The position numbers and the translations under genes are program-made. From Halosolutus amylolyticus (GTDB lineage: Archaea; Halobacteriota; Halobacteria; Halobacteriales; Natrialbaceae): a stretch of 64,000 bases of DNA. The notes beneath the pieces are model-generated. The model was not told the DNA's origin. It searched no databases and worked only from the letters and a program-made list of their open reading frames with translations. The DNA lies in NCBI RefSeq assembly GCF_023566055.1, contig NZ_JALIQP010000001.1, forward strand, positions 434,001 through 498,000, written 5' to 3'. Below, piece after piece: positions 1 through 64,000 of the stretch (positions are counted from its first letter, which is position 1; the number at the start of each line of letters is the position of its first letter).

Positions 1-410
1 TCGGCCGCCTGTTCACCGACGAACTCGAGGAGATCGAGGACGGCCCGATCGAAGCGATGGAGACCACCGGCGCCAGTCGTCCGCAGGTCATCGTCTTCGG
101 GATGCTGAGCCAGGTGCGGACCTCCTTTATCGCCTGGACGCTGTACATCTTCGAGATCAACGTCCGCATCGCCGTCTCCCTGGGAATCATCGGTGCCGGC
201 GGACTCGGCGAGATCCTCGACATTCAGCAGGGGCTGTTCCAGTTCACCAACGCGATGGCGACGCTTCTGTGTATCTTCCTGCTGATCATCTCCGTCGAAC
301 TGTTCAGCCAGCGGATCCGATCGCGGCTCCGTGAGGACGACGACCCGATGGGCCTCGGCGAGTTGCTCCTCGGCCTGCCCCGGCGGCTGGTCGAGTCGCT
401 CGCGCGCTGA
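1..410 (+). CDS. phnE: Phosphonate/phosphate-type ABC transporter permease (PhnE-like), C-terminal part only
   Basis: The reading frame is open from the window edge (first full codon at base 3), so the start lies outside. The visible part is the C-terminal third of an inner-membrane ABC permease of the PhnE type. It shows the EAM-TTGAS coupling-loop region that contacts the ATPase, then conserved segments around [16 protein letters not shown] and [10 protein letters not shown], and a last hydrophobic helix (about [14 protein letters not shown]) with a basic, acidic tail. The family imports phosphonates or phosphate-like anions with a PhnC ATPase and PhnD binding protein, which would be expected upstream. 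The substrate cannot be read from this fragment. Confidence 0.85.
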
Positions 411-486
411 TCGGTGCCGTCCCGGGGACGCCGGTTCCACCGGGTCGGTTCGCTCCCTCCCGGCCCCGCCCGCGCGTAAAGGGTGG

Positions 487-494
487 CTTTTTAT
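487..494 (+). promoter_or_regulatory. TATA box of the pcn gene
   Basis: The T-rich box ctttttat lies 26-33 bases before the ATG at 520. This is the usual distance for a leaderless haloarchaeal transcript and supports 520 as the start over the longer upstream reading frame. Confidence 0.6.
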
Positions 495-519
495 GGCAAC
501 CGTCCGTACCCCGACGCAT

Positions 520-1263
520 ATGTTCAAGGCCATCGTGAGCGCGGAAACGCTCACCAGCGCGCTCGACTCGGTGAGTGTGCTGGTCGACGAGTGCAAGATC
601 CACCTCGAGGAGGACGGCCTCGAAATCCGGGCCGTCGATCCCGCGAACGTCGGAATGGTCGACCTCTCGCTCGATGCGGCAGCGTTCGAATCCTACGACG
701 CTGACGGCGGGCTGATCGGCGTCGACCTCTCCCGGCTCGAGGACATCGCGGGCATGGCCGAATCCGGCCAGCTGATCCAGCTCGAACTCGACGAGGAGAC
801 CCGGAAACTCCACATCCAGATCGACGGGCTCGAGTACACGCTCGCGCTGATCGACCCCGACTCCATCCGTCAGGAGCCGGACATTCCGGACCTGGACCTG
901 CCCGCCGAGGTCATCCTCGAGGGCAAGGACGTCAACCGATCGGTGAAGGCGGCGGATATGGTCTCCGATCACATCGCGCTCGGCGTCGACGAGGGCGAGG
1001 AGTACTTCTACGTGGACGCGGAGGGCGACACCGACGACGTCCACCTCGAACTCACCGAAGCGGATCTGATCGACCTGCAGGTCGGCCCGGCCCACTCGCT
1101 GTTCTCGCTGGACTACCTCAAGGACATGAACAAGGCCATCCCGAGCGACACCGAGGTCACGCTCCACCTCGGCGAGGAGTTCCCCGTCAAGATCTACTTC
1201 GGCTTCGGGGACGGCCAGGGTCAGGTCACCTACATGCTGGCGCCACGTATCCAGAGCGACTGA
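520..1263 (+). CDS. pcn: DNA polymerase sliding clamp PCNA
   Basis: This 247-residue protein is the homotrimeric ring that tethers replicative polymerases, FEN1, ligase and other partners to DNA. It has the whole PCNA fold with the usual archaeal length. The N-terminus [11 protein letters not shown] leads into the first half. The interdomain connector region lies near residues 115-130 ([14 protein letters not shown] follows). The C-terminal partner-docking segment contains [10 protein letters not shown]. The surface is strongly acidic, as in other haloarchaeal clamps. The open frame runs further upstream, but the ATG at 520 is preceded by a TATA box at the leaderless distance and gives the canonical N-terminus. 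priL follows about 1.6 kb downstream. Confidence 0.97.
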
Positions 1264-1299
1264 GCGCGACCGGAGGCGCTCCGCTCGATCGGCCGGCGA

Positions 1300-1307
1300 T
1301 ATAAAAG
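1300..1307 (+). promoter_or_regulatory. TATA box upstream of the small HalOD1 gene
   Basis: The sequence tataaaag lies 51-58 bases before the ATG at 1358, in the short gap after pcn. A transcript from here would carry a leader of about 25-30 bases. This is a clear match to the archaeal TATA consensus in a GC-rich setting. Confidence 0.5.
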
Positions 1308-1357
1308 CGCCACATGAAAACCACCCCTTCTACCAGTATCGCCGCGGTAGGGAACGT

Positions 1358-1669
1358 ATGCCCTCCAGAGACGACGCCAGTCAGCGCGAGGACGCCTTCG
1401 TGACGACGTTCGATCCCGGTGCCGGCGAACGGGCGAGCAACACCGTCGTGACGGCAGTCGCATCGGTGACCGGCGACGAACCGGCCGATCTCTCGCCCCT
1501 CTACGACGTCGTGGAACCGGACGCGCTCGACGCCCTGTGTGCCCACGCCGATCGAACCGGCGGCGACTCCGGCCACCGGCTGTGGTTTCCCTACGAGGGG
1601 TTCGACGTCTGCGTCCACAGCGACGGCGAGGTGCGCATTCTCGAGACGCCGTCGACCGCGAGCGCGTAG
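1358..1669 (+). CDS. HalOD1 output-domain protein
   Basis: This is a 103-residue acidic protein made almost entirely of a HalOD1 output domain, a haloarchaeal module of unknown biochemical activity often fused to receiver or PAS domains or encoded alone. The diagnostic pattern is present: a helix starting SNTVVTAVASVTG, then DLSPLYDVVEPDALDAL (residues about 45-61), then a small beta-sheet ending in a hydrophobic FDVCVHSDGEVRI strand. There is no membrane segment and no DNA-binding motif. It lies between pcn and a convergent hydrolase. A second HalOD1 protein occurs at 16029-16280. Confidence 0.8.
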   Translation: MPSRDDASQREDAFVTTFDPGAGERASNTVVTAVASVTGDEPADLSPLYDVVEPDALDALCAHADRTGGDSGHRLWFPYEGFDVCVHSDGEVRILETPSTASA

Positions 1670-1741
1670 TCCGACGGCGTGAAACCGGACGGCGCGAGCG
1701 CGGCCCCGCGCCGGTGGGTCAGGCGTGCTCGCGTCGATCGC

Positions 1742-2602
1742 TCACTCGTGTTCGGCCAGAAACGACAGCAGCGTCTCGTTGACGCGGTCTGCGTCCTCGA
1801 TGAAGAAACAGTGTGACCCGCCTTCGACGAGTTCCAGCCGTGCGCCCGCGATCTTTTCGGCCAGGAGTTCGCCGTTTGCGACCGGGACCACCCGATCGTT
1901 CGTCCCGTGGCAGACGAGCGTGGGGATGCGGATGCCGTCCAGCCGATCGCTCACATCGAAGTTCAGGACGGCGGCGGTCTGGGCCTCGCGTGCGGGGTCG
2001 TTCGCGTCCTGTTCGAGTCGCCACTCGATGATCCGGTCCATCAGGTGCGGGTTCCGGTTCGTGAATCGGTCGTTGAAGGCCGGCCGCATCCGGTGGCGGA
2101 GCGTCTCGCGCTCGTTCGCGCCGGACGGGACGTCGAAGATCTGTTCCTGGGTCTCCTCGGGGACCGGGACGGCATCCGGCCCGCCGTGGGACGTACAGCA
2201 GAGGGTGAGCGTCTTCGTCCGCGAGTACTCGAGCGCGTACCGCTGGGCGATCATCCCGCCCATGCTCGCGCCGACGACGTGTGCGTCGTAGATCCCCGCG
2301 TCGTCGAGCACCGCCTCGAGGTCGGCGGCCAGGCCGCCGATCGAGTAGCCCGCGAGTTTGAGGAGTAGCGGCGTCCGGAGTTTGCCGGGAAGCCGTGGGA
2401 GAAGCGGCGGCAGACCCGCGTCCGATCGACCCGTCCCGCGGTTGTCCGGGGCGATCACGCCGTACTCGCCGGCGACGGCCTCCCGCTGCCAGCGCCACAT
2501 CCACCGCCCGTACCCGAGCCCCTGCACGAAGACGACGGGCGTTCCGTCGCCGTCGTCGCGCTCGTAGTAGATCGACACGCCGTCTCGACTCGCCCGTGGC
2601 AT
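1742..2602 (-). CDS. Alpha/beta-fold hydrolase
   Basis: This 286-residue soluble enzyme has the alpha/beta hydrolase layout. It has an HG-equivalent segment FVQGLGYGRWMW (residues about 24-35), APDNRGTGRSD after strand 4, the nucleophile elbow GASMGGM with the catalytic Ser, an acid in VCHGTNDRVVP, and the catalytic His in GGSHCFFIE near the C-terminus. The family includes esterases, haloperoxidase-like and dienelactone hydrolases, so the substrate is not predictable. The ATG at 2602 was chosen because homologous sequence starts at MPRASRDG; the longer open frame upstream is low-complexity. It is divergent from priL. Confidence 0.88.
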   Translation of the reverse strand: MPRASRDGVSIYYERDDGDGTPVVFVQGLGYGRWMWRWQREAVAGEYGVIAPDNRGTGRSDAGLPPLLPRLPGKLRTPLLLKLAGYSIGGLAADLEAVLDDAGIYDAHVVGASMGGMIAQRYALEYSRTKTLTLCCTSHGGPDAVPVPEETQEQIFDVPSGANERETLRHRMRPAFNDRFTNRNPHLMDRIIEWRLEQDANDPAREAQTAAVLNFDVSDRLDGIRIPTLVCHGTNDRVVPVANGELLAEKIAGARLELVEGGSHCFFIEDADRVNETLLSFLAEHE

Positions 2603-2847
2603 ACCTGGAGTGACGTGTCGGGTGCCCTTGAAATCGACCCTCCCGGCACGGACCAATCGGCGATTACGCTCGCGGCCCACCGCGGCCGGCGGCCGACGAT
2701 CGTCCTCACGGGGTGGTAAGATCGATTTACCGCCGCCGCCGGGGCCGATCGACTCACGACAGTCGTTCAGGAGAGAAAGACAGTCACGTCGATCGAGGGA
2801 CCCGGCAACCAGCACGTTTACCCTGCCGCAGTAATATCTCGTTACCG

Positions 2848-3924
2848 ATGCAGCGACTGCACGCCCGGTACCCGTTCCTCGAGGCCGCCCGCGACGCCGT
2901 GGCGACGGAGGCCGTCGATCTGGCCACCGTCGTCGAGCAGGATCGGGCGGTCGTCGACCGCGCCCGCGAGCGCGTCGTCGCCTCGCTCGAGGACGGCGAG
3001 ACCGGTGCTCCGCGCCGCGACGCACGCGTCGAACTGCTCTCCTATCCGGTGGCCCGGGTGCTCGTCTCGATGGTCGACGAGCGGGTCCTCGTCCGGAAGT
3101 ACGCCCGCGCCGAGGCGGCGACGGCGTACGATCGGTTCACCGACGACCTGACGGACACGACGGAACTGAAAAGCGTCGATTCGACGGGACTCGACGTCGA
3201 TTCACTGTTGGCCGAGTTCGACCTCCGGGACGACGTCAGGGAGACGGAAGACGGGTACCGCATCGACGTCGGAACCTACGTTCCGCTCGCGGCGGACCTC
3301 TGGGCGGACGAGTGGCGACTGGTCAACCGGGCACTGGCCGACGGCGAGGTGCCGGTCACGGAGTCGGAACTACTGACCCTCCTCCGGGAGGCGATCCGCG
3401 GTCGGATCGAGGACGGACTGCCGTTCGACGTCCCCGATACGATCGCGACGGCACTGGAAGCCGAGGCCGCCGAGATCCGCGAGGTGCTGGCCGATCTCGA
3501 GTTGACCCGCGAGATCGACACCGTCGTTCCCGACCTGTTCCCGCCGTGTATGAAGGCGCTGCTGGACCAGATTCAGAAGGGCGAGCACCTGCCCCACCAC
3601 TCGCGCTTTGCGATCACTGCATTCCTGGCGAGTATCGGAATGAGCACGGACGAGATCGTCGAACTCTACCGCGTGAACTCCTCGTTCGGCGAGGAGATGA
3701 CCCGCTACCAGACCGACCACATTCGCGGCGACACGTCGCCGACGGAGTACTCGCCACCCTCCTGTGCGACGATGCAGTCCTACGGCGACTGCGTGAACAA
3801 GGACGACCTCTGCGAGACGATTCCGCACCCGATGGCCTACTACGAGGAGCGGATCGACGACGCCGACGACGAGATCGAGGACTGGCGCGAGACCGACAGC
3901 GAGAGCGCCTCCGCCGGCGACTGA
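2848..3924 (+). CDS. priL: DNA primase large subunit PriL
   Basis: This 358-residue protein is the regulatory, iron-sulfur subunit of archaeal/eukaryotic-type primase. It works with PriS to make RNA primers. The four conserved cysteines that ligate the 4Fe-4S cluster are visible at residues 234 (FPPCMK), 306 (PPSCATMQ), 315 (GDC) and 322 (DLCETI). The helical N-terminal half has the usual PriL length. The start is the ATG at 2848, which gives MQRLHARYPF; a further in-frame extension upstream runs through intergenic sequence. The PriL stop codon overlaps the left arm of a palindromic sequence at 3924. PriS is not in the window. Confidence 0.95.
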   Translation: MQRLHARYPFLEAARDAVATEAVDLATVVEQDRAVVDRARERVVASLEDGETGAPRRDARVELLSYPVARVLVSMVDERVLVRKYARAEAATAYDRFTDDLTDTTELKSVDSTGLDVDSLLAEFDLRDDVRETEDGYRIDVGTYVPLAADLWADEWRLVNRALADGEVPVTESELLTLLREAIRGRIEDGLPFDVPDTIATALEAEAAEIREVLADLELTREIDTVVPDLFPPCMKALLDQIQKGEHLPHHSRFAITAFLASIGMSTDEIVELYRVNSSFGEEMTRYQTDHIRGDTSPTEYSPPSCATMQSYGDCVNKDDLCETIPHPMAYYEERIDDADDEIEDWRETDSESASAGD

Positions 3925-3990
3925 TACGGTCCCCTGTACCGGTTTCCCGGTGCAACCGCAGGACGATCGCGACGCGAGCGGGGTTCACCG
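3924..3990. repeat. Degenerate member of an intergenic palindrome family
   Basis: The segment starts atacggtcccctgta directly after the priL stop, followed by ggtttcccggtgcaaccgc. Both blocks closely match the left half of the better-preserved element at 7266-7345 (atacggtttactgta, then atttccggcgcaaccgc). The right half (around gcggggttcaccgg) pairs only weakly. It sits between two convergent genes. The right boundary is approximate. Confidence 0.4.
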
Positions 3991-4032
3991 GTCGCTATCG
4001 GAGTCGACGAAACGAGAGTGAGAGTCGAAACC

Positions 4033-4296
4033 CTAGACCGCGCTCTGGCTGTCGGCATCCTCGTCCGGGTCGAGGTCGTCGTCGGGATCGTTCAGGACGT
4101 ACGCCAGCCCGATCCCGACGGCGGTTAGCAGGAAGATGAAGCCGACGATCGCACCGACGAGCATCTCGCCGCCGTCGCTCGAGAGGCTTCCGTTGTCCCC
4201 GCCGTACATCGACCCGATACCGATCATGATCCCGATCATCAGGAAGACGGCGGTGACGGCCACGGCGATTTCGATGAGCTGCTCGCGCTCGACCAT
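4033..4296 (-). CDS. Small two-helix membrane protein, function unknown
   Basis: An 87-residue protein starting MVEREQLIE. It has two clear transmembrane helices: residues about 8-30 (IAVAVTAVFLMIGIMIGIG) and about 45-67 (GAIVGFIFLLTAVGIGLAYVL), joined by a short polar loop and ending in an acidic tail (DPDDDLDPDEDAD). The pattern resembles a haloarchaeal family I associate with DUF7472, but I cannot verify that. The ATG at 4296 is preferred to the upstream in-frame ATG because the extension is basic and unlike the rest. It is convergent with priL. Confidence 0.7.
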   Translation of the reverse strand: MVEREQLIEIAVAVTAVFLMIGIMIGIGSMYGGDNGSLSSDGGEMLVGAIVGFIFLLTAVGIGLAYVLNDPDDDLDPDEDADSQSAV

Positions 4297-4436
4297 TGTA
4301 CGTTGGATTTTGCTGGCCCGGTCAAAAGCGCTTCGAAGGGAGGCTCGCGGATATCGCACCGGAACCGATCGCGCTGGCTCGTGACGACGCGAATGCGGGG
4401 GCGGTCGACGCCGCGGCGCGCTCGGCCGCGATCGGG

Positions 4437-4444
4437 TATATAAA
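4437..4444 (+). promoter_or_regulatory. Strong TATA box upstream of the SWIM-domain gene
   Basis: The sequence tatataaa lies about 142-149 bases before the ATG at 4586. Transcription from it would give a leader of roughly 115-120 bases. This leader includes a 6-bp inverted repeat, cgaatc (4484-4489) with gattcg (4497-4502). A long leader is unusual here, since most genes in this window look leaderless. Confidence 0.5.
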
Positions 4445-4585
4445 GCGACGGCTGGAGCATGCAGGCGCGGTCGTTATACCGATCGAATCCCTATGTGATT
4501 CGAATAGCCACCTGACCGCCAAACCGCCGGCAGGACCGCTGGAATCGCAGTTCGCGGCCCCGCGCCGGCCACCCTCGACGCACCC

Positions 4586-5209
4586 ATGAAAACAACAGCG
4601 TCACCGAAAGCACCACTGCCAGTTCCGTCCAACGACCACCTCGAAGAGCGGTCGCGCCGCGCCCGCGTCGAACCGATGTCCGTGCTGGCGCTCGGCGACG
4701 GCCTCTACGAGATCGAATCGGCCAACGACCACACCTATCTCGTCGACCTCCCGGCTGGCCGGTGTACCTGCCCGGACCACGTCTTCCGGGGCGTCCGGTG
4801 CAAGCACATCCGCCGGGTCGCGATCGAGATCAACGAGGGGCGGACGCCGCCGCCGGGCCGGATCGCCGTCGAGTGTCACGACTGCGAGACCGCGGTGTTC
4901 GTCGACGAGGACCACGACGGGCCGGTCTACTGCGACGACCACGAGATCCGGCCGGGCGATCCCGTCGTCGATCGCGAGACGGGCGATCGACTCACCGTCG
5001 TCGACGTCTCCGTGCTCCGGGCCGACGCCGTCCGGATCCGGCCGGAGGGGACCACCGTCGCCGAGTACGGGACGAACGAGAACTACGACCCGGACGTTCC
5101 CGTCGTCGGGGCGATCTACCCGCACGCGACCGTGGCCCGGAACGGCGTCGTCCCCGAGTCGCTGAAGGTCTACGTCTTCCCGCGGACGCGTCTCGAGAAA
5201 GCGACGTAA
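4586..5209 (+). CDS. SWIM zinc-finger protein
   Basis: This 207-residue soluble protein has a SWIM-type zinc site of the form CxCx9CxH at C60, C62, C72 and H74 (GRCTCPDH ... VRCKHIRR), typical of proteins that bind DNA or partner proteins. A second candidate zinc knuckle follows (ECHDCETAVF, then PVYCDDHE). The C-terminal third (about residues 120-207) is beta-rich, with a YPHATVARNGVVPESLKVYVFPRTRL stretch resembling other haloarchaeal SWIM proteins. In other organisms SWIM proteins assist recombination, but nothing here proves that. The gene is preceded by a strong TATA box and an unusually long leader. Confidence 0.8.
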   Translation: MKTTASPKAPLPVPSNDHLEERSRRARVEPMSVLALGDGLYEIESANDHTYLVDLPAGRCTCPDHVFRGVRCKHIRRVAIEINEGRTPPPGRIAVECHDCETAVFVDEDHDGPVYCDDHEIRPGDPVVDRETGDRLTVVDVSVLRADAVRIRPEGTTVAEYGTNENYDPDVPVVGAIYPHATVARNGVVPESLKVYVFPRTRLEKAT

Positions 5210-5266
5210 GACGTGGGCCGGCCCCGGTGAACGGTCGAGAACGGACGAACCGTTGACTGTCTCCCG

Positions 5267-5274
5267 TTTTATTA
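5267..5274 (+). promoter_or_regulatory. TATA box of the acyl-CoA dehydrogenase gene
   Basis: The box ttttatta lies 25-32 bases before the ATG at 5299. This is the leaderless spacing and favours 5299 over the in-frame GTG at 5281. Confidence 0.55.
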
Positions 5275-5298
5275 CCGATCGTGGACAATTATCACGGT

Positions 5299-7173
5299 AT
5301 GCCATCCGGGATCGACTACGGCCAGTTCGAGGAGGGCCGCGGCGTCAACTACTGGGCCCTCGACCGCGCCCTCCAGCGCGAACTGGAGCGGATCTACACC
5401 GACGCGGAGTTCGACTGGGCCGAATCTCGATTGAGCGAGTTCGGCGAAATCGTCGGCCACACGATCGCCGACAACGCCGATTACGTCGACGACCACGGGC
5501 CGGAACTGGAACCGTACGACAAGCACGGCGACGTGCAAAACCACGTCCGCTACCCGGCCGAACAGATCGAGAACGAGCGACTGAGCTACGAGATGGGGAT
5601 CGTGGCGGACGCCTTCGAGGCGCCGCCGGGACGCGACGAACCGATGCCCCTCTCGCACAATCTCGCGATGCAGTACCTGCTGTGCTACGCGGACCCCGGC
5701 TTCGACTGTCCCGTCGCGATGACTGCCGGCGCGGCGCTCGTCCTCGAGAAGTTCGACGACGGCTCGCTGTCGGCGTACTACGACGGACTGACCGCGCGCG
5801 AGTACGACGACGTGATCGAGGGCGCGATGTTCCTCACGGAAGAGCAGGGCGGCAGCGACGTGGGCGCGAACGAAACCCGCGCCGAGTGGGACGAGGAGGC
5901 GGAGTGCTGGCGGCTCACCGGCGAGAAGTGGTTCTGCTCGAACATCGACGCCGAGGGAACGCTCGCGCTCGCCCGGACCGAGGGCGCGCCGGATGGGACC
6001 GACGGGCTCTCGATGTTCCTCGTCCCGCACGGGGATCTGGCCGGCAGTCCCGTCACCAAGGGCGATCGGATCGAGGACGGTCCGCTCGCGCCCGACGAGG
6101 TCAACGACCAGCTCTACCGCCGCCTCAAGGACAAACTCGGTACGATCGCCGTCCCCACGGGCGAGGTCGAGTTCGACGGCGCGAAGGCCTATCTCGTCGG
6201 CGAAGAGGAGAACGGCTTCAAACAGATGACCGAGATGCTCAACTTAGAGCGGCTCTCGAACGCCGCGGCGTCCTGTGGCATCATGGGCCGGGTACTGCTC
6301 GAGAGCAAGATCTACGCCGCGAACCGCGAGGCCTTCGGCGACACGATCGACCAGTACCCGCTGATGCGCGAGGACCTCGTCGACATGACCGTCGATCACG
6401 AGGCCGCGCTGACGTACGTCCTCGAGGCCGCACGGCTCTTTTCGGAGCGCGAGCGGGCCGAGCGGAGCGCGGAGCCGCGCTCCGCGGAAACGGCGAGCGG
6501 TGAAACCGCGAGCGCGGGGGAGGACGCCGAGGACGAGTACCGACTGATGCGGCTGCTGATCCCGATCGCCAAGGCCCGCACGGCCCGGATGGCCGTCGAC
6601 ACGGCCTCCTACGGGATGGAGGTCCACGGCGGCAACGGCTACGTGAACGATTTCGTCACGAACCGGATGCTCCGTGACGCGCAGGTGCTCCCGATCTGGG
6701 AGGGCACCGAGAACATCCTCTCGCTGGACGTCCTGCGGGCCCTCGAACGCGAGGGGGCCCACGAACCGCTGCGCGAGGCGATCGAGGACCGTCTCGAGAC
6801 GATTTCACACCCGGCGCTCGCCGAGGCCGCCGAGACGGTCGAGTCCGAGTACCACGACCTCGCGAGCGCGCTCGCGACGCTGGCCGGAGAGGACGGCGAG
6901 TACGCCCAGCTCTCGGCGAAACGGCTCGCCCACTACGTTTTCGACGTCTTCACCGCGGCCCTGTTGCTCGAGGAGGCCCAGGCGGACCTCGAAGACGGGA
7001 ACGGGCGGATGGCGCTCGTCGCCCGGCGGTTCGTCGCAAACGAACTCGAGGCCCAGGACGCGCGGGGGATCACGAGCGGCGATCGGTTCGCACTCGAGGC
7101 GTTCGAGCCGATCGTCCGCCACGCGCCGGTCGACCCCGAGACCGTCTCCGAGACGGTGACGGCCGACGACTAG
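5299..7173 (+). CDS. Acyl-CoA dehydrogenase, large AidB-like form
   Basis: This 624-residue FAD-dependent enzyme would oxidise an acyl-CoA at the alpha-beta bond and pass electrons to ETF. It is longer than the 380-residue classical enzymes and matches the long AidB/ACAD10-like subgroup. Visible motifs are the FAD/substrate loop MFLTEEQGGSDVGANET, the WFCSN segment, the LNLERLSNAAASCGIM helix, and the family signature YGMEVHGGNGYVNDF followed by MLRDAQVLPIWEGTENI. A charged, repetitive linker of about 30 residues (bases about 6445-6540, rich in Ser, Glu and Ala) interrupts the helical domain and looks like a lineage insertion. The substrate is unknown. Confidence 0.9.
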   Translation: MPSGIDYGQFEEGRGVNYWALDRALQRELERIYTDAEFDWAESRLSEFGEIVGHTIADNADYVDDHGPELEPYDKHGDVQNHVRYPAEQIENERLSYEMGIVADAFEAPPGRDEPMPLSHNLAMQYLLCYADPGFDCPVAMTAGAALVLEKFDDGSLSAYYDGLTAREYDDVIEGAMFLTEEQGGSDVGANETRAEWDEEAECWRLTGEKWFCSNIDAEGTLALARTEGAPDGTDGLSMFLVPHGDLAGSPVTKGDRIEDGPLAPDEVNDQLYRRLKDKLGTIAVPTGEVEFDGAKAYLVGEEENGFKQMTEMLNLERLSNAAASCGIMGRVLLESKIYAANREAFGDTIDQYPLMREDLVDMTVDHEAALTYVLEAARLFSERERAERSAEPRSAETASGETASAGEDAEDEYRLMRLLIPIAKARTARMAVDTASYGMEVHGGNGYVNDFVTNRMLRDAQVLPIWEGTENILSLDVLRALEREGAHEPLREAIEDRLETISHPALAEAAETVESEYHDLASALATLAGEDGEYAQLSAKRLAHYVFDVFTAALLLEEAQADLEDGNGRMALVARRFVANELEAQDARGITSGDRFALEAFEPIVRHAPVDPETVSETVTADD

Positions 7174-7265
7174 GTTCGGAGACGGACGTTCCGCCGACGA
7201 GCGCGCCGACGTGGAGACGACCGCCCGGCCACTTCGACATCGGGATCGACCACTTCCCGGCACTC

Positions 7266-7345
7266 ATACGGTTTACTGTACGTCATTTCCGGCGCAACCG
7301 CCGTCCGGATCGCGGTTGCGCCGGGAAATCGGTACAGCAATCCGT
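7266..7345. repeat. Palindromic intergenic element, double-stem type
   Basis: The outer arms are atacggtttactgta (7266-7280) and tacagcaatccgt (7333-7345). The inner arms are atttccggcgcaaccg (7285-7300) and cggttgcgccgggaaat (7313-7329), which pair almost perfectly with one bulge around a 12-base loop. It lies between two convergent genes and could act as a bidirectional terminator. Its arms recur at 22497-22577, which argues for a dispersed element instead of a local terminator. Confidence 0.65.
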
Positions 7346-7346
7346 C

Positions 7347-7502
7347 TCAGTCGATCAGTCGAAAGTCGTCTTCCCCGCAGGTGCAGCTCTGCGGTCGCCC
7401 GATCGGTTGGATGCGTCCGTCGGCCCACACGCGGGCCGCGAAGATCGATCCGCAGTGTTCGCACGCGGCTACTCGCCGCGAGTGAGCGCTCGAGTCGCCC
7501 AT
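7347..7502 (-). CDS. Small zinc-ribbon protein (51 residues)
   Basis: This short gene starts with ATG at 7502 and encodes MGDSSAHSRR-VAACEHCGSI and so on to FRLID. It has one CxxC knuckle (CEHC, residues 14-17) and a second knuckle CTC (residues 40-42), together able to bind a zinc ion in a rubredoxin-like ribbon. The spacing, the end of the protein in a hydrophobic/acidic FRLID tail and the absence of frame shadows suggest a real gene. Haloarchaea encode many such single-ribbon microproteins, mostly uncharacterised. It is convergent with the acyl-CoA dehydrogenase and upstream of the P450 stop. Confidence 0.7.
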   Translation of the reverse strand: MGDSSAHSRRVAACEHCGSIFAARVWADGRIQPIGRPQSCTCGEDDFRLID

Positions 7503-7592
7503 GCCTCGGTCGGCGGAAGGCCCGTCCGCCGGATATCGGCTGGGCCCAACTAGTTGGGTACGGACGCGATCGACGATCGAAACCGGTCGTCC

Positions 7593-8936
7593 TCACGATC
7601 GTGCGACGAGTTCCATCGGCATCCCGCCGTCCGGATGCGCGGTCAACGACCCCCGGAGGTCGATCGGGCCCGACTCGACCCGCCGCAGGCGGAACTCGCG
7701 GGCGGCGACCGCCGCGATGATCGGCGCCTCGAGCATCGTGAACCCCTTGCCGATGCAACTGCGCGGGCCGGCCCCGAACGGGAAGTAGGCGTAGGTAGGG
7801 TGGCTCGGGTCGGCCCAGCGATCGGGATCGAACCGGGTGGGGGCCTCGAAGTGGCGCGGATCGCGGTGGGTCGCCCACTGCGAGAGCAGGACCAGCGATC
7901 CCGCGGGGAGCCGGTACCCCGAGATTTCGACCGGCCGATCGACCTGGCGGAAGAGCGCGTACACCGGCGGGTAGAGCCGCATCGTCTCCCGGAGGACGTT
8001 CCGGAGCGTCGCGAGTTCTCGAACGTCGGCGGCCGTCAGGTCGGTCGGGTCGTCGATCGCCGCGAACAGGGCGTCGACCTCCTCGTGGACGCGCCGCTCG
8101 ACGTCGGGGTGGTCCGAGAGGAGCGCCCACGCGTAGGTGAGCACCAGCGCCGTCGTGTCGTGGCCCGCGAGCAGCATCGTCAGGAGTTCGTCGCGGATCC
8201 CCTCGTCGTCGATCGCGCCGGCCTCGCGGGCCCGCAGGAGGAGCGCGAGCAGGTCCCGATCGGACTCGTCGATCCCCTCCCGCCGCCGTCGGTCGACGAA
8301 CCCCTCGACGATGCGCTCGAGTTCGGCGATCGAGCGATCGAACTCGCGCTGGCCGGCCGTCGGCACCCAGTCCGGCACCAGGAGTCGACGCGGGTCGGGT
8401 TCGAACCGGCGGCCGATCGGCTCGAGGAGGCGACGAATCTGACGCGCCCGGCCGGGGTCGAGGTCGATCCCGAACATCGCGTCGACGATGATCTCGAGGG
8501 TGGTCCGGGTCATCTCCCACTCGAGGTCGCGCTCGTCGCCGTCGTCCCAGCGATCGACCATCGCGGTCGCTCGCTCGGCCATCAGCGGGGCCAGCGAGGC
8601 GACCCGATCGGGGGCGAACGCCGGGCCGGCGAGGGAGCGGCGCTCGCGCCACGTCTCGCCCTCGCTCAACAGCAGCCCCTCGCCGAGGAGGTCGCCCAGC
8701 GCGTCGATCTGAAACGACGGTTTCGAGAAGGCCGACTCGTCGGTCACCAGGACGCGTTCCACGGCGGCCGGCGACGTGAGCAAGACCGTCCGGTTCGGGC
8801 CGAGATCGAAGGCCGCGACGTCGCCGTAGGTGTCGCGCAACTCCGTTACGAACCGGAACGGGTCCTCGGCGTACCGGGGGAGGGAACCGGCGATCGGGAC
8901 GCCGCGCGGGCCGGGCGGACGAGTGTGCGAGCTCAT
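7593..8936 (-). CDS. Cytochrome P450
   Basis: A 447-residue soluble haem monooxygenase. All hallmark motifs are present: I-helix oxygen-activation motif AGHDTT, K-helix ETMR (ExxR), the PERF-equivalent FDPDRW, and the haem loop FPFGAGPRSCIG with the axial Cys at about residue 394. There is no N-terminal membrane anchor, so it depends on separate redox partners (none adjacent). The sequence pattern is like the bacterial/archaeal CYP102-haem-like or CYP174 group; the substrate is unknown (fatty acids, carotenoids or sterol-like compounds are possible). The ATG at 8936 follows an in-frame GTG; ATG is preferred. Confidence 0.93.
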   Translation of the reverse strand: MSSHTRPPGPRGVPIAGSLPRYAEDPFRFVTELRDTYGDVAAFDLGPNRTVLLTSPAAVERVLVTDESAFSKPSFQIDALGDLLGEGLLLSEGETWRERRSLAGPAFAPDRVASLAPLMAERATAMVDRWDDGDERDLEWEMTRTTLEIIVDAMFGIDLDPGRARQIRRLLEPIGRRFEPDPRRLLVPDWVPTAGQREFDRSIAELERIVEGFVDRRRREGIDESDRDLLALLLRAREAGAIDDEGIRDELLTMLLAGHDTTALVLTYAWALLSDHPDVERRVHEEVDALFAAIDDPTDLTAADVRELATLRNVLRETMRLYPPVYALFRQVDRPVEISGYRLPAGSLVLLSQWATHRDPRHFEAPTRFDPDRWADPSHPTYAYFPFGAGPRSCIGKGFTMLEAPIIAAVAAREFRLRRVESGPIDLRGSLTAHPDGGMPMELVARS

Positions 8937-9080
8937 CACACGGGAGTAGGGCCGAATCGTAAAGAGGGTTTGGCCGCTCTCGGGGCGTAACGATCGGTTT
9001 CGGCGGTCTCGATCGGCGACGTGTCCGGCGGTGAGTTCGGCGGCGGTCTCGATCGATCGGAGCCGAACCCGGGTCCCGGG

Positions 9081-9599
9081 CTACTCGAGAATCCCGGCTG
9101 CCTCTTCGACGTCCATCACGCCCTGTTCGACCGCGTTCAGGACGCGGACGATCTCCTCGTCGGGGCCGGAGTCGGCCTCGTCGACCTCCGCGAGCGTGAC
9201 CTTCTCGCTCTCGCCGACGAACTCGGGAAAGTCCGTCCCCTCCGCGATCGCGGTCTCCTTCTTGACCCGGTAGTTGCCGCCGTCGGTGACGTGGAGGTCG
9301 GCGGGGTGAAAGAAGTACCAGTCCTCCCGATCGAACCGGACGCCGATACGGGGTTTCGCGCCGAAGTTGCGGGCGAAGTAGGTCAGCGCCTCGACCTCCT
9401 CGCCGGTGAGGTAGATCGGATCGCCGGCGCTCGATTTCGCCTCGATCGCGTAGAACTGCTCGCCGTCGCCGGCCAGCACGTCGGGGAGTTCGCGGTCGGT
9501 CGCAGAGCCGCTCGCGGGCGCACGCATCACCGCGAAGCCGGCCCCGTCGAGTTCGTTGACGAGTTCCCGCTCGCGGCGGTCGCCCTTCGCCTGGGACAT
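9081..9599 (-). CDS. hjc: Holliday junction resolvase Hjc
   Basis: This 172-residue protein resolves four-way DNA junctions in recombination and stalled-fork repair. The nuclease core is complete: [11 protein letters not shown] with catalytic E12, [14 protein letters not shown] with D40, and AIEAKSS with E53 and K55. The first 120 residues cover the whole Hjc fold. The remaining acidic tail of about 50 residues ([23 protein letters not shown]) is a haloarchaeal extension with a possible helical partner-binding segment. It lies between the P450 and a membrane protease on the same strand. Hjc is known to interact with PCNA in other archaea. Confidence 0.95.
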
Positions 9600-9642
9600 A
9601 CCCGATCCTCACCGCCGGTGAATAATAAAGGAACGGACCCGA

Positions 9643-10455
9643 CTACAGCGGGACGATTCCGGCGACCGCACCGAGCAGCGAGGGTGCCGTTTCGGCGCCC
9701 TCGATGTCGTACTCGAGGGCCAGATACAGCAGGCCGAACTGGAACGCGTTGAAGGCCGCGTGGGAGGCGATCGGCACGACGAGGTTGTCGGACCGGGCGT
9801 AGACGTAGCCGAAGATGACGGAGCCACCGAAGACGATCGAGAGCGAGACGAGCGTCGCGAGCGCCGACTCGGCGAAGACGACGTAGACGGGGAAGTGAAC
9901 CAGCGCGAAGATCGCGCTGGCGACGCCGACCGCCTGGAGCCGCGTGAAGGCCTCGTAGAGGCGCTTCTGGACGATATTGCGAAAGAGGAACTCCTCCGCC
10001 GGCGCGTTGAAGAAGACGACGATGAGGATCATGATCAGGATCATCGTCTGGTCGTCGTCGATGAACTCGAGGACCTGGCTGTCGGCGGCCGGCAACGAGA
10101 GGACCTGCACGAGCAATCCGACGACGAAGTAGAAGACCAGACTGGCGACGATGCCACCGACGACGTACAGCCAGCCGCGCTTCGAGGGGAAGCGAACGTC
10201 GACGTACGACCAGCCCCGGCCGGTCGCCGCCAGGTAGAGCGCCCCGGCGAGGACGAACCCGAGGAAGTTCAGGATCATGAAGACGGTCCGGGCTTCGATC
10301 GTGGCGTTCGCCGGCGACTCGAGGAGGGCGGGATCGAGCAGGAACGCCGGGAGCGTCGTGAACTGGGAGGCGAGGATCCCGAGCGCCGCCAGTCCGATCG
10401 CGACGAGCGTCGAACGGATCGGTCCGTCCGTCCGTTGTTGTGGAGGAGTCTCCAT
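9643..10455 (-). CDS. CPBP-family intramembrane metalloprotease
   Basis: A 270-residue integral membrane protein with about seven hydrophobic helices. The CPBP/Abi (type II CAAX prenyl endopeptidase-like) motifs are present: APAEEFLFRNIVQ with E154, E155 and R159, then FALVHFP with H187, and a second His in ASHAAFNA. These residues form the glutamate/histidine active site. Members cleave prenylated or other membrane proteins or confer bacteriocin immunity; the target here is unknown. The start METPPQQRTD at 10455 follows the usual position; a longer upstream frame overlaps the regulator gene and is not credible. The next gene upstream on the same strand is the giant regulator. Confidence 0.9.
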   Translation of the reverse strand: METPPQQRTDGPIRSTLVAIGLAALGILASQFTTLPAFLLDPALLESPANATIEARTVFMILNFLGFVLAGALYLAATGRGWSYVDVRFPSKRGWLYVVGGIVASLVFYFVVGLLVQVLSLPAADSQVLEFIDDDQTMILIMILIVVFFNAPAEEFLFRNIVQKRLYEAFTRLQAVGVASAIFALVHFPVYVVFAESALATLVSLSIVFGGSVIFGYVYARSDNLVVPIASHAAFNAFQFGLLYLALEYDIEGAETAPSLLGAVAGIVPL

Positions 10456-10505
10456 GCTACGGGGTATGGACACTGGCTCCTTGTGCGTTCCTCTCCTGGA
10501 CCGAC

Positions 10506-13500
10506 CTACGTCGCTTCCGATCCCCGATCGCCGACGATCGAGTGGGCCTCGCTCCCGAACAGTTCGGCGAGCAGGCGTTGCTGGCCGATCCGGAGGTGAC
10601 GATTGACCGTCGGCTGGGAGACGTCGAGCATCGCCGCGACCTCCTCGCCCGTCGACGTGCGCGGCCACTCGAAGAAGCCGGCGAAGTAGGCCGCCCTGAG
10701 CACCTCGAGCTGGCGATCGGTCAACGGGTCGAACAGCGAGGACACCAGTTCACCTCTGGTGTGCATCGCGCGCTCGACGTCGCGACGGCCGGCGAGTTCG
10801 ACGCTCGGGTACGCCTGCGCGAGCATGTCGACGAACGTGCGGACCTCGGTCGTCCGCGAGACGTCGACGACGACCTCCAGGTCCGACCCATCCGCCGTGA
10901 TCGATCGCGGACTCGCGCCGTGACGGAGCAGTCGCGAGACGAGTTCGGTCCCGGTAACCGTCGCCTCGAAGAGACACTGGTGGTCGGCCTCGGCGTCGGT
11001 ATCGGCGTCAGCGTCCGCCCCGGAGACCAGCCGCCAGTCCGTCACGGTGACGAGGTCCTCGAGGACCGACTCGACCGCGGCCGATTCCGCCCCGTCGGTC
11101 GTGAAGAACAGGCGGGTCTCGTCGGCCGAGTGGGAGGCGACGCCCTCGTAGACGACGGTCGCGTCGGTCTCGCGGGCGATCCGCGCGAGGAAGGCGTCCG
11201 AGTCGTCGAACCGGAGCGTGAGTTCGAGGAGGACGTCGGCGTGCAGGGCGTGGCGCGTCTGGACGGCGGTGATCGAGTTGGCGATGTTCTCGCCGAGTTC
11301 CTCGAACACCGTCCGTTCGAGGTCGCCGAACGTGTCCGGCTCCGTGCCGTACACCGCGAGCACGCCGTAGGAGTACTCGTCGAACGAGATCGGGACGCAG
11401 AGACAGGACGCGAAGTCGCTGGCGAGTGCGGTCTTGCGCCACGGCTCGGCCTGTAGCTCGGCGACGACGTTCGAGACGACCGTCGATTCCTCGGCGAGCG
11501 CGGTCCGGACGGCCGGTTCCGGCCGCTCCGCGTCGGTCGCCAGCGAGACCGCGTCCAGGTACGCCTCCCCGTCGCCGTCCCACGCTCGCGGTTCGACCGC
11601 CGTCTCGCTGGCGTCGACGCCCCCGATCCACGCGAAGGCGATGTCGTCGGTGTCGACCAGCCGTTCGCAGACGGTCCGTTCGATCTCCCCGCGGCCGGTC
11701 GCCCGGACGAGCGACTGGTCGATCGAGCGGATGATCTCGTTGATCCCCATCTGGCGTTCGAGCCGTCGGTTCCGCGCCTCGAGTTCCGCGTCGCGATCGC
11801 GCAGGCTCGCCTCGCTCTCGAGGCGATCGAACGCGGCCTCGGTCGTCGCGACGAGCGTCTCGACCAGCCGTCGCGTCTCGTCGTCGATCGCCGACGGCTC
11901 GGCGACGAAGACGAACACGCCGTGGTCGCCGATCGGGACCAGCAACCCACCCGGAACGTCACTCCCGAACAGGGGCGAGCGATCGACGACCGAGACGTCG
12001 TCGAAGATCGTCTGCGTGCCGGTCACGAAGGTGTTCCAGAGCGCGGAGTCGTCGTCGCCGAGGGGAACCGGCGGCGTGCCGCCGCAGACCGCGGCGAATC
12101 CGTCGGTGAAGGCGGCCGGCTCGAACGCGTTCGCGTCCGCATCGAGGAGATAGACACCCACGCCGTGGACGTCGAGCACCTCTGCGGCCGTCTCGACGAC
12201 GAGATCCGCGACCGCGGACTCCGACTCGGCCTGCAACAGCCCGCGTGCGGTCTCGTGGAGGGACTCGAGCGCGAGTTCGCGTCGCTTCCGGTCGGAGACG
12301 TCCTGTACCGAGCCTCGATACTTGCGGAGGGTCCCATCGTCGTCGTAGATGGGTTCGCCGATCGCCCGGACCCACCTGCTCTCGCCCGCGTCGGTTGCCA
12401 GCCGGGCCTCGAAATCGTACCCCATCTCGGACGCGATCGACGACTCGATCCGGTCGCGAACGAACGCACGATCCTCCGGGTGATACCCCTCGATCGCCAG
12501 TTCGAGGTCGGGAGTGACGTGACGAGGCACGTCGTGGAGACGATAGAGTTCCTCGGTCCAGGTCTCGGGCCGCTGGTCGTCCCGGACGTCCATCTCCCAG
12601 CCGCCGACTTCCGCCAGCCGCTGGACGCGCTCTAACAGGTCCGTTGCCCGCTCGAGTTCCTGCTCTCGCTCCTTGCGATCGGTGATGTCCTGGATCGATC
12701 CCCGGAGCGCGACGACCTCGCCGTCGTCGAACGCGCTCCCGGTACCGGTCGATCGACGGCCCTCGTCGTCCTCGAAGACCGGCTGAGCCATCGTGCGCAT
12801 CCACCGCTCGCTCCCGTCGGCCCGGACCATCCGGACCTCGAGGTCGTACCCCTCGCCCTCCGTGATCGCCCGATCGACGGCCGAGACGACCCGCCGGCGA
12901 TCGTCGGGGTGGTACCGTGCGAGCGCTTCCCGCAGATCGATCTCCGTGCCCGGCGCCTCGCCGAACAGGCGGTTGAGTTCGGCCGTGACCGAAAGCTCGT
13001 ACGGCTCGGTCGTCAGGTCGAGTTCCCACCCGCCGATACCCGCGATCTGCTGGGCCTGTTCGAGCAGTTCCGTCGTTCGTTCGAGTTCTTGCTCGCGCGC
13101 CGTGCGATCGCTGATGTCGCGGACGACGCCGGCGGTACCGGCGAACGAGCCGTCGTCGGACGGCAACAGCGCCACGTGGTTCTCCGCCTCGATCGGCTCG
13201 CCCCCCTTCGTCGGCAACGCCATCTCGAACGTCCGGTACGGAGTGTCGGTCCGGAGCAGGTCGCGAACCAGTTCCTGGGCGTCTTCGAGATCACGCTGAG
13301 CCATGAACGTCGACACGTGTTCGCCGACGAGGTCGGACGGCTCGTACCCCGTCAGGGGTTCGATCGCGTCGTTGACGAACCGGAAGTACCCCTCCTCGTC
13401 GAGCGTGTAGACCGGGTCGCCGAGCGCCTGCACGATCGTCTCGTAGCGCTCGAGTTCGCGTTCGCTCTCGACTTGCTCGGTGATGTCGATGATCACACCC

Positions 13501-15830
13501 TCGAGACCCTCGAACGATCCGTCGCCGGCGTACATGCCACGCCCCTGTTCGCTCACCCACCGGCGCTCGCCGTCGGCCGTCTCGATCGGGTACGTTACCT
13601 GGAACGGCTCTCGAGCGGCGAGGGCCTCCTGGACCGTCTCCCAGAGGTCGTCCTGTCCCTCGAGAACGACGTCGGTCGCCCAGTTCACGTCGCCGTCGAC
13701 CAGCGTCCCGGGATCGCAGCCGGTGAGCTCCGCACAGCCCTCGCTGACGAAGTCGAACGGCCAGTCGGGCTCGTTCCGGCAGCGGTAGACCATCCCGGGG
13801 ATGTTGCTCATCAGCGTCGAGAGCTGGCGTTCGCGCTCGCGGAGTTCGCGCTCCCGTGCCTTCCGATCGCTAATGTCCCGGGCGATGCCTGCGATCACCG
13901 GCTTCCCCTCCGGATCCTCGAGCCCGGACGCGACGAACTCGTAGGGGATCGCCTCCCCGTTACTGGTGAACGCGTCGCACTCGAGACGCGTACTCCCGGT
14001 CTCCTGCGCCTCGGCGATCGCGTCGACGATCGCGTCCCGATCGTCGTCGGCGAAGAACTCCAGGGCGTGCATCGACGACAGTTCCGCCTCCGAGTAGCTC
14101 ATCGCCTCGACGAACCGTTCGTTCCAGCGCTGCAGGCTCCCCCCGGCGTCGATGACGAAGAAGATGTCGTCGAGCGCGTCCAGCACGTCGTCGGTGTACT
14201 CCTGATAGCGCTCGAGCTGACGCTCGCGTTCGCGGAGGCGTCGTTCGGTCTCCGTGCGCTCGGTGACGTCCTGCTGGAACCCGACGAAGTGTGTGACCGC
14301 CCCCGCGTCGTTCTCGACCGGTGCGAGGGTCACCTGGTTCCAGAACGGCGTGCCGTCCTCCCGGTAGTTGCGCAGTTCGACCGACACCGGTTCCTCGGCG
14401 TCGACGGCCGCGTGCAGCCGCTCGACTGCCTCCGGGTCAGTTCCCTCGCCCTGGAGGAACCGACAGTTCCGGCCGAGATACTCGTCGGACGAGTAGCCGG
14501 TGATCCGTTCGAACGCGTCGTTGGCGTAGACGATCGGATTCTCCGGCTGCGTCGGATCGGTCATCGTGATCCCGATCGGAGCCGCCTCCAGCGCCCTGTC
14601 CGCCCGCCGGAGTACGCGCTCGTGCTCGCGGCGCTCGTAAAGGTGGGACACCCACCGCGCCAGGAGATCGGCGAACGTCTTCTCCGTCCGGGAGAACGAT
14701 TCCTCGCGGGGCTCCTGGTCTACGAAACAGAGCGTCCCGTACGGATCGCCGTCGACCCGGATCTCGCTGCCGAGGTAACAGCTGATTCCCCACTCCTCGT
14801 GGGCCGGGTCGTCGGCGTGACCCCCCTCGGACGCGTGGGTGATCCCGATCGCGTCGTCGGTCCCGATCGTCCGCCGACAGAACGTCTTCGATAGCTCCGT
14901 TTCGATACCCTCCTCGACGAAGCCGGGTCCGACGGCGGTTTCGACCCGGTAGCGGCCGGTCGCCTCGTCGATGCGGGCGGTGAACCCGTTGTCCACGCCG
15001 AAGTGGTCACAGCCGAGTTCGAGCAACCGCTCGATCGTCGCCGTTCGACTCAGCGACCGGTCGGACACGATCCGGGAGAGTTCCTGCCTGGCGGCGTCGA
15101 CGTCTTCGATCTCCCGTTCGCGTTCCGTCCGATCGGTGACGTCCCGGCCGGTGACGGCCGCGACGGGAGTCTCGTCGGGACCCCCGACCCGCTTCACGAC
15201 GAACTCGTAGGGGACCGTCGCGTCGTCGTCCGCCTCGATCGACACCTCGACGCGCGCAGAACCGGTCTCGATCGCGGTGTCGATCGCGTCGCCGAGCCGA
15301 TCGCGCTCGTCGGCGGGAACGAACGCGGTGATGGGACTCGAGTCGAGGTCGTCGTCCGCGGCACCCGTTACCCGGGAGAGAGCGCCGTTCCAGCGACGAA
15401 GCTCCCCGCCCCGCCCGACGAGGCAGAACACGTCGGCGACGCCGTCGAAGAGCGCGTCCGTGTACGTTCGCTCCCGATCGAGTTGCCCCTCGCGCTCGCG
15501 GAGGGTATCAGCGAGGTCCGCGACTGCCGCAGAGAGCCATCCGAGTTCGTCGGCCCGGTCGGTCGGGAGGGCCACGTCGTCCGCGCCGGCCGACAGCCGT
15601 TCGACCGCCGCCGCGAGGTCCGCGATCGGGTTCTCGGGCTCGTCCTGTCTCGTGAGCCCGACGATTCCGACCAGTTCCAGTCCCCCGAACGGGAGCCCGG
15701 AGACGCCGAGCCGTTCGAGCCCGATCCACTGGCCCGCGACGACGGCGACCGCGACGCCGATCGCCACGAGCCACAGTCGCCGGGCGGGAACGCCAGTCCG
15801 CACCGGCCACCGTGCCATCGTGTCACTCAT
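10506..15830 (-). CDS. Giant PAS/LOV/GAF sensor-regulator with bacterio-opsin-activator HTH-10 output
   Basis: About 1774 residues from the ATG at 15830 (an ATG at 15860 and a GTG at 15893 are alternatives). Order: a transmembrane helix (residues about 18-38), a HAMP-like linker, a PAS domain (about 120-235), a GAF domain (about 255-400), a PAS of the LOV type (about 409-525), five more PAS domains each followed by a short coiled linker, two GAF domains, a bacterio-opsin-activator region, and a C-terminal HTH-10 (FDPLTDRQLEVLRAAYF ... SQPTVNRHLR). The LOV motif GRNCRFLQG contains the flavin-adduct Cys456. Known relatives (Bat) regulate bacteriorhodopsin genes. I infer a membrane-tethered or membrane-proximal one-component sensor of light or redox; its targets are unknown. 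Confidence 0.92.
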   Translation of the reverse strand: MSDTMARWPVRTGVPARRLWLVAIGVAVAVVAGQWIGLERLGVSGLPFGGLELVGIVGLTRQDEPENPIADLAAAVERLSAGADDVALPTDRADELGWLSAAVADLADTLREREGQLDRERTYTDALFDGVADVFCLVGRGGELRRWNGALSRVTGAADDDLDSSPITAFVPADERDRLGDAIDTAIETGSARVEVSIEADDDATVPYEFVVKRVGGPDETPVAAVTGRDVTDRTEREREIEDVDAARQELSRIVSDRSLSRTATIERLLELGCDHFGVDNGFTARIDEATGRYRVETAVGPGFVEEGIETELSKTFCRRTIGTDDAIGITHASEGGHADDPAHEEWGISCYLGSEIRVDGDPYGTLCFVDQEPREESFSRTEKTFADLLARWVSHLYERREHERVLRRADRALEAAPIGITMTDPTQPENPIVYANDAFERITGYSSDEYLGRNCRFLQGEGTDPEAVERLHAAVDAEEPVSVELRNYREDGTPFWNQVTLAPVENDAGAVTHFVGFQQDVTERTETERRLRERERQLERYQEYTDDVLDALDDIFFVIDAGGSLQRWNERFVEAMSYSEAELSSMHALEFFADDDRDAIVDAIAEAQETGSTRLECDAFTSNGEAIPYEFVASGLEDPEGKPVIAGIARDISDRKARERELRERERQLSTLMSNIPGMVYRCRNEPDWPFDFVSEGCAELTGCDPGTLVDGDVNWATDVVLEGQDDLWETVQEALAAREPFQVTYPIETADGERRWVSEQGRGMYAGDGSFEGLEGVIIDITEQVESERELERYETIVQALGDPVYTLDEEGYFRFVNDAIEPLTGYEPSDLVGEHVSTFMAQRDLEDAQELVRDLLRTDTPYRTFEMALPTKGGEPIEAENHVALLPSDDGSFAGTAGVVRDISDRTAREQELERTTELLEQAQQIAGIGGWELDLTTEPYELSVTAELNRLFGEAPGTEIDLREALARYHPDDRRRVVSAVDRAITEGEGYDLEVRMVRADGSERWMRTMAQPVFEDDEGRRSTGTGSAFDDGEVVALRGSIQDITDRKEREQELERATDLLERVQRLAEVGGWEMDVRDDQRPETWTEELYRLHDVPRHVTPDLELAIEGYHPEDRAFVRDRIESSIASEMGYDFEARLATDAGESRWVRAIGEPIYDDDGTLRKYRGSVQDVSDRKRRELALESLHETARGLLQAESESAVADLVVETAAEVLDVHGVGVYLLDADANAFEPAAFTDGFAAVCGGTPPVPLGDDDSALWNTFVTGTQTIFDDVSVVDRSPLFGSDVPGGLLVPIGDHGVFVFVAEPSAIDDETRRLVETLVATTEAAFDRLESEASLRDRDAELEARNRRLERQMGINEIIRSIDQSLVRATGRGEIERTVCERLVDTDDIAFAWIGGVDASETAVEPRAWDGDGEAYLDAVSLATDAERPEPAVRTALAEESTVVSNVVAELQAEPWRKTALASDFASCLCVPISFDEYSYGVLAVYGTEPDTFGDLERTVFEELGENIANSITAVQTRHALHADVLLELTLRFDDSDAFLARIARETDATVVYEGVASHSADETRLFFTTDGAESAAVESVLEDLVTVTDWRLVSGADADADTDAEADHQCLFEATVTGTELVSRLLRHGASPRSITADGSDLEVVVDVSRTTEVRTFVDMLAQAYPSVELAGRRDVERAMHTRGELVSSLFDPLTDRQLEVLRAAYFAGFFEWPRTSTGEEVAAMLDVSQPTVNRHLRIGQQRLLAELFGSEAHSIVGDRGSEAT

Positions 15831-16028
15831 GCCACCCGAGTCTACTGGCTGAACGCTCATTACAGTCGTGGATGTCACGATAGGACATACCACACAGCGG
15901 GCACGGAGTCCCCGGACCGCGTTCCCGTCCCTCTATCGGCGCAACCTTCTATACATATAGCCACTCCCCGCGAGCCGTCGCTATACAGATAATGGACATT
16001 CCAATACCAGTCGTGGTCGTAAGAGACG

Positions 16029-16280
16029 ATGATGAACGGCTCCACCATGACACGAGAGTGCAACCGGACCAGCGTCCGCGTCGTCGAGGCCATCGCCGAC
16101 GCGACGAACACGGACGTACTCGACCTGCAGCCCCCGCTGTACGACGCGATCGATCCGAGCGCGCTCGACCAGTTGGTCACGGGAGCGGAGTCCGTCTCCG
16201 TCCAATTCGACTACCAGGGGCACACGATCACGGTCCGCGGTGACGGCACCGTTGCGGTCGACGGTCGCGTCTACGACTGA
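16029..16280 (+). CDS. Small HalOD1 output-domain protein
   Basis: An 83-residue protein (or 77 from the ATG at 16047, MTRECNRTS). The HalOD1 signature is clear: SVRVVEAIADATNTDVLDL, then PPLYDAIDPSALDQL, then two beta strands ending in VRGDGTVAVDG. It is divergent from the giant regulator, with a shared upstream region of about 200 bases holding A/T boxes (tatacata at 15953, tatacaga at 15983). Its stop codon is two bases from the ATG of the next small gene, so the two are probably co-transcribed. HalOD1 proteins are often output partners of sensory proteins in haloarchaea; the mechanism is not known. Confidence 0.8.
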   Translation: MMNGSTMTRECNRTSVRVVEAIADATNTDVLDLQPPLYDAIDPSALDQLVTGAESVSVQFDYQGHTITVRGDGTVAVDGRVYD

Positions 16281-16282
16281 CG

Positions 16283-16456
16283 ATGACGGACGGCAACCGA
16301 CGCTCGACGACGGTCGGCACCGACTCCCGAAACGGGTTCGTTCGCGAGACCTACGAAGAGTACGACGTCGGCTCGATGCGGGTCGGCATGATCGCCGATC
16401 CGGAGAACGAACACGCCTGGATACAGTCCGACGTGACGGTTCCAGTCCACCCGTAA
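16283..16456 (+). CDS. 57-residue conserved haloarchaeal protein (DUF7331-like)
   Basis: A very small gene directly after the HalOD1 gene (two-base gap). The protein begins MTDGNRRSTT and carries the motif ETYEEYDVGSMRVGMIADPE then NEHAWIQSDVTVPV. I recognise this pattern as a widespread haloarchaeal family (DUF7331 in my memory, not verified). No membrane segment, zinc site or DNA-binding motif is visible. The repeated aromatic and acidic pattern suggests a small folded or adaptor protein. Its operon position next to HalOD1 suggests a signalling role, but this is inference. Confidence 0.75.
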   Translation: MTDGNRRSTTVGTDSRNGFVRETYEEYDVGSMRVGMIADPENEHAWIQSDVTVPVHP

Positions 16457-16632
16457 CCGGGGCCGCCGCCCCCGACGCGCCGCCGTCCCCGTCCAGCGGC
16501 CGCGCCGACGCCGACCCCCGAAACGGAGCGGTCGATCGCACAGACCGGAGAACGCAGCCAGCCGACGAGGCCAGGGGTCGCCATCGTCGGCACCCACCGC
16601 GGAACCCACCCCGACGAACACAGCACCGACAC

Positions 16633-17505
16633 ATGGAACACCCCGACTGGAACTCGACGATCCCCGATCGAGCACCGTCCCTGACGTCGATCACCGTCCA
16701 CTACGCCGGTGGCACGTCGGACGACGACCAGCCGGTTCGAACGAGCCTGGCCAGCAGTGACGTGGTCGAGGTTCGAACCGGACAGGACGCGAGCGGCGGT
16801 CTCGATGGACTCGAGGCGATCGACTGTGTCGTCGGCCACGCCGCGTCCGGCTCGACGACCGGCGTCTCCCTCTACGAGACGGTTCGCGAGCACGATCGCG
16901 AGTTGCCGGTCCTCCTCGTCACCGGCGCACAGCCGGACGACGTCGTCCCGGGACTCCGCTCGGACCCGTGGGTAGAAGTCGTCCGGCGAGACGCTGACGA
17001 CGACCCCGTGCCGGTGCTGGAACGGCGGGTTCGCCGCCTCGTCGAGCATCGACAGCTCGTGCGGTTGTTGCGCCGGGGCATCGCCGCCGTCGAAACCGTC
17101 CACGACGGGACCGCGATCGTCGGCCCCGACGGAACCTTCGAGTACGTCAACCAGTCGTTCGCGACGCAGTACGGGTACAGCCCCGAGTCGCTCGTCGGGG
17201 CCGACTGGCAGACGGTGTACGCGGACGACGAGGTCGATCGGCTCGAACGGGAGGTCCTGCCGACGATCGAGGACGGCTGGCGGTGGACCGGCGGCTGCGT
17301 CGGCGAGCGGGCGAACGGAACGGCGTTCACCGCGAGAACCGGCGTTACCGGCCTCGATGACGGTAGTTTCGTGATCGGCGTCCACGAGACGAGTCGCGGA
17401 CCCGGATCGAACCCGGACGTCCCGGAACCCGGTCGGTCCGAGTCCGGCAGTTCCGGCGGCTCTCGCAGTGCCGACGGTTCCGGCACCGCCGACGATTCGA
17501 CCTGA
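16633..17505 (+). CDS. Receiver-like plus PAS domain signalling protein
   Basis: A 290-residue soluble protein. Residues about 15-135 look like a diverged response-regulator receiver: strands SLTSITVHYAGG and AIDCVVGHAA, then ELPVLLVTG and WVEVVRRDADDDP. The acceptor Asp is not in the usual DVDL setting, so it may be a pseudo-receiver. A PAS domain follows (residues about 150-255): AVETVHDGTAIVGPDGTFEY then QYGYSPESLVGADWQ and a final GSFVIGVHETS. The C-terminus is a Ser/Gly/Asp-rich tail. There is no kinase or HTH domain. The start ATG at 16633 follows a 176-base gap of GC-rich sequence without features. It may act with the adjacent HalOD1 gene or the giant regulator. Confidence 0.72.
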   Translation: MEHPDWNSTIPDRAPSLTSITVHYAGGTSDDDQPVRTSLASSDVVEVRTGQDASGGLDGLEAIDCVVGHAASGSTTGVSLYETVREHDRELPVLLVTGAQPDDVVPGLRSDPWVEVVRRDADDDPVPVLERRVRRLVEHRQLVRLLRRGIAAVETVHDGTAIVGPDGTFEYVNQSFATQYGYSPESLVGADWQTVYADDEVDRLEREVLPTIEDGWRWTGGCVGERANGTAFTARTGVTGLDDGSFVIGVHETSRGPGSNPDVPEPGRSESGSSGGSRSADGSGTADDST

Positions 17506-17593
17506 CGGACCGGCCGCTCGAGATCGGCGCGACGAGAAAGGGAGCCGCCAGTGTATCGGTCGAGCGAAACGACGGCCCGCGGATCGAGCGGCG

Positions 17594-18877
17594 CTACGTC
17601 CCGTGGTCCCAGCTATCCATGTAGTCGCGCTGGGTGTCCGTCAGCGAATCGAAGTCGACGCCCTCGGCCTCGAGTTTGATCTCGGCGATCTCCCGATCGA
17701 GTTCGTCCGGGACGTCGTGGACGCCAGCCGCGTACGCGTCGCCGTTCTCGACGAGTTCGCGGACGCAGGCGGCCTGCACGCCGAAACTCTGGTCCATGAC
17801 CTCGACGGGGTGGCCCAGCGAGATGGGGGCGGCGAGGTTGACGAGGCGGCCCTCGGCGATCACGTTCAGCCGTCGGCCGTCTTCCATCTCGTAGGCCTCG
17901 ACGCCGTCGCGGGCCTCGTAGCGATCGACCGCCAGGTCGTCGAGCGCGTCGAGGTCGATCTCGATGTCGAAGTGGCCGGCGTTGGCGAGCAGGACGCCGT
18001 CGTCCATCTTCTCGAAGTCCTCCTCGACGATGACGTCCCGGTTGCCCGTCGTCGTCAGGAAGACGTCGCCCACCTCGGCCGCTTCGGCCATCGGCATCAC
18101 GTCGTAGCCCTCCATGTGGGCCTCGAGCGCGCGACGGGGCTCGACCTCGGTGACGATGACGTTCGCGTTCTGGCCCGCGGCCTTCTTCGCGACGCCCTTG
18201 CCGCAGTAGCCGTAGCCCGCGACGACGACGTTCTTGCCGGCCCACGAGAGGTTCGTGGTCATCGCGATCGAGGCCAGCGAGGACTCGCCGGTGCCGTGGA
18301 CGTTGTCGAACAGCCGCTTCATGGGCGTGTCGTTGACCGCGAAGACGGGATAGTCAAGCGCCCCGTCCGCGTCCATCGCGCGCAGTCGGTGGACGCCGGT
18401 GGTCGTCTCCTCGGCCCCGCCGATGATCCCGTCGATCAGTTCGGGGTAGTCCTCGTGGATCGCGGCGACGAGGTCCATCCCGTCGTCGACGGTGATCGTC
18501 GGCTCGTGGGCGATGACGGCCTCGATCGCGGCGTAGTACTCCTCGTCGTCGACGCCGCGTTTCGCGTAGCTGGTAATCGACTCGTGAGCGTCCAGCGCCG
18601 CGCTCACGTCGTCGTGGGTCGAGAGCGGATTACAGCCCGTGACGGCCACTTCGGCGCCACCTTCCGCGAGCGTCTCGACGAGGATCGCGGTCTTGGCCTC
18701 GACGTGCATCGCCATCGCGATGCGTTCGCCCGCGAAAGGCTGGTTCGCGACGAACTCCTCGCGAACGGACTCGAGAATCGGCATGTGCTGGGCGGCCCAG
18801 TCCATCTTTCGGCGTCCCGCTTCTCGAGCGGACTCGGAATCGTCGAGTTGCTCGGTGATCGGGGGATACTCGCTCAT
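17594..18877 (-). CDS. ahcY: Adenosylhomocysteinase
   Basis: A 427-residue NAD-dependent enzyme that hydrolyses S-adenosylhomocysteine to adenosine and homocysteine, relieving product inhibition of methyltransferases. Key features are the substrate segment GCNPLSTHDD (81-90), GGAEETTTGV (153-162), NDTPMKRLFDNVHGTGES with K187 and D191, and the dinucleotide-binding glycine motif GYGYCGKG (221-228). The archaeal-type length lacks the long insertion of eukaryotic enzymes. The ATG at 18877 gives MSEYPPITEQ; the upstream extension is not conserved-looking. Together with the deaminase at 20079-21377 it can handle SAH and related nucleosides. Confidence 0.96.
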   Translation of the reverse strand: MSEYPPITEQLDDSESAREAGRRKMDWAAQHMPILESVREEFVANQPFAGERIAMAMHVEAKTAILVETLAEGGAEVAVTGCNPLSTHDDVSAALDAHESITSYAKRGVDDEEYYAAIEAVIAHEPTITVDDGMDLVAAIHEDYPELIDGIIGGAEETTTGVHRLRAMDADGALDYPVFAVNDTPMKRLFDNVHGTGESSLASIAMTTNLSWAGKNVVVAGYGYCGKGVAKKAAGQNANVIVTEVEPRRALEAHMEGYDVMPMAEAAEVGDVFLTTTGNRDVIVEEDFEKMDDGVLLANAGHFDIEIDLDALDDLAVDRYEARDGVEAYEMEDGRRLNVIAEGRLVNLAAPISLGHPVEVMDQSFGVQAACVRELVENGDAYAAGVHDVPDELDREIAEIKLEAEGVDFDSLTDTQRDYMDSWDHGT

Positions 18878-19173
18878 GGGTCGACTGAGTGGGAGCGGGG
18901 CCAAAACGCTACCGAAGCGGACCCGCTCGATCCGCGCTCACGGGCGATCGACAGCAGTCGCTCGGCGTCGATCGCGCCTCTCGCAGAAAAATCGGTTCGA
19001 CCGTGACGCGGCACCCGCGTTCGATCGCCGATCGATCGCGAGTGCCGCGATACTGTTCGAGAACGGCGACGGCCGTTCGAATGGGGGTGCCTCAGTGGTG
19101 GTGGGTGGGAGATACGTGCCGTCGACCGCTGTCGATCGCCTGGCTGCGTGATCGGTAGCTGGGTGGCAGTCAG

Positions 19174-19926
19174 TTACTGTCCGCCCGCGTGCGACGGCGG
19201 ACCGCCACCGCCGCCGTTGCTCCCGGACGCCTCGTCGTCATCGTCGCTGTCTTCATCGTCGCCATCGTCCGAGTTGCCGGCGTGTTCCGGCGGCCCGCCG
19301 GCGTTACGATCGTCACCATCGTCAGGCCCGCCCGCGTGGGCCGGTGGCCCCTGCGTGTCGTCACTCGGCGGACCCGCGTGCCCCGGTGGGCCCGCGTGGT
19401 CGGGCGCGTTACCCGGGTTGTGTTCGACGACGAAGCTCGCGACTGCGAAGCCGATCGAGCCGTTCTCGTCGCTCTCGTTCTTGGTATCTTCGACGAACTG
19501 CGAGACGAGGTCACCGAAGCTCTCGCCCTCGTCGGTTTCGGTCTCGTCACCGTCGTCCGTCTCGTTTCCGTCGTCGGCGTCGTCACCGTCGTCCGTCTCG
19601 TTTCCGTCGTCGGCGTCGTCACCGTCGTCCGTCTCGTTTCCGTCTTCGACGTCGTCGCCGTCGTCCGTCTCGTTTCCGTCTTCGACGTCGTCGCCGTCGT
19701 CCGTCTCGTTTCCGTCTTCGACATCGTCACCGTCGTCCGTCTCGTTTCCGTCTTCGACGTCGTCGCCGTCGTCGGTCTCGTTCCCGTCGTCGACGTCGTC
19801 GCCGTCGACCTGCGTAATCGACACCGCGGGTTCGTCGGCGGCCGCACTCGCGGCGGCCATGCCCGGCAACGCGATCAGTGACAGGATCATAACGGTCGCC
19901 AGTGTTGCTGCGGATAGCCTGTTCAT
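19174..19926 (-). CDS. Secreted acidic repeat protein with an N-glycosylation sequon in every repeat
   Basis: 250 residues. A Sec-type signal peptide (MNRLSAATLATVMILSLIAL, cleavage likely after AAASA near residue 28) is followed by seven perfect or near-perfect 12-residue repeats of the form D-V/A-E/D-DGNETDDGD (residues 44-127). Each contains N-E-T, an N-glycosylation sequon. Next is a folded-looking segment (GESFGDLVSQFVEDTK, GSIGFAVASFVVEHN) and then a tail of GPP-x-HAG units mixed with acidic runs. There are no Cys residues or C-terminal membrane anchor. It is probably a released or wall-associated glycoprotein. TATA-like gtttattc (19953-19960, minus strand) sits at the leaderless distance. 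No homologous function is known to me. Confidence 0.8.
   Translation of the reverse strand: MNRLSAATLATVMILSLIALPGMAAASAAADEPAVSITQVDGDDVDDGNETDDGDDVEDGNETDDGDDVEDGNETDDGDDVEDGNETDDGDDVEDGNETDDGDDADDGNETDDGDDADDGNETDDGDETETDEGESFGDLVSQFVEDTKNESDENGSIGFAVASFVVEHNPGNAPDHAGPPGHAGPPSDDTQGPPAHAGGPDDGDDRNAGGPPEHAGNSDDGDDEDSDDDDEASGSNGGGGGPPSHAGGQ
19546..19797 (-). repeat. Seven tandem 36-bp coding repeats
   Basis: Seven in-frame 36-base units encode the D(V/A)(E/D)DGNETDDGD repeats of the secreted acidic protein. Neighbouring copies are nearly identical at DNA level, consistent with recent expansion by slippage or unequal crossover, so copy number should vary between strains. Confidence 0.85.
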
Positions 19927-19952
19927 CACGATCGGGACATTCAGGGAGCCGT

Positions 19953-19960
19953 GAATAAAC
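19953..19960 (-). promoter_or_regulatory. TATA box of the acidic repeat protein gene
   Basis: gtttattc on the minus strand, 27-34 bases before the ATG at 19926. The adjoining bases 20000-20050 are strikingly AT-rich, with several further TTTATA-type words, and may hold additional promoter elements. Confidence 0.45.
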
Positions 19961-20078
19961 CCCGTCGGCAGTTCGGGAAGTTTGCGGGTCGTCGAAACTC
20001 CCTGAGAATAGTTTATAACGTTTATAGAGAATTTAGAGCGTTTAGATTTCGTTCACCGAGGTCGGCTAATCGGCCGAC

Positions 20079-21377
20079 TCAGGACTCGGCCCGGTCCACC
20101 AGCGCCGCGGCTTCCTCGCGGGCCCGATCGCGAACCGCCGCTTCGTCGAGGGTCAGGACCTCGCGATCGCGCATGAGCACCCGGCCGTCACAGACGGTGT
20201 GACGGACGTCCGCGGCCGCGGCCGCGTAGGCAAGGTGACTCACGAGGTCGTGGGCGGGCGTCAGGTGCGGTTTCTCGAGGTCGATCACCGCGAGGTCGGC
20301 GGGCGCACCGGCCTCGAGACGGCCCGACTCGAGGCCGATCGCGTCGGCCGTCGCGCCGGTGAGCATGTCGACGACGGCCTCCGCGGGGACGGCGCTGGCG
20401 TCGTCGGCGGCGAGTTTGCCGAGCATGGCCGCGTCGCGGGCCTCGTCTAACATCGAGAGGTCGTTGTTCGAGGCCGCACCGTCCGTTCCGAGGCCGACGG
20501 TCACGCCGGCCTCGCGCATGCGTTCGACCGGTGCCATCCCGCTGGCCAGTTTCATGTTCGAGGCGGGACAGTGGATCACGCTCGTTCCCGCCTCGGCGAG
20601 CAGGCCGATCTCGCTCTCGTCTACGTGGACGCCGTGGGCGATGAAATCCTCCGGTTCGAGCATCCCCTTCTCGGCGGCGTAGGCCAGCGGCCGTACCCCG
20701 TGTTCCTCGACGATCGGCGTCACCTCGTCTTCGGTCTCGTTGGCGTGGTAGTGGAGCGGGACGCCGAGTTCGCGGGCCTCAGAGACGAACTCCGAGAGGT
20801 ACTGCCCGTCGACCGTCGTCAGCGAGTGGGGCATAAATGCCGACGAGATCCGGCCGTCGGCCATCCCGTCGATCTCCTCGGCGACGGCGAGGCCCTCGCG
20901 AGCGTCTTCGCGCGCCTCGTCCTCGTCCTTGGCGACGGAGATCACGCCGTGACCGAGTCGGGCGCGCAGACCCGCCTCGTCGACGACGTCGGCGATCGTC
21001 GGGACGAAGAAGTACATGTCCGCGAACGCGGTCGTCCCCGATTTGATCATCTCGAGGACGCCGAGTTCGGTGCCGGCCCGGACCGAGTCGGCCGTCAACT
21101 CGGCCTCGACGGGCCAGATGTCCTCCCGGAGCCAGGCGTCGAGCGCCTTGTCGTCCGCGTAGCCACGCAGGAGCGTCATCGCGACGTGACAGTGGCCGTT
21201 GACGAACCCGGGCGTCACGAGCGACTCCGTCGCGTCGAGCGTCTCGTCGGCGTCGGCCCCGAGGTCGTCGCCGATCTCGAGGATCTCGCCGGCCGACCGA
21301 TCGACCAGCACGTCCGCACGCGTCACCGTCGCGTCGGGTAGCAGTACCGTTCCACCAGTGATTGCCAGCGTCGTCAT
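20079..21377 (-). CDS. dadD: SAH/MTA/5'-deoxyadenosine deaminase (amidohydrolase superfamily)
   Basis: A 432-residue metal-dependent deaminase of the TrzF/MtaD/DadD group, which converts the adenine ring of 5'-deoxyadenosine, methylthioadenosine or SAH to hypoxanthine. The metal site is readable: GHCHVAM (H62, H64), HYHANETEDE, FIAHGVHVDE and the Asp in GTDGAASNNDLSML. The length and motifs match DadD of methanogens and haloarchaeal orthologues. Location near ahcY (with one gene between, all minus strand) fits salvage of SAM-derived nucleosides. An actataag box lies 26-33 bases upstream of the ATG. The exact preferred substrate is uncertain. Confidence 0.88.
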   Translation of the reverse strand: MTTLAITGGTVLLPDATVTRADVLVDRSAGEILEIGDDLGADADETLDATESLVTPGFVNGHCHVAMTLLRGYADDKALDAWLREDIWPVEAELTADSVRAGTELGVLEMIKSGTTAFADMYFFVPTIADVVDEAGLRARLGHGVISVAKDEDEAREDAREGLAVAEEIDGMADGRISSAFMPHSLTTVDGQYLSEFVSEARELGVPLHYHANETEDEVTPIVEEHGVRPLAYAAEKGMLEPEDFIAHGVHVDESEIGLLAEAGTSVIHCPASNMKLASGMAPVERMREAGVTVGLGTDGAASNNDLSMLDEARDAAMLGKLAADDASAVPAEAVVDMLTGATADAIGLESGRLEAGAPADLAVIDLEKPHLTPAHDLVSHLAYAAAAADVRHTVCDGRVLMRDREVLTLDEAAVRDRAREEAAALVDRAES

Positions 21378-21402
21378 TACCGCTGCGTTCTCACCGGAAT
21401 TC

Positions 21403-21410
21403 CTTATAGT
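21403..21410 (-). promoter_or_regulatory. TATA box of the deaminase gene
   Basis: actataag on the minus strand, 26-33 bases upstream of the start at 21377, the leaderless spacing. Confidence 0.5.
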
Positions 21411-21513
21411 ATCGATCCATCGACGTCGGCGAGGAGGCCTCGTTCGGCGTCGGTGGAGACTCGATGCGTCGTCCGCAAAGGAAGTCGTCCGGCGACGCTC
21501 GAACGGCCGCCGC

Positions 21514-22293
21514 TTACGTCGCGTGGATCGATACCGATCCGATCGTGCCGAACCGGACCTCGATCACGTCCCCCGGTTCGAACGGGACCATCGGCGTCAC
21601 CGAACCCGTCGAGACGAGGTCACCCTCGGCCAGGTGGGCGTCCCGGTCCGCGAGCATCCCCGCGAGCCAGCGGACTGCCGCAACGGGGGTCCCGAGGACG
21701 TCCGCTCCGATCCCCGTCGCCTCCAGGGTGCCGTTTTTCAGCACGTGCACTCCCTCGAACGCGAGGTCGATCTCGGTCGGATCGGTTGGGCAATCGCCGA
21801 CGACCAGTCGACCGGCGAGCGCGTTGTCGGCGACGGCCTCGGGCGCCCGGACGTCCCACTCGTCGATGCGACAGTCGACCACCTCGATGACGGGAACGAT
21901 CATCCTCGTCGCCGCGAGGACGTCGATCGGCGTCGCCGTCCCGTCGAGGTCCTCGCCGAGAACGAACGCGATTTCCGGTTCGACTCGCGGATCGATCAGC
22001 CCGTCGACGTCGAGTGGGCCGCCCGATCGGACGGTTTCGGCCGGGACGCGTCCGAAGATGGGTTCGTCGATGCCGAGTTCCTCCTGGACGCCCGGGGACG
22101 TACAGCCGACCTTGTACCCGATCGGGGGCCCCTCCTCGGGCTGGCGGCGATCGGTCACGCGTCGCTGTATCGCGTACCCGTCCGCGAGCGTCAGGTCGTG
22201 GGACCCGCGAAGGGAGCCGAGAGGGGTCCCGGACCGGTACGCCTCGAACAGGTCACCCGCGATGTCCGCACGGGTCTCCACGTCGAGTGACAT
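21514..22293 (-). CDS. 2-keto-4-pentenoate hydratase / fumarylacetoacetate hydrolase-family protein
   Basis: A 259-residue protein of the FAH fold, hydratase branch (MhpD-like). Visible motifs are the start helix LFEAYRSGTPLGSLRG, YAIQRRVTDRR, GYKVGCTSPGVQEELGIDEP, and EPEIAFVLGEDL, whose acidic residues ligate the divalent metal. These enzymes add water to 2-hydroxypentadienoate or similar enol acids in aromatic meta-cleavage pathways, but no other pathway gene is adjacent. The ATG at 22293 (MSLDVETRAD) is backed by a TATA box at 22316-22323; the upstream in-frame extension crosses that box and is rejected. Confidence 0.87.
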   Translation of the reverse strand: MSLDVETRADIAGDLFEAYRSGTPLGSLRGSHDLTLADGYAIQRRVTDRRQPEEGPPIGYKVGCTSPGVQEELGIDEPIFGRVPAETVRSGGPLDVDGLIDPRVEPEIAFVLGEDLDGTATPIDVLAATRMIVPVIEVVDCRIDEWDVRAPEAVADNALAGRLVVGDCPTDPTEIDLAFEGVHVLKNGTLEATGIGADVLGTPVAAVRWLAGMLADRDAHLAEGDLVSTGSVTPMVPFEPGDVIEVRFGTIGSVSIHAT

Positions 22294-22315
22294 ACTGTCA
22301 CTCTCGCACACCCGT

Positions 22316-22323
22316 CTATAAAG
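22316..22323 (-). promoter_or_regulatory. TATA box of the hydratase gene
   Basis: ctttatag on the minus strand, 23-30 bases before the ATG at 22293. Confidence 0.5.
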
Positions 22324-22454
22324 GTGGGCACGCGATCGGCCCGTCGCACCCGCATAGGTCGTCACGTTCGGCGCACCGAGCTACGGGCCATTCGCGGACG
22401 ACTCCGTGACGTCCCGCGAGAGCGGGCGATAGTAGCCACTGAAAGTCAATGTGT

Positions 22455-22481
22455 CTGATCGCAGGACGGCTTTGCGATCAG
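22455..22481. repeat. Perfect 9-bp stem hairpin
   Basis: ctgatcgca (22455-22463) and tgcgatcag (22473-22481) form a perfect stem around a 9-base loop. The outer word cactga at 22437 also pairs with tcagtg at 22478, giving a competing fold. It is located 16 bases from the larger palindrome at 22497. Confidence 0.5.
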
Positions 22482-22496
22482 TGCGTAAATCGATTC

Positions 22497-22577
22497 ATAC
22501 GGATTGCTGTAACTAGTTACCGTCGATCACCAGAACGGGGTCGGTGATCGGCGGTAATTGACTACAGCAGTCCGTAT
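22497..22577. repeat. Palindromic intergenic element, double-stem type
   Basis: The outer arms atacggattgctgta (22497-22511) and tacagcagtccgtat (22563-22577) pair with one mismatch. The inner arms ttaccgtcgatcacc (22516-22530) and ggtgatcggcggtaa (22543-22557) pair with one mismatch. The outer arms match those of the element at 7266-7345, while the inner stems differ in sequence but keep pairing. It lies in the 350-base gap between divergent genes (22294-22643), where I see no coding sequence. Confidence 0.7.
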
Positions 22578-22643
22578 CAGCGGCTACTATAGAACCGATC
22601 GACGGGCGGTAGACCTATCCCCAGGCTGAACGATAAATCAGCC

Positions 22644-23630
22644 ATGAGCGATCGCGGAAACGAACTCGAGGACGAGAGCCGACGACCGTTCGAGTCCGGA
22701 GCCGAGACGCGGACGGAACGGCCGAAGGGCCGCGACGATCGATCGGCCGCCGAGTCCGGAGACGGGACCGAGTCGATCCCGATCGACACGCCCGCAGAAC
22801 CGGAGCCAGGAGCGGGATCGGACGCGACCAGTCCGGGACCGGATCGCGGACCGAACGCGATCCGCAACTGGACGGTCATCACGGCCGCCCTCGCGCTCGT
22901 CTCGGCGCTCACAGCCGTCGCCATCGTCGCGATTCACGGCGCCGCGATGCCCGCGCTCGGAGCGACCGCCCTCGGGGTCGGCTTCGCGGCGATCGCCGCG
23001 GTTTCCCGGACGACCGTCACCGACGCCGTCGGGGTACTCGCCGACGGGTGGGCCGAACACCGGCCGTACGTCTGGTTCGCGACGGGCCTGTTCGGGTTCG
23101 GGGCAATCGTCGGCGCTCTCCTCGTCGCGGCCGGGGTCGATCTGACGGAACTGCTGCTCGAGATGCTGCTGGAGGAGTTCGACGAGGAGGAACTCGCCGG
23201 CGGGATCGAACTCTCGGCGACGTTCTTCATCACCAACAACACGCCGCCGTTCCTGGCCGCGATCGGCGGCGCGCTCACGCTCGGGTTCGTGACCGCGGTC
23301 ATCATGCTGTTCAACGGCGTCCTCATCGGAAACCTGGTGGTCGCGATCGGGCTGGAGACCGGCATCGGTCCCATCATCGCGCTGATCGTCCCCCACGGAA
23401 TCTTCGAGTTGCCGGCGCTGTTCGTCGCCGCCGGCGTGGGCTTTCGGCTCCTCCACCGCGCCGGCCAGCGAATCGCCGGTACGCGTGATGCGCTGTTCAC
23501 GCGGGCCTACCTCGTCCGGACCGGGGCGCTCGTCGTCTTCGGCTGGCTCCTGCTCGTGCTCGCGGCGTTCGTCGAGGCCTACCTGACGGTCCCGATCGCG
23601 GAACTGTTCTTCCCCGAGCAGGCCGGGTAG
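22644..23630 (+). CDS. SpoIIM-like (stage II sporulation protein M) membrane protein
   Basis: 328 residues. The first 75 residues are hydrophilic and disordered-looking (Glu, Arg, Pro, Ser rich). The rest has about six transmembrane helices with the SpoIIM/DUF95 pattern: FFITNNTPPFLAAIGGALTLG (N/T-rich entry into a re-entrant region), FNGVLIGNLVVAIG, then IIALIVPHGIFELPALFVAAG (the conserved PHGxFELPA motif). Archaea lack sporulation; the family is thought to act in membrane remodelling or as an ABC-linked membrane component, but its role here is unknown. It is transcribed away from the hydratase; the intergenic palindromes sit upstream. Confidence 0.88.
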   Translation: MSDRGNELEDESRRPFESGAETRTERPKGRDDRSAAESGDGTESIPIDTPAEPEPGAGSDATSPGPDRGPNAIRNWTVITAALALVSALTAVAIVAIHGAAMPALGATALGVGFAAIAAVSRTTVTDAVGVLADGWAEHRPYVWFATGLFGFGAIVGALLVAAGVDLTELLLEMLLEEFDEEELAGGIELSATFFITNNTPPFLAAIGGALTLGFVTAVIMLFNGVLIGNLVVAIGLETGIGPIIALIVPHGIFELPALFVAAGVGFRLLHRAGQRIAGTRDALFTRAYLVRTGALVVFGWLLLVLAAFVEAYLTVPIAELFFPEQAG

Positions 23631-23665
23631 CGCTCCAACGAGCGGAAAATGAATGAAGAAGGGAG

Positions 23666-26359
<2,694 letters not shown>

Positions 26360-26395
26360 GTGTGGAGGGGTACGGGCTACACGTTCAAGCGGATT

Positions 26396-26417
26396 GTGAC
26401 TTGGAAAGTGAAGTCAC
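26396..26417. promoter_or_regulatory. Dyad operator candidate upstream of copA
   Basis: gtgactt-(8 bases)-aagtcac is a perfect 7-bp inverted repeat 37-58 bases before the copA ATG. A T-rich box on the minus strand (acttttat around 26437-26445) lies further upstream, so the dyad would fall near the transcription start. This is the position where a metal-responsive repressor or activator could bind. No regulator is identified. Confidence 0.4.
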
Positions 26418-26706
26418 GAGGTCGGAACGTCTTAGAAATAAAAGTCTACCCTTCCGGAGCTCCACGTCCGCGAACGATGGTCGCCGGCTCTCGAACCGGG
26501 TTTTGCCGCGATCGATCGGCGGTATCGTGCCGCGTTCGGTCTTGCTATTCGAAACTGGCAGGGGGAGTTTCGTTCACGATCCAAACCGGTTCCCGAGCAC
26601 CGGTGGAATCGATCGGGCGGCGCTCGCGGGCGACGCTGGGACCGAACCCCGTGGAATCTCGCCCGGATGAAAAGACAGTTCCCCGCTGACGCCGAACACC
26701 CGGCAA

Positions 26707-27561
26707 ATGCGAATCGCCGTTCCCAACAAGGGCCGCCTGCACGAGCCGACGATCGACCTGCTAGAGCGGGCGGGGCTCCACCTCGAGAACGGTGCCGATC
26801 GGAAACTCTACGCCGACACCGTCGATCCCGACGTCTCGGTGCTGTTCGCCCGCGCGGCAGACATCCCCGAGTACGTCGCCGACGGCGCAGCCGAGATGGG
26901 TATCACCGGCTACGACCAGGTCCAGGAGGCTCGCGTCGACGACGTCGCGGAACTGCTCGACCTCGACTTTGGCCGCTGTCGACTCGTCCTCGCCGCACCC
27001 GAGGACGGCGACATCCGCGCTGTCGAGGACCTGGCGGGCAAGACCGTCGCCACCGAGTTCCCGAACATCACCCGCGACTTCTTCGCCGATACCGGCGTCG
27101 AGCCCGACATCGTCGAGGTCTCCGGCGCGACGGAGCTGACACCCCACGTCGAGATGGCCGACGCGATCGTCGACATCACGAGCACGGGGACGACGCTGAA
27201 GATGAACCGGCTGGCCGTCGTCGAGGAGGTCCTCCAGAGTTCGGTCCGCCTCTTCGCCCGCGAGGACGTCCTCGAGGACCCGAAAGTTCAGGAGGTCCGG
27301 ACCGCACTCTCGTCGGTCAAACACGCCGAGGGCAAGCGGTACCTGATGATGAACGTCCCCGAGGACCGACTCGACGAGGTGCGCGCGGTCATCCCCGGCC
27401 TCGGCGGACCGACGATCATGGACATCGCCAACGGCGGCGAGGAGAAGCTGGCGGTCCACGCCGTCGTGGACGAACGCGACGTCTTCGAGACGATCACCGA
27501 GGTCAAGAAAGCGGGAGCGAGCGACATTCTCGTGACCGAGATCGAACGCCTGGTCGAGTGA
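26707..27561 (+). CDS. hisG: ATP phosphoribosyltransferase
   Basis: 284 residues: the long HisG form, catalysing the first committed step of histidine synthesis from ATP and PRPP. Residues 1-210 form the two-lobe catalytic domain: [36 protein letters not shown], the PRPP loop [12 protein letters not shown]. Residues about 215-284 form the ACT-like regulatory domain ([27 protein letters not shown], then a final VTEIERLV strand), which binds histidine for feedback inhibition in the family. No other his gene is adjacent, as is common for scattered haloarchaeal his genes. The 347-base gap upstream holds the copA operator and no coding sequence that I can support. Confidence 0.96.
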
Positions 27562-27637
27562 GACGCGTCCGCCGCGTTCGGGACGTGGCCTGATCGATCG
27601 ATCGCACCCGATCGCGGCGACACCGGAACCGGGACGA

Positions 27638-28057
27638 CTACTCCGTCCGGGCCGCGGGGTGTTCGAGGAGGGCCTCGCCGTCGAGGATCGACTCGACCGC
27701 CGCGAAGTTCGCACCCGACGAGACGACGCCCTCGTTCCGATCGTACGTTACGATCCCGCGGGACTCGAGCGCCGGCAGGTGTGTCCGGTGAAGCGAGACG
27801 TGGACGCGCTGGCGGAGTTCGTGGAGCGTCGTCACGGCCGTCGCGTCGTACTCGGCGTCGGCGAGACACGCGACCAGCCGCTGGACTGTGATCGGCACGT
27901 CCGCAGTGTGCACGCACCGGACGATCGCGCGCCGTCGGTCGCTGTCCAGGACGCGCCGAAGGTCGTCCTGCGAGAGCGATCGGCGGCGAACCGGGCCGGT
28001 ACTGCTGGAAATCGGCCGGTTCGAACCGGGGTGGGCTCCGTCGGAGTGGATCGTCAT
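27638..28057 (-). CDS. Winged-helix regulator of the DUF7344 type
   Basis: 139 residues from the ATG at 28057 (MTIHSDGAHP). The core, about residues 30-125, reads as a haloarchaeal winged helix: LSQDDLRRVLDSDRRRAIVRC, then TVQRLVACLADAEY, LHELRQRVHVSLHRTHLPALES, and RGIVTYDRNEGVVSSG as the wing. This module (DUF7344 in my memory) is widespread in haloarchaea next to signalling genes and probably binds DNA. The N-terminal 25 residues are basic and Ser-rich. The minus-strand box gtttatcc (28086-28093) 29-36 bases upstream favours this start over the longer frame. The 376-base gap to tbp shows no convincing gene. Confidence 0.72.
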   Translation of the reverse strand: MTIHSDGAHPGSNRPISSSTGPVRRRSLSQDDLRRVLDSDRRRAIVRCVHTADVPITVQRLVACLADAEYDATAVTTLHELRQRVHVSLHRTHLPALESRGIVTYDRNEGVVSSGANFAAVESILDGEALLEHPAARTE

Positions 28058-28433
28058 GGGCAGGTGAGACTCATCGTTTTCGACCGGATAAACGGGGTCG
28101 CTCGTTTCGACGATCACGGCCAGTTTCGACCATTATCGCCGGATTAAACGGATCTAAACACACCAGAATCCGGGCGGATCGACGGGAAGTCGGATACAGC
28201 GGACGCAGCTGCGACCGGCGTTGGGACTCGATTCGAGACGCTGGCGTCGAGCGGACGCGAAAAACACACGCCGAAAACCGTTTCTGCCGGTCAATCGGGG
28301 CGAACGGTTCGGACGGCAGTCCGGGCCGATCGAGTCGCCGACCGATCGACGGAACCGGACCCACCGCGAGCGCGGGCGACAGCGCTGGTGGCGTCGGTTC
28401 GGGCCCGTCGCGACCGAACGAAGCGACGCTTCG

Positions 28434-28994
28434 TTACTCGAGCAGGCCGAGGTCCTCGAGCCGCGAGACGATCTTGTCGACGGCGTGCTCGGCGTCTTCG
28501 GGCTTCTTCCCGCCGGTAATGACGAGTTTCCCGGAGCCAAAGAGCAGGGCCACTACTTCGGGTTCGTCGAGGCGATAGACCAGGCCGGGGAACTGCTCGG
28601 GTTCGTACTCGATGTTCTCCAGTCCGAGACCGATCGCGATCGCGTTCAGGTTGAGATTCCGGCCCAGGTCGGCCGAGGTGACGATGTTCTGGACGACGAT
28701 TTCGGGATCCTCGTTGACCTGGATCTGGAGTTCGCGGAGTTTGTCGAAGACGATCCGCAGACTCTCGTGCACGTCGTCGGTGCTCTTGGCACCGGTACAG
28801 ACGATCTTCCCCGATCGGAAGATCAGCGCGGCGGATTTGGGGTTCTGGGTACGGTAGACCAGCCCGGGGAACTGCTCGGGATCGTAGTCGGCCCCCTCGA
28901 GGTCCATCGCAACGCTCTGGAGGTCCAGTTCCTGTCCGATACCGGTCGACGCCACCACGTTTTCGATGTTTATGGTGTCCTTCGGGTCCGTCAT
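28434..28994 (-). CDS. tbp: TATA-box-binding protein
   Basis: 186 residues: the saddle-shaped basal transcription factor, made of two imperfect direct repeats (about residues 8-90 and 99-181). The repeats share the pattern INIENVVAST/VQNIVTSADLG, YEPEQFPGLVYR, and LIFRSGKIVCTG / LLFGSGKLVITGGKK. The intercalating Phe positions are in FPGLVYR. Strongly acidic, as in other haloarchaeal TBPs. Its own promoter region is unusually AT-rich with two candidate TATA words and an inverted repeat, so self-regulation is possible. Haloarchaea often have several TBPs; this one is preceded by the expected promoter and is the standard length. Confidence 0.97.
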   Translation of the reverse strand: MTDPKDTINIENVVASTGIGQELDLQSVAMDLEGADYDPEQFPGLVYRTQNPKSAALIFRSGKIVCTGAKSTDDVHESLRIVFDKLRELQIQVNEDPEIVVQNIVTSADLGRNLNLNAIAIGLGLENIEYEPEQFPGLVYRLDEPEVVALLFGSGKLVITGGKKPEDAEHAVDKIVSRLEDLGLLE

Positions 28995-29000
28995 AAGTCG

Positions 29001-29031
29001 CTTAAAAAGACGTATTTAAGGTTTATAAAGG
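29001..29031 (-). promoter_or_regulatory. AT-rich tbp promoter with inverted repeat
   Basis: cttaaa (29001-29006) and tttaag (29015-29020) form a 6-bp inverted repeat with 8 spacer bases. The word tttataaac (minus strand) at about 29021-29030 lies 27-36 bases before the ATG at 28994. The two TATA-like words overlap the dyad, so TBP may bind at more than one place here. Confidence 0.45.
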
Positions 29032-29196
29032 TTAGTACCGCCACCTGATATATCCGGTTTATACGTCCGGTCGGCCTGTACGGGTACAGCGAAATTAACC
29101 CGACACACCGACTGAGACGGCCAGTCTCCAGTATCGGTGACGGGAAAACTTCGGGAAAGCGGTAGGCTCATACCCGATCCGCGGCGACGAACTGAC

Positions 29197-30288
29197 GTGT
29201 ACCTCCTCGAACTCGGCGGCGAGGACGACGCCTTCGCGGCCCACGAGGCCGCAAGCGCCGCGGCCGACGTCCGCCGGATCGCCCCCGGACTGGCCGTCGC
29301 GAACGCGATCGACCCGGCCCGCGTCCGTGGACTCGCCTACACGCACCGCGCGAACGACCTCCTCGGGCGGACCGACGCCAGTCTCGAGAGCGCCCGCGCG
29401 CTCCTCGAGACGGCGCCGATCGATCGCGAGGGGACAGTCGCGGTGCGCGCGACGGACGTCCACGGCTCGACCGGCGTCAGCACCGAACGGGCGGAACGCG
29501 AACTCGGACAGGTGCTGGTCGATCGCGGCTTCGGCGTCGACCTGGACGACCCCGACCACCTGCTACGCGCGACGTTCTCCGCGGGCCGCCTCGCCGATCC
29601 CGGAACGAACGCGGCCGACGAGACGGGCGACCTCCTGACGCCCGCCGACGGCGACGAACCGATCGGCGAGCGCGTCTCGGTCTGTGCGCTGGGCTGGCTC
29701 GCGTCCGAGAGCGTCCGCGACTTCGGCACCCGCGCGCCTACCGACAAACCGTTCTTCCAGCCCGGCAGCATGGACCCGCTTCTCGCGCGGGCGGTCACCA
29801 ACGTCGCGGGTGCCCGTCCCGGCGCGACGATCCTCGATCCGATGTGCGGCACGGGCGGGGTGCTCGTCGAGGCCGGCCTCGTCGGCGCGGACGTGATCGG
29901 TACCGACGCCCAGCGGAAGATGGTCGGCGGGGCCAGCGAGAACCTGGCCCACTACCTCGATCGCGACGAGCCGTCGCCGATCGGCGTCGACCGGGGGACG
30001 TGGCAGATCGCCCGCGGCGACGCGACCCGCCTCCCGCTCGTCGACGATTCCGTCGACGGCGTCGTCTTCGACGCCCCCTACGGCCGCCAGTCGAAGATCG
30101 CGACCCACCGCCTCGAGGACCTCGTGGCGGGAGCGCTGTCCGAGACCCGCCGCGTCGCCGATCGCGCGGTCGTCGTGGCCGATCGATCGTGGGCCGGGGA
30201 AGCGAGAGCGGCCGGGTGGGAACTCGAGGCGGCGTTCGAACGCCGGGTGCACCGATCGCTGACGCGGTACGTGCTGGTGCTCGCGTAG
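29197..30288 (+). CDS. tRNA (guanine(10)-N2) methyltransferase, Trm-G10 type
   Basis: 363 residues from the GTG at 29197 (VYLLELGGED), preferred over the longer frame because a THUMP-type domain begins directly there. The N-terminal ~150 residues contain the THUMP RNA-binding domain (AAHEAASAAADVRRI, RGLAYTHRAND, REGTVAVRATDVHG). The C-terminal half is a Rossmann methyltransferase: DPMCGTGGVLVEAG (SAM site), VIGTDAQRKMV, and the catalytic DAPYG motif for exocyclic amine methylation. This family makes m2G10/m22G10 in archaeal tRNA and is a single gene in haloarchaea. It is divergent from tbp. Confidence 0.9.
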   Translation: MYLLELGGEDDAFAAHEAASAAADVRRIAPGLAVANAIDPARVRGLAYTHRANDLLGRTDASLESARALLETAPIDREGTVAVRATDVHGSTGVSTERAERELGQVLVDRGFGVDLDDPDHLLRATFSAGRLADPGTNAADETGDLLTPADGDEPIGERVSVCALGWLASESVRDFGTRAPTDKPFFQPGSMDPLLARAVTNVAGARPGATILDPMCGTGGVLVEAGLVGADVIGTDAQRKMVGGASENLAHYLDRDEPSPIGVDRGTWQIARGDATRLPLVDDSVDGVVFDAPYGRQSKIATHRLEDLVAGALSETRRVADRAVVVADRSWAGEARAAGWELEAAFERRVHRSLTRYVLVLA

Positions 30289-30291
30289 GCA

Positions 30292-30720
30292 TCAGTCGTC
30301 CTCGACGTCCTCGCGCTCGATCGCCTCGACCTCCCACTCGTCGTCAGGAATCTCCGCCACCAGTTCGATTTCGAGTAGTCCGTCGCCGAGAAGCGACGAC
30401 ACGCCGATCATCGTGCTCGCCGGGTAGTGGGGGCGCTCGAAGAACTCCGCGCGAACCTCGTGGAGCGCTGTTTGACTCTCCCGCGAGAGGACCTCGTCGA
30501 GGACGTACCAGCGCGACTCGACCACGTGGTTCATGCCACCGCCGAGAATGTCGAGCGCCTCTTCGAGGTCTTCGAGGATCCTTCGGGTCTGTTCTCGAAG
30601 GTCCCCCTCGGATACCGTGAGGCCCGAGAAGACGACGCGACGATACCCCTCGCGTTCGGTCGCGACGGCGTAGGACATTTGCGGCTCGCCGATCTCGTCG
30701 GAGTCGATCGTTCCCCACAT
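30292..30720 (-). CDS. RidA/YjgF-family protein lacking the usual active-site arginine
   Basis: 142 residues with the chorismate-mutase-like RidA fold: VVFSGLTVSEGDLREQTRRI, NHVVESRWYVLD, FERPHYPASTMIGVSSLLGD, LLEIELVAEI. In enamine/imine deaminases an Arg sits in the motif P-A-R-S before the last strand. Here the matching residues are P100-A101-S102-T103, so the catalytic Arg is replaced by Ser. It may bind small molecules or have another activity. The gene is downstream of the broken thioesterase gene (88 bases apart, same strand) and convergent with the methyltransferase. ATG at 30720 gives the conserved length. Confidence 0.82.
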   Translation of the reverse strand: MWGTIDSDEIGEPQMSYAVATEREGYRRVVFSGLTVSEGDLREQTRRILEDLEEALDILGGGMNHVVESRWYVLDEVLSRESQTALHEVRAEFFERPHYPASTMIGVSSLLGDGLLEIELVAEIPDDEWEVEAIEREDVEDD

Positions 30721-30808
30721 CCCAGGGAGGAGAGCGGTCTTTTTCACCTCGGCATTATTGTCAGTTCGCCTGAGGTAATTTCGCATCGGGGTCGGAACGA
30801 TACCGGGG

Positions 30809-31325
30809 TCAGTCCTCGGACTCGCTCGCTCGTTCCTGCAACCGCCTCCCCTCTTCGCTCTCGACGGTGAGTTCGGGCACCGGAACCGGCTTCCCGTCCC
30901 CGTCGATCGCGACGAACGTGAACGAGGATGCGGTCGTCTTCTCGGTCTCGCCCGTCCGGGGCTCCTCGCGCCAGGCCCGCAGGGCGACGTCGACGCTCGA
31001 TCGCCCCGCATCGTAGACGTATGCCTCGACGAGCGCCGTGTCGCCGATCCGAATCGGTCGCTCGAAGTCGAGTTCGTTCACCCGGGCGGTGACGCAGGTC
31101 TCGCCGGCGAAGCGCATCGCCGACATGGCGCTCACCTCGTCGAGCCACTTCATGAGGTTCCCGCCGTGGAGCGTGTCGTTATTGTTCGCATTACCTCCGA
31201 ACGTAACGGTTTACACGAATTCGCCCGAATCTCGGGCGAATTCGTTCAACGACTTACGTTCGAAGGTAGTGGTTCGGCTGGACGCGGAATCGATTCCGGA
31301 TGTGCGTCTCCAGGACTGTCGGCAT
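30809..31325 (-). pseudogene. Hotdog-fold acyl-CoA thioesterase split and frameshifted by a palindromic insert
   Basis: Reading from ATG at 31325, codons give MPTVLETHIRNRFRVQPNH, the usual start of this family. The frame then enters a 79-base palindrome (31190-31268) and soon stops. After the insert the original protein resumes in another frame as ANNNDTLHGGNLMKWLDEVS, then AMSAMRFAGETCVTARVN and continues to the stop at 30809. Joining the halves restores a normal thioesterase of about 145 residues, with the HGGN and MKWLDE active-site segments. The later ATG at 31153 could still make a 114-residue protein lacking the first strand and HGG loop, probably inactive. Confidence 0.85.
31190..31268. 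repeat. 79-bp palindromic element inserted in the thioesterase gene
   Basis: The ends tacctccgaacgtaa (31192-31206) and ttacgttcgaaggta (31254-31268) are inverted repeats with one mismatch. Inside them acgaattcgcccga (31215-31228) and tcgggcgaattcgt (31232-31245) are perfect inverted repeats with a 3-base loop. The inserted length, 79 bases, is not a multiple of three. It has no open reading frame, so it must be mobilised in trans if mobile. A short target-site duplication cannot be distinguished from coincidence. Confidence 0.75.
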
Positions 31326-31419
31326 ACAGCCACGTGGTCCTGCAGGAAGGAGTAGCTAGCGTCGGTCCGGATCAGGCTCAAGAGCGGCGACGATCGACCG
31401 ATGGCCGTCACTGGTCGGG

Positions 31420-31815
31420 TCAGTGGCGGCGGGACGTGGCCCGACCGGCGATTCCCGCACCAGCCAGACTCGCGCCGATTCCGACGAGCCAGACGATACC
31501 GTCACTGGCAGCGCCGATAGTTCGGAGGCCGACAATCGCGACCACGCCGATCACCAGTGCGGCGATCGCGCCGCGCCAGAGCGGATCGATCACGATCGGG
31601 CCGAGTCGACGGAGCAGGAACTCACTCGCGAGGAGCGCGATCACGAGCGAGCCGATCGCGAGCGGCAGGTAGCCGATCCGTTCGAGAACGGGAGGACCGC
31701 CGATCGCGAGCACGAGAAGTGGCTGTATCGCAAGCGTCGCCCAGATCCGATCGCTCCAGCCGAGAGCCCCAGCACGCCGTTCGGCGACGGCTGCGATCAC
31801 GGCGATCACCCTCAC
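31420..31815 (-). CDS. Four-helix membrane protein coupled to rfcC
   Basis: 131 residues starting with GTG at 31815. The GTGA overlap with the rfcC stop (31812-31814) indicates translational coupling. Hydrophobic segments are at about residues 25-40, 48-66, 80-97 and 105-125 (for example LAIQPLLVLAIGG, LAIGSLVIALLA, AALVIGVVAIVG, WLVGIGASLAGAG), linked by short charged loops and ending with ATSRRH. No catalytic motif is visible and I do not recognise the family. A link to DNA replication is not implied by the coupling alone. Confidence 0.72.
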   Translation of the reverse strand: MRVIAVIAAVAERRAGALGWSDRIWATLAIQPLLVLAIGGPPVLERIGYLPLAIGSLVIALLASEFLLRRLGPIVIDPLWRGAIAALVIGVVAIVGLRTIGAASDGIVWLVGIGASLAGAGIAGRATSRRH

Positions 31816-32888
31816 CTGGCCCCGGTCCCGGACCTGGCGTCCCGACCCAGTTCCGCCAGCAGGTGTGAGACGTGAACCCGATCGCTCGTCCCCTCGTGCA
31901 TCTCGAACTCGACGTCGGCGGCGAGGCGATGTACGCGAGCCAGTTTCTCGCCCTGGTACCGCTTGCGGGCGACCGCGAGGATCAGGTCGAGCACCTCCTG
32001 CCCGTCGAGGCCCTCGTCGACGAGCAGGTCGTCGAGCGTGCTCCGGGCGTCGGTAAAGTCGCCCGCCTCGGCGTCGTCGAGCATTTCCTCGACCTCGTCG
32101 TCGAGGCCGACGTCGCCGATCGTCTCGTAGGCCGCGCTCATCGTCAGTTCGCCGGCGTCCTCGACGGTCGTCTGGGCGGCCAGGATCGCCTGCCGGAGGT
32201 TGCCGTTCGCGTAGCCCGCGACGAACTCGAGGCCGTCGGCGTCGTAGTCGACGTCCTCGGCCTCGACGATCCGCTCGAGGACGGCGACGGTCTCCTCGCT
32301 CGAGGGCGCACGCAGGGAGACGGGGAAACAGCGCGATCGGATCGGCGGAATGAGCTTCGTCGGCTGGCGGGTCGCGATGATAAACTGCGTCGTCCGGTGG
32401 TGTTGCTCCATGATCCGGCGCAGGGCCTGCTGAAAGTCCTCGCGGACGTCCTCGGCGTTGTCCAGCAGGATCGTCTTGTAGTCGCCCGAGACGGGCGCGT
32501 AGCTGGCGGACTCCTTGAGGACGTGGTTGATCATGTCCCGCTTGGACATCGACGATCGGCCGACGAGGAAGGAGGCGAACCGGGGATCGTTCTTGATCTC
32601 GGTTTTGGTCCGGCCGAAGAAGTCGGCGACGTTGATCTCGACCAGGTCGTTGTCGGGGTCACCGCCGGACGACGTCCGGCGTGCTTCCGAGTCGTCCGAC
32701 GACTCGGAAACCCCGTGGGCCTCACGGGCCAGTGCGCGCGCCGCCGCCGTCTTGCCGCTCCCGGGCGGCCCCTGCAGAACCAGGTTGATCGGCTCCTCGA
32801 CGGCTCGCTCCAGGTACTCGCGAGCGTCGTCCTGTGGCAACTCGGCCAGCTCCGGGGCGTAGGTGTCGGTCCACAGCGGCGCGTCCAT
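31812..32888 (-). CDS. rfcC: Replication factor C small-subunit homologue (RfcC type)
   Basis: 358 residues of AAA+ ATPase, the clamp-loader family that loads PCNA. Features are Walker A GPPGSGKTA (residues about 40-48), a DxxxRxxQxALRRIMEQ region, and the SRC motif in IRSRCFPVSL, plus a C-terminal helical collar. The Walker-B-like segment is LLDNAED, where canonical subunits have DEAD, so ATP hydrolysis may be impaired in this subunit. Haloarchaea often have two small subunits, and this resembles the second. An acidic Ser/Asp insert follows the Walker A helix (residues about 58-78). GTGA overlap with the downstream membrane gene. ATG at 32888. Confidence 0.87.
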   Translation of the reverse strand: MDAPLWTDTYAPELAELPQDDAREYLERAVEEPINLVLQGPPGSGKTAAARALAREAHGVSESSDDSEARRTSSGGDPDNDLVEINVADFFGRTKTEIKNDPRFASFLVGRSSMSKRDMINHVLKESASYAPVSGDYKTILLDNAEDVREDFQQALRRIMEQHHRTTQFIIATRQPTKLIPPIRSRCFPVSLRAPSSEETVAVLERIVEAEDVDYDADGLEFVAGYANGNLRQAILAAQTTVEDAGELTMSAAYETIGDVGLDDEVEEMLDDAEAGDFTDARSTLDDLLVDEGLDGQEVLDLILAVARKRYQGEKLARVHRLAADVEFEMHEGTSDRVHVSHLLAELGRDARSGTGAR

Positions 32889-32927
32889 CGCCAGCGGATA
32901 CGAACGGGACGGGTAAGAATCGGTCGG

Positions 32928-34040
32928 TTAGTCGTCGCTCGTCTCGTTGCCCGCGTCCGTCTCCGCTCTCGCGTCCGCGATCGTAAACGTCGTCTCGACG
33001 GGTTCGTTCTCGTACTCGATCGGACTCGCCGCGTCGACCTCGCCCGGATCGCCCGCATAGAGAGTAGCCGTCAGTTCGGCGTCTTCGTCGACGGTGGCGT
33101 TCTCGTCGAACTCCGCCGTGACGTTCGCGTATTCGCCGGGATCGAGTCCCTCGCTGGTCCCGACCACCGTGTCGCCGTCCTCGATCGCGACGAATCCCTC
33201 CTCGGGGATCGCGACGTCGACGGTGACGCCGTCGTCGTCGGCGTCGACGACCGACACGCTCGGGTCGGTGTGGAACTCGAGGACGATATCCGCGAGGGCG
33301 CCGTCGCCGTCGGTGTAGACGCCGACCGTCCGCTCACCGGGTGACAGTCCGGTCGTGTCGAGCGAGAAGGTCACCTCGCGGCTCTCGCCGGCGTCGAGGT
33401 CCACCACCTGCCGTTCGATGACCCGGCCGTCGATCCGGATGTCGACGTTTTGCTGGGTAGCGAACTCGGTCGGGTTGCGGACCTCGGCGACGACCTCGAT
33501 CGTCTCGTTCGTCGTCGCCTGAGCCGGCGCGTCGATCGATTCGACGAGGAACGAGTCGCTGAACGGTCCCCCGTCGTCCGCCGTCGTCACCGTCGCGGTG
33601 TCGCTCACCGGGAAGCCGTCCGCGAGATAGGGGCGGTCCTCCTCGCCGTCGGATTCCCCGTAGGTGTACGTCTCGTCGTCGTCGGTATCCCGGTGGACCG
33701 TCGCGGTCATCTGCCCGACCAGTTCGGGGCCGCCCTCCGCCCGTTCGATCGTGACGTTCTCGTGCGTGCCGCTCTCGAGATACTCCGAGACGACGAGGGG
33801 TTCCTCGCCGCCGTCCGTGATGACGACGAACCCGCCATCCGAGAGCGAGACCTCGGCGATCTCGACGCTCGTTCCGTTACCCTGCTGGTCCTCGAAGGTG
33901 ATCGACGCCTCCGGATCCTCGTCGACGCCGAAGATCGCGGGTGCCTGTCCGACCACGATGCCCGCAGCGAGGACGACAAGGATCGCGATCAGGATCGCGA
34001 CGATTCGCTTGAGCGTGCCGAACTGCAGTCTCGAACTCAT
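32928..34040 (-). CDS. Secreted or membrane-anchored beta-rich protein with two DUF7282-like repeats
   Basis: 370 residues. An N-terminal hydrophobic helix (IVAILIAILVVLAAGIVVG, residues about 12-30) acts as an uncleaved anchor or signal. Outside it come two similar acidic domains, about 45-150 (SITFEDQQGN ... VSLSDGGFVVITDGGEEPLVV) and about 260-355 (SVSVVDADDDGVTVD ... IPEEGFVAIEDGDTVV), each with the GGFV(V/A)I core I associate with DUF7282. Between them is a CARDB-like beta domain (IEVVAEVRNPTEFATQQNVDI). No enzymatic residues are apparent; it probably faces the pseudoperiplasm. Upstream of rfcC, same strand. Confidence 0.75.
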   Translation of the reverse strand: MSSRLQFGTLKRIVAILIAILVVLAAGIVVGQAPAIFGVDEDPEASITFEDQQGNGTSVEIAEVSLSDGGFVVITDGGEEPLVVSEYLESGTHENVTIERAEGGPELVGQMTATVHRDTDDDETYTYGESDGEEDRPYLADGFPVSDTATVTTADDGGPFSDSFLVESIDAPAQATTNETIEVVAEVRNPTEFATQQNVDIRIDGRVIERQVVDLDAGESREVTFSLDTTGLSPGERTVGVYTDGDGALADIVLEFHTDPSVSVVDADDDGVTVDVAIPEEGFVAIEDGDTVVGTSEGLDPGEYANVTAEFDENATVDEDAELTATLYAGDPGEVDAASPIEYENEPVETTFTIADARAETDAGNETSDD

Positions 34041-34276
34041 TGTGAGGGGATGGCAACGCGTCGTTGCACCACAATTGGGCTGCCACCGTGATAAATGACG
34101 CTTTCCGTTCTGGCTGGTGAGAACCCACCCGACTGTGCCGGCCGACGTCGAGTGGGACTCGATCGAGCGCCGCCGGTGCCAGCCACCGCCGATCGAGCGC
34201 CGACGGCCCCTCGCGACCGGGACCGTGAGGAGCCAATCCGAAGGCGGTTTAGCCACCGCCCGTCGACACCCCAACG

Positions 34277-35209
34277 ATGCCACTGCGCGTGACGTTCCTG
34301 GGGACGGCCGGAGCGGTTCCGACGACCGATCGGAACCCGAGCGGGATCTTCGTCAGTCGCGAGGGTGAGGGGTTGTTGTTCGACGCCGGCGAGGGAACGC
34401 AGCGCCAGATGATGCGCTTCGGAACCGGGTTCTCGATCTCGCAGCTCTTCGTCACGCACCTCCACGGCGATCACGTCCTGGGGATTCCGGGGCTGCTCCA
34501 GACGATGGACTTCAACGACCGCGAGGAGCCGCTGGCGATCCACACGCCCCACGGCACGCGCCGCCAGCTGAAGTCGTTCGTGAACGCCCTCGGCAACCGA
34601 CCCTCGTTTCCCGTGCGGATCTCCGAGGTCGGCGACGGCGACATCGCCTACCGGGCCGACGAGTACGAGGTCCGGGCGTTCGAGACCGACCACGACACCC
34701 GATCGGTCGGCTACGCCCTCGTCGAGGACGACCGCAAGGGCCGGTTCGATCGCGAGCGCGCAGAGGAACTGGGGGTTCCGGTTGGCCCCAAATTCTCTAC
34801 GCTCCACGAGGGCGAGTCCGTCGAACTCGAGGACGGCACCGTCGTCGACCCCGAACAGGTCGTCGGCGACCCCCGCCCCGGCCGATCGATCGTCTACACG
34901 GGCGACACCCGGCCGACCGCGGCGACGATCGAGGTCGCGGACGATCCCGACCTGTTGATCCACGACGCGACGTTCGCGGACGACCGGGCCGATCGGGCCG
35001 CGAAGACCGCTCACTCGACCGCGCGGCAGGCCGGCGAGATCGCGAATCGAGCGAACGCGAAGCGACTGGCCCTGATGCACGTCTCCTCGCGCTACGCCGG
35101 ACACACCGCGGACCACGAGGAACAGGCCCGCGAGGTGTTCGACGGCGAGGTGTGCGTGCCCGACGACGGGGACGAGGTCGAGATTCCGTACCCCGACCAC
35201 GGCGATTGA
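34277..35209 (+). CDS. rnz: Ribonuclease Z (tRNA 3'-end endonuclease)
   Basis: 310 residues of metallo-beta-lactamase fold that cleave the 3' trailer from pre-tRNA. The metal motif HxHxDH is H61-L-H63-G-D65-H66 (TEXT: VTHLHGDH). Supporting motifs are FDAGEGTQRQM near 35-45, RSVGYALVED (His cluster region near 140), VYTGDTRPT with the metal-binding Asp, and AHSTARQAGEIA with the final His in LMHVSSRY. A single short domain, as in archaeal and many bacterial enzymes (not the long ELAC2 form). Start ATG at 34277 is the first in-frame Met and gives MPLRVTFLGTAG. Confidence 0.95.
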   Translation: MPLRVTFLGTAGAVPTTDRNPSGIFVSREGEGLLFDAGEGTQRQMMRFGTGFSISQLFVTHLHGDHVLGIPGLLQTMDFNDREEPLAIHTPHGTRRQLKSFVNALGNRPSFPVRISEVGDGDIAYRADEYEVRAFETDHDTRSVGYALVEDDRKGRFDRERAEELGVPVGPKFSTLHEGESVELEDGTVVDPEQVVGDPRPGRSIVYTGDTRPTAATIEVADDPDLLIHDATFADDRADRAAKTAHSTARQAGEIANRANAKRLALMHVSSRYAGHTADHEEQAREVFDGEVCVPDDGDEVEIPYPDHGD

Positions 35210-35255
35210 CGTGGTGCCTCACCCTTCGTAGAGGAGGCGACGGAGTGAGCGCGCC

Positions 35256-36230
35256 TTACTCGTGACCGTACACCGGCACTGGCTCGTACGGCTCCTCGAG
35301 GTACTCCACGTCCGAATCCGACAGCGAGATGTCGAGCGCTTCGACGGCCTCTTCGAGGTGTTCGACGCTCGATGTGCCGACGATCGGCGCGGTGACGTTC
35401 TCGTTCTCGAAGTGCCACGCGAGCGCGATCTGGGCCATCGTCGCGTCGTACTCGGCGGCCAGTTCCTGAACCCGTTCGTTGATCGCCTCGCTCGCGGGGA
35501 ACTCGTGGTAGGGAACGCCCGCGTTGTCGATCTCGTGGCCGGCCCGGGTCGTGGTCCGGAACTCCTCGTGGGGCCGCGCGAGGTAGCCCGCGCCCAGCGG
35601 ACTCCACGGCATCGTACCGACATCGTATTTTCGACAGACCGGGTACATCTCGCGCTCCTCCTCCCGATACGCGAGGTGGTAGAGGTTCTGCATCGTCTCG
35701 AAGGGGGCAAGGCCCTCCCGCTCGCTCACCCGCCGAGCCTCGAGGAACTGGTGGGCCCACATCGAAGAGGCGCCGACGTGGCGGACCTGCCCGCGGCGAA
35801 CCGCGTCGTCGAGCGCGCGCATCGTCGTCTCGATCGGCGTGTCGGGGTCCCAGCGGTGGATCTGGTAGAGGTCGAGGGTGTCCATCCCGAGCCGATCGAG
35901 CGAGGCCGACAGTTCCTGCTCGATCGTCTTCCGGGAGAGGCCGCTCGCGTTCCGGTGGTCCTCGGCCCCGGGGAAGCGGACCTTCGAGGCGACGACCAGC
36001 CGATCGCGATCGTAGTCAGCGAGGACGTCGCCGAGGATCTCCTCGCTCTCGCCCGCCGAGTAGACGTTCGCGGTATCGAAGAAGTTGATGCCGAGGTCGA
36101 TCGCGCGTTCGATCAGTTCGCGGCTCTCGTCCGCGTCCAGCATCCAGTCCCGGCCGCTCCCGAAGCTCATACAGCCGAGACAGATCTTGCTGACCTCCAT
36201 CCCGGTCGAACCGAGGGTCGTGTACTCCAT
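35256..36230 (-). CDS. Aldo/keto reductase
   Basis: 324 residues with the (beta/alpha)8 NADPH-dependent oxidoreductase fold. The catalytic tetrad is readable: D and Y in FFDTANVYS (residues about 51-59), K in VASKVRF, and H in YQIHRWDP. The N-terminus MEYTTLGSTGMEVSKICLG is typical of the class related to YhdN/general stress AKRs. The substrate is not predictable. It is convergent with rnz. A ~125-base gap separates its start from the DUF460 gene. Confidence 0.92.
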   Translation of the reverse strand: MEYTTLGSTGMEVSKICLGCMSFGSGRDWMLDADESRELIERAIDLGINFFDTANVYSAGESEEILGDVLADYDRDRLVVASKVRFPGAEDHRNASGLSRKTIEQELSASLDRLGMDTLDLYQIHRWDPDTPIETTMRALDDAVRRGQVRHVGASSMWAHQFLEARRVSEREGLAPFETMQNLYHLAYREEEREMYPVCRKYDVGTMPWSPLGAGYLARPHEEFRTTTRAGHEIDNAGVPYHEFPASEAINERVQELAAEYDATMAQIALAWHFENENVTAPIVGTSSVEHLEEAVEALDISLSDSDVEYLEEPYEPVPVYGHE

Positions 36231-36325
36231 GCGTCAGCCACGGCGACGGCGGTCCTAATACTCGGGGGCGACGGCAATTTGTCCAGCCGGTGGAACCCGG
36301 CAAGATCGTGTGAACCCGCGCCGGA

Positions 36326-36333
36326 TTTATACC
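36326..36333 (+). promoter_or_regulatory. TATA box of the DUF460 gene
   Basis: tttatacc, 23-30 bases before the GTG at 36356; the leaderless spacing supports GTG as the start. Confidence 0.5.
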
Positions 36334-36355
36334 TGCTTCGCCCCTATGCCCGCCC

Positions 36356-38329
36356 GTGAGTACGCGAACGAGTGCGCTCGAGGCAGTCGTCTTCGGTGTC
36401 GACGTCCAGAGCGGTGACGTGCGCGGCGACGCACCCTCCTACGCGCTGGTCGTCTACGACGGCGAGGACGTCAGCCGCGACGTCGTCACACACCGGAAAC
36501 TCCGGCGACTGATCGACGACGAGGAGCCGGCGATCGTCGCGACCGACAACATGTACGAGCTTGCGGCCGACAAGGACCAGCTGATCCACTTCCTGGGATC
36601 GCTCCCGACCGGCACGAAGCTCGTCCAGGTCACGGGTGCCGAACAGCCCGAGCCACTCTCGCGCGTCGCGAAACGGCACGGCATCCCCTACGGGAAAGAG
36701 CCGATGAAAGAGGCCGAAGCCGCGGCCCGACTGGCCGCCCACAGCGTCGGCCAGGAGGTCTCCGCGTTCACCGACACGACCGAGGTCAAGGTCTCACGAG
36801 GCCGCTCCACGGGGAAGGGCGGCTGGAGCGAGGACCGCTACACCCGGCGCATCCACGGCTCGGTCAAGAAACGTGCCCGCGAGGTCGAGTCCGAACTGGA
36901 CGCGGCGAACCTCGCCTACGAGACGGACGTCCGGGAAGCCTACGGCGGCTACGCCAACGCCGTCTTCACCGTCGAGGCGAAGCCGAGCGACATCCCAGTC
37001 TCGCGGAGCCGATCGGGAGACGTCCGCGTCGAGATCGAGCGCGAGCGACGGGACGGCATCGAGTTCCGTCCGCTGGCAAAGCGCCGCGACCACGTCGTCG
37101 TCGGGATCGACCCCGGGACGACGACCGCGGTCGCGATCGTCTCGCTCGAAGGGGCGGTGCTCGACGTCTGGAGTTCGCGCACGAGCGACACCGCCGACGT
37201 GATCGAGTGGATCGTCGAGCGGGGCCGCCCGGTCATCGTCGCCGCCGACGTGACGCCGATGCCCGAGACGGTCGAGAAGTTCCGCCGGAGCTTCGACGCC
37301 GCGGGCTGGACGCCCGCGACGGACCTTCCGATCGACGAGAAACAGCACCGGACGCGCGAACACCCCTACGACGACGACCACCAGCGGGACGCGATGGCCG
37401 CCGCGCTGTTCGCCGTCGACGCCCACGAGGACCAGTTCGAGCGGATCGCGCGGAAACTCCCGCCGGGGGTCGATCGAGGCGAAGTCACCGCCCGGGTCGT
37501 CGCCGGCGAGGAGAGCGTCGAGGCCGTCCTCACCGATCTAGAGGACGACGAGACTGACGACGAGGACGCGACCGAACACGAACCCCGCGAACTCACCGCG
37601 GAGGAAAAGCGGATCAAGGACCTGAAACGACAGGTCGATCGGCTCCAGTCCCACGTCGAGACCCTCGAGGGTCGACTCGAGGAGCGAGACGACCGGATCG
37701 ACGACCTCGAGCGGGAACTCGACGCCGCCCGCCGGGAAGAGCGCAAAGAGGTGCGCCGGAACCGCGAGGTGAACCGACTCGAGCGGAAGGCGAACCGGCT
37801 GGAGCGCGAGCGCGACGAGGCCCGCGAGGACGCCGACGCGCTCGAGAAGAAGGTCGATCGGATGAAGGCCCTCTGGAAGCTCGACCACTCGAACTTCAGC
37901 GACGTCTCCGCCGAGAAGGAGGGGCTCGTCCCCGTCAAGGTCGTCGAGAAGTTCACGAAAGGCGCGATCCGCGAGGCCGACGAACAGTACGGCATCGCGC
38001 CCGGCGACGTCGTCTACCTGCGCGACGCCAGCGGCGCCGGTCGATCGACGGCCGAACTGCTCGCGGGCTTCGAACCGCGCGTCATCCTGAAAGACGGCGG
38101 GCTCTCCGAGATCGCCGACGAGATCCTCTTCGACGAGGAGATCCCGGTCGGCCCCGCCGGCGACGTCGCCATGCAGGAGGTCGACGAACTCGCCGTCGCC
38201 CGCGAGGACGACGTCGAGGCCGTCGTCGACGACTGGCACGACCGGGCCGCCGCCCGCAAGCGCGATCGGAAACTGGAGATGGTCGATCGGCTCATCAGCG
38301 AGCACCGGGCGGGCGATAACGAGGCGTAG
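36356..38329 (+). CDS. DUF460 protein: RNase-H-like fold with coiled coil
   Basis: 657 residues (GTG start). DUF460 proteins are archaeal, proposed RNase-H-like nucleases. The RNase-H-like motif appears at about residue 245 (DHVVVGIDPGTTTAVAIVSL), followed by AADVTPMPE and a histidine-rich DEKQHRTREHPYDDDHQRDA stretch, plausibly the active site. The N-terminal third has a second, diverged nuclease-like part (VVFGVDVQSGDV). A long coiled coil (residues about 420-510; Glu/Arg heptads) and a beta-rich C-terminus (GLVPVKVVEKFTKGAIREA) follow. Archaeal distribution suggests RNA or DNA processing, but the substrate is unknown. Confidence 0.82.
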   Translation: MSTRTSALEAVVFGVDVQSGDVRGDAPSYALVVYDGEDVSRDVVTHRKLRRLIDDEEPAIVATDNMYELAADKDQLIHFLGSLPTGTKLVQVTGAEQPEPLSRVAKRHGIPYGKEPMKEAEAAARLAAHSVGQEVSAFTDTTEVKVSRGRSTGKGGWSEDRYTRRIHGSVKKRAREVESELDAANLAYETDVREAYGGYANAVFTVEAKPSDIPVSRSRSGDVRVEIERERRDGIEFRPLAKRRDHVVVGIDPGTTTAVAIVSLEGAVLDVWSSRTSDTADVIEWIVERGRPVIVAADVTPMPETVEKFRRSFDAAGWTPATDLPIDEKQHRTREHPYDDDHQRDAMAAALFAVDAHEDQFERIARKLPPGVDRGEVTARVVAGEESVEAVLTDLEDDETDDEDATEHEPRELTAEEKRIKDLKRQVDRLQSHVETLEGRLEERDDRIDDLERELDAARREERKEVRRNREVNRLERKANRLERERDEAREDADALEKKVDRMKALWKLDHSNFSDVSAEKEGLVPVKVVEKFTKGAIREADEQYGIAPGDVVYLRDASGAGRSTAELLAGFEPRVILKDGGLSEIADEILFDEEIPVGPAGDVAMQEVDELAVAREDDVEAVVDDWHDRAAARKRDRKLEMVDRLISEHRAGDNEA

Positions 38330-38416
38330 CTGGCCCGTTCGAACCGGTACGGTCCTATTCTGGAGTTTCCACCGGCGACAGGGCCTGCGGAACCGCCTCC
38401 ACCGCGACCCCCTCAG

Positions 38417-38577
38417 TCAGCACCGCCGGCTCGTCGACCGGGCCGTGCCGAACAGCGCGTGCGCGATGAACCCGATCGCGACGACGCCGAGCACGACCAG
38501 CGAGCGTTCGATCGCGATCGGCGTCGCGGAGCCGATCAGCGAACCGAGCCGAGGCTCGCGGCGATACGGACCAGCAC
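38417..38577 (-). pseudogene. Possible frameshifted remnant of a small membrane-protein gene
   Basis: One frame reads VLVRIAASLGSVR then stops. The adjacent frame then continues GSLIGSATPIAIERSL, followed by VVLGVVAIGFIAHALFGTAR, and stops at 38417. A one-base shift would give one hydrophobic peptide of about 53 residues. I do not recognise a family, so a chance hydrophobic frame is possible. The rest of the 351-base gap (38330-38680) shows nothing supportable. Confidence 0.25.
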
Positions 38578-38680
38578 GAGATCTGAGTCGTGTAGCAAGA
38601 AGCCCGGACGAACACGAGGAGAGCGAATCGATCGGTTCCTCGGGTCGATCGGTCGCATCACAGCGTCATTACCGGTCGCG

Positions 38681-38860
38681 TCACATCATCCCCCAGGCAC
38701 CGAGCACGTTCGAGATCAGCGCCTTCACGACGAGACCGAGGCCGGCGAGGACGAGCGCCATCCCGACCGCGACGATCGGATCCGCCCAGGCGATCAGGCC
38801 GATGCCGGCGACGACGATCAGCAGTCCGACGATTCCGAGCGGGCCGAGATTCCGTATCAT
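38681..38860 (-). CDS. 59-residue two-helix membrane protein (DUF7470-like)
   Basis: The gene starts with ATG at 38860 and encodes MIRNLGPLGIVGLLIVVAGI, then a second hydrophobic stretch with AVGMALVLAGLGLVVKALIS, ending AWGMM. The two helices are separated by a short WADPIV turn. The N-terminal RNLGPLGIVG and the LVVKALIS end match a haloarchaeal microprotein family I recall as DUF7470 (not verified). A minus-strand box at 38884-38891 is at the leaderless distance, supporting expression. Function unknown; divergent from eIF1A. Confidence 0.75.
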   Translation of the reverse strand: MIRNLGPLGIVGLLIVVAGIGLIAWADPIVAVGMALVLAGLGLVVKALISNVLGAWGMM

Positions 38861-38883
38861 GGTCAGGTCTGGATACCCGACAG

Positions 38884-38891
38884 AAATAAAC
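38884..38891 (-). promoter_or_regulatory. TATA box of the 59-residue membrane protein
   Basis: gtttattt on the minus strand, 24-31 bases upstream of the ATG at 38860. Confidence 0.45.
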
Positions 38892-38987
38892 GGCGTGGTT
38901 TTCCCCGTCGGAACCGGTCGCGACGACGTGTGGCGGTTAGGAAGAGATCAGTAAAGGGTTAAACCGATCGAACGACAACGTGGGGCC

Positions 38988-39275
38988 ATGAGCGACGACG
39001 AGGGCGGTCGCAAGAACCTCCGAATGCCGGAGGACGACGAGGTCTTCGCGACCGTCACGGACATGCTCGGGGCGAATCGCGTCAAAGTACGGTGTGCCGA
39101 CGGGAAAGAGCGCACAGCCCGGATCCCCGGGAAGATGCAAAAACGCATCTGGATCCGCGAGGACGACGTCGTGCTCGTCGAGCCGTGGGACTGGCAGGAC
39201 GAGAAGGCGGACATCACCTGGCGCTACGAGAAGAGCGAAGCCGACCAGCTCCGCCGCGAAGGCCACATTCAGTAA
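38988..39275 (+). CDS. Translation initiation factor aIF-1A
   Basis: 95 residues, the archaeal homologue of eIF1A, which binds the ribosomal A site and promotes start-codon selection. The S1/OB fold spans residues about 20-85: [20 protein letters not shown], then [20 protein letters not shown], and [19 protein letters not shown]. The acidic N-terminal tail is short ([16 protein letters not shown]). The region upstream (about 38958) contains a T/A-rich word, gggttaaac, that could serve as a TATA box. The downstream gene is on the other strand. Confidence 0.97.
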
Positions 39276-39356
39276 CTCGCTTCTACCGACGCGCGACGAT
39301 TCTCGAGGAACCCGATCGAGAGCGCCGCGTAGTCGAATCGCGCGGCGCGCGGGCGG

Positions 39357-39638
39357 TTATCGACCCGTGAGGCGGATCCGGACGGTTCCGACGCCGGGGA
39401 CGGCGAATTCGGTCATCCGCCCGTCCAGTCGGCGGCCGAGCGCGGGGCCGCCCGTTCGCACGAGGACGACGGCGGCGGCGAACGCGCTGACGACCGCCAG
39501 TGCGTGGACGGGGTAGCTGATCGCGACGAGCAGTGCCAGCGTGAGGACGACGACGATGAAGCCGCCGATGATCGGGCCGGAACCGGCTCTCGTTCGATAC
39601 GCGGGACGATCGTGGTGTGGGTATCTGATCGGTGTCAT
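39357..39638 (-). CDS. Hypothetical two-helix membrane protein
   Basis: 93 residues. An N-terminal hydrophilic stretch (MTPIRYPHHDRPAYRTRAG) is followed by a hydrophobic helix (GFIVVVLTLALLVAISYPVHA, residues about 26-46) and a second, weaker one (ALAVVSAFAAAVVLVRTG). The C-terminus is a small beta-like segment (EFAVPGVGTVRIRLTGR). No motif is recognised. It is convergent with aIF-1A and lies beside the low-GC gap. Confidence 0.6.
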   Translation of the reverse strand: MTPIRYPHHDRPAYRTRAGSGPIIGGFIVVVLTLALLVAISYPVHALAVVSAFAAAVVLVRTGGPALGRRLDGRMTEFAVPGVGTVRIRLTGR

Positions 39639-39987
39639 GGATGGGACTGTCGTCCGGAACCGGGGACGACTGGTTTCGGATCGAAATACGTCCTCGACCT
39701 ATATAACATTTCATGTATCTGGTAAGAATAGGCAAGTGCTACCACGACACAGTATAGGATCCGAACTCAGACGGCTCTTACACCCACGCAACCACTGACA
39801 TGGCAATCGTTCTCAACACACCATCAGGATTATATAATTGGCTTGCAGTAACTCCCGGATGGCGTGAAGCACTGCCCGGACCGCGGACTGATGGCGGTCC
39901 GTTCGCGCGTGAAGAATTACGACGGGCGGCGGCCGAACACCGAAACGGGATCCACTGCCGCCAGTACTGCAGCGACGGCGACCGGAC
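39639..39987. other. AT-rich intergenic patch between two minus-strand genes
   Basis: The patch includes words such as ctatataacattt (about 39698) and attatataattgg (about 39829), and lower GC than the surroundings. A hairpin ggaccgc (39878-39884) / gcggtcc (39894-39900) lies near the aminotransferase end. I found no convincing tRNA, coding sequence or insertion-sequence remnant. Two TATA-like words point to promoters, perhaps for the gene at 39357 on the minus strand. Confidence 0.4.
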
Positions 39988-41100
39988 CTACAGACCGGCG
40001 ACGTCCTCGATCGCGTCGGTCAGCGCCTTGATCGACTCGCGGTCGTGTTCGCCCATGTGGCCGATACGGAACGTCTGCTCGCCGAGTTGCGAGCCGTACC
40101 CGTTCGAGAAGACCATGTCGTACTCCTCGCTGACGGCCTCGATCGTTGCGGCGACGTCGATCCCCTGCGTGTTCTCGATACAGCTCACCGTCTGGGACTC
40201 GTAGCCCTCCTCGGGGAACATCTCGAAGTGCTCGCGGGCCCACTCGCGCGTGTACTCGGCCATCTCCCGGTGGCGCTGATCGCGCGCGTCGTGGCCTTCC
40301 TCGAGCATGTGCTTCATCTGCTTGCGGTAGGCCAGCATGATCGGAATCGCGGGCGTGGAGTGGGTCTGGCCCTTGCGCTCGTAGTAGTCGATCGTCCGCT
40401 GGAAGCCGCCGTACCACGACGCCGAGTCGTTCTCGAGTTCGCGCTCGTAGGCGTCGTCGCTGACGACGCACACCGCCAGCCCCGGCGGCATGGCGAAGGC
40501 CTTCTGCGTGGACGCGAAGATGACGTCGATGCCGTGTTCGTCGATGTCGACGTAGTCGCCGCCCAGCGCCGAGACGGCGTCGACGACGAAGTACGTGTCC
40601 GGGTACTCCGCGACGACGTCGCCGATCTCCTCTACGGGATTGCGGACGCCGGTCGAACTCTCGTTCATCACGGTCGCGACGACGTCGTAGTGCTTGTCGC
40701 TCGATTCGAGTTCAGCGCGGATGTCCTCGGGCTTGATCGCCTGCCCCCACTCGTACTCCAGGCGGTCGACGTCCTTGCCCAGTCGCTCGGCCACGTTGGC
40801 GTGGCGCTCGCTGAAGCTCCCGCAGGTCGGGACGAGGATGTTCTCGTCGACGAGGTTGAGCGTCGAGGCCTCCCAGAACTCGGTGCCCGACGCCGTGAGG
40901 ATGACGACCTCGTTGTCGGTGCCGAGGAACTCCTTCGTGTCCTCGACGATCGTCGTGTAGAGGTCAGTCATCCGGTCCATCCGGTGGCCGAACATCGGTT
41001 GGCTCATCTCCTCGATGACGTCCTCGCGCACCTCGGTCGGGCCCGGAATGTACAGCGTCTTGTCGGGATAGTCGTCTCTGTATTCGCGTTTCTCGGTCAC
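39988..41100 (-). CDS. PLP-dependent class-V aminotransferase (alanine-glyoxylate/serine-pyruvate type)
   Basis: 370 residues from the GTG at 41100 (VTEKREYRDDYPD). Motifs: the N-terminal PGPTEVREDV with GHR, the active-site lysine in ASTQKAFAMPPGLA (residues about 190-203), VVDAVSALGGD for the cofactor Asp, and a terminal substrate segment FRIGHMGEHD. The class covers alanine-glyoxylate aminotransferase, serine-pyruvate and phosphoserine-like enzymes. Without a neighbour, the donor is uncertain. In haloarchaea this orthologue is often called serine-glyoxylate-like. It could link serine metabolism with glyoxylate or pyruvate. Confidence 0.88.
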   Translation of the reverse strand: MTEKREYRDDYPDKTLYIPGPTEVREDVIEEMSQPMFGHRMDRMTDLYTTIVEDTKEFLGTDNEVVILTASGTEFWEASTLNLVDENILVPTCGSFSERHANVAERLGKDVDRLEYEWGQAIKPEDIRAELESSDKHYDVVATVMNESSTGVRNPVEEIGDVVAEYPDTYFVVDAVSALGGDYVDIDEHGIDVIFASTQKAFAMPPGLAVCVVSDDAYERELENDSASWYGGFQRTIDYYERKGQTHSTPAIPIMLAYRKQMKHMLEEGHDARDQRHREMAEYTREWAREHFEMFPEEGYESQTVSCIENTQGIDVAATIEAVSEEYDMVFSNGYGSQLGEQTFRIGHMGEHDRESIKALTDAIEDVAGL

Positions 41101-41195
41101 GGAATCCACCTGAGTATAGCGTACTGGGTCGCGAGACGGTATGGTACTTGTGAATGCCGCAGTTGAGAGAGACGGTGAGCGGCCGTCGGACCGCG

Positions 41196-42218
41196 TCAGT
41201 CCGCAGCGGGTGCGACGGGCGGCGATCGGCCTGTCTCGCGCCCGGTCTCGTAGACGTTGCCCCCGACGACGACGCCGTTCGCCGCGGTCGATCGCCGTCG
41301 CGGCCCGTAGCCGGCGATCGGGGTCGCGAGTCGCCAGAGCGTCGTCAGCTGACAGAGGGCGAAGCCGAGGACGATCAGCCCGAACCCGCCGATCGTCGCG
41401 AGCGTGATCGACTCGCCCAGCAGGGCCCACCCGACGAGCGACGCGACGACGGGCGTGGCGTAGTTGACGAGGCTGAGCTGGCTCGCGCCGACCCGCTCGA
41501 GCAGGACGAAGTACGCGAGGAAGCCGCCGGCCGTGGCGACGACCGACAGGTACGCGAGCGCGGTGATCGTCGCGGGCGTCCACGCCGCCGCAGTGATCGG
41601 CACGGTTTCGCCGGGGTGGGCGAAACTCAGCCCGTGCAGGAGGCCCCCACCGATGGCCATCGCCCACGTCTGGAGCGAGATCACCGGCAGCGTTGCCTGG
41701 ATCCGCTCGGTCAGCACCGAGCCGAGCGCGAAGACGAACGCGGCCACGAACAACAGTGCGACGCCGACCACCTGGCCGCCGAGCGAGCCGCCGGAGACCG
41801 CGATGACGACGACCCCGACGAGGCCGAGGAGCAGGCCGACGACGGCCGGTGCGCGGAGCCGTTCCTGCGGGAGCAGGGCGATCGCGAGCGGCGGCGTCAC
41901 GATCGGCGTCAGGCTGAGGACGATCGCCGAGACCGCACTCGAGACGTGCGACTGGCCGAGAAACAGCAGTCCGTAGTGGGCCCCGACCATCAGTCCGCCC
42001 GTGACGGCGATCGCGGTCACGTCACCGCGGGTCCGGGGCCGCCACTCGAGGCCGAGGACGGCGATGGCCCCCACGAACAGCAGGGTCGCGACGTCGAGTC
42101 GTAGCGCGGCAAAGAGGATCGGCGGCAACGTCGCCAGACCGACCTCGATCGCGCCGAAGGCGGTCCCCCAGGCGATCGCGAGCGCGACGAACAGCAGGAG
42201 ATCTCGCTTCGCAGTCAT
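41196..42218 (-). CDS. DMT-superfamily (EamA) transporter
   Basis: 340 residues with ten transmembrane segments in two EamA halves. The pattern is typical: FVALAIAWGTAFGAIEVGLA, FAALRLDVATLLFVGA, SSAVSAIVLSLTPIVTPPLAI at the end of half one, and ALAYLSVVATAGGFLAYFVLLERVGASQLSLVNYATPVVA in half two. DMT exporters efflux amino acids or other metabolites; substrate unknown. The C-terminal 40 residues are Arg/Gly-rich and hydrophilic. Lies before the aminotransferase on the same strand with a ~95-base gap. Confidence 0.9.
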   Translation of the reverse strand: MTAKRDLLLFVALAIAWGTAFGAIEVGLATLPPILFAALRLDVATLLFVGAIAVLGLEWRPRTRGDVTAIAVTGGLMVGAHYGLLFLGQSHVSSAVSAIVLSLTPIVTPPLAIALLPQERLRAPAVVGLLLGLVGVVVIAVSGGSLGGQVVGVALLFVAAFVFALGSVLTERIQATLPVISLQTWAMAIGGGLLHGLSFAHPGETVPITAAAWTPATITALAYLSVVATAGGFLAYFVLLERVGASQLSLVNYATPVVASLVGWALLGESITLATIGGFGLIVLGFALCQLTTLWRLATPIAGYGPRRRSTAANGVVVGGNVYETGRETGRSPPVAPAAD

Positions 42219-42455
42219 TTCAATACGAAATGGGACTCGGACACTTGTATGTTGCCATCCGGCCGTAAGAGTGCCTCTCGGTGGCGAATTCGGAGATAAA
42301 CGATAACAAATGACATAGTCGGCGGCACCCGTGCTAGTAAGTGACCAGACACTATGGTACGGTCCCGCAGACGGTAGGAGATGGGGCCACGTCGCGTCGG
42401 CGCACGGCGACGAAGAGCGGACGAGGCACGACGACGAGGACGGTGTCAGAGAGGC

Positions 42456-43418
42456 TCAGTCGGAACGGACGACGATCTCGCCCCGCATGGTCGTCTCGTG
42501 GGGCCGGCAGACGTACCGCCGCATGGCGTCGCTGGCCGTGAACTCGAGAACCGACTCGTCACCGTCGGGTTCGGTGACGATGTCGGTCTGCAGGTCGTCG
42601 ACGACTTCGCCGTCGTCGTCGCGGATTTCGACGTTGTGAGGGGCGCCGTCGCCGTCCACCCACCCGATCGCGTACGGTTCGCCCTCCCGTAGGACGAGCG
42701 TCGGATTCTCGCGGTCCTCGATCTTCCTCGGTGCCTCGCCCACCCAGCCCGCGATTTCACCGACGAGTTCGACCCGCGTTCCGGGTGCGATCTCGAACTC
42801 GGGGGCGTCGTCCTCGGTCCCGTCGTCGTCGGTGGCGTCCTCGTCACCATCGGCGTCGTCGCTGAAGGACTCCGAACCGACCTCGATCGCCCCTCGCATG
42901 GTGTTCGCATGGGGGTCACAGTGGTAGCCTGCCAGTTCGTCCGTGGCGGTGAATTCGAGCGGTTCCGATTCGGCTTCGGGATCGCTGGTCAGTGGCGTGC
43001 GGAGGTCGTCGACGACCCGTCCGTCCGCATCGACGAGCTGGAGGTTGTGGGTCTGTCCGTCGCCCTGCACCCAGTCGAGTCTGTAGGTGTCCCCCGCCGC
43101 GAGGTCAAGTGTCGGGTTTTCCACGCCCACGATCGGGGCGGGTTCGACCCCGACCCAGCCACTGATCCGGGCCTCGAGCAGAATCTCCGTCGGATCGTCG
43201 GCGTCGGCCGCGTCCGCACCGTCGCTTTCGTCATCCTCGGCATCGGTCGCGTCGTCGGAGTCGTCTTCCTCGTCGTCACCGGTTCCGCCGGGATCGGTGT
43301 CGTCCGCCGGCGCGTCCGCATCGTACGAATCCAGACAGCCCGCAAGCAGGGCCGCCGACGCGGACGCGCCGGCTAACCGAATCGTGGCCCGACGTGACAG
43401 CTCGTTGTTCAGTCCCAT
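42456..43418 (-). CDS. Lipoprotein with two tandem cupredoxin (halocyanin-like) domains
   Basis: 320 residues. A Tat-like signal (NNELSRRATIRLAGASASA) ends in the lipobox LLAGC (Cys about residue 26), anchoring it outside the membrane. An acidic linker follows. Domain 1 has type-1 copper ligands: His in GDGQTHNLQL, then YHCDPHANTM giving Cys, His and Met. Domain 2 repeats this: GDGAPHNVEI and YVCRPHETTM. Each has the ERHH-like spacing Cx2Hx3M. Haloarchaeal halocyanins are small blue copper electron carriers; two in tandem are unusual. The single-domain paralogue is at 43668-44141. ATG at 43418. Confidence 0.85.
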   Translation of the reverse strand: MGLNNELSRRATIRLAGASASAALLAGCLDSYDADAPADDTDPGGTGDDEEDDSDDATDAEDDESDGADAADADDPTEILLEARISGWVGVEPAPIVGVENPTLDLAAGDTYRLDWVQGDGQTHNLQLVDADGRVVDDLRTPLTSDPEAESEPLEFTATDELAGYHCDPHANTMRGAIEVGSESFSDDADGDEDATDDDGTEDDAPEFEIAPGTRVELVGEIAGWVGEAPRKIEDRENPTLVLREGEPYAIGWVDGDGAPHNVEIRDDDGEVVDDLQTDIVTEPDGDESVLEFTASDAMRRYVCRPHETTMRGEIVVRSD

Positions 43419-43667
43419 ACGATAACTGTTCTCCGGCGGACAATAAACGATCGGGTCGGGTAGCGATCGGTGCGACGACCGGCGACGTCGGCCGATCTCG
43501 GTCGACACATCGCGACGGTCACAGGAGTCCCCGGATCCGACCGCCGGGCGAACTGACCGGGGAAAGACACGCAAGACGATAGGCGGTCGGGAGAATAGCA
43601 GGTGTCGAGCAGTAATAAACAAAACGTGAAAGAGATCCGCTACGGCGTCGTCGGCGACGATGCCGAG

Positions 43668-44141
43668 TTACTGCATTTCGATGTCGCCGCGCATCCCGCT
43701 GGAAGCGTGAGGCTGGCACACGTACTCGACGATGTCGCTGCTGGCCTCGAAGTCGATCGTCTGGTCGTCGGGGGCCTCGTCGCTAGTCGTCTCCGTCGCC
43801 TCGATGGGGTCTCCGTTCTCGTCCCACAGCTCGATGTTGTGGCCCTGGCCGTCGCCCTCGTCCCAGCCGATCGTGTAGCTCTCGCCTTCCTGGAGCTGGA
43901 GCGTCGGGTTCTCCACGTCCTCAATCTCGGACGGGTTCTTGCCGTACCAGCTCAGCGAATCCGCGCGGAACATGATCTCCGTATCGGGATCGATCGCGTA
44001 GGGGCCCTCGCCACCGTCGCTGTCACTGTCGTCGTTCCCGTCGCCGTCGTCGCTGGAACAGCCTGCGACGAGTGCGGTTGCCGCCGTCGCGCCCGCAAGT
44101 TTCATCGTCTTCCGCCGCGAGATATTGCTGTCTCGTGTCAT
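43668..44141 (-). CDS. Single-domain cupredoxin lipoprotein (halocyanin-like)
   Basis: 157 residues. Twin-arginine signal SRRKTMKLAGA and lipobox LVAGC (about residue 28). An acidic Ser/Asp/Gly linker precedes the copper domain. Ligands: His in GDGQGHNIELW, Cys in EYVCQPHASSGM, followed by His and Met in the same stretch. It closely resembles domains 1 and 2 of the neighbour at 42456-43418, so one arose from the other by duplication. The minus-strand TATA box atttttat (44166-44173) is at the leaderless distance and supports ATG 44141 over the TTG one codon upstream. Confidence 0.85.
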   Translation of the reverse strand: MTRDSNISRRKTMKLAGATAATALVAGCSSDDGDGNDDSDSDGGEGPYAIDPDTEIMFRADSLSWYGKNPSEIEDVENPTLQLQEGESYTIGWDEGDGQGHNIELWDENGDPIEATETTSDEAPDDQTIDFEASSDIVEYVCQPHASSGMRGDIEMQ

Positions 44142-44165
44142 CAACGGTGAGTTGGGACTGAATAC

Positions 44166-44173
44166 ATAAAAAT
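44166..44173 (-). promoter_or_regulatory. TATA box of the single-domain cupredoxin gene
   Basis: atttttat on the minus strand, 25-32 bases upstream of the ATG at 44141. Confidence 0.5.
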
Positions 44174-44291
44174 TAACACGCTCTACCGCCGCCTAGTGAT
44201 GTATTCTCATGGCACAGGATTGCGGCAGAATTGGCCACAAGCCCGTCATATTGCCGGATCGTCGTGTTCGTCAACGAACCATTACTCCCAG

Positions 44292-45524
44292 TTAGGCATC
44301 ATTTCCGCCGCCGGCCCCCAGCCTCTCGGGACGGTTCAGCGAGAGGCGCACGAACGCCGGCACCGCGACGACGGCGATCGCGATCTCCAGTCCGCCGACG
44401 ACGAGGAAAGCGAGTTCGTACGAGTACGCGCCGGCGACGGTGCCGCCGACGAGAAAGCCGCCGAGGAAGCCGAGGCTGCCGGCGAGGTTGAACCCGGCCA
44501 TCGCGACCCCGCGCTCGCTCTCGTCGGCGAGGTCGGTGACCAGCGCCATCGTCGCCGGGGCGACCAGCGCGCCCAGGACGCCTACGGCGACCATGGCGAC
44601 GGCCGCAATCGGGACCGACGGCGCGGCACCGACCGCCAGGATGCCGGCCCCGTAACACAGCGACCCGACGACGATCGGGATCGTCCGGCCGATCCGATCG
44701 GAGAGCGCACCCATCGGGTACTGCAGGAGGGCGAAGGGGGCGAAAAAGCACGCGAGCAACAGGCCGGTCGCCGCCGCGTCGACGCCGAACGCCTCCTGGA
44801 AGTAGAGGGTGCCGACGAGCGCGAAGAACCCGGCCGTCAGCCGATCGACGAACCCGAACGCGTAGGGAATCGACAGGGTCGGCCGCCGTCGAACGCCCTC
44901 GACGAGCGCGCGAGCGGTCCGGCGCTCGCTCGGGGCGCGATCGTCGACGAGGGAGACCATGCCGCCGACACAGAGGAGCAGACCGCCGGCCACCACCAGC
45001 GGTGCGATCGGATCGAACTCGGTCAGTCGACCGCCGACGGGCGCGCCGAGGGCCGCCCCGAGACCGATCGCGATCCCGGCGGCCCCCATGTTGCGGCCGT
45101 GGCCCCCCTCGAGGTCCATCAGCATCGTCATCGTCAGCGAGAACGCGCCGATCGTCATCGCACCCTGCACGACTCGCAAGACGAGCACGCCCTCGAAGGG
45201 AACCGACCCGAGCGCGGGGGCGACGGCGAGAGCCGCGTAGCCGATCGCACCGGCCACCGATCCGGCGACGATGAACGGCAGTCGCCGGCCCGTCGCGTCG
45301 CTGGCGAGCCCCCAGACGCCGACGAACGCGACGTAGGCGGCGAATTCCGCGACCAGGAACCACATGCTCGCGTCGAGTGCCGTCTCGGCGAACGGCGACG
45401 TCGTCGCGTCCGCTCCCAGCGCCTCGACGAGCGTCGCCACGCCCGGATAGAGCAACACCTGCGAGAACAGCACCGCGAAGACGACGGCGGCGAGCACGAC
45501 CCGATCGCGATCACTCGACTGCAC
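44292..45524 (-). CDS. MFS transporter
   Basis: 410 residues with twelve transmembrane helices and the MFS loop signatures: WGLASDATGRRLPFIVAG (GxLaDrxGrr in loop 2-3) and YPMGALSDRIGRTIPIVVG in loop 8-9. The GTG start at 45524 gives MQSSDRDRVVLAAVVFAVLF. It resembles drug- or sugar-type exporters in haloarchaea; the substrate cannot be read. No adjacent regulator on the same strand. Confidence 0.9.
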   Translation of the reverse strand: MQSSDRDRVVLAAVVFAVLFSQVLLYPGVATLVEALGADATTSPFAETALDASMWFLVAEFAAYVAFVGVWGLASDATGRRLPFIVAGSVAGAIGYAALAVAPALGSVPFEGVLVLRVVQGAMTIGAFSLTMTMLMDLEGGHGRNMGAAGIAIGLGAALGAPVGGRLTEFDPIAPLVVAGGLLLCVGGMVSLVDDRAPSERRTARALVEGVRRRPTLSIPYAFGFVDRLTAGFFALVGTLYFQEAFGVDAAATGLLLACFFAPFALLQYPMGALSDRIGRTIPIVVGSLCYGAGILAVGAAPSVPIAAVAMVAVGVLGALVAPATMALVTDLADESERGVAMAGFNLAGSLGFLGGFLVGGTVAGAYSYELAFLVVGGLEIAIAVVAVPAFVRLSLNRPERLGAGGGNDA

Positions 45525-45754
45525 GCGCTGGCGTTGGCGCTACGAGCCTATCAAACCGTCCGTCTCGGTCCGCCGGCGAGGACGGAAACGGGCGATCACG
45601 GCACCGCCGTGTCGGACGCGGTGTAGGGTGCCCGTCCGCTGACGTCGAACCCGGCGGCGACCGTCGTCCGATCGCGACGGGAGCGGTTCGCGCGTGCCGA
45701 TCCGGATTCGATCGCCGGCGCATTTCGGTCGACCGGGGACGGCCACGAGAGAGA

Positions 45755-45790
45755 ATGACAGCCACGACCAGCGGTTTTTGCCGTTACTGA
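45755..45790 (+). CDS. Possible cysteine-containing leader peptide upstream of metY
   Basis: An 11-codon open frame: MTATTSGFCRY then TGA. It is 36 bases upstream of metY and in its transcription direction. A leader with a Cys codon near its end fits a sulfur-sensing attenuator, but archaeal cases are little known, and the frame could be chance. The TATA box for it is weak. Confidence 0.3.
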   Translation: MTATTSGFCRY

Positions 45791-45797
45791 GACGCAT

Positions 45798-45824
45798 ATG
45801 AACGTGGAGAAGTATGCACACTAA
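45798..45824 (+). CDS. Second possible leader peptide immediately before metY
   Basis: An 8-codon open frame MNVEKYAH, stop TAA two bases before the metY ATG at 45827. It may be chance, and the word catatga (45795-45801) could instead be the TATA box of a leaderless metY transcript, in which case this peptide is never made. Confidence 0.2.
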
Positions 45825-45826
45825 AC

Positions 45827-47167
45827 ATGAGCGACGACGAGAGCGACGGGCCCGACGCCGGACCGCCGGAGCCGGGAATCGGTACACGGAGCGTCCACGC
45901 CGGACAGAGCCCCGATCCGGAGACGGGCGCGGCGGCACCGCCGATCCACCAGACCACCTCGTACGTGTTCGAGGACGCAGACACCGCCGCGGCCCGCTAC
46001 GCGCTCGAGGACGACGGCTACATCTACTCCCGGATCGCCAACCCGACCGTTACCACGCTCGAGGATCGGCTCGCCTCTCTCGAAGGAGGGGCGGGCGCGG
46101 TCGCGACGGGGAGCGGGATGGCCGCGCTCGATTCTGCAGTCCTGATCCTCGCCGAGGCGGGCGACAACGTGGTCTGTTCGACCGACACCTACGGTGGAAC
46201 CACGGCCTACTTCTCGAAGACGGCGAGTCGGCGAAACATAGAGCCGCGGTTCGTCCCCACCCTCGAGTACGACGCCTACGAGGACGCGATCGACGCGGAC
46301 ACCGCCTTCGTCCACGTCGAGACGATCGGCAACCCGTCGCTGGTGACGCCGGACTTCGAGCGCGTCGCCGAGATCGCTCACGACAACGGGGTGCCGCTCG
46401 TGGTGGACAACACCTTCGCGACGCCGGCGCTCTGTCGCCCGCTAGAACACGGGGCCGACGTCGTCTGGGAGTCGACGACGAAGTGGCTCCACGGCTCCGG
46501 CACGACGGTCGGCGGCGTGCTCGTCGACGGCGGGTCGTTCCCGTGGGGCGAACACGGATACGACGAAATCGCCGGCCAGAACCACGCCTACCACGACGTC
46601 GACTTCTCCCGCGACTTCCCCGAGGCACCGTTCGCCGCGGCCGCCCGGTACCGATCGCTCCGGAGTCTCGGCAACCAGCAGTCGCCGTTCGACGCCTGGC
46701 AGACACTCCAGGGCATCGAGTCGCTTCCCCTGCGGGTCGAGAAACACTGCGAGAACGCGGCGATCGTCGCCGACTACCTCGCCGAACACGAGGCCGTCGC
46801 GTGGGTCACCCACCCGGGCCTCGAGAGCCACGAGACCCACGACAACGCCTCGCGGTACCTCTCGGACTACGGCGGGATGATCGCGTTCGGCCTCGAAAGC
46901 GGCTACGAAGGCGGCAAGACCTTCTGCGAGAGCGTCGAGGTCGCCCAGTTCCTCGCGAACATCGGCGACGCGAAGACGCTGGTGATCCACCCGGCGAGCA
47001 CCACGCACGGCCAGCTCACCCCGGAAGAACGGGCGGAAGCGGGCGTGACGGACGACCTGATCCGGATGTCGGTCGGAATCGAGGACCCCGCGGACGTCCT
47101 GGCCGATCTGGACCAGGCGATCGAGACCGCGACGGGGATCAGCGACGGACCCGGAGGGGACGCATGA
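45827..47167 (+). CDS. metY: O-acetylhomoserine aminocarboxypropyltransferase (MetY)
   Basis: 446 residues, PLP-dependent gamma-family enzyme joining O-acetylhomoserine with sulfide to give homocysteine. Family motifs are [11 protein letters not shown] near residue 40, [51 protein letters not shown], and the PLP lysine in [16 protein letters not shown]-terminal [20 protein letters not shown] is the usual substrate-end motif. The stop overlaps the metX start by four bases (ATGA), so they form an operon. Together with metX it makes homocysteine from homoserine and acetyl-CoA. The upstream 300-base gap holds two tiny open frames described separately. Confidence 0.95.
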
Positions 47168-48372
47168 CGACGAAGAACGTGATCGATCTCGGGGAGTTCC
47201 AGTTTCTCTCCGGCGAGTCGATCCCGACACTCGAGGTGGCCTACGAGACCTACGGCGAGTTCACCGGCGATAATGCAGTCCTCGTCTGTCACGCGCTGAC
47301 CGGGAGCGCCCACGTCGCCCGGCGGCCGGACGCGGGCGGGGAGACGGCGGGTCAGGCCCGCGCCTGGTGGGGCGACGTCGTCGGCCCCGGGAAGGCGATC
47401 GACACGAGCGAGTACTTCGTGGTCTGTGCGAACAGCCCCGGTTCCTGCTACGGGACGACGGGTCCTGCCAGCGAGAATCCGGAGACGGGCGAACCGTACG
47501 GCACCGACTTCCCCCCGGTGACGGTCGGCGACTGGACCCGCGCCCAGCGACGGCTGCTCGACGAACTCGGCGTCGGTCGGCTCCACGCCGTCGTCGGCGG
47601 TAGCGTCGGCGGGATGAACGTCCTGGACTGGCTGCGCCGGTATCCCGACGACGTCGACCGCGCGGCCGCCGTCGCGACCGCGGCACGACTCGACGCGCAA
47701 TGTCTCGCGCTCGACACGGTCGCCCGGCGCGCCATCACGAGCGATCCGAACTGGAACGGCGGCCACTACTACGGTGGCCCGGAACCCGAAGACGGCCTCG
47801 CCCGAGCGCGCCAGATCGGGCACATCATGTACCTCTCGAAGGAATCGATGGGGCGCAAGTTCGGCCGCCGCTCCGCGGGTCGCGAGGCGGTCCGCGAGGA
47901 GCCGCCGGATCCTGCGGCCGCGTTCTTCCCCTACCGCGAGGTAGAGTCGTACCTGGACTACCAGGCCGAGAAGTTCACCGATCGGTTCGACGCGAACAGC
48001 TACCTCTACATGACCCGGGCGATGGACGACTTCGACCTCTCGGCCGGCTACGAGTCGGACGCCGACGCGCTGGCGGCCTTCGAGGGGGAACTGCTCGTAC
48101 TGTCGTTTACCGGCGACTGGCACTTCACCGTCGAGCAGGCCGAGGCGCTGGCCGAGGCCTGTCGGGAGACCGGCGTCGACGTCGCCCACCACGTCGTCGA
48201 GTCCGACCACGGTCACGACGCCTTCCTCGTCGAACCCGAGAAGGTCGGACCGCCGGTCTCGGACCTTCTCGAGACCGGTCTGGCCGGTCGCACGATCTCG
48301 GACACCGCCGGCGACGAGACCGACGAATCGGAATCGTTCGCACCGGTCCACACGAGCCTCTTTTCGGAGTGA
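47164..48372 (+). CDS. metX: Homoserine O-acetyltransferase
   Basis: 402 residues of alpha/beta-hydrolase fold; it transfers acetyl from acetyl-CoA to homoserine, making the substrate for MetY. The nucleophile Ser is in [12 protein letters not shown] (residues about 145-155). Other MetX motifs are [26 protein letters not shown], and the catalytic His in [13 protein letters not shown], with the acid in LSFTGDWHF. The start overlaps the metY stop (ATGA). Next downstream is a 138-base AT-rich gap with a 6-bp hairpin (tcttca at 48378, tgaaga). Confidence 0.95.
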
Positions 48373-48479
48373 TATATCTTCACTGAAGAATGTGAGTAAA
48401 TGATGGGTGGGCCAACAGATACATATAACAGGGGTATTCGGGGTGGTACCGTCCGATACTGGTCATTCAGTGCCGTAAA

Positions 48480-48487
48480 TTATAATA
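48480..48487 (+). promoter_or_regulatory. TATA box of the 215-residue membrane protein
   Basis: ttataata, 24-31 bases before the ATG at 48511, in a locally AT-rich stretch. Confidence 0.5.
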
Positions 48488-48510
48488 TCCTTCTATATGA
48501 TGTGTCACCG

Positions 48511-49158
48511 ATGGCAGAAGACAGCCAACTCGAATACGAGGAAGAACAGACCGACGGGCAGTCGGCCGAACGGCCGGCAGCAACGGCAGAGAGCGGGACT
48601 GACCTCCCGCTGAAGGAGGGTGCCGTGTTCGGTGCCGCCGCGTTCCTGCTCAGTTACGCCGTGACGTGGGCGATGACGGTAACGACGTTCGCGGCCAGCG
48701 CCGTCGACACGAGCGGTGACGTCCCGGGGACGTTCACCGTCGCGGGGTGGTCGCTACTGGCGAACCTCGGTAGTGCGGTCGAGATGGAAGGAGAACCCAT
48801 CTCCATCGGTAGCGAACTGGGGGCCGCCAGTCCCGCCGGGTATTCGACGATGATCGTCCTCACGTTCCTCATCATCGTCGCTGCAGGCTTCGCGCTGGCT
48901 CGATACGAGGGTGCGGAGGATCTCGAATCCGCCGCCAAGTCGGCCGTGCTCGTCGTCCCCGGCTACCTCGTGCTCGCACTGCTCGTCGCCGTCGCGACCT
49001 CGTGGGAGAGCAACGCGAATATCGAGTTCGCCGTCGCCACGGGCGACGCGGTGCTCTACTCCGGAATCCTCTTTCCGGCACTGTTCGGCCTCATCGGTGG
49101 ATTGCTCGCCGTCTGGCCGGCCCCCGTCGATCGGGTCATGGCACAGATCGACGGCTAA
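48511..49158 (+). CDS. Hypothetical membrane protein, paralogue of the one at 56789-57520
   Basis: 215 residues. Acidic hydrophilic head (residues 1-30), then hydrophobic helices at about 32-58 (VFGAAAFLLSYAVTWAMTVTT), 105-130 (YSTMIVLTFLIIVAAGFAL), 145-165 (VLVVPGYLVLALLVAVA), and 180-205 (VLYSGILFPALFGLIGGLLAVW). The extracellular loop between helices one and two contains a variable polar stretch. The layout matches the gene at 56789-57520 and a haloarchaeal family I associate with DUF7978 (not verified). No enzyme motif is visible. Confidence 0.7.
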   Translation: MAEDSQLEYEEEQTDGQSAERPAATAESGTDLPLKEGAVFGAAAFLLSYAVTWAMTVTTFAASAVDTSGDVPGTFTVAGWSLLANLGSAVEMEGEPISIGSELGAASPAGYSTMIVLTFLIIVAAGFALARYEGAEDLESAAKSAVLVVPGYLVLALLVAVATSWESNANIEFAVATGDAVLYSGILFPALFGLIGGLLAVWPAPVDRVMAQIDG

Positions 49159-49274
49159 CCGGATTCGGTGTTCCGGTTCGACTCGACCGATGCCGCACGT
49201 TCGCGTTCACCGCGGGTGATGTGGCGGAGACCAGTTCTCACCGAGCGGTTCGACGGGGCGAGCGTTCGCCTCAG

Positions 49275-50147
49275 TCAGTTTTCGTCGGAGAGGAGCCGAA
49301 CCGCGAGATACAGCATACCGGCGGTGACGGCTCCACCGGCTACGATAGTTTCGACGTCGATACCGACGAACTGCTGACTAGCGGTGTCGTCTGCTTCGGG
49401 ATCAGAGGTGCCGTCCGCACGAACGAGAACGACAGATCGCGTCTCGCCCCCGGCGTTGGCCGATTCAAGCGCGAACACGACAGTTTCGGTGTTCCGATTG
49501 GTCCCAGATAGTTCGAATTCGTGAGTCGCGGTATACGCTTCGGCACCGACGAGCGTCCCCACCGACTCGCCGCCCGACTGGCTCGCGATACCCGGGGAGG
49601 TCTCGATGCCGACTTCGACCCCCTCGCTCGGTTCGTCGCCGACGTTTTCGATACGGATCTCGATTTCGGCCGGTTGACCGGCCCGGATCGACGACGTATC
49701 GGTCAGTACGTCGATCGACCGAATTCTGACGCGGGGGCGGAGTTCGACGCCCTCACGAACCGATCGGGCGGCCGCTTCGGAATCGGCGAGGGTGGCATCA
49801 GCGTCTGTCAGTTCCGATTTTGCCGCGTCGATCTCAGCGGCGAGTTCTCGATCGGAGACGGACTCCGGATCGGCGACCAGCGCGGTGATCGTCGCCAGCG
49901 CCTTGGCACGGGTGAGTTGCGCAGAGAAGCCTGAAACGAGGTGATTCTGAAGGGTTTCGGTCGTGTCGATGTCGGGCTGGCCGGGTTCGTGATCCCTGGC
50001 GACGCTCGACCTTGCGAGTTCCGATCGCTCTCCTCCGGTGTCGCCCAGTTCGGATGCGAGATCGATCGCGATAGCCTCGGCATCGTCGTATCGTTGGTCG
50101 ATCAACGCGTCTTCGAACGAATCAAGCAGGCGAGCCACGTCGGACAT
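49275..50147 (-). CDS. Tail-anchored protein with helical head and CARDB-like domain; third gene of the envelope operon
   Basis: 290 residues from ATG 50147 (MSDVARLLDS), one base after the preceding gene's stop. Residues 1-130 are helical and charged (for example EAIAIDLASELGD, AKALATITALVADPESV). Residues about 135-245 form a beta-sandwich with CARDB features (AEIEIRIENVGDEPSEGVEVG). The C-terminus has a hydrophobic helix (ETIVAGGAVTAGMLYLAVRLL, residues about 265-286), so the protein probably sits with most of its mass on one side of the membrane. No signal peptide is visible, so its orientation is unclear. Function unknown. Confidence 0.75.
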   Translation of the reverse strand: MSDVARLLDSFEDALIDQRYDDAEAIAIDLASELGDTGGERSELARSSVARDHEPGQPDIDTTETLQNHLVSGFSAQLTRAKALATITALVADPESVSDRELAAEIDAAKSELTDADATLADSEAAARSVREGVELRPRVRIRSIDVLTDTSSIRAGQPAEIEIRIENVGDEPSEGVEVGIETSPGIASQSGGESVGTLVGAEAYTATHEFELSGTNRNTETVVFALESANAGGETRSVVLVRADGTSDPEADDTASQQFVGIDVETIVAGGAVTAGMLYLAVRLLSDEN

Positions 50148-50148
50148 C

Positions 50149-52707
50149 TCAGTCACCCCCGGTGAGGTCGAACAATTGGCCTCTCGCGATCCCGGTCGTC
50201 GCCGTCGTCATCGGTGCGAGAACGGAGTAGTACGCTCCGGTACCGACGAGCAGATTCGAGACGTCGTAAAAAACACTCAGGAGGTCCTCGACGAACCCGA
50301 TGAGACTCCAGATCAGGTCGAGAACGGCGCTCAAATCTCGTTCGTGCCAAACGTCGGCGAGGGCGGCCAGAATTCCGTCATCGTCGTTGACTAGCCCGTC
50401 GTCGACGGCGCTCATCGCCTCGCTCGCGATCGCCAGTCTGTCGTCGACCGTCCGGGAACCGTCGACGAACTGGCGGTTCGCGTCTTCCTCCGTTCCCGGT
50501 AGTCCGTCAGCCGCGACCGCATCTGCGTTGATCTGATACTGCAACTCCAGCAGGTTCGGACGATAGAAGATCGTCTCCGTTCTGAGCCGCTCGAGTTCGG
50601 CGACCGGAACAGTTACCGCGTCGATCGCGTCGCTGATTAGTTGTTTGATTCCGCCGTAGGTGATCGGTTCGGCCGGGTCGAGGGCCTGCTCGATCGCGTT
50701 GGTTTCCGCTTCCGCTAGCCGTTCGGCCTCCTGCCGGGGAGAGACGCCGTCGGAACCAGGCTCGCCGTCGCTGAAACAGAGATCGAGTGCCCTGGTGACC
50801 GCCTCCTTGACGAGGTCTGCGAGCTCGCCGACCAGAGTGAGCACTAGATCGTTAGTCGTGAAGTGTGCGGCAACCTTCTTGGCGAGTATCTTCGGGAGCG
50901 CGAGCAGCTGAATAACGGCTTTTACCCCGGCCCGCGCGGTCCGGTGAATGAGGTGGTAGTCCGAGAGTTCGCTGTACTCTCCCGGCCCGAGACCCGTGTT
51001 TGCGTCCTGAACGATGCGCTCTCCCCAGAGATGTCTGGTAACGCTCGCCGCCGCCGTTTCGAGATCGAGATCGCCAGCTTCGACGCCGGCTGTCAACTCC
51101 GTGAGGAGCGTGTCGGCTCGGTCCGCTTCCGTGAGGCTGATCGACGCGTCGTCGATCGTCCCGGCGAGTTCGCGTTTCGTCCGCTTGCGCCGACCGAAAG
51201 GGGTCAGCGTCAGTTCGATGTCGAACTCCTGCGTTTCGTTCGCCGCCACCGATAGCTCGTCTCTGAACCGTTCGAAATCGACGTCGTCGACGACGACTCT
51301 GTAGGTCGCGTTGCCGGGGAGATCGACGACGTACTCGCCGTCGGTATCGGGAGACACCGTCGATTGTACCTCACCCGTCGCCGCGTCGACGAATTCGACA
51401 GCCACCCCAGACACGTCGTTTCCTCCAGAATCAGTCACGACGCCGCTCACCGAAACGGGTTCGTCAGCCGGGTCCCCGAGTCCGATCGCCCACACCGACG
51501 GCGACACCCCGCCAGCGGTCGCATAGCCGCCCGCCGCGTACCCGCTACCGACCGGCCGGTGGACGTTGAATCGAGCATCTCCGCCACTCCCGTACATCTC
51601 CTCCCACTCGAGACCCCCAACGGCGTCGAGAGACAGGAGCCAGCCGCGATCGGTACCGCCCTCTTCGGTCCACCCCGCGACGGAGTACCCGTCGGGGCTC
51701 GCGGCGATCGAGAGGGCACCGTCGGACGTCCCCCCACCGTAAGTTCGCTCCCACTCGAGGGTGCCATCCTCGTCGACTTTCACCACCCACACGGTCGGGT
51801 CGTCTCGCGCCGGGGGCGTCGTCGTCCCGGCGAAGGCGAATCCGCCGTCGTCGATCTCGACGAGACCGTAGCCGATCCGACTGCCGGCCGCGCCGTACGT
51901 CCGACTCCACTCGAGGGCACCGTCATCCGAGACCACGCCGAGCCAGGCGCGGCCATCGTCGCCGTCCGCTGACGCGCGAGTGCCGACGAACGCGTACCGC
52001 CCCCGTGAGGCCGTGACGACGTCGTACAGTTCGCCCGGGCGATCGTCGTCGTACGTCTCCTCCCACTCCAGGCTTCCCGTCGTGTCGATCTTGAGCAGTC
52101 TACCGACACCGTCGCCGAACGCGCCGCCGAGGTAGTGCGTTCCGCCGGCGGCGACAACCCCGCCGTCGTCCGCCCGCGTGACGGCGTGGGCCGCATCGTT
52201 CGTTCCGGATCGGCCGAACGGCTCCAGCCACGCGAGGTCGCCGTCCGGATCGACCCGGCCGACGATAGTGTCCAGAGAGGTAGAGCCCTCCGACGCAGAT
52301 CCGCCGCAGAAGAGGACGTCCCCCGTCTCGCTCGTGGTCGCACCGATCGCGGCGTCGTGTCCGTCGCCACCGATTCTCTCCGACCACACGGTCTCGCCGT
52401 CGCGATCGATCCGTCTTACGAGTACGTGCTGGGCCCCGCCGGAATCGGTTTCCTGTCCGACACAGATCACCTCGCCGTCGGCCGTCGTAACGACATCCTG
52501 AACCACGGCGTCGCCAGCGGCGTCGTCCGTCCACTGCCAGTTGAGCGATGGTGCCGAATCGCCGTTCGAGACGGCCGACGACCGCACCTTGGCCTGTTCG
52601 TCCTCAGTAGCGCTCGCAGAGTCGACGCCCGCCGTGACGTATCCCGCCAGCGGGAGGAGACCCGCCCCGGCGAGGCCCCGCAGGAGGTGCCGTCGATTCG
52701 GATTCAT
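50149..52707 (-). CDS. Tat-exported seven-bladed beta-propeller protein with a carboxypeptidase-regulatory-like domain
   Basis: 852 residues. Tat signal MNPNRRHLLRGLAGAGLLPL. Residues about 50-450 contain seven WD/kelch-like blades with a repeating core such as G(D/S)LEWEETYG, then DDGGFAFAGTT and WVVKVDEDG. Next, residues about 455-555 look like a carboxypeptidase regulatory/CARDB-type sandwich (VSGVVTDSGGNDVSGVAVEF). The last 300 residues are helical, with a possible amphipathic stretch and a final segment near the C-terminus (DLIWSLIGFVEDLLSVFYDVSNLL) that may be membrane-associated. The gene runs between the von Willebrand gene and the tail-anchored gene. I find no close named family. Confidence 0.78.
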   Translation of the reverse strand: MNPNRRHLLRGLAGAGLLPLAGYVTAGVDSASATEDEQAKVRSSAVSNGDSAPSLNWQWTDDAAGDAVVQDVVTTADGEVICVGQETDSGGAQHVLVRRIDRDGETVWSERIGGDGHDAAIGATTSETGDVLFCGGSASEGSTSLDTIVGRVDPDGDLAWLEPFGRSGTNDAAHAVTRADDGGVVAAGGTHYLGGAFGDGVGRLLKIDTTGSLEWEETYDDDRPGELYDVVTASRGRYAFVGTRASADGDDGRAWLGVVSDDGALEWSRTYGAAGSRIGYGLVEIDDGGFAFAGTTTPPARDDPTVWVVKVDEDGTLEWERTYGGGTSDGALSIAASPDGYSVAGWTEEGGTDRGWLLSLDAVGGLEWEEMYGSGGDARFNVHRPVGSGYAAGGYATAGGVSPSVWAIGLGDPADEPVSVSGVVTDSGGNDVSGVAVEFVDAATGEVQSTVSPDTDGEYVVDLPGNATYRVVVDDVDFERFRDELSVAANETQEFDIELTLTPFGRRKRTKRELAGTIDDASISLTEADRADTLLTELTAGVEAGDLDLETAAASVTRHLWGERIVQDANTGLGPGEYSELSDYHLIHRTARAGVKAVIQLLALPKILAKKVAAHFTTNDLVLTLVGELADLVKEAVTRALDLCFSDGEPGSDGVSPRQEAERLAEAETNAIEQALDPAEPITYGGIKQLISDAIDAVTVPVAELERLRTETIFYRPNLLELQYQINADAVAADGLPGTEEDANRQFVDGSRTVDDRLAIASEAMSAVDDGLVNDDDGILAALADVWHERDLSAVLDLIWSLIGFVEDLLSVFYDVSNLLVGTGAYYSVLAPMTTATTGIARGQLFDLTGGD

Positions 52708-52777
52708 CGAATCGACACCCTCTTCCGGCGCCCGTCTACGCGGTACGATCGACGCTCGCACCGTAACGGGGCCGCCG

Positions 52778-55330
52778 TCATTTCTCCGCCTCCTCGTCGC
52801 GTTCGTCGGAGCGATCGGGCGCGGGTTCGGACGGTTCGGTCGCGGGATCCGACTCGTCCGCTTCGCGTTCGACCGTCTGCACCGCCGCATCGGCTGGCTC
52901 CTCGGTCTGCTCCTGATCGATCGCGTCGCTCGATCGATCGGGGTCGTCCGGCCCTCGGTCGGTTTCGGCGGCCGTTGCCGAATCGGTTTCGGCCGACGTC
53001 CCCGGATCGAGGCCCGACGACACGTCCGTGCGCTCGTCCTCGTCGTCCGATCGGAACAGCCAGGCCGCACCCGCCCCGAGTCCGCCCAAGATGGCCAGTT
53101 TGATCGGATCGTCGAATATCGAGCTACTCGCCGATCGTTTCTCGAACGGGCGGATCGGCTCGTCGACGACGGTGTCAATCTCGAACGTGTGGGGGAACGA
53201 CCGTTCGAGTTGGGGATACTCGCCGCCGCTGACCACGGCCGTAACCTCGTAGGTCCCCGTCTCGGTCGGATGGTAGTAGTTCGAGTAGATCCCGTCGCCG
53301 CTGACGTCATCGGGGCCGCCTCCCTCGTCGTAGAGCGAAATCTTTTCGACGTCCTCTGGGTCGCCGTCGGGCGGCGTCACCTCGAGGTGGGCGTCCGCGC
53401 CCACGTACCGCCGGAATCCCTCCTCGACTTTCAGCTGGAACCGGACGTATCCCGTCTGCTCGTAGAGGTCGTGAGTGACGAACAGGTCGGCATCGACCGT
53501 CGAGGAGGCGTGGGCTCGAACCGTGGTAGTCTGTGGATCGTCAACCTGAACGACGTCGAGTTGGTAGTGCCACTCGCCGGTCGGCGGGTCCTCGATCGTC
53601 CAGACCTCGTAGGCGTCCCCGACACGGTGGCTGACCTCGCCAGACTCGGTCACCTCGTTCCCGTCCGGGTCCGTCACCGTCAACTGCATCTCACTGCCCT
53701 CGTAGGTGTTTGCGAACTGGACGTCGTTGCAGCTGCTGTCGACCGAGCAGTCGCCCTCCAGGGTATCGCCCTCGTCGACTTCCGCCTCCTGGGTGTCGAT
53801 TTCCGAGCGTTGCTGGGAGTCGACCTCGAGTTCCCGGTAGAGGTCCCGGATAGCGCCCGGATCAGCACGGATTTCGGCTTTCGCGCCGGTCTGTGCCGCG
53901 ATGTACTCGAGCTGTCGTTCGTCGATCGCCGTCCCCATTCCAAGCGTGTGCACTTCGATTCCGCGATTTCGCAGCTCTGGAAGCACTTCGTCGACGTACG
54001 GCGGTTCGTTCTCCTCTCCATCGGAGAGCAGCAGCATCGTCTTCGGCCCGGATTCGTCGACAATCGTCTCCATCCCGCGTCGCATTCCGGCGCCGATGCT
54101 CGTCCCGCCGCCGTCCCGCAGTTGATCGACCTCGGCCTGCATCGCTTCGCGGGATGTGTCGTCGACGACTGTCGTGTCCGTGACGACCGATGCGCTGTTG
54201 TCGAACTCGACGAGACTCACCCGGTGGCCGCCAACGATGAGATCGAAGAACTCGCGGAGACTGCTCTGTGCAGCCTCGAGACGACTCTTCTCTCCTCCGT
54301 CTTCCACCCAGCCCGTATCCCGTTCGCTCATGCTCCCCGACGTGTCGACGACCAGAGAGATGTTGACGGTGTCGACGATGTCGTCGTCCTCGTCGCCGTC
54401 GTCGTCCCACGAATAGTGCAACGTCTCGCCGACGAACACGTCGTGCGAGTCGCTCGTCAGTACGTGTTCCGTCGCCCGATCGTCGTCCGCCGGATCGGCC
54501 TGGGCCGTCTCGACGGAGCCGGCTTTCCAGACGAGCGACCCGCCTTTCGGACGCGGCAGATCGTCGTCGTACTCGACGTCGGTCGCGGCCGACGACAGCA
54601 GTGGCCGCGGGTGGTGTTGCAGTCCCGTAAACTCGGCTCGATCGCTCCCGCTCCAGTCGTCGTCCGGGGTCCGGAGCCGCTCGATCTCGTCGATCGAGTC
54701 GGCGAGTACGTACCCGCCGTCGGTGCCGGCGGTGAGTTCGCCGTCCGTCGAGCGCGTGTGTTCGACCGTTCCGGAGATCGCAACGGCGGTCCCCGGCTCG
54801 ACGGAGTCGGACTCCGGAGCGAGCGCGAAGACGAAGGGGACGTGTCCGTACAGGTCGTAAAAGTCCCGGTCGGTCGTCACCGCCGAATCTCCACCGTCGA
54901 CGATTCCGCCGTAGTAATCGCTGTGGATCCCCGTCACCCACAGGAGGTCGTACGACTCGAAGCGATCGGCCGGTACCGAGTCCACCGCCAGCGGCCAGGC
55001 GACTGCGGAAAACAGCTCCGAGAACGCATCCGAATCCGTATAATCGACGTCCTCCCAGTCGAACCGATCGCGCAAGACACCGTACTCCTCCGCGGACGTG
55101 GCTCGTTCGAGAACGTACCCCGGAACGGTCACGTCGGCGCCGACGACAGGTGCATTCTGGCTTCGCACCTGAACGAATCGGTCGACGATCCATGCGATCG
55201 ATACGTCTGACGGTAACGCGTCGGTGTCCAGCGCATCGTACGACTGTGTCCTTCCCCCCTGTGCGGTCGCCCTCCCCTGTGCGGCCAGGCCCATCGTCGT
55301 GGCCCCCGCAACGAACTGCCGCCGCTTCAT
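52778..55330 (-). CDS. Surface von Willebrand factor A protein with CLCA-like beta domain and C-terminal anchor; first gene of the envelope operon
   Basis: 850 residues. Tat-type signal MKRRQFVAGATTMGLAA. Residues 40-320 form an unassigned region. The VWA domain spans about 322-505: MIDAS DTSGSMS with D329 and S331/S333, T410 (GGGTSIGAG), and D437 (LLLSDGEEN). After a pair of Cys (C528, C534), a beta domain (about 540-605), and a second beta domain (about 610-718) with DEGGGPDDVSGDGIYSNYY, reminiscent of the post-VWA DUF1973-like domain in CLCA proteins. A short membrane helix (about 744-759) precedes an acidic Asp/Glu/Ser/Thr tail. Probably binds ligands in an Mg-dependent way. Confidence 0.8.
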   Translation of the reverse strand: MKRRQFVAGATTMGLAAQGRATAQGGRTQSYDALDTDALPSDVSIAWIVDRFVQVRSQNAPVVGADVTVPGYVLERATSAEEYGVLRDRFDWEDVDYTDSDAFSELFSAVAWPLAVDSVPADRFESYDLLWVTGIHSDYYGGIVDGGDSAVTTDRDFYDLYGHVPFVFALAPESDSVEPGTAVAISGTVEHTRSTDGELTAGTDGGYVLADSIDEIERLRTPDDDWSGSDRAEFTGLQHHPRPLLSSAATDVEYDDDLPRPKGGSLVWKAGSVETAQADPADDDRATEHVLTSDSHDVFVGETLHYSWDDDGDEDDDIVDTVNISLVVDTSGSMSERDTGWVEDGGEKSRLEAAQSSLREFFDLIVGGHRVSLVEFDNSASVVTDTTVVDDTSREAMQAEVDQLRDGGGTSIGAGMRRGMETIVDESGPKTMLLLSDGEENEPPYVDEVLPELRNRGIEVHTLGMGTAIDERQLEYIAAQTGAKAEIRADPGAIRDLYRELEVDSQQRSEIDTQEAEVDEGDTLEGDCSVDSSCNDVQFANTYEGSEMQLTVTDPDGNEVTESGEVSHRVGDAYEVWTIEDPPTGEWHYQLDVVQVDDPQTTTVRAHASSTVDADLFVTHDLYEQTGYVRFQLKVEEGFRRYVGADAHLEVTPPDGDPEDVEKISLYDEGGGPDDVSGDGIYSNYYHPTETGTYEVTAVVSGGEYPQLERSFPHTFEIDTVVDEPIRPFEKRSASSSIFDDPIKLAILGGLGAGAAWLFRSDDEDERTDVSSGLDPGTSAETDSATAAETDRGPDDPDRSSDAIDQEQTEEPADAAVQTVEREADESDPATEPSEPAPDRSDERDEEAEK

Positions 55331-55488
55331 TTCATCTAACTATTAAAACATTCTGACTTTAACCTTCTGGCTACGTTTACTGTAAGGGAAAATGATATTT
55401 ACGCACCGATGTGGTCGACGAAGGGAGCAAACCGCCCCGTTTCAACACCGGTTAGCCGCTCAACCCGTCCGTGACGCCGACAGCGATC

Positions 55489-55869
55489 CTAATCGGCAGT
55501 TCCGTAACGTGATGGATCGACGGCCACGTACTGTTCGACGACCAGACCGCTGGAACGACGCCGAGCGAGCCAGCGCTGGAGGTCGTGGGCGAACAGGGCG
55601 GGACTCTCGACGCGAGCGAGGCGGCCGGAGAGACCCTGCGGTGAGCGGACGAGCGCGATCAGGGCCCACATCGATCCGGCGGCGATCGCACCGGCGGCGG
55701 AGAAGGCCATCCCGAGCGAGAGGAAGGTCAGTCCGTAGACGAACCCGATCCCCATCGACGGCAGGCTCGTTCCGAGCGGGACGTTCGCCGTCGCGTCACG
55801 GAGCGTCGGTGCGAGAAAGACGATCGAGAGCCCACTTCCGAGCATGAAGACGAGATCTTGCCACATCAT
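55489..55869 (-). CDS. Small membrane protein, family not recognised
   Basis: 126 residues from ATG 55869. Two to three hydrophobic helices: about residues 5-22 (DLVFMLGSGLSIVFLAPT), 40-60 (GIGFVYGLTFLSLGMAFSA) and 62-80 (AIAAGSMWALIALVRS), followed by a basic cytoplasmic segment (DLQRWLARRRSSGL). Promoter: minus-strand ttattaa (55894-55900) at the leaderless distance. Convergent position relative to serB is not the case; both genes are on the minus strand. Confidence 0.65.
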   Translation of the reverse strand: MMWQDLVFMLGSGLSIVFLAPTLRDATANVPLGTSLPSMGIGFVYGLTFLSLGMAFSAAGAIAAGSMWALIALVRSPQGLSGRLARVESPALFAHDLQRWLARRRSSGLVVEQYVAVDPSRYGTAD

Positions 55870-55964
55870 CAAAACTACTTACTCGGTCACGAGTTAATAA
55901 CTCTCTCGGTCCGGGAGTGGGGGTATCAGCCGGATAGACCGCCGTAGAAGACAGTCTCGCGGGA

Positions 55965-56615
55965 TTAGGACTGTTCGAGGATCCCCCGTTCGAGGAGCGT
56001 CTCGCGAACCTCGGCCATCGACGTCGCGACGACTTCACAGTGTGGTTCGACGGCCGGTTTCGGCTGGAACCCGATCGAGAGGCCGGCGACCTGCAACATC
56101 GGCAGGTCGTTGGCCCCGTCGCCGATCGCGACGGTCTCGGCCATGACGGCACCCACCTCGTCGGCCAGATTCGCGAGGGCGTCGTCCTTGGTCCCCTCGA
56201 TCAGCGGCCCCTCGACGTCACCCGTGAGTTCCGTTCCGTCTTCGGTCATCGGCAACCGGTTCGAGACGATGTGATCGACGGCGACCCCCTCGCGCTCCAG
56301 GGCGGCGGCGACGCCGCGTTCGAACCCACCCGTCAGGATGGCCGTCGTAACGCCGGCCTCGTTCAACTCGGCGATCAGGTCGGCGGCACCCGGCCGGAGT
56401 TCGACCTCGTCGAACGCGGCCGCGGCCTCGTCCGCCGGCAGTCCCTCGAGCAGGGCCGCGCGCTCGCGGAGGCTCTCGGCGTAGCCGATCTCGTCGTTCA
56501 TCGCGCGCTCGGTAATCTCGGTCATGTCATCGGCAACGTCGCAGCGATCGCCGAGCAACACGGTCATCTCGGAGTCGGAAAGCGTCCCGTCGAAGTCGAA
56601 AGCGACGACTGTCAT
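55965..56615 (-). CDS. serB: Phosphoserine phosphatase
   Basis: 216 residues, HAD superfamily. It catalyses the last step of serine synthesis. Motif I is FDFDGTLSDSE (nucleophile D8 in VVAFDFDGT; acid D10), motif II is ILTGGFERG, and motif III/IV is IGDGANDLPMLQVAG. The cap region follows motif I: LLGDRCDVADDMTEI. The standard short archaeal size lacks the ACT domain seen in some bacterial SerB. serA lies 4 kb downstream on the opposite strand (60918-62504), so the pathway genes are near but not in one operon. Confidence 0.93.
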   Translation of the reverse strand: MTVVAFDFDGTLSDSEMTVLLGDRCDVADDMTEITERAMNDEIGYAESLRERAALLEGLPADEAAAAFDEVELRPGAADLIAELNEAGVTTAILTGGFERGVAAALEREGVAVDHIVSNRLPMTEDGTELTGDVEGPLIEGTKDDALANLADEVGAVMAETVAIGDGANDLPMLQVAGLSIGFQPKPAVEPHCEVVATSMAEVRETLLERGILEQS

Positions 56616-56788
56616 CGCTCGCCGCTTGTCGCGCCCCGGATAAACCAGTTCAGGTTTCGGCCAGTGTGGCGCGCGATCGGGTTCGACTCGAAACGACGGG
56701 GCGACGGGGACGTGGGTTCGTCCATCCGCGATCGGTCGGGGAACACCGTACCGAAATGGTTACTTTCCGGGAGGCAGTGACCGAGGAC

Positions 56789-57520
56789 ATGTCATCGGAG
56801 TCGCACCTCGAGTACGACACGGGGCCGCCCCTCGACGACGAGTCGGACACCGAGAGCGGCAGCGATCGAACCGAAACGGACGCCGAACCGGAGTCGCCGG
56901 ACGACGGGGAGACACGGCAGCCGTCGACGACCGTCTCACCCTGGGTAGCGGGGCTGTGTTCGGGTGCGGGTGCGTTCGCGATCGTCTTCGCCGTGATCTA
57001 CCACCTCGTCGGATCGATGTTCGCCGCTGGCGCGTTCGCTCGCATGGAGGAAGAGCCCAGCCAGGTGGCGATCGCCGGACTCTCCACCCTCGGCAGTCAC
57101 GGCGCGTCGATCGAACAGGGCGGTGAACAGATACAGTCCGGGTTCGCGACGTACACCGGGCTTACCTCCCACGTTACCACGCTGATCCCGATCATCGTGC
57201 TGGCGCTTTCCGGCTACCTCCTCGTCAGGTACGTCCGACTCGAGACCCGCGCCGAGGCGGGGCAGGTGATCGGATCGATGGGGGCGGCCTACGTCGCGCT
57301 GGCGATGGGGCTCGCACAGGTTGCCACGTGGACCCCCGAAGACGAACCGGTCGGCGCCACCGGCGATGCCAGCCAGATCGCCGTCCCGGTCGACGCCGGA
57401 ACGGTCCTCACGCTCGCCGTCACCGTCTTCGTCTTCGCGGGGATCGGAGCCGCCATCGCCGCCCTTCCGCGGTGGCTCGAGCGCGATCGGGCATCCGCCG
57501 ACGATTCCGACCCCGCCTGA
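56789..57520 (+). CDS. Hypothetical membrane protein, paralogue of the one at 48511-49158
   Basis: 243 residues from ATG 56789 (MSSESHLEYD; an in-frame ATG at 56756 is an alternative). An acidic head of about 50 residues is followed by helices at about 55-80 (GLCSGAGAFAIVFAVIYHLV), 122-150 (LTSHVTTLIPIIVLALSGYLL), 160-180, and 205-230 (VLTLAVTVFVFAGIGAAIAAL). The order (acidic head, four or five helices, short loops) mirrors the gene at 48511-49158, though residue identity is low. Function unknown. The gene between it and serB is in the opposite direction. Confidence 0.68.
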   Translation: MSSESHLEYDTGPPLDDESDTESGSDRTETDAEPESPDDGETRQPSTTVSPWVAGLCSGAGAFAIVFAVIYHLVGSMFAAGAFARMEEEPSQVAIAGLSTLGSHGASIEQGGEQIQSGFATYTGLTSHVTTLIPIIVLALSGYLLVRYVRLETRAEAGQVIGSMGAAYVALAMGLAQVATWTPEDEPVGATGDASQIAVPVDAGTVLTLAVTVFVFAGIGAAIAALPRWLERDRASADDSDPA

Positions 57521-57557
57521 CGAAACCACGTCGCAAGCGAACCCGGACTCAGACGGA

Positions 57558-58007
57558 TTACTCCTCGACCGGCGTCTTGACGATCGTCACCGGCCGCGAG
57601 GCCAGTCGCGCGACGCGATCGGTGACGCTGCCGAGCAGTCGGCGGTACTCGCCCGATCGCTCCTTCGAACCCATGACCAGCAGGTCGACGTCCCCGTCGG
57701 CGGCGTAGTCGAGGATCTCCTCGTGGGGCCGGCCGTGCCTGACGGCCACCGTGGGCTCGAGTCCCGCCTCCCGTGCGGCCTCCGCGGCGGCCTCGAGCGC
57801 GTCCTCGCCGACCTGTTCGAGCGCGGCCTCCAGTCCCTCGAACTCGTGGACGTACTCGTCGCCGGTGTAGGAACTGTAGACGTCGCTGTCGACGACGTAC
57901 AGCAGGTGCAACTCGGCCTCGGCGTGCTCGGCGAGTGCGATCGCGTGTTCGGTCGCCAGTTCCGTTCCTTTCTCCGCGTCCGTCGGCAGGAGGATCCGAT
58001 CGTACAT
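57558..58007 (-). CDS. Universal stress protein (UspA family)
   Basis: 149 residues, single Usp domain. It starts MYDRILLPTDAEKGTELA and ends with the ATP-binding signature: VMGSKERSGEYRRLLGSVTDRVARLASRPVTIVK, matching the G2xG9xG(S/T) nucleotide pattern. These proteins bind ATP and are induced by varied stresses; many copies occur in haloarchaea. The tail (PVEE) is short. It is divergent from the DMT transporter at 58189. Confidence 0.93.
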   Translation of the reverse strand: MYDRILLPTDAEKGTELATEHAIALAEHAEAELHLLYVVDSDVYSSYTGDEYVHEFEGLEAALEQVGEDALEAAAEAAREAGLEPTVAVRHGRPHEEILDYAADGDVDLLVMGSKERSGEYRRLLGSVTDRVARLASRPVTIVKTPVEE

Positions 58008-58138
58008 ACGAATATGTTCGCCGAGTAACCGGATAAATCCACGTCCCGCTCCCGTGACCTGGGAACGGGACCACCCGAGGACGGCCGGAAGTCGCCGTCA
58101 TCGCAACGTCTTTTGCTCGAGCGTCACCAGTGGCGACA

Positions 58139-58192
58139 ATGACAGTCCTGTCGCGGGAACGCCCGCCGATCGCGTTCCCGGTGGTGGCGTGA
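58139..58192 (+). CDS. Possible 17-residue leader peptide coupled to the DMT transporter
   Basis: Open frame ATG at 58139 to TGA at 58190-58192 encodes MTVLSRERPPIAFPVVA. Its stop overlaps the GTG start of the transporter at 58189 in a GTGA, the same arrangement as real coupled genes. There is no strong TATA box at the expected distance, so this may be chance. Confidence 0.3.
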   Translation: MTVLSRERPPIAFPVVA

Positions 58193-59085
58193 CGAGCGCG
58201 ACGGCCGAGGTCGTGGCGCTCGCGCTCCTCCCCGCGATCCTCTGGGGGTTCACGCCGATTTTCGACAAGCGCGGGATGGCCGCGGGCGGCGACTCCGTCC
58301 AGGCCTCGCTGGTGGTCGTGATCGTCGACTCGGCGATCTACTGGCTCGTCATCGCCGTCCTCCACGGCCGATCGGCGTTTGCCGGCCTCACGACGGAAGC
58401 GATCGCGATCTTCGGGTTCGCCGGCGTCGTCGGGACCGCGCTCGGCCGGATCACGATCTTCGTCGGCGTCGATCGGGTCGGCGCGAGCCTCAACAGCGCG
58501 ATCCTCAGTTCGCGGCCGCTGTTCGCGACGCTGATCGCGCTCGTCTTTCTCGGCGAACCGCTGGGGCCGAGAACGGGCATCGGCATCGTCGTCCTCGTCG
58601 CCGGCCTGTCCCTGCTGACCGTCTCGAAGGGCGGCGACCTCGGCGGCTGGCAGCCCCGGGACCTGCTGTGGCCGATCGCCGCCGCGGCCACCTTCGCCGT
58701 GGCGAACGTCAGCCGACGGTACGGGATGACCGAGACGCCACTCTCGGCGCTCGAGGCCGTCGCGATCAACGAGACGGTAGGGCTGGTCGCGCTCGTCGCA
58801 TTCGTGGTCGCCACCGACGGCCGCGACGTGCTCGAACGACCGCGAGCGTCCTACCGGTACTTCGCCGGCAGCGGACTCCTGACGACGGTCGCGATGCTCT
58901 CGCTGATGGCCGCGCTGGGCCTGGAGGCGGGTCGGATCGCGATCGTCGATCCGCTGGTCGCGACTGCGCCGCTGTTCACGTTGCTCTTCGCCGCGGTCCT
59001 GTTGCGCGACCTCGAACGGGTGACCCGCGGGGTCGTCGCGGGTGCCGTCCTGGTCGTCGTCGGCGTCGTCTTGATAACGCTCTAA
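58189..59085 (+). CDS. DMT-superfamily (EamA) transporter
   Basis: 298 residues from GTG 58189 (VTSATAEVVALALL). Ten transmembrane helices in two repeats. Family signatures: ILWGFTPIFDKRGMAAGGD, TALGRITIFVGVDRVGAS at the end of half one, and RYGMTETPLSALEAVAINE in half two. The longer open frame upstream contains no helix and is not used. Convergent with the next gene. The substrate is unknown. Confidence 0.88.
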   Translation: MTSATAEVVALALLPAILWGFTPIFDKRGMAAGGDSVQASLVVVIVDSAIYWLVIAVLHGRSAFAGLTTEAIAIFGFAGVVGTALGRITIFVGVDRVGASLNSAILSSRPLFATLIALVFLGEPLGPRTGIGIVVLVAGLSLLTVSKGGDLGGWQPRDLLWPIAAAATFAVANVSRRYGMTETPLSALEAVAINETVGLVALVAFVVATDGRDVLERPRASYRYFAGSGLLTTVAMLSLMAALGLEAGRIAIVDPLVATAPLFTLLFAAVLLRDLERVTRGVVAGAVLVVVGVVLITL

Positions 59086-59109
59086 TCGCGAGGTCGTCCC
59101 ACCCGACGA

Positions 59110-59754
59110 CTACCGTCCCGTCCCGGCCCCGCCGCCGATCGCCAGATCGAGCACGCCGAGCGCAACGAGCGTCGGGTAGAGGACGACCGCCGAGTGGAAG
59201 CCGACCGAGGCGTCGAACGGTGCGCCGAAGTACAATCCGCCGACGAGGGCCGCCGCATACAGGGCGAACCGGCCCCTGCGCGCCCGCCAGTCAGTTCCGG
59301 AGACGGCAGGGAAGACGGCGACGCAGCCGGCGACGAGACCGGCGGCGACGACGGCGGGGAGAACCGGGCCGTCTGCGACCATGCCCGCGACGCCGGCGCC
59401 GTAGGTCCCGAGACCGACGACGGCGGAGAGGAAGACGGCACGACCGAGCAACAACCGGTATCCGCCACCGATCCCGAGCGTCACCGTCTCGATCCGCGGC
59501 CACTCCCGATCGCCGATCAGTTCGCGACGCCGGAGTCCGATCAACGTGGGCAGGAGCACCAGGACGACGATGCTGCCGATCACGTGGGAATCGCGGTGAA
59601 CCGTCGACTGAAAGACGAACCAGAGCATCAGCACCGTCAGTATCAGCACCTGTGCGAGCCCGTAGTAGACGATCGCGTCGATCAACCGCTCGTCCGGGCC
59701 GGCGGGCTCCCGAAGACGACGGCGTTCGCTCCCCAGGGGATCGTGGGGCGACAT
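59110..59754 (-). CDS. Integral membrane protein with about six helices, family not recognised
   Basis: 214 residues from ATG 59754 (MSPHDPLGSE). The N-terminal 25 residues are charged. Hydrophobic segments at about 30-50 (DAIVYYGLAQVLILTVLMLW), 60-80 (VIGSIVVLVLLPTLIGL), 108-130 (AVFLSAVVGLGTYGAGVAG), 138-155, 165-180 and 190-205 (VVLYPTLVALGVLDLAI). A basic loop RRRELIGDREWPR lies between helices two and three. It is convergent with the DMT transporter and divergent from the HTH gene. No motif identifies a function. Confidence 0.68.
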   Translation of the reverse strand: MSPHDPLGSERRRLREPAGPDERLIDAIVYYGLAQVLILTVLMLWFVFQSTVHRDSHVIGSIVVLVLLPTLIGLRRRELIGDREWPRIETVTLGIGGGYRLLLGRAVFLSAVVGLGTYGAGVAGMVADGPVLPAVVAAGLVAGCVAVFPAVSGTDWRARRGRFALYAAALVGGLYFGAPFDASVGFHSAVVLYPTLVALGVLDLAIGGGAGTGR

Positions 59755-59803
59755 GGACGATCGATACGGCAACTCGCGACTAAAGCGTTCGGAGAAATTG
59801 ATT

Positions 59804-60724
59804 TCATCTCCGGACGCCGGTCTCGAGGGACTCGTCGACGACGACGGTCAGTTCGTCCTCCCCGGCCCGGACGGTCACCGCCACCCGCGTCGGATCGCGC
59901 TCGAGGACGGACGTTCGATCGCCGTCTACGGCGAACGGGAACTCCCAGGGAGGACGATCGGACGGGTCGATTCCGTGTCGATGAAGGAACGAGACGACGG
60001 GCGGAGCGACCACGAGCGTCTCCCCCACGGTCGGGTAGTACGCGCCGGAACAGTCCCGACAACGGACGGTGACGATCGGTTGATCCCGGTACCGCGAGAG
60101 GAACGAGTCGTCGGCCCCCGGAAGTGTAATCGTCGTCTCGAGTTCGCCGGCACACCAGGGACAGCGCCGGTTGCCGATCGAGAACAGGACGGCGCGAAAC
60201 CGCTGGGCCGCCGCGTCGAGCAGCGCCTCCCTCGATCGAGCCCCGTCCGTTCGGCCCGGGACGTGGACCATCGCGAGACGGCAGTCGCAGTCGGGACAGT
60301 CGACGAAGAAGAGTTGCTCGTCCGTGTACCGCGCTCGCGCCGCCGTCCGACAGCGCGGACACGCCGCGTCTGTCTCGAACTCGCGGCGGGTCGGAGTCGA
60401 CGAGAACGCGCCCGCGACGAGAAACCGATAGGCGAACTGGCCGAGCCAGTTCAACTGGTACCGGCCGTCGCAGTGGTCGACGAAGGTGCCGGTCAACTGG
60501 GAGAGATGGTAGGTGAACCGGCCCTTGTCGTCGACGCCGACGCGCTTTCGGAGCGTCGAATACTGCATCCCGTACGCGTCTCGGCGATCGATCGGGACGT
60601 ATTCGAGGTCCTCGATCGACGCCGGCGCCGAGCCGAGCGTTCGGAGGATCTCGACGCGAACCTCGCTGGCGAGCGCGGAAAACGCCGACTGTGGGGTCAG
60701 CTCGTCGTCCGGTTCGTCGGCCAT
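59804..60724 (-). CDS. Winged-helix protein with two zinc-ribbon motifs
   Basis: 306 residues from ATG 60724 (MADEPDDEL). Residues about 10-90 form an ArsR-like winged helix: SAFSALASEVRVEILRTLG, then YGMQYSTLRKRVG, KGRFTYHLSQLTGTFVD. A zinc ribbon follows (CPRC ... CPDC, about residues 118-145) and a second (CPWC ... CRDC, about 180-225), so the regulator may sense metal, redox or a ligand through the cysteines. The C-terminal part has a beta-like segment (TRVAVTVRAGEDEL). It is divergent from serA with a shared intergenic region of about 190 bases holding a dyad next to the serA start. Confidence 0.82.
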   Translation of the reverse strand: MADEPDDELTPQSAFSALASEVRVEILRTLGSAPASIEDLEYVPIDRRDAYGMQYSTLRKRVGVDDKGRFTYHLSQLTGTFVDHCDGRYQLNWLGQFAYRFLVAGAFSSTPTRREFETDAACPRCRTAARARYTDEQLFFVDCPDCDCRLAMVHVPGRTDGARSREALLDAAAQRFRAVLFSIGNRRCPWCAGELETTITLPGADDSFLSRYRDQPIVTVRCRDCSGAYYPTVGETLVVAPPVVSFLHRHGIDPSDRPPWEFPFAVDGDRTSVLERDPTRVAVTVRAGEDELTVVVDESLETGVRR

Positions 60725-60880
60725 GGGGCGCTTTCGGACGGCACTGGTATTACTCTCCCGGCGTCGGCGATTCGCTCGTCGCAACGCGATCGGCCAGTCG
60801 ACCCGATCGGAGGGGTCGATCCCGGGGCACGCACGGGGACGATCACCGCGGGAGGTAGTTTTTGCCGGCCGCGGCGACAA

Positions 60881-60901
60881 CGGAAGGGTTTACCCCTTCC
60901 G
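60881..60901. promoter_or_regulatory. Dyad overlapping the serA promoter
   Basis: cggaaggg (60881-60888) and cccttccg (60894-60901) are a perfect 8-bp inverted repeat with a 5-base centre tttac. It lies 17-37 bases before the serA ATG at 60918, where a leaderless TATA box would sit; the centre TTTA may be the box itself. A regulator bound here could block TFB/TBP. Confidence 0.5.
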
Positions 60902-60917
60902 CCCGATTGTCTCGCGC

Positions 60918-62504
60918 ATGAAAGTGCTCGTCACGGACCCCATCGCCGACGCGGGTCTGGACGTACTGAGAGACGCCGGCCACGAGGTCGAAACGGGCTA
61001 CGAACTCGAGGGCGAGGACCTCCTCGAGGCGGTCTCCGACGCGGGCGGACTGATCGTTCGCTCGGGAACCGAAGTCACCGCGGAGGTACTCGAGGCGGCC
61101 GAGGACCTCGTCATCGTGGGCCGCGCGGGGATCGGGGTCGACAACATCGACATCGACGCCGCGACGGACGAGGGCGTCATCGTCGCCAACGCCCCCGAGG
61201 GCAACGTGCGCGCGGCCGCCGAACACACCGTCGCGATGACGTTCGCGACCGCCCGATCGATCCCGCAGGCCCACATCCGCCTGAAGAACGGCGAGTGGGC
61301 GAAAAGCGAGTACCTCGGCGCGGAACTCGACGGGAAGACCCTGGGCGTCGTCGGCCTCGGCCGTGTCGGCCAGGAGGTCGCCAAGAAACTCGACTCGCTG
61401 GGGATGGACATCGTCGCGTTCGACCCCTACATCTCCGAGGAGCGCGCCGATCGGCTCGGCGCCGAACTCGTCGACTTCGAGCCGTGTCTCGAACGGGCCG
61501 ACTTCCTGACGATCCACACGCCGCTGACCCCCGAGACGGAGGGGATGATCGGCGCGGCGGAGCTCAACCTGCTCGAGGGCGGCCACCTCGTCAACGTCGG
61601 CCGCGGCGGCATCGTCCAGGAGGACGCGCTCGCGGCGAAAGTCGAGGACGGCACCCTCGCCGGCGCGGCGCTGGACGTCTTCGCCGAGGAGCCGCTCCCG
61701 GCGGACTCGCCGCTGCTGGAGCACGACGACGTCATCGTCACGCCTCACCTCGGGGCGTCGACCGAAGCGGCCCAGGAGAACGTCGCTACCTCCACCGCAG
61801 AGCAGGTCAACGCCGCGCTGGCCGGCGAACCCGTCATGAACGCGCTGAACGCGCCCTCGATCGACGAGAGCGCGTTCCCGCGTCTCGAGCCGTACATCGA
61901 GATTTCCGAGACCGCGGGCAAGGTCGCCGCCCAGTTGCTCGAGGGCCGCATCGAGGACGTCGAGGTCACCTACGAGGGCGACATCGCCGACGAGGACGTC
62001 GAGTTCGTCACCGCGTCGGCGCTGAAAGGCGTCTTCGAACCGCTCGAATGGCAGGTCAACGCCGTCAACGCGCCCCAGATCGCCGAGGACCGCGGCGTCG
62101 ACGTCACCGAGTCGAAGACCCGCCAGGCCGAGGACTTCCAGAGCCTCGTCTCGGTGACCGTCAGTAACGGCGACGACGAGGTCACCGTCGACGGTACCCT
62201 CTTCGCCGGCGACGACCCGCGAATCGTCCGCGTGGACGGCTACCGCGTCGACGCCATCCCCCACGGGAAGATGGTCGTCACGCGCAACACCGACGAACCC
62301 GGCGTCATCGGCCTCATCGGGAGCGTCATGGGCAAACACGGCGTCAACATCGCCGGCATGTTCAACGCCCGCGAGACGATCGGCGGCGAGGCACTGACCG
62401 TCTACAACGTCGACAGCCAGGTCCCCGACGAAGCGAAAGAAGAACTCGAAAGCGACGAGCGGATCATCGGCATCGACTACATCACGCTGAACGGTCAGGC
62501 GTAG
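60918..62504 (+). CDS. serA: D-3-phosphoglycerate dehydrogenase
   Basis: 528 residues, first step of serine synthesis. The NAD-binding motif is GLGRVGQE; the catalytic Arg, Glu and His occur in VNVGRGGIV, near EEPLP and in VTPHLGASTEA. A third domain (about 320-440) and a C-terminal ACT domain (about 455-528: MVVTRNTDEPGVIGLIGSVM, GKHGVNIAGMFNAR) indicate the long form with serine regulation. The ATG at 60918 fits MKVLVTDPIADAG; the frame upstream crosses the HTH gene on the other strand. serB is 4 kb away. Regulated probably through the dyad at 60881-60901. Confidence 0.96.
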   Translation: MKVLVTDPIADAGLDVLRDAGHEVETGYELEGEDLLEAVSDAGGLIVRSGTEVTAEVLEAAEDLVIVGRAGIGVDNIDIDAATDEGVIVANAPEGNVRAAAEHTVAMTFATARSIPQAHIRLKNGEWAKSEYLGAELDGKTLGVVGLGRVGQEVAKKLDSLGMDIVAFDPYISEERADRLGAELVDFEPCLERADFLTIHTPLTPETEGMIGAAELNLLEGGHLVNVGRGGIVQEDALAAKVEDGTLAGAALDVFAEEPLPADSPLLEHDDVIVTPHLGASTEAAQENVATSTAEQVNAALAGEPVMNALNAPSIDESAFPRLEPYIEISETAGKVAAQLLEGRIEDVEVTYEGDIADEDVEFVTASALKGVFEPLEWQVNAVNAPQIAEDRGVDVTESKTRQAEDFQSLVSVTVSNGDDEVTVDGTLFAGDDPRIVRVDGYRVDAIPHGKMVVTRNTDEPGVIGLIGSVMGKHGVNIAGMFNARETIGGEALTVYNVDSQVPDEAKEELESDERIIGIDYITLNGQA

Positions 62505-62587
62505 GGCCGATCGGGTCGACGAGACGATCAAAATCCGTTTTGATTCTCCGGGCGAGCTAATACGCTACCGGCGAAAGTTGGCCGGTA

Positions 62588-63460
62588 ATGGTAGTACTCG
62601 CCGCCTTCAGGGACGGCTGGACGGCCCTCCGGAAGAATCCGACGTTACTGCTCGCCGGGTTCGCCGTCGCGATCGTCAGCCGGCTCCAGCGAACCGGGAC
62701 GCTGACCGATTCAGCCGTCGTCGACGGTCTCGCATCGATCACGTTCTTCGTCGCGTTTCCGTTCGTGACGGGCGGATTCATCGGGATGGCGCTCGAGGCC
62801 GTTCGCGAGTCGGAGACATCGATTCGACGATTCGTCCGGGCCGGGCGGGCCCACTACCGGCGGATGCTGGGCGCGACGGTGCTGTTCACCGCGGTCGCGA
62901 TGGCGGTCGTCTTCGGTGGGCTCTCTATCGTGACGATCGGCGGCGTCGTGTGGCTGTTCAGCGTCGAGACCGTCGGCGAGACCGTCGCGTTCGCGACGAT
63001 GGCGGGGTTCGTCGGCGCGTACCTCCTCACGATCGTGCTCGTGCTGACGTTCGTGCAGTTCTACGACGCGGCCGTCGTCGTCGAGGGCGCCGGGACGACG
63101 GGCGCGCTCTCGCGAAGCGTGGACGTCGTGCGGTCGAACCTCCCGGGCGCCCTCGTCTTCTCGGTACTCTGGCTGGTCCTCCTGAACACGGTCCTCCAGC
63201 CTAGCGCGATGGTCGAGGCGGTGGAATCGCTATCGATCGCCGCCACGGCCGCCGGGCCGGCCGATCCACGGGCCATCGCAGCCGGGACGGTCGCGATCGA
63301 CCTGGGCGTCGCGCCGGCGATCGCACAGCCGATCGGCGTGGCGGTACCGGCCGTCACCGGGGCGTACCTCTACACCGTCTACACGGCGTTTTACGTCCGG
63401 CTCGTCGCCGAGATGGCCGACTCGAGCCCTGCCGCCGCGTCGACCGGCGTCTCCGGCTGA
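62588..63460 (+). CDS. Membrane protein of the DUF7847 type
   Basis: 290 residues. Four to six helices: LLLAGFAVAIVSRL (weak), ASITFFVAFPFVTGGFIGM, MLGATVLFTAVAMAVVFG, TVAFATMAGFVGAYLLTIVL and later LPGALVFSVLWLVLL and TGAYLYTVYTAFYVRL. Conserved-looking charged motifs are AAFRDGWTALRKNP at the start and YDAAVVVEGAG near the middle, as in the haloarchaeal DUF7847 group I recall (unverified). It resembles glycerophosphoryl diester-related membrane families. Function unknown. A box ctaatacg (62557-62564) lies at the leaderless distance. Confidence 0.7.
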   Translation: MVVLAAFRDGWTALRKNPTLLLAGFAVAIVSRLQRTGTLTDSAVVDGLASITFFVAFPFVTGGFIGMALEAVRESETSIRRFVRAGRAHYRRMLGATVLFTAVAMAVVFGGLSIVTIGGVVWLFSVETVGETVAFATMAGFVGAYLLTIVLVLTFVQFYDAAVVVEGAGTTGALSRSVDVVRSNLPGALVFSVLWLVLLNTVLQPSAMVEAVESLSIAATAAGPADPRAIAAGTVAIDLGVAPAIAQPIGVAVPAVTGAYLYTVYTAFYVRLVAEMADSSPAAASTGVSG

Positions 63461-63564
63461 GAGCGTCTCGCGGCTGAACGGGACCCAACCGAATCCGGTT
63501 GCGAAACGTACACTTCGGTGGCCCGGAAAGATCACACCCCGAACGAAGTCGGACCTCGAACTCC

Positions 63565-64000
63565 ATGACTCGACTACTGCCGACAGGAACGGACGCGTCG
63601 GTCCAGCGAACCGACGATCCAGTGGTACTGTGTCTCGACGACGACGCGACGAGGGAGGTGTTTGCAGCCCTCTCCTCCGAGACGGCCTACGAGATGTTCC
63701 AGCTGCTGACCGAGGAGCCAGCCACCCCGGCGACCGTCGCCGATCGACTCGACACCTCCATCCAGAACGTCCACTACCACCTCGAGAACCTGGCGGAGGC
63801 GGATCTGATCGAGGTCGCCGACACCTGCTACTCCGAGAAAGGACGGGAGATGAACGTATTCGTCGTCTCGGAAGATCCGACGCTGGTGGTGCTGGGGCCC
63901 AGCGACGATCGCGTCCACCTCAAGCGCGCGTTCAAGTCGCTCTCGTCGGTCATCGGACCGACGGCGATCCTGCTCGCGGTCGCCGACCTGTGGTCGCGCC
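63565..64000 (+). CDS. ArsR-type winged-helix regulator, 3' end cut by the window edge
   Basis: The first 145 residues are visible. Winged-helix motif: DDDATREVFAALSSETAYEMFQLL, then ATPATVADRLDTSIQNVHYHLEN, LAEADLIEVADTCYSEKGRE and NVFVVSEDPTLVVL. This is the ArsR/haloarchaeal HTH pattern, likely a transcription repressor. After about residue 130, a hydrophobic helix begins (SVIGPTAILLAVADLW), suggesting a membrane segment in the missing part. The start ATG at 63565 gives MTRLLPTGTD. It is downstream of the DUF7847 gene, same strand. Confidence 0.8.
   Translation, partial: MTRLLPTGTDASVQRTDDPVVLCLDDDATREVFAALSSETAYEMFQLLTEEPATPATVADRLDTSIQNVHYHLENLAEADLIEVADTCYSEKGREMNVFVVSEDPTLVVLGPSDDRVHLKRAFKSLSSVIGPTAILLAVADLWSR

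Follow-up and report, generated by a model that had tools for sequence, protein, structure and literature searches.

A palindromic mini-element of a mobile haloarchaeal family interrupts an acyl-CoA thioesterase gene at a base common to two genera

The window considered here is the whole stretch of Halosolutus amylolyticus DNA that was analysed (64,000 nucleotides). It contains a 4HBT (YciA-like) acyl-CoA thioesterase gene, the two parts of which lie apart on the minus strand. The first part (31269-31325, minus strand) comprises 19 codons running from the ATG to RVQPNH and ends in CAC (31271-31269). There follow 79 bp (31268-31190), after which the second part (30809-31189, minus strand) resumes with GCG (31189-31187), reads ANNNDTLHGG... 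and contains the listed open reading frame 30809-31153 (MKWLDE..). Translation of the minus strand from 31325 gave MPTVLETHIRNRFRVQPNH, then YLRT and a stop codon within the palindrome; beyond the palindrome, ANNNDTLHGGNLMKWLDE continues on the same strand in a different frame. The downstream open reading frame was matched by the Pfam 4HBT model with E = 1e-14 and 55 bits (cut-off 20.6), and the NCBIfam YciA model matched the host gene under its cut-off. The window genome also possesses a thioesterase paralogue (66%).

The first-pass annotation had proposed that a mobile element splits this gene, that the borders of the insert adjoin 31269 and 31189, and that removal of 79 bases restores one continuous protein. 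Comparison with uninterrupted relatives, including the alignment with close strains that it recommended, bore out each of these points. The relatives match both sides of the insert and read straight through CAC^GCG, a junction that is also unbroken in the same-genus genomes G001 and G002; in G002 it reads CCGAATCAC^GCGAACAAC. Measured against the uninterrupted genes the insert is exactly 79 bp (31190-31268), and once it is removed the window gene aligns with them codon for codon. The first part differs from that of G002 by 8 silent changes and no amino-acid changes.

The insert and its immediate edges form an inverted repeat (31189-31228 and 31232-31271) with 40-nt arms that are 80% complementary and separated by a 3-nt loop. 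Folded as single-stranded DNA, it reached -30.1 kcal/mol compared with -13.4 kcal/mol for shuffled sequences (z = -7.0), and none of 200 shuffles folded as well. Within it we delimited a palindromic mini-element of 77 bp (31192-31268, minus strand; TACCTTCGAACGTAAG...CGTTACGTTCGGAGGTA, with the ends TACC..GGTA) belonging to the covariance-model family described below, and an inner hairpin with approximate borders at 31212-31247, consisting of GAATTCGCCCGA and its complement, which is conserved in other family members. The remaining 2 bp (31190-31191, minus strand) are a possible copy of the target AC (31270-31269) that ends the first part; they read AT in the window and AC in the three other genomes that carry the insert. 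The interrupted genes are thus arranged as CC-AC-[TACC..GGTA]-AC-GCG, against CCAC-GCG in the uninterrupted ones. An Rfam scan of the loci returned tRNAs only, and similarity of the element to a tRNA-Lys intron hairpin (L039) was weak (E = 0.0035).

A DNA search for the insert, covering 392 genomes of the order, returned three strong matches besides the window, all of them in Natrinema and each in a different species: N. altunense AJ2 (G010), G168 and G261. In each, the orthologous gene is interrupted by the palindrome at precisely this junction (loci L034, L035 and L036), and a reading of the insertion as private and recent has to be revised. The annotation had also named an observation that would count against its reading, namely relatives with the same palindrome at the same place in an expressed gene; half of this, the palindrome at its place, is found in the three Natrinema genomes. 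The inserts measure 79 bp in the window, 81 bp in G010 and 78 bp in both G168 and G261, with pairwise identities of 87-99%. Judged by flanking sequence, uninterrupted close relatives are available for all three (G173 for G010, G069 for G168 and G197 for G261). The subtype, TACCTTCGAACGTAA, was seen at no other place in the genomes searched. An arm search, as previously suggested, found the arm sequence once in the window. The idea that the insert is multi-copy within the window genome was rejected: the genome holds this one close copy together with two more distant family members (C7:28609 and C4:203675). The window element had no match in the phages or plasmids searched.

In all four genes, reading from the ATG meets a stop codon inside the palindrome, and the window insert alone also changes the frame. 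The insertion most likely inactivates the thioesterase gene. Much of the second part has been deleted in G261, where HGG has become RGG. In G010 an alanine has been replaced by proline and a methionine by leucine, both at positions that do not vary among the close uninterrupted relatives compared, and a 12-nt deletion has removed four codons. Apart from the insert, the coding sequence of G168 and that of the window gene are intact. For the second part, dN/dS of the window gene against intact relatives was 0.13-0.24, inside the range of intact between-genera pairs; the corresponding values were lower for G168 and mildly raised for G010. Taken on their sequences, the four interrupted genes would represent a series of stages following inactivation, and so appear to display gene death in progress after one kind of insertion; the window gene and that of G168 may still work somehow. 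The earlier argument that few lesions imply a recent event stands in part: the window gene has no excess of amino-acid changes and its interruption may be recent, but the subtype of the element predates this single insertion. The gene looks dispensable, since several of the 29 Natrinema genomes (G100, G261, G358, G402, G403, G404 and G407) yielded no intact orthologue at E <= 1e-35.

A covariance model, seeded with the insert from each of the four genes plus a related G343 palindrome, detected palindromes about 74-80 bp long. These occurred in 62 of the 392 genomes in the order and in 49 of the 125 in the taxonomic family. Copy number reaches tens per genome, G127 alone yielding 45 forward arm matches, and multi-copy genomes occur in the order's other families. 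The canonical form, TACTGTCGGCTGTAA...TTACAGCCGACAGTA, is 77-78 bp long. Of 31 distinct canonical copies, a set determined by which loci were retrieved and no random sample, 27 are flanked by a 3-bp direct repeat that is always TNA, mostly TGA or TCA. One locus between a metalloprotease and an alcohol dehydrogenase gene holds a copy in Haloarcula hispanica, where TGA at the stop codon is duplicated; in both H. marismortui and H. sinaiiensis the site is empty. From the TNA duplications and this occupied and empty site, we conclude that the family is mobile. It is a family of MITE-like, non-autonomous, non-coding palindromic mobile elements, and palindromes scattered across the haloarchaea are thereby joined into a single mobile family whose size and target duplication are defined. 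Canonical relatives are present on Haloarcula, Halomicrobium and Haloplanus plasmids; the canonical arm pattern had no match in the viral contigs searched. No TNA duplication flanks the copies in the thioesterase gene, the possible 2-bp AC (AT in the window) being the only candidate.

The 77-bp element resembles MITEs in being short, without coding capacity, bounded by terminal inverted repeats (TACC..GGTA) and multi-copy in some genomes, and in the target duplication of its canonical members; movement is evident both from the uninterrupted relatives at the thioesterase site and from the empty and occupied Haloarcula site. Unlike MITEs, it is almost wholly one palindrome, no parent transposon was found for it and the thioesterase copies are without the usual 3-bp duplication. 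Membership of the class is incomplete, because there is no known parent transposon and the duplication at the thioesterase site is doubtful. Small mobile repeats (SMRs) of Haloquadratum, MITEs and PATEs have been described (PMC3119063). SMRs, for example the 80-bp HqIRS41 of Haloquadratum walsbyi, are reported to be without target duplication, and some have a strong target preference (PMC3119063). They share with the present family a size class, non-coding character and inverted-repeat ends unlinked to a known transposon, whereas canonical copies here have TNA duplications, the two having been compared by description. PATEs and the IS605-type haloarchaeal palindromes are likewise short, palindromic and transposase-free, but PATEs have near-terminal palindromes and neither terminal inverted repeats nor target duplication (PMC3119063). 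No description of this palindrome family was found in the literature searched, with most subscription papers outside its reach.

Canonical members would have been moved by a transposase that duplicates a 3-bp TNA target, and a parent transposon would be expected to have the ends TACTGYCGGCTGTAA together with TNA duplications. A search for the parent transposase, which was not exhaustive, found none. One candidate at L148 (G127:C1:2843900-2845700), a 1491-bp stretch with matching ends and an IS4-type transposase, was rejected as the parent: this IS4/ISH8-like element is inserted inside a palindrome and has its own 10-bp duplication, CTTTACGAAC. Here one mobile element has landed in another. Relatives of its transposase were not found in the window genome.

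That one base is common to two genera poses a clean question: was one allele recombined, or is the base a preferred target? The gene tree led to rejection of the idea that the interrupted gene passed as a whole from one genus to the other; in this tree, the window gene falls within its own genus (100/99), next to G002 (97/82) and apart from Natrinema. Between the window and Natrinema, silent divergence was 0.24-0.28 in the first 28 downstream codons and higher upstream, compared with 0.09-0.10 for the element. Nearby silent differences exceeded element differences for each of the three Natrinema copies (p = 6e-4, 0.0015 and 7e-5), and between G168 and G261 the element was again less diverged than nearby silent sites (p = 0.002), in tests that assume independent sites and a neutral element. 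Between G168 and G261, both the element and the sequence immediately downstream of it have changed little. Among the second parts compared, those of G010 and G168 are mutually nearest at silent sites (0.125), a value similar to their element divergence of 10/78. These Natrinema data are consistent with a single haplotype.

We consider it likely that a non-autonomous mobile element of about 77 bp, from a family widespread in Halobacteria, disabled an ordinary thioesterase gene, and that one old insertion has spread. A foldback element of this size would have inserted into the gene and disabled it through stop codons, with a frameshift in addition in the window. The interrupted allele arising from this one old insertion most likely passed between species by homologous recombination, its flanks presumably being exchanged later for local alleles. 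The window copy would have come from an unsampled donor as a short or eroded tract, and the gene would then decay at differing paces. Several findings oppose this account: the copies at the thioesterase site are without a TNA duplication, no parent transposase was found, the window gene groups with its own genus and has no sign of an imported Natrinema-type flank, and both it and G168 are under normal coding constraint, whereas a dead gene should lose such constraint over time. The lack of an imported flank is also what would be expected if the TACCTTCGAACGTAA subtype had inserted independently several times, moved by a transposase with a strong preference for the conserved codons around QPNH^ANNN. 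We judge such repeated insertion, the chief rival account, unlikely. It would suit the presence of an uninterrupted close relative for every interrupted gene, the elements being less diverged than nearby silent sites, the window gene itself not having been transferred and the subtype being found nowhere else in the genomes searched; the Haloquadratum SMRs with strong target preference (PMC3119063) offer a parallel. However, several insertions from an unseen source are required, the site is without the TNA used by the family, and the second parts of G010 and G168 seem to be co-inherited with their elements.

The exact position common to all carriers would also be explained if the insert were intron-like, being removed from the mRNA at a bulge-helix-bulge or skipped by the ribosome, so that the gene works and the uninterrupted relatives have lost the insert precisely. 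Archaeal mRNA introns with bulge-helix-bulge motifs are known, as in cbf5 of Crenarchaeota, and the likeness to the present case is that of a short hairpin insert within a protein gene. Such removal accords with the normal constraint on the coding sequence of G168 and of the window gene, and with double changes that keep pairing in the insert. These changes, found at 10 of 33 kept pairs, trace for the most part to the more distant copy in G343; for this reason, and because palindrome arms can stay alike by repair, they are no proof of a working RNA. Moreover, a bulge-helix-bulge scan of the four genes (bulges of 2-4 nt) gave no in-frame product, decay is visible in G261 and G010, and other family members are intergenic with target duplications; removal or skipping of this kind is, in our view, highly improbable. 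A broader reading, which we rate as rather unlikely, is that a gene-less palindrome of 77 bp homes across genera to a single conserved codon junction in a metabolic gene, whether it is a mini-element with a site preference or an intron-like insert that is cut out of the RNA. The window genome assembly consists of 9 contigs, but an assembly artefact is ruled out because four genomes share the insert at the same base; with a fold z of -7 besides, there is practically no chance that the palindrome is an artefact or accidental.

Further observations concern the wider family and its surroundings. In Haloarcula sp. CBA1115 (L225), the metalloprotease / alcohol dehydrogenase stop-codon site holds a much diverged palindrome; because this site too is occupied, the thioesterase gene may not be alone in having a shared site. 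Copies at L144, L146, L141 and L220 coincide exactly with the TGA that terminates the upstream gene, a siting attributable to a TNA target, which would favour TGA; copies so placed might act as transcript ends. Other genes are apparently split by family members, namely at L132 (1501-1577, G197), where the frame runs ..EKFEEKYVS / YVEDLEAAYSAAYQ.., and at L138 (1501-1577, G337), in a cupin-like gene (..ALGFTDFAMN / FELEPGES..). Arm pairs in G058 (e.g. C1:970313-970420) occur at two spacings, about 77 and 108 bp, which suggests a longer palindrome variant. A 10-mer, GCGAACAACA, occurs both near the target and near the intergenic G343 copy, where it is part of another hairpin, and was judged a chance match. 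Finally, a short array of hairpin units lies 3' of tRNA-Ser(GGA) in Natrinema (L122, about 1216-1700; also L123-L127, L129, L147, L207, L211 and L213), with the tRNA 3' end (TTCAAATCCCTGTCCTGGCG) repeated after every unit at a spacing of 116-229 bp. The palindrome family is one unit type of this array, and the tRNA-Ser(GGA) end is single copy in the window genome and in same-genus G002.
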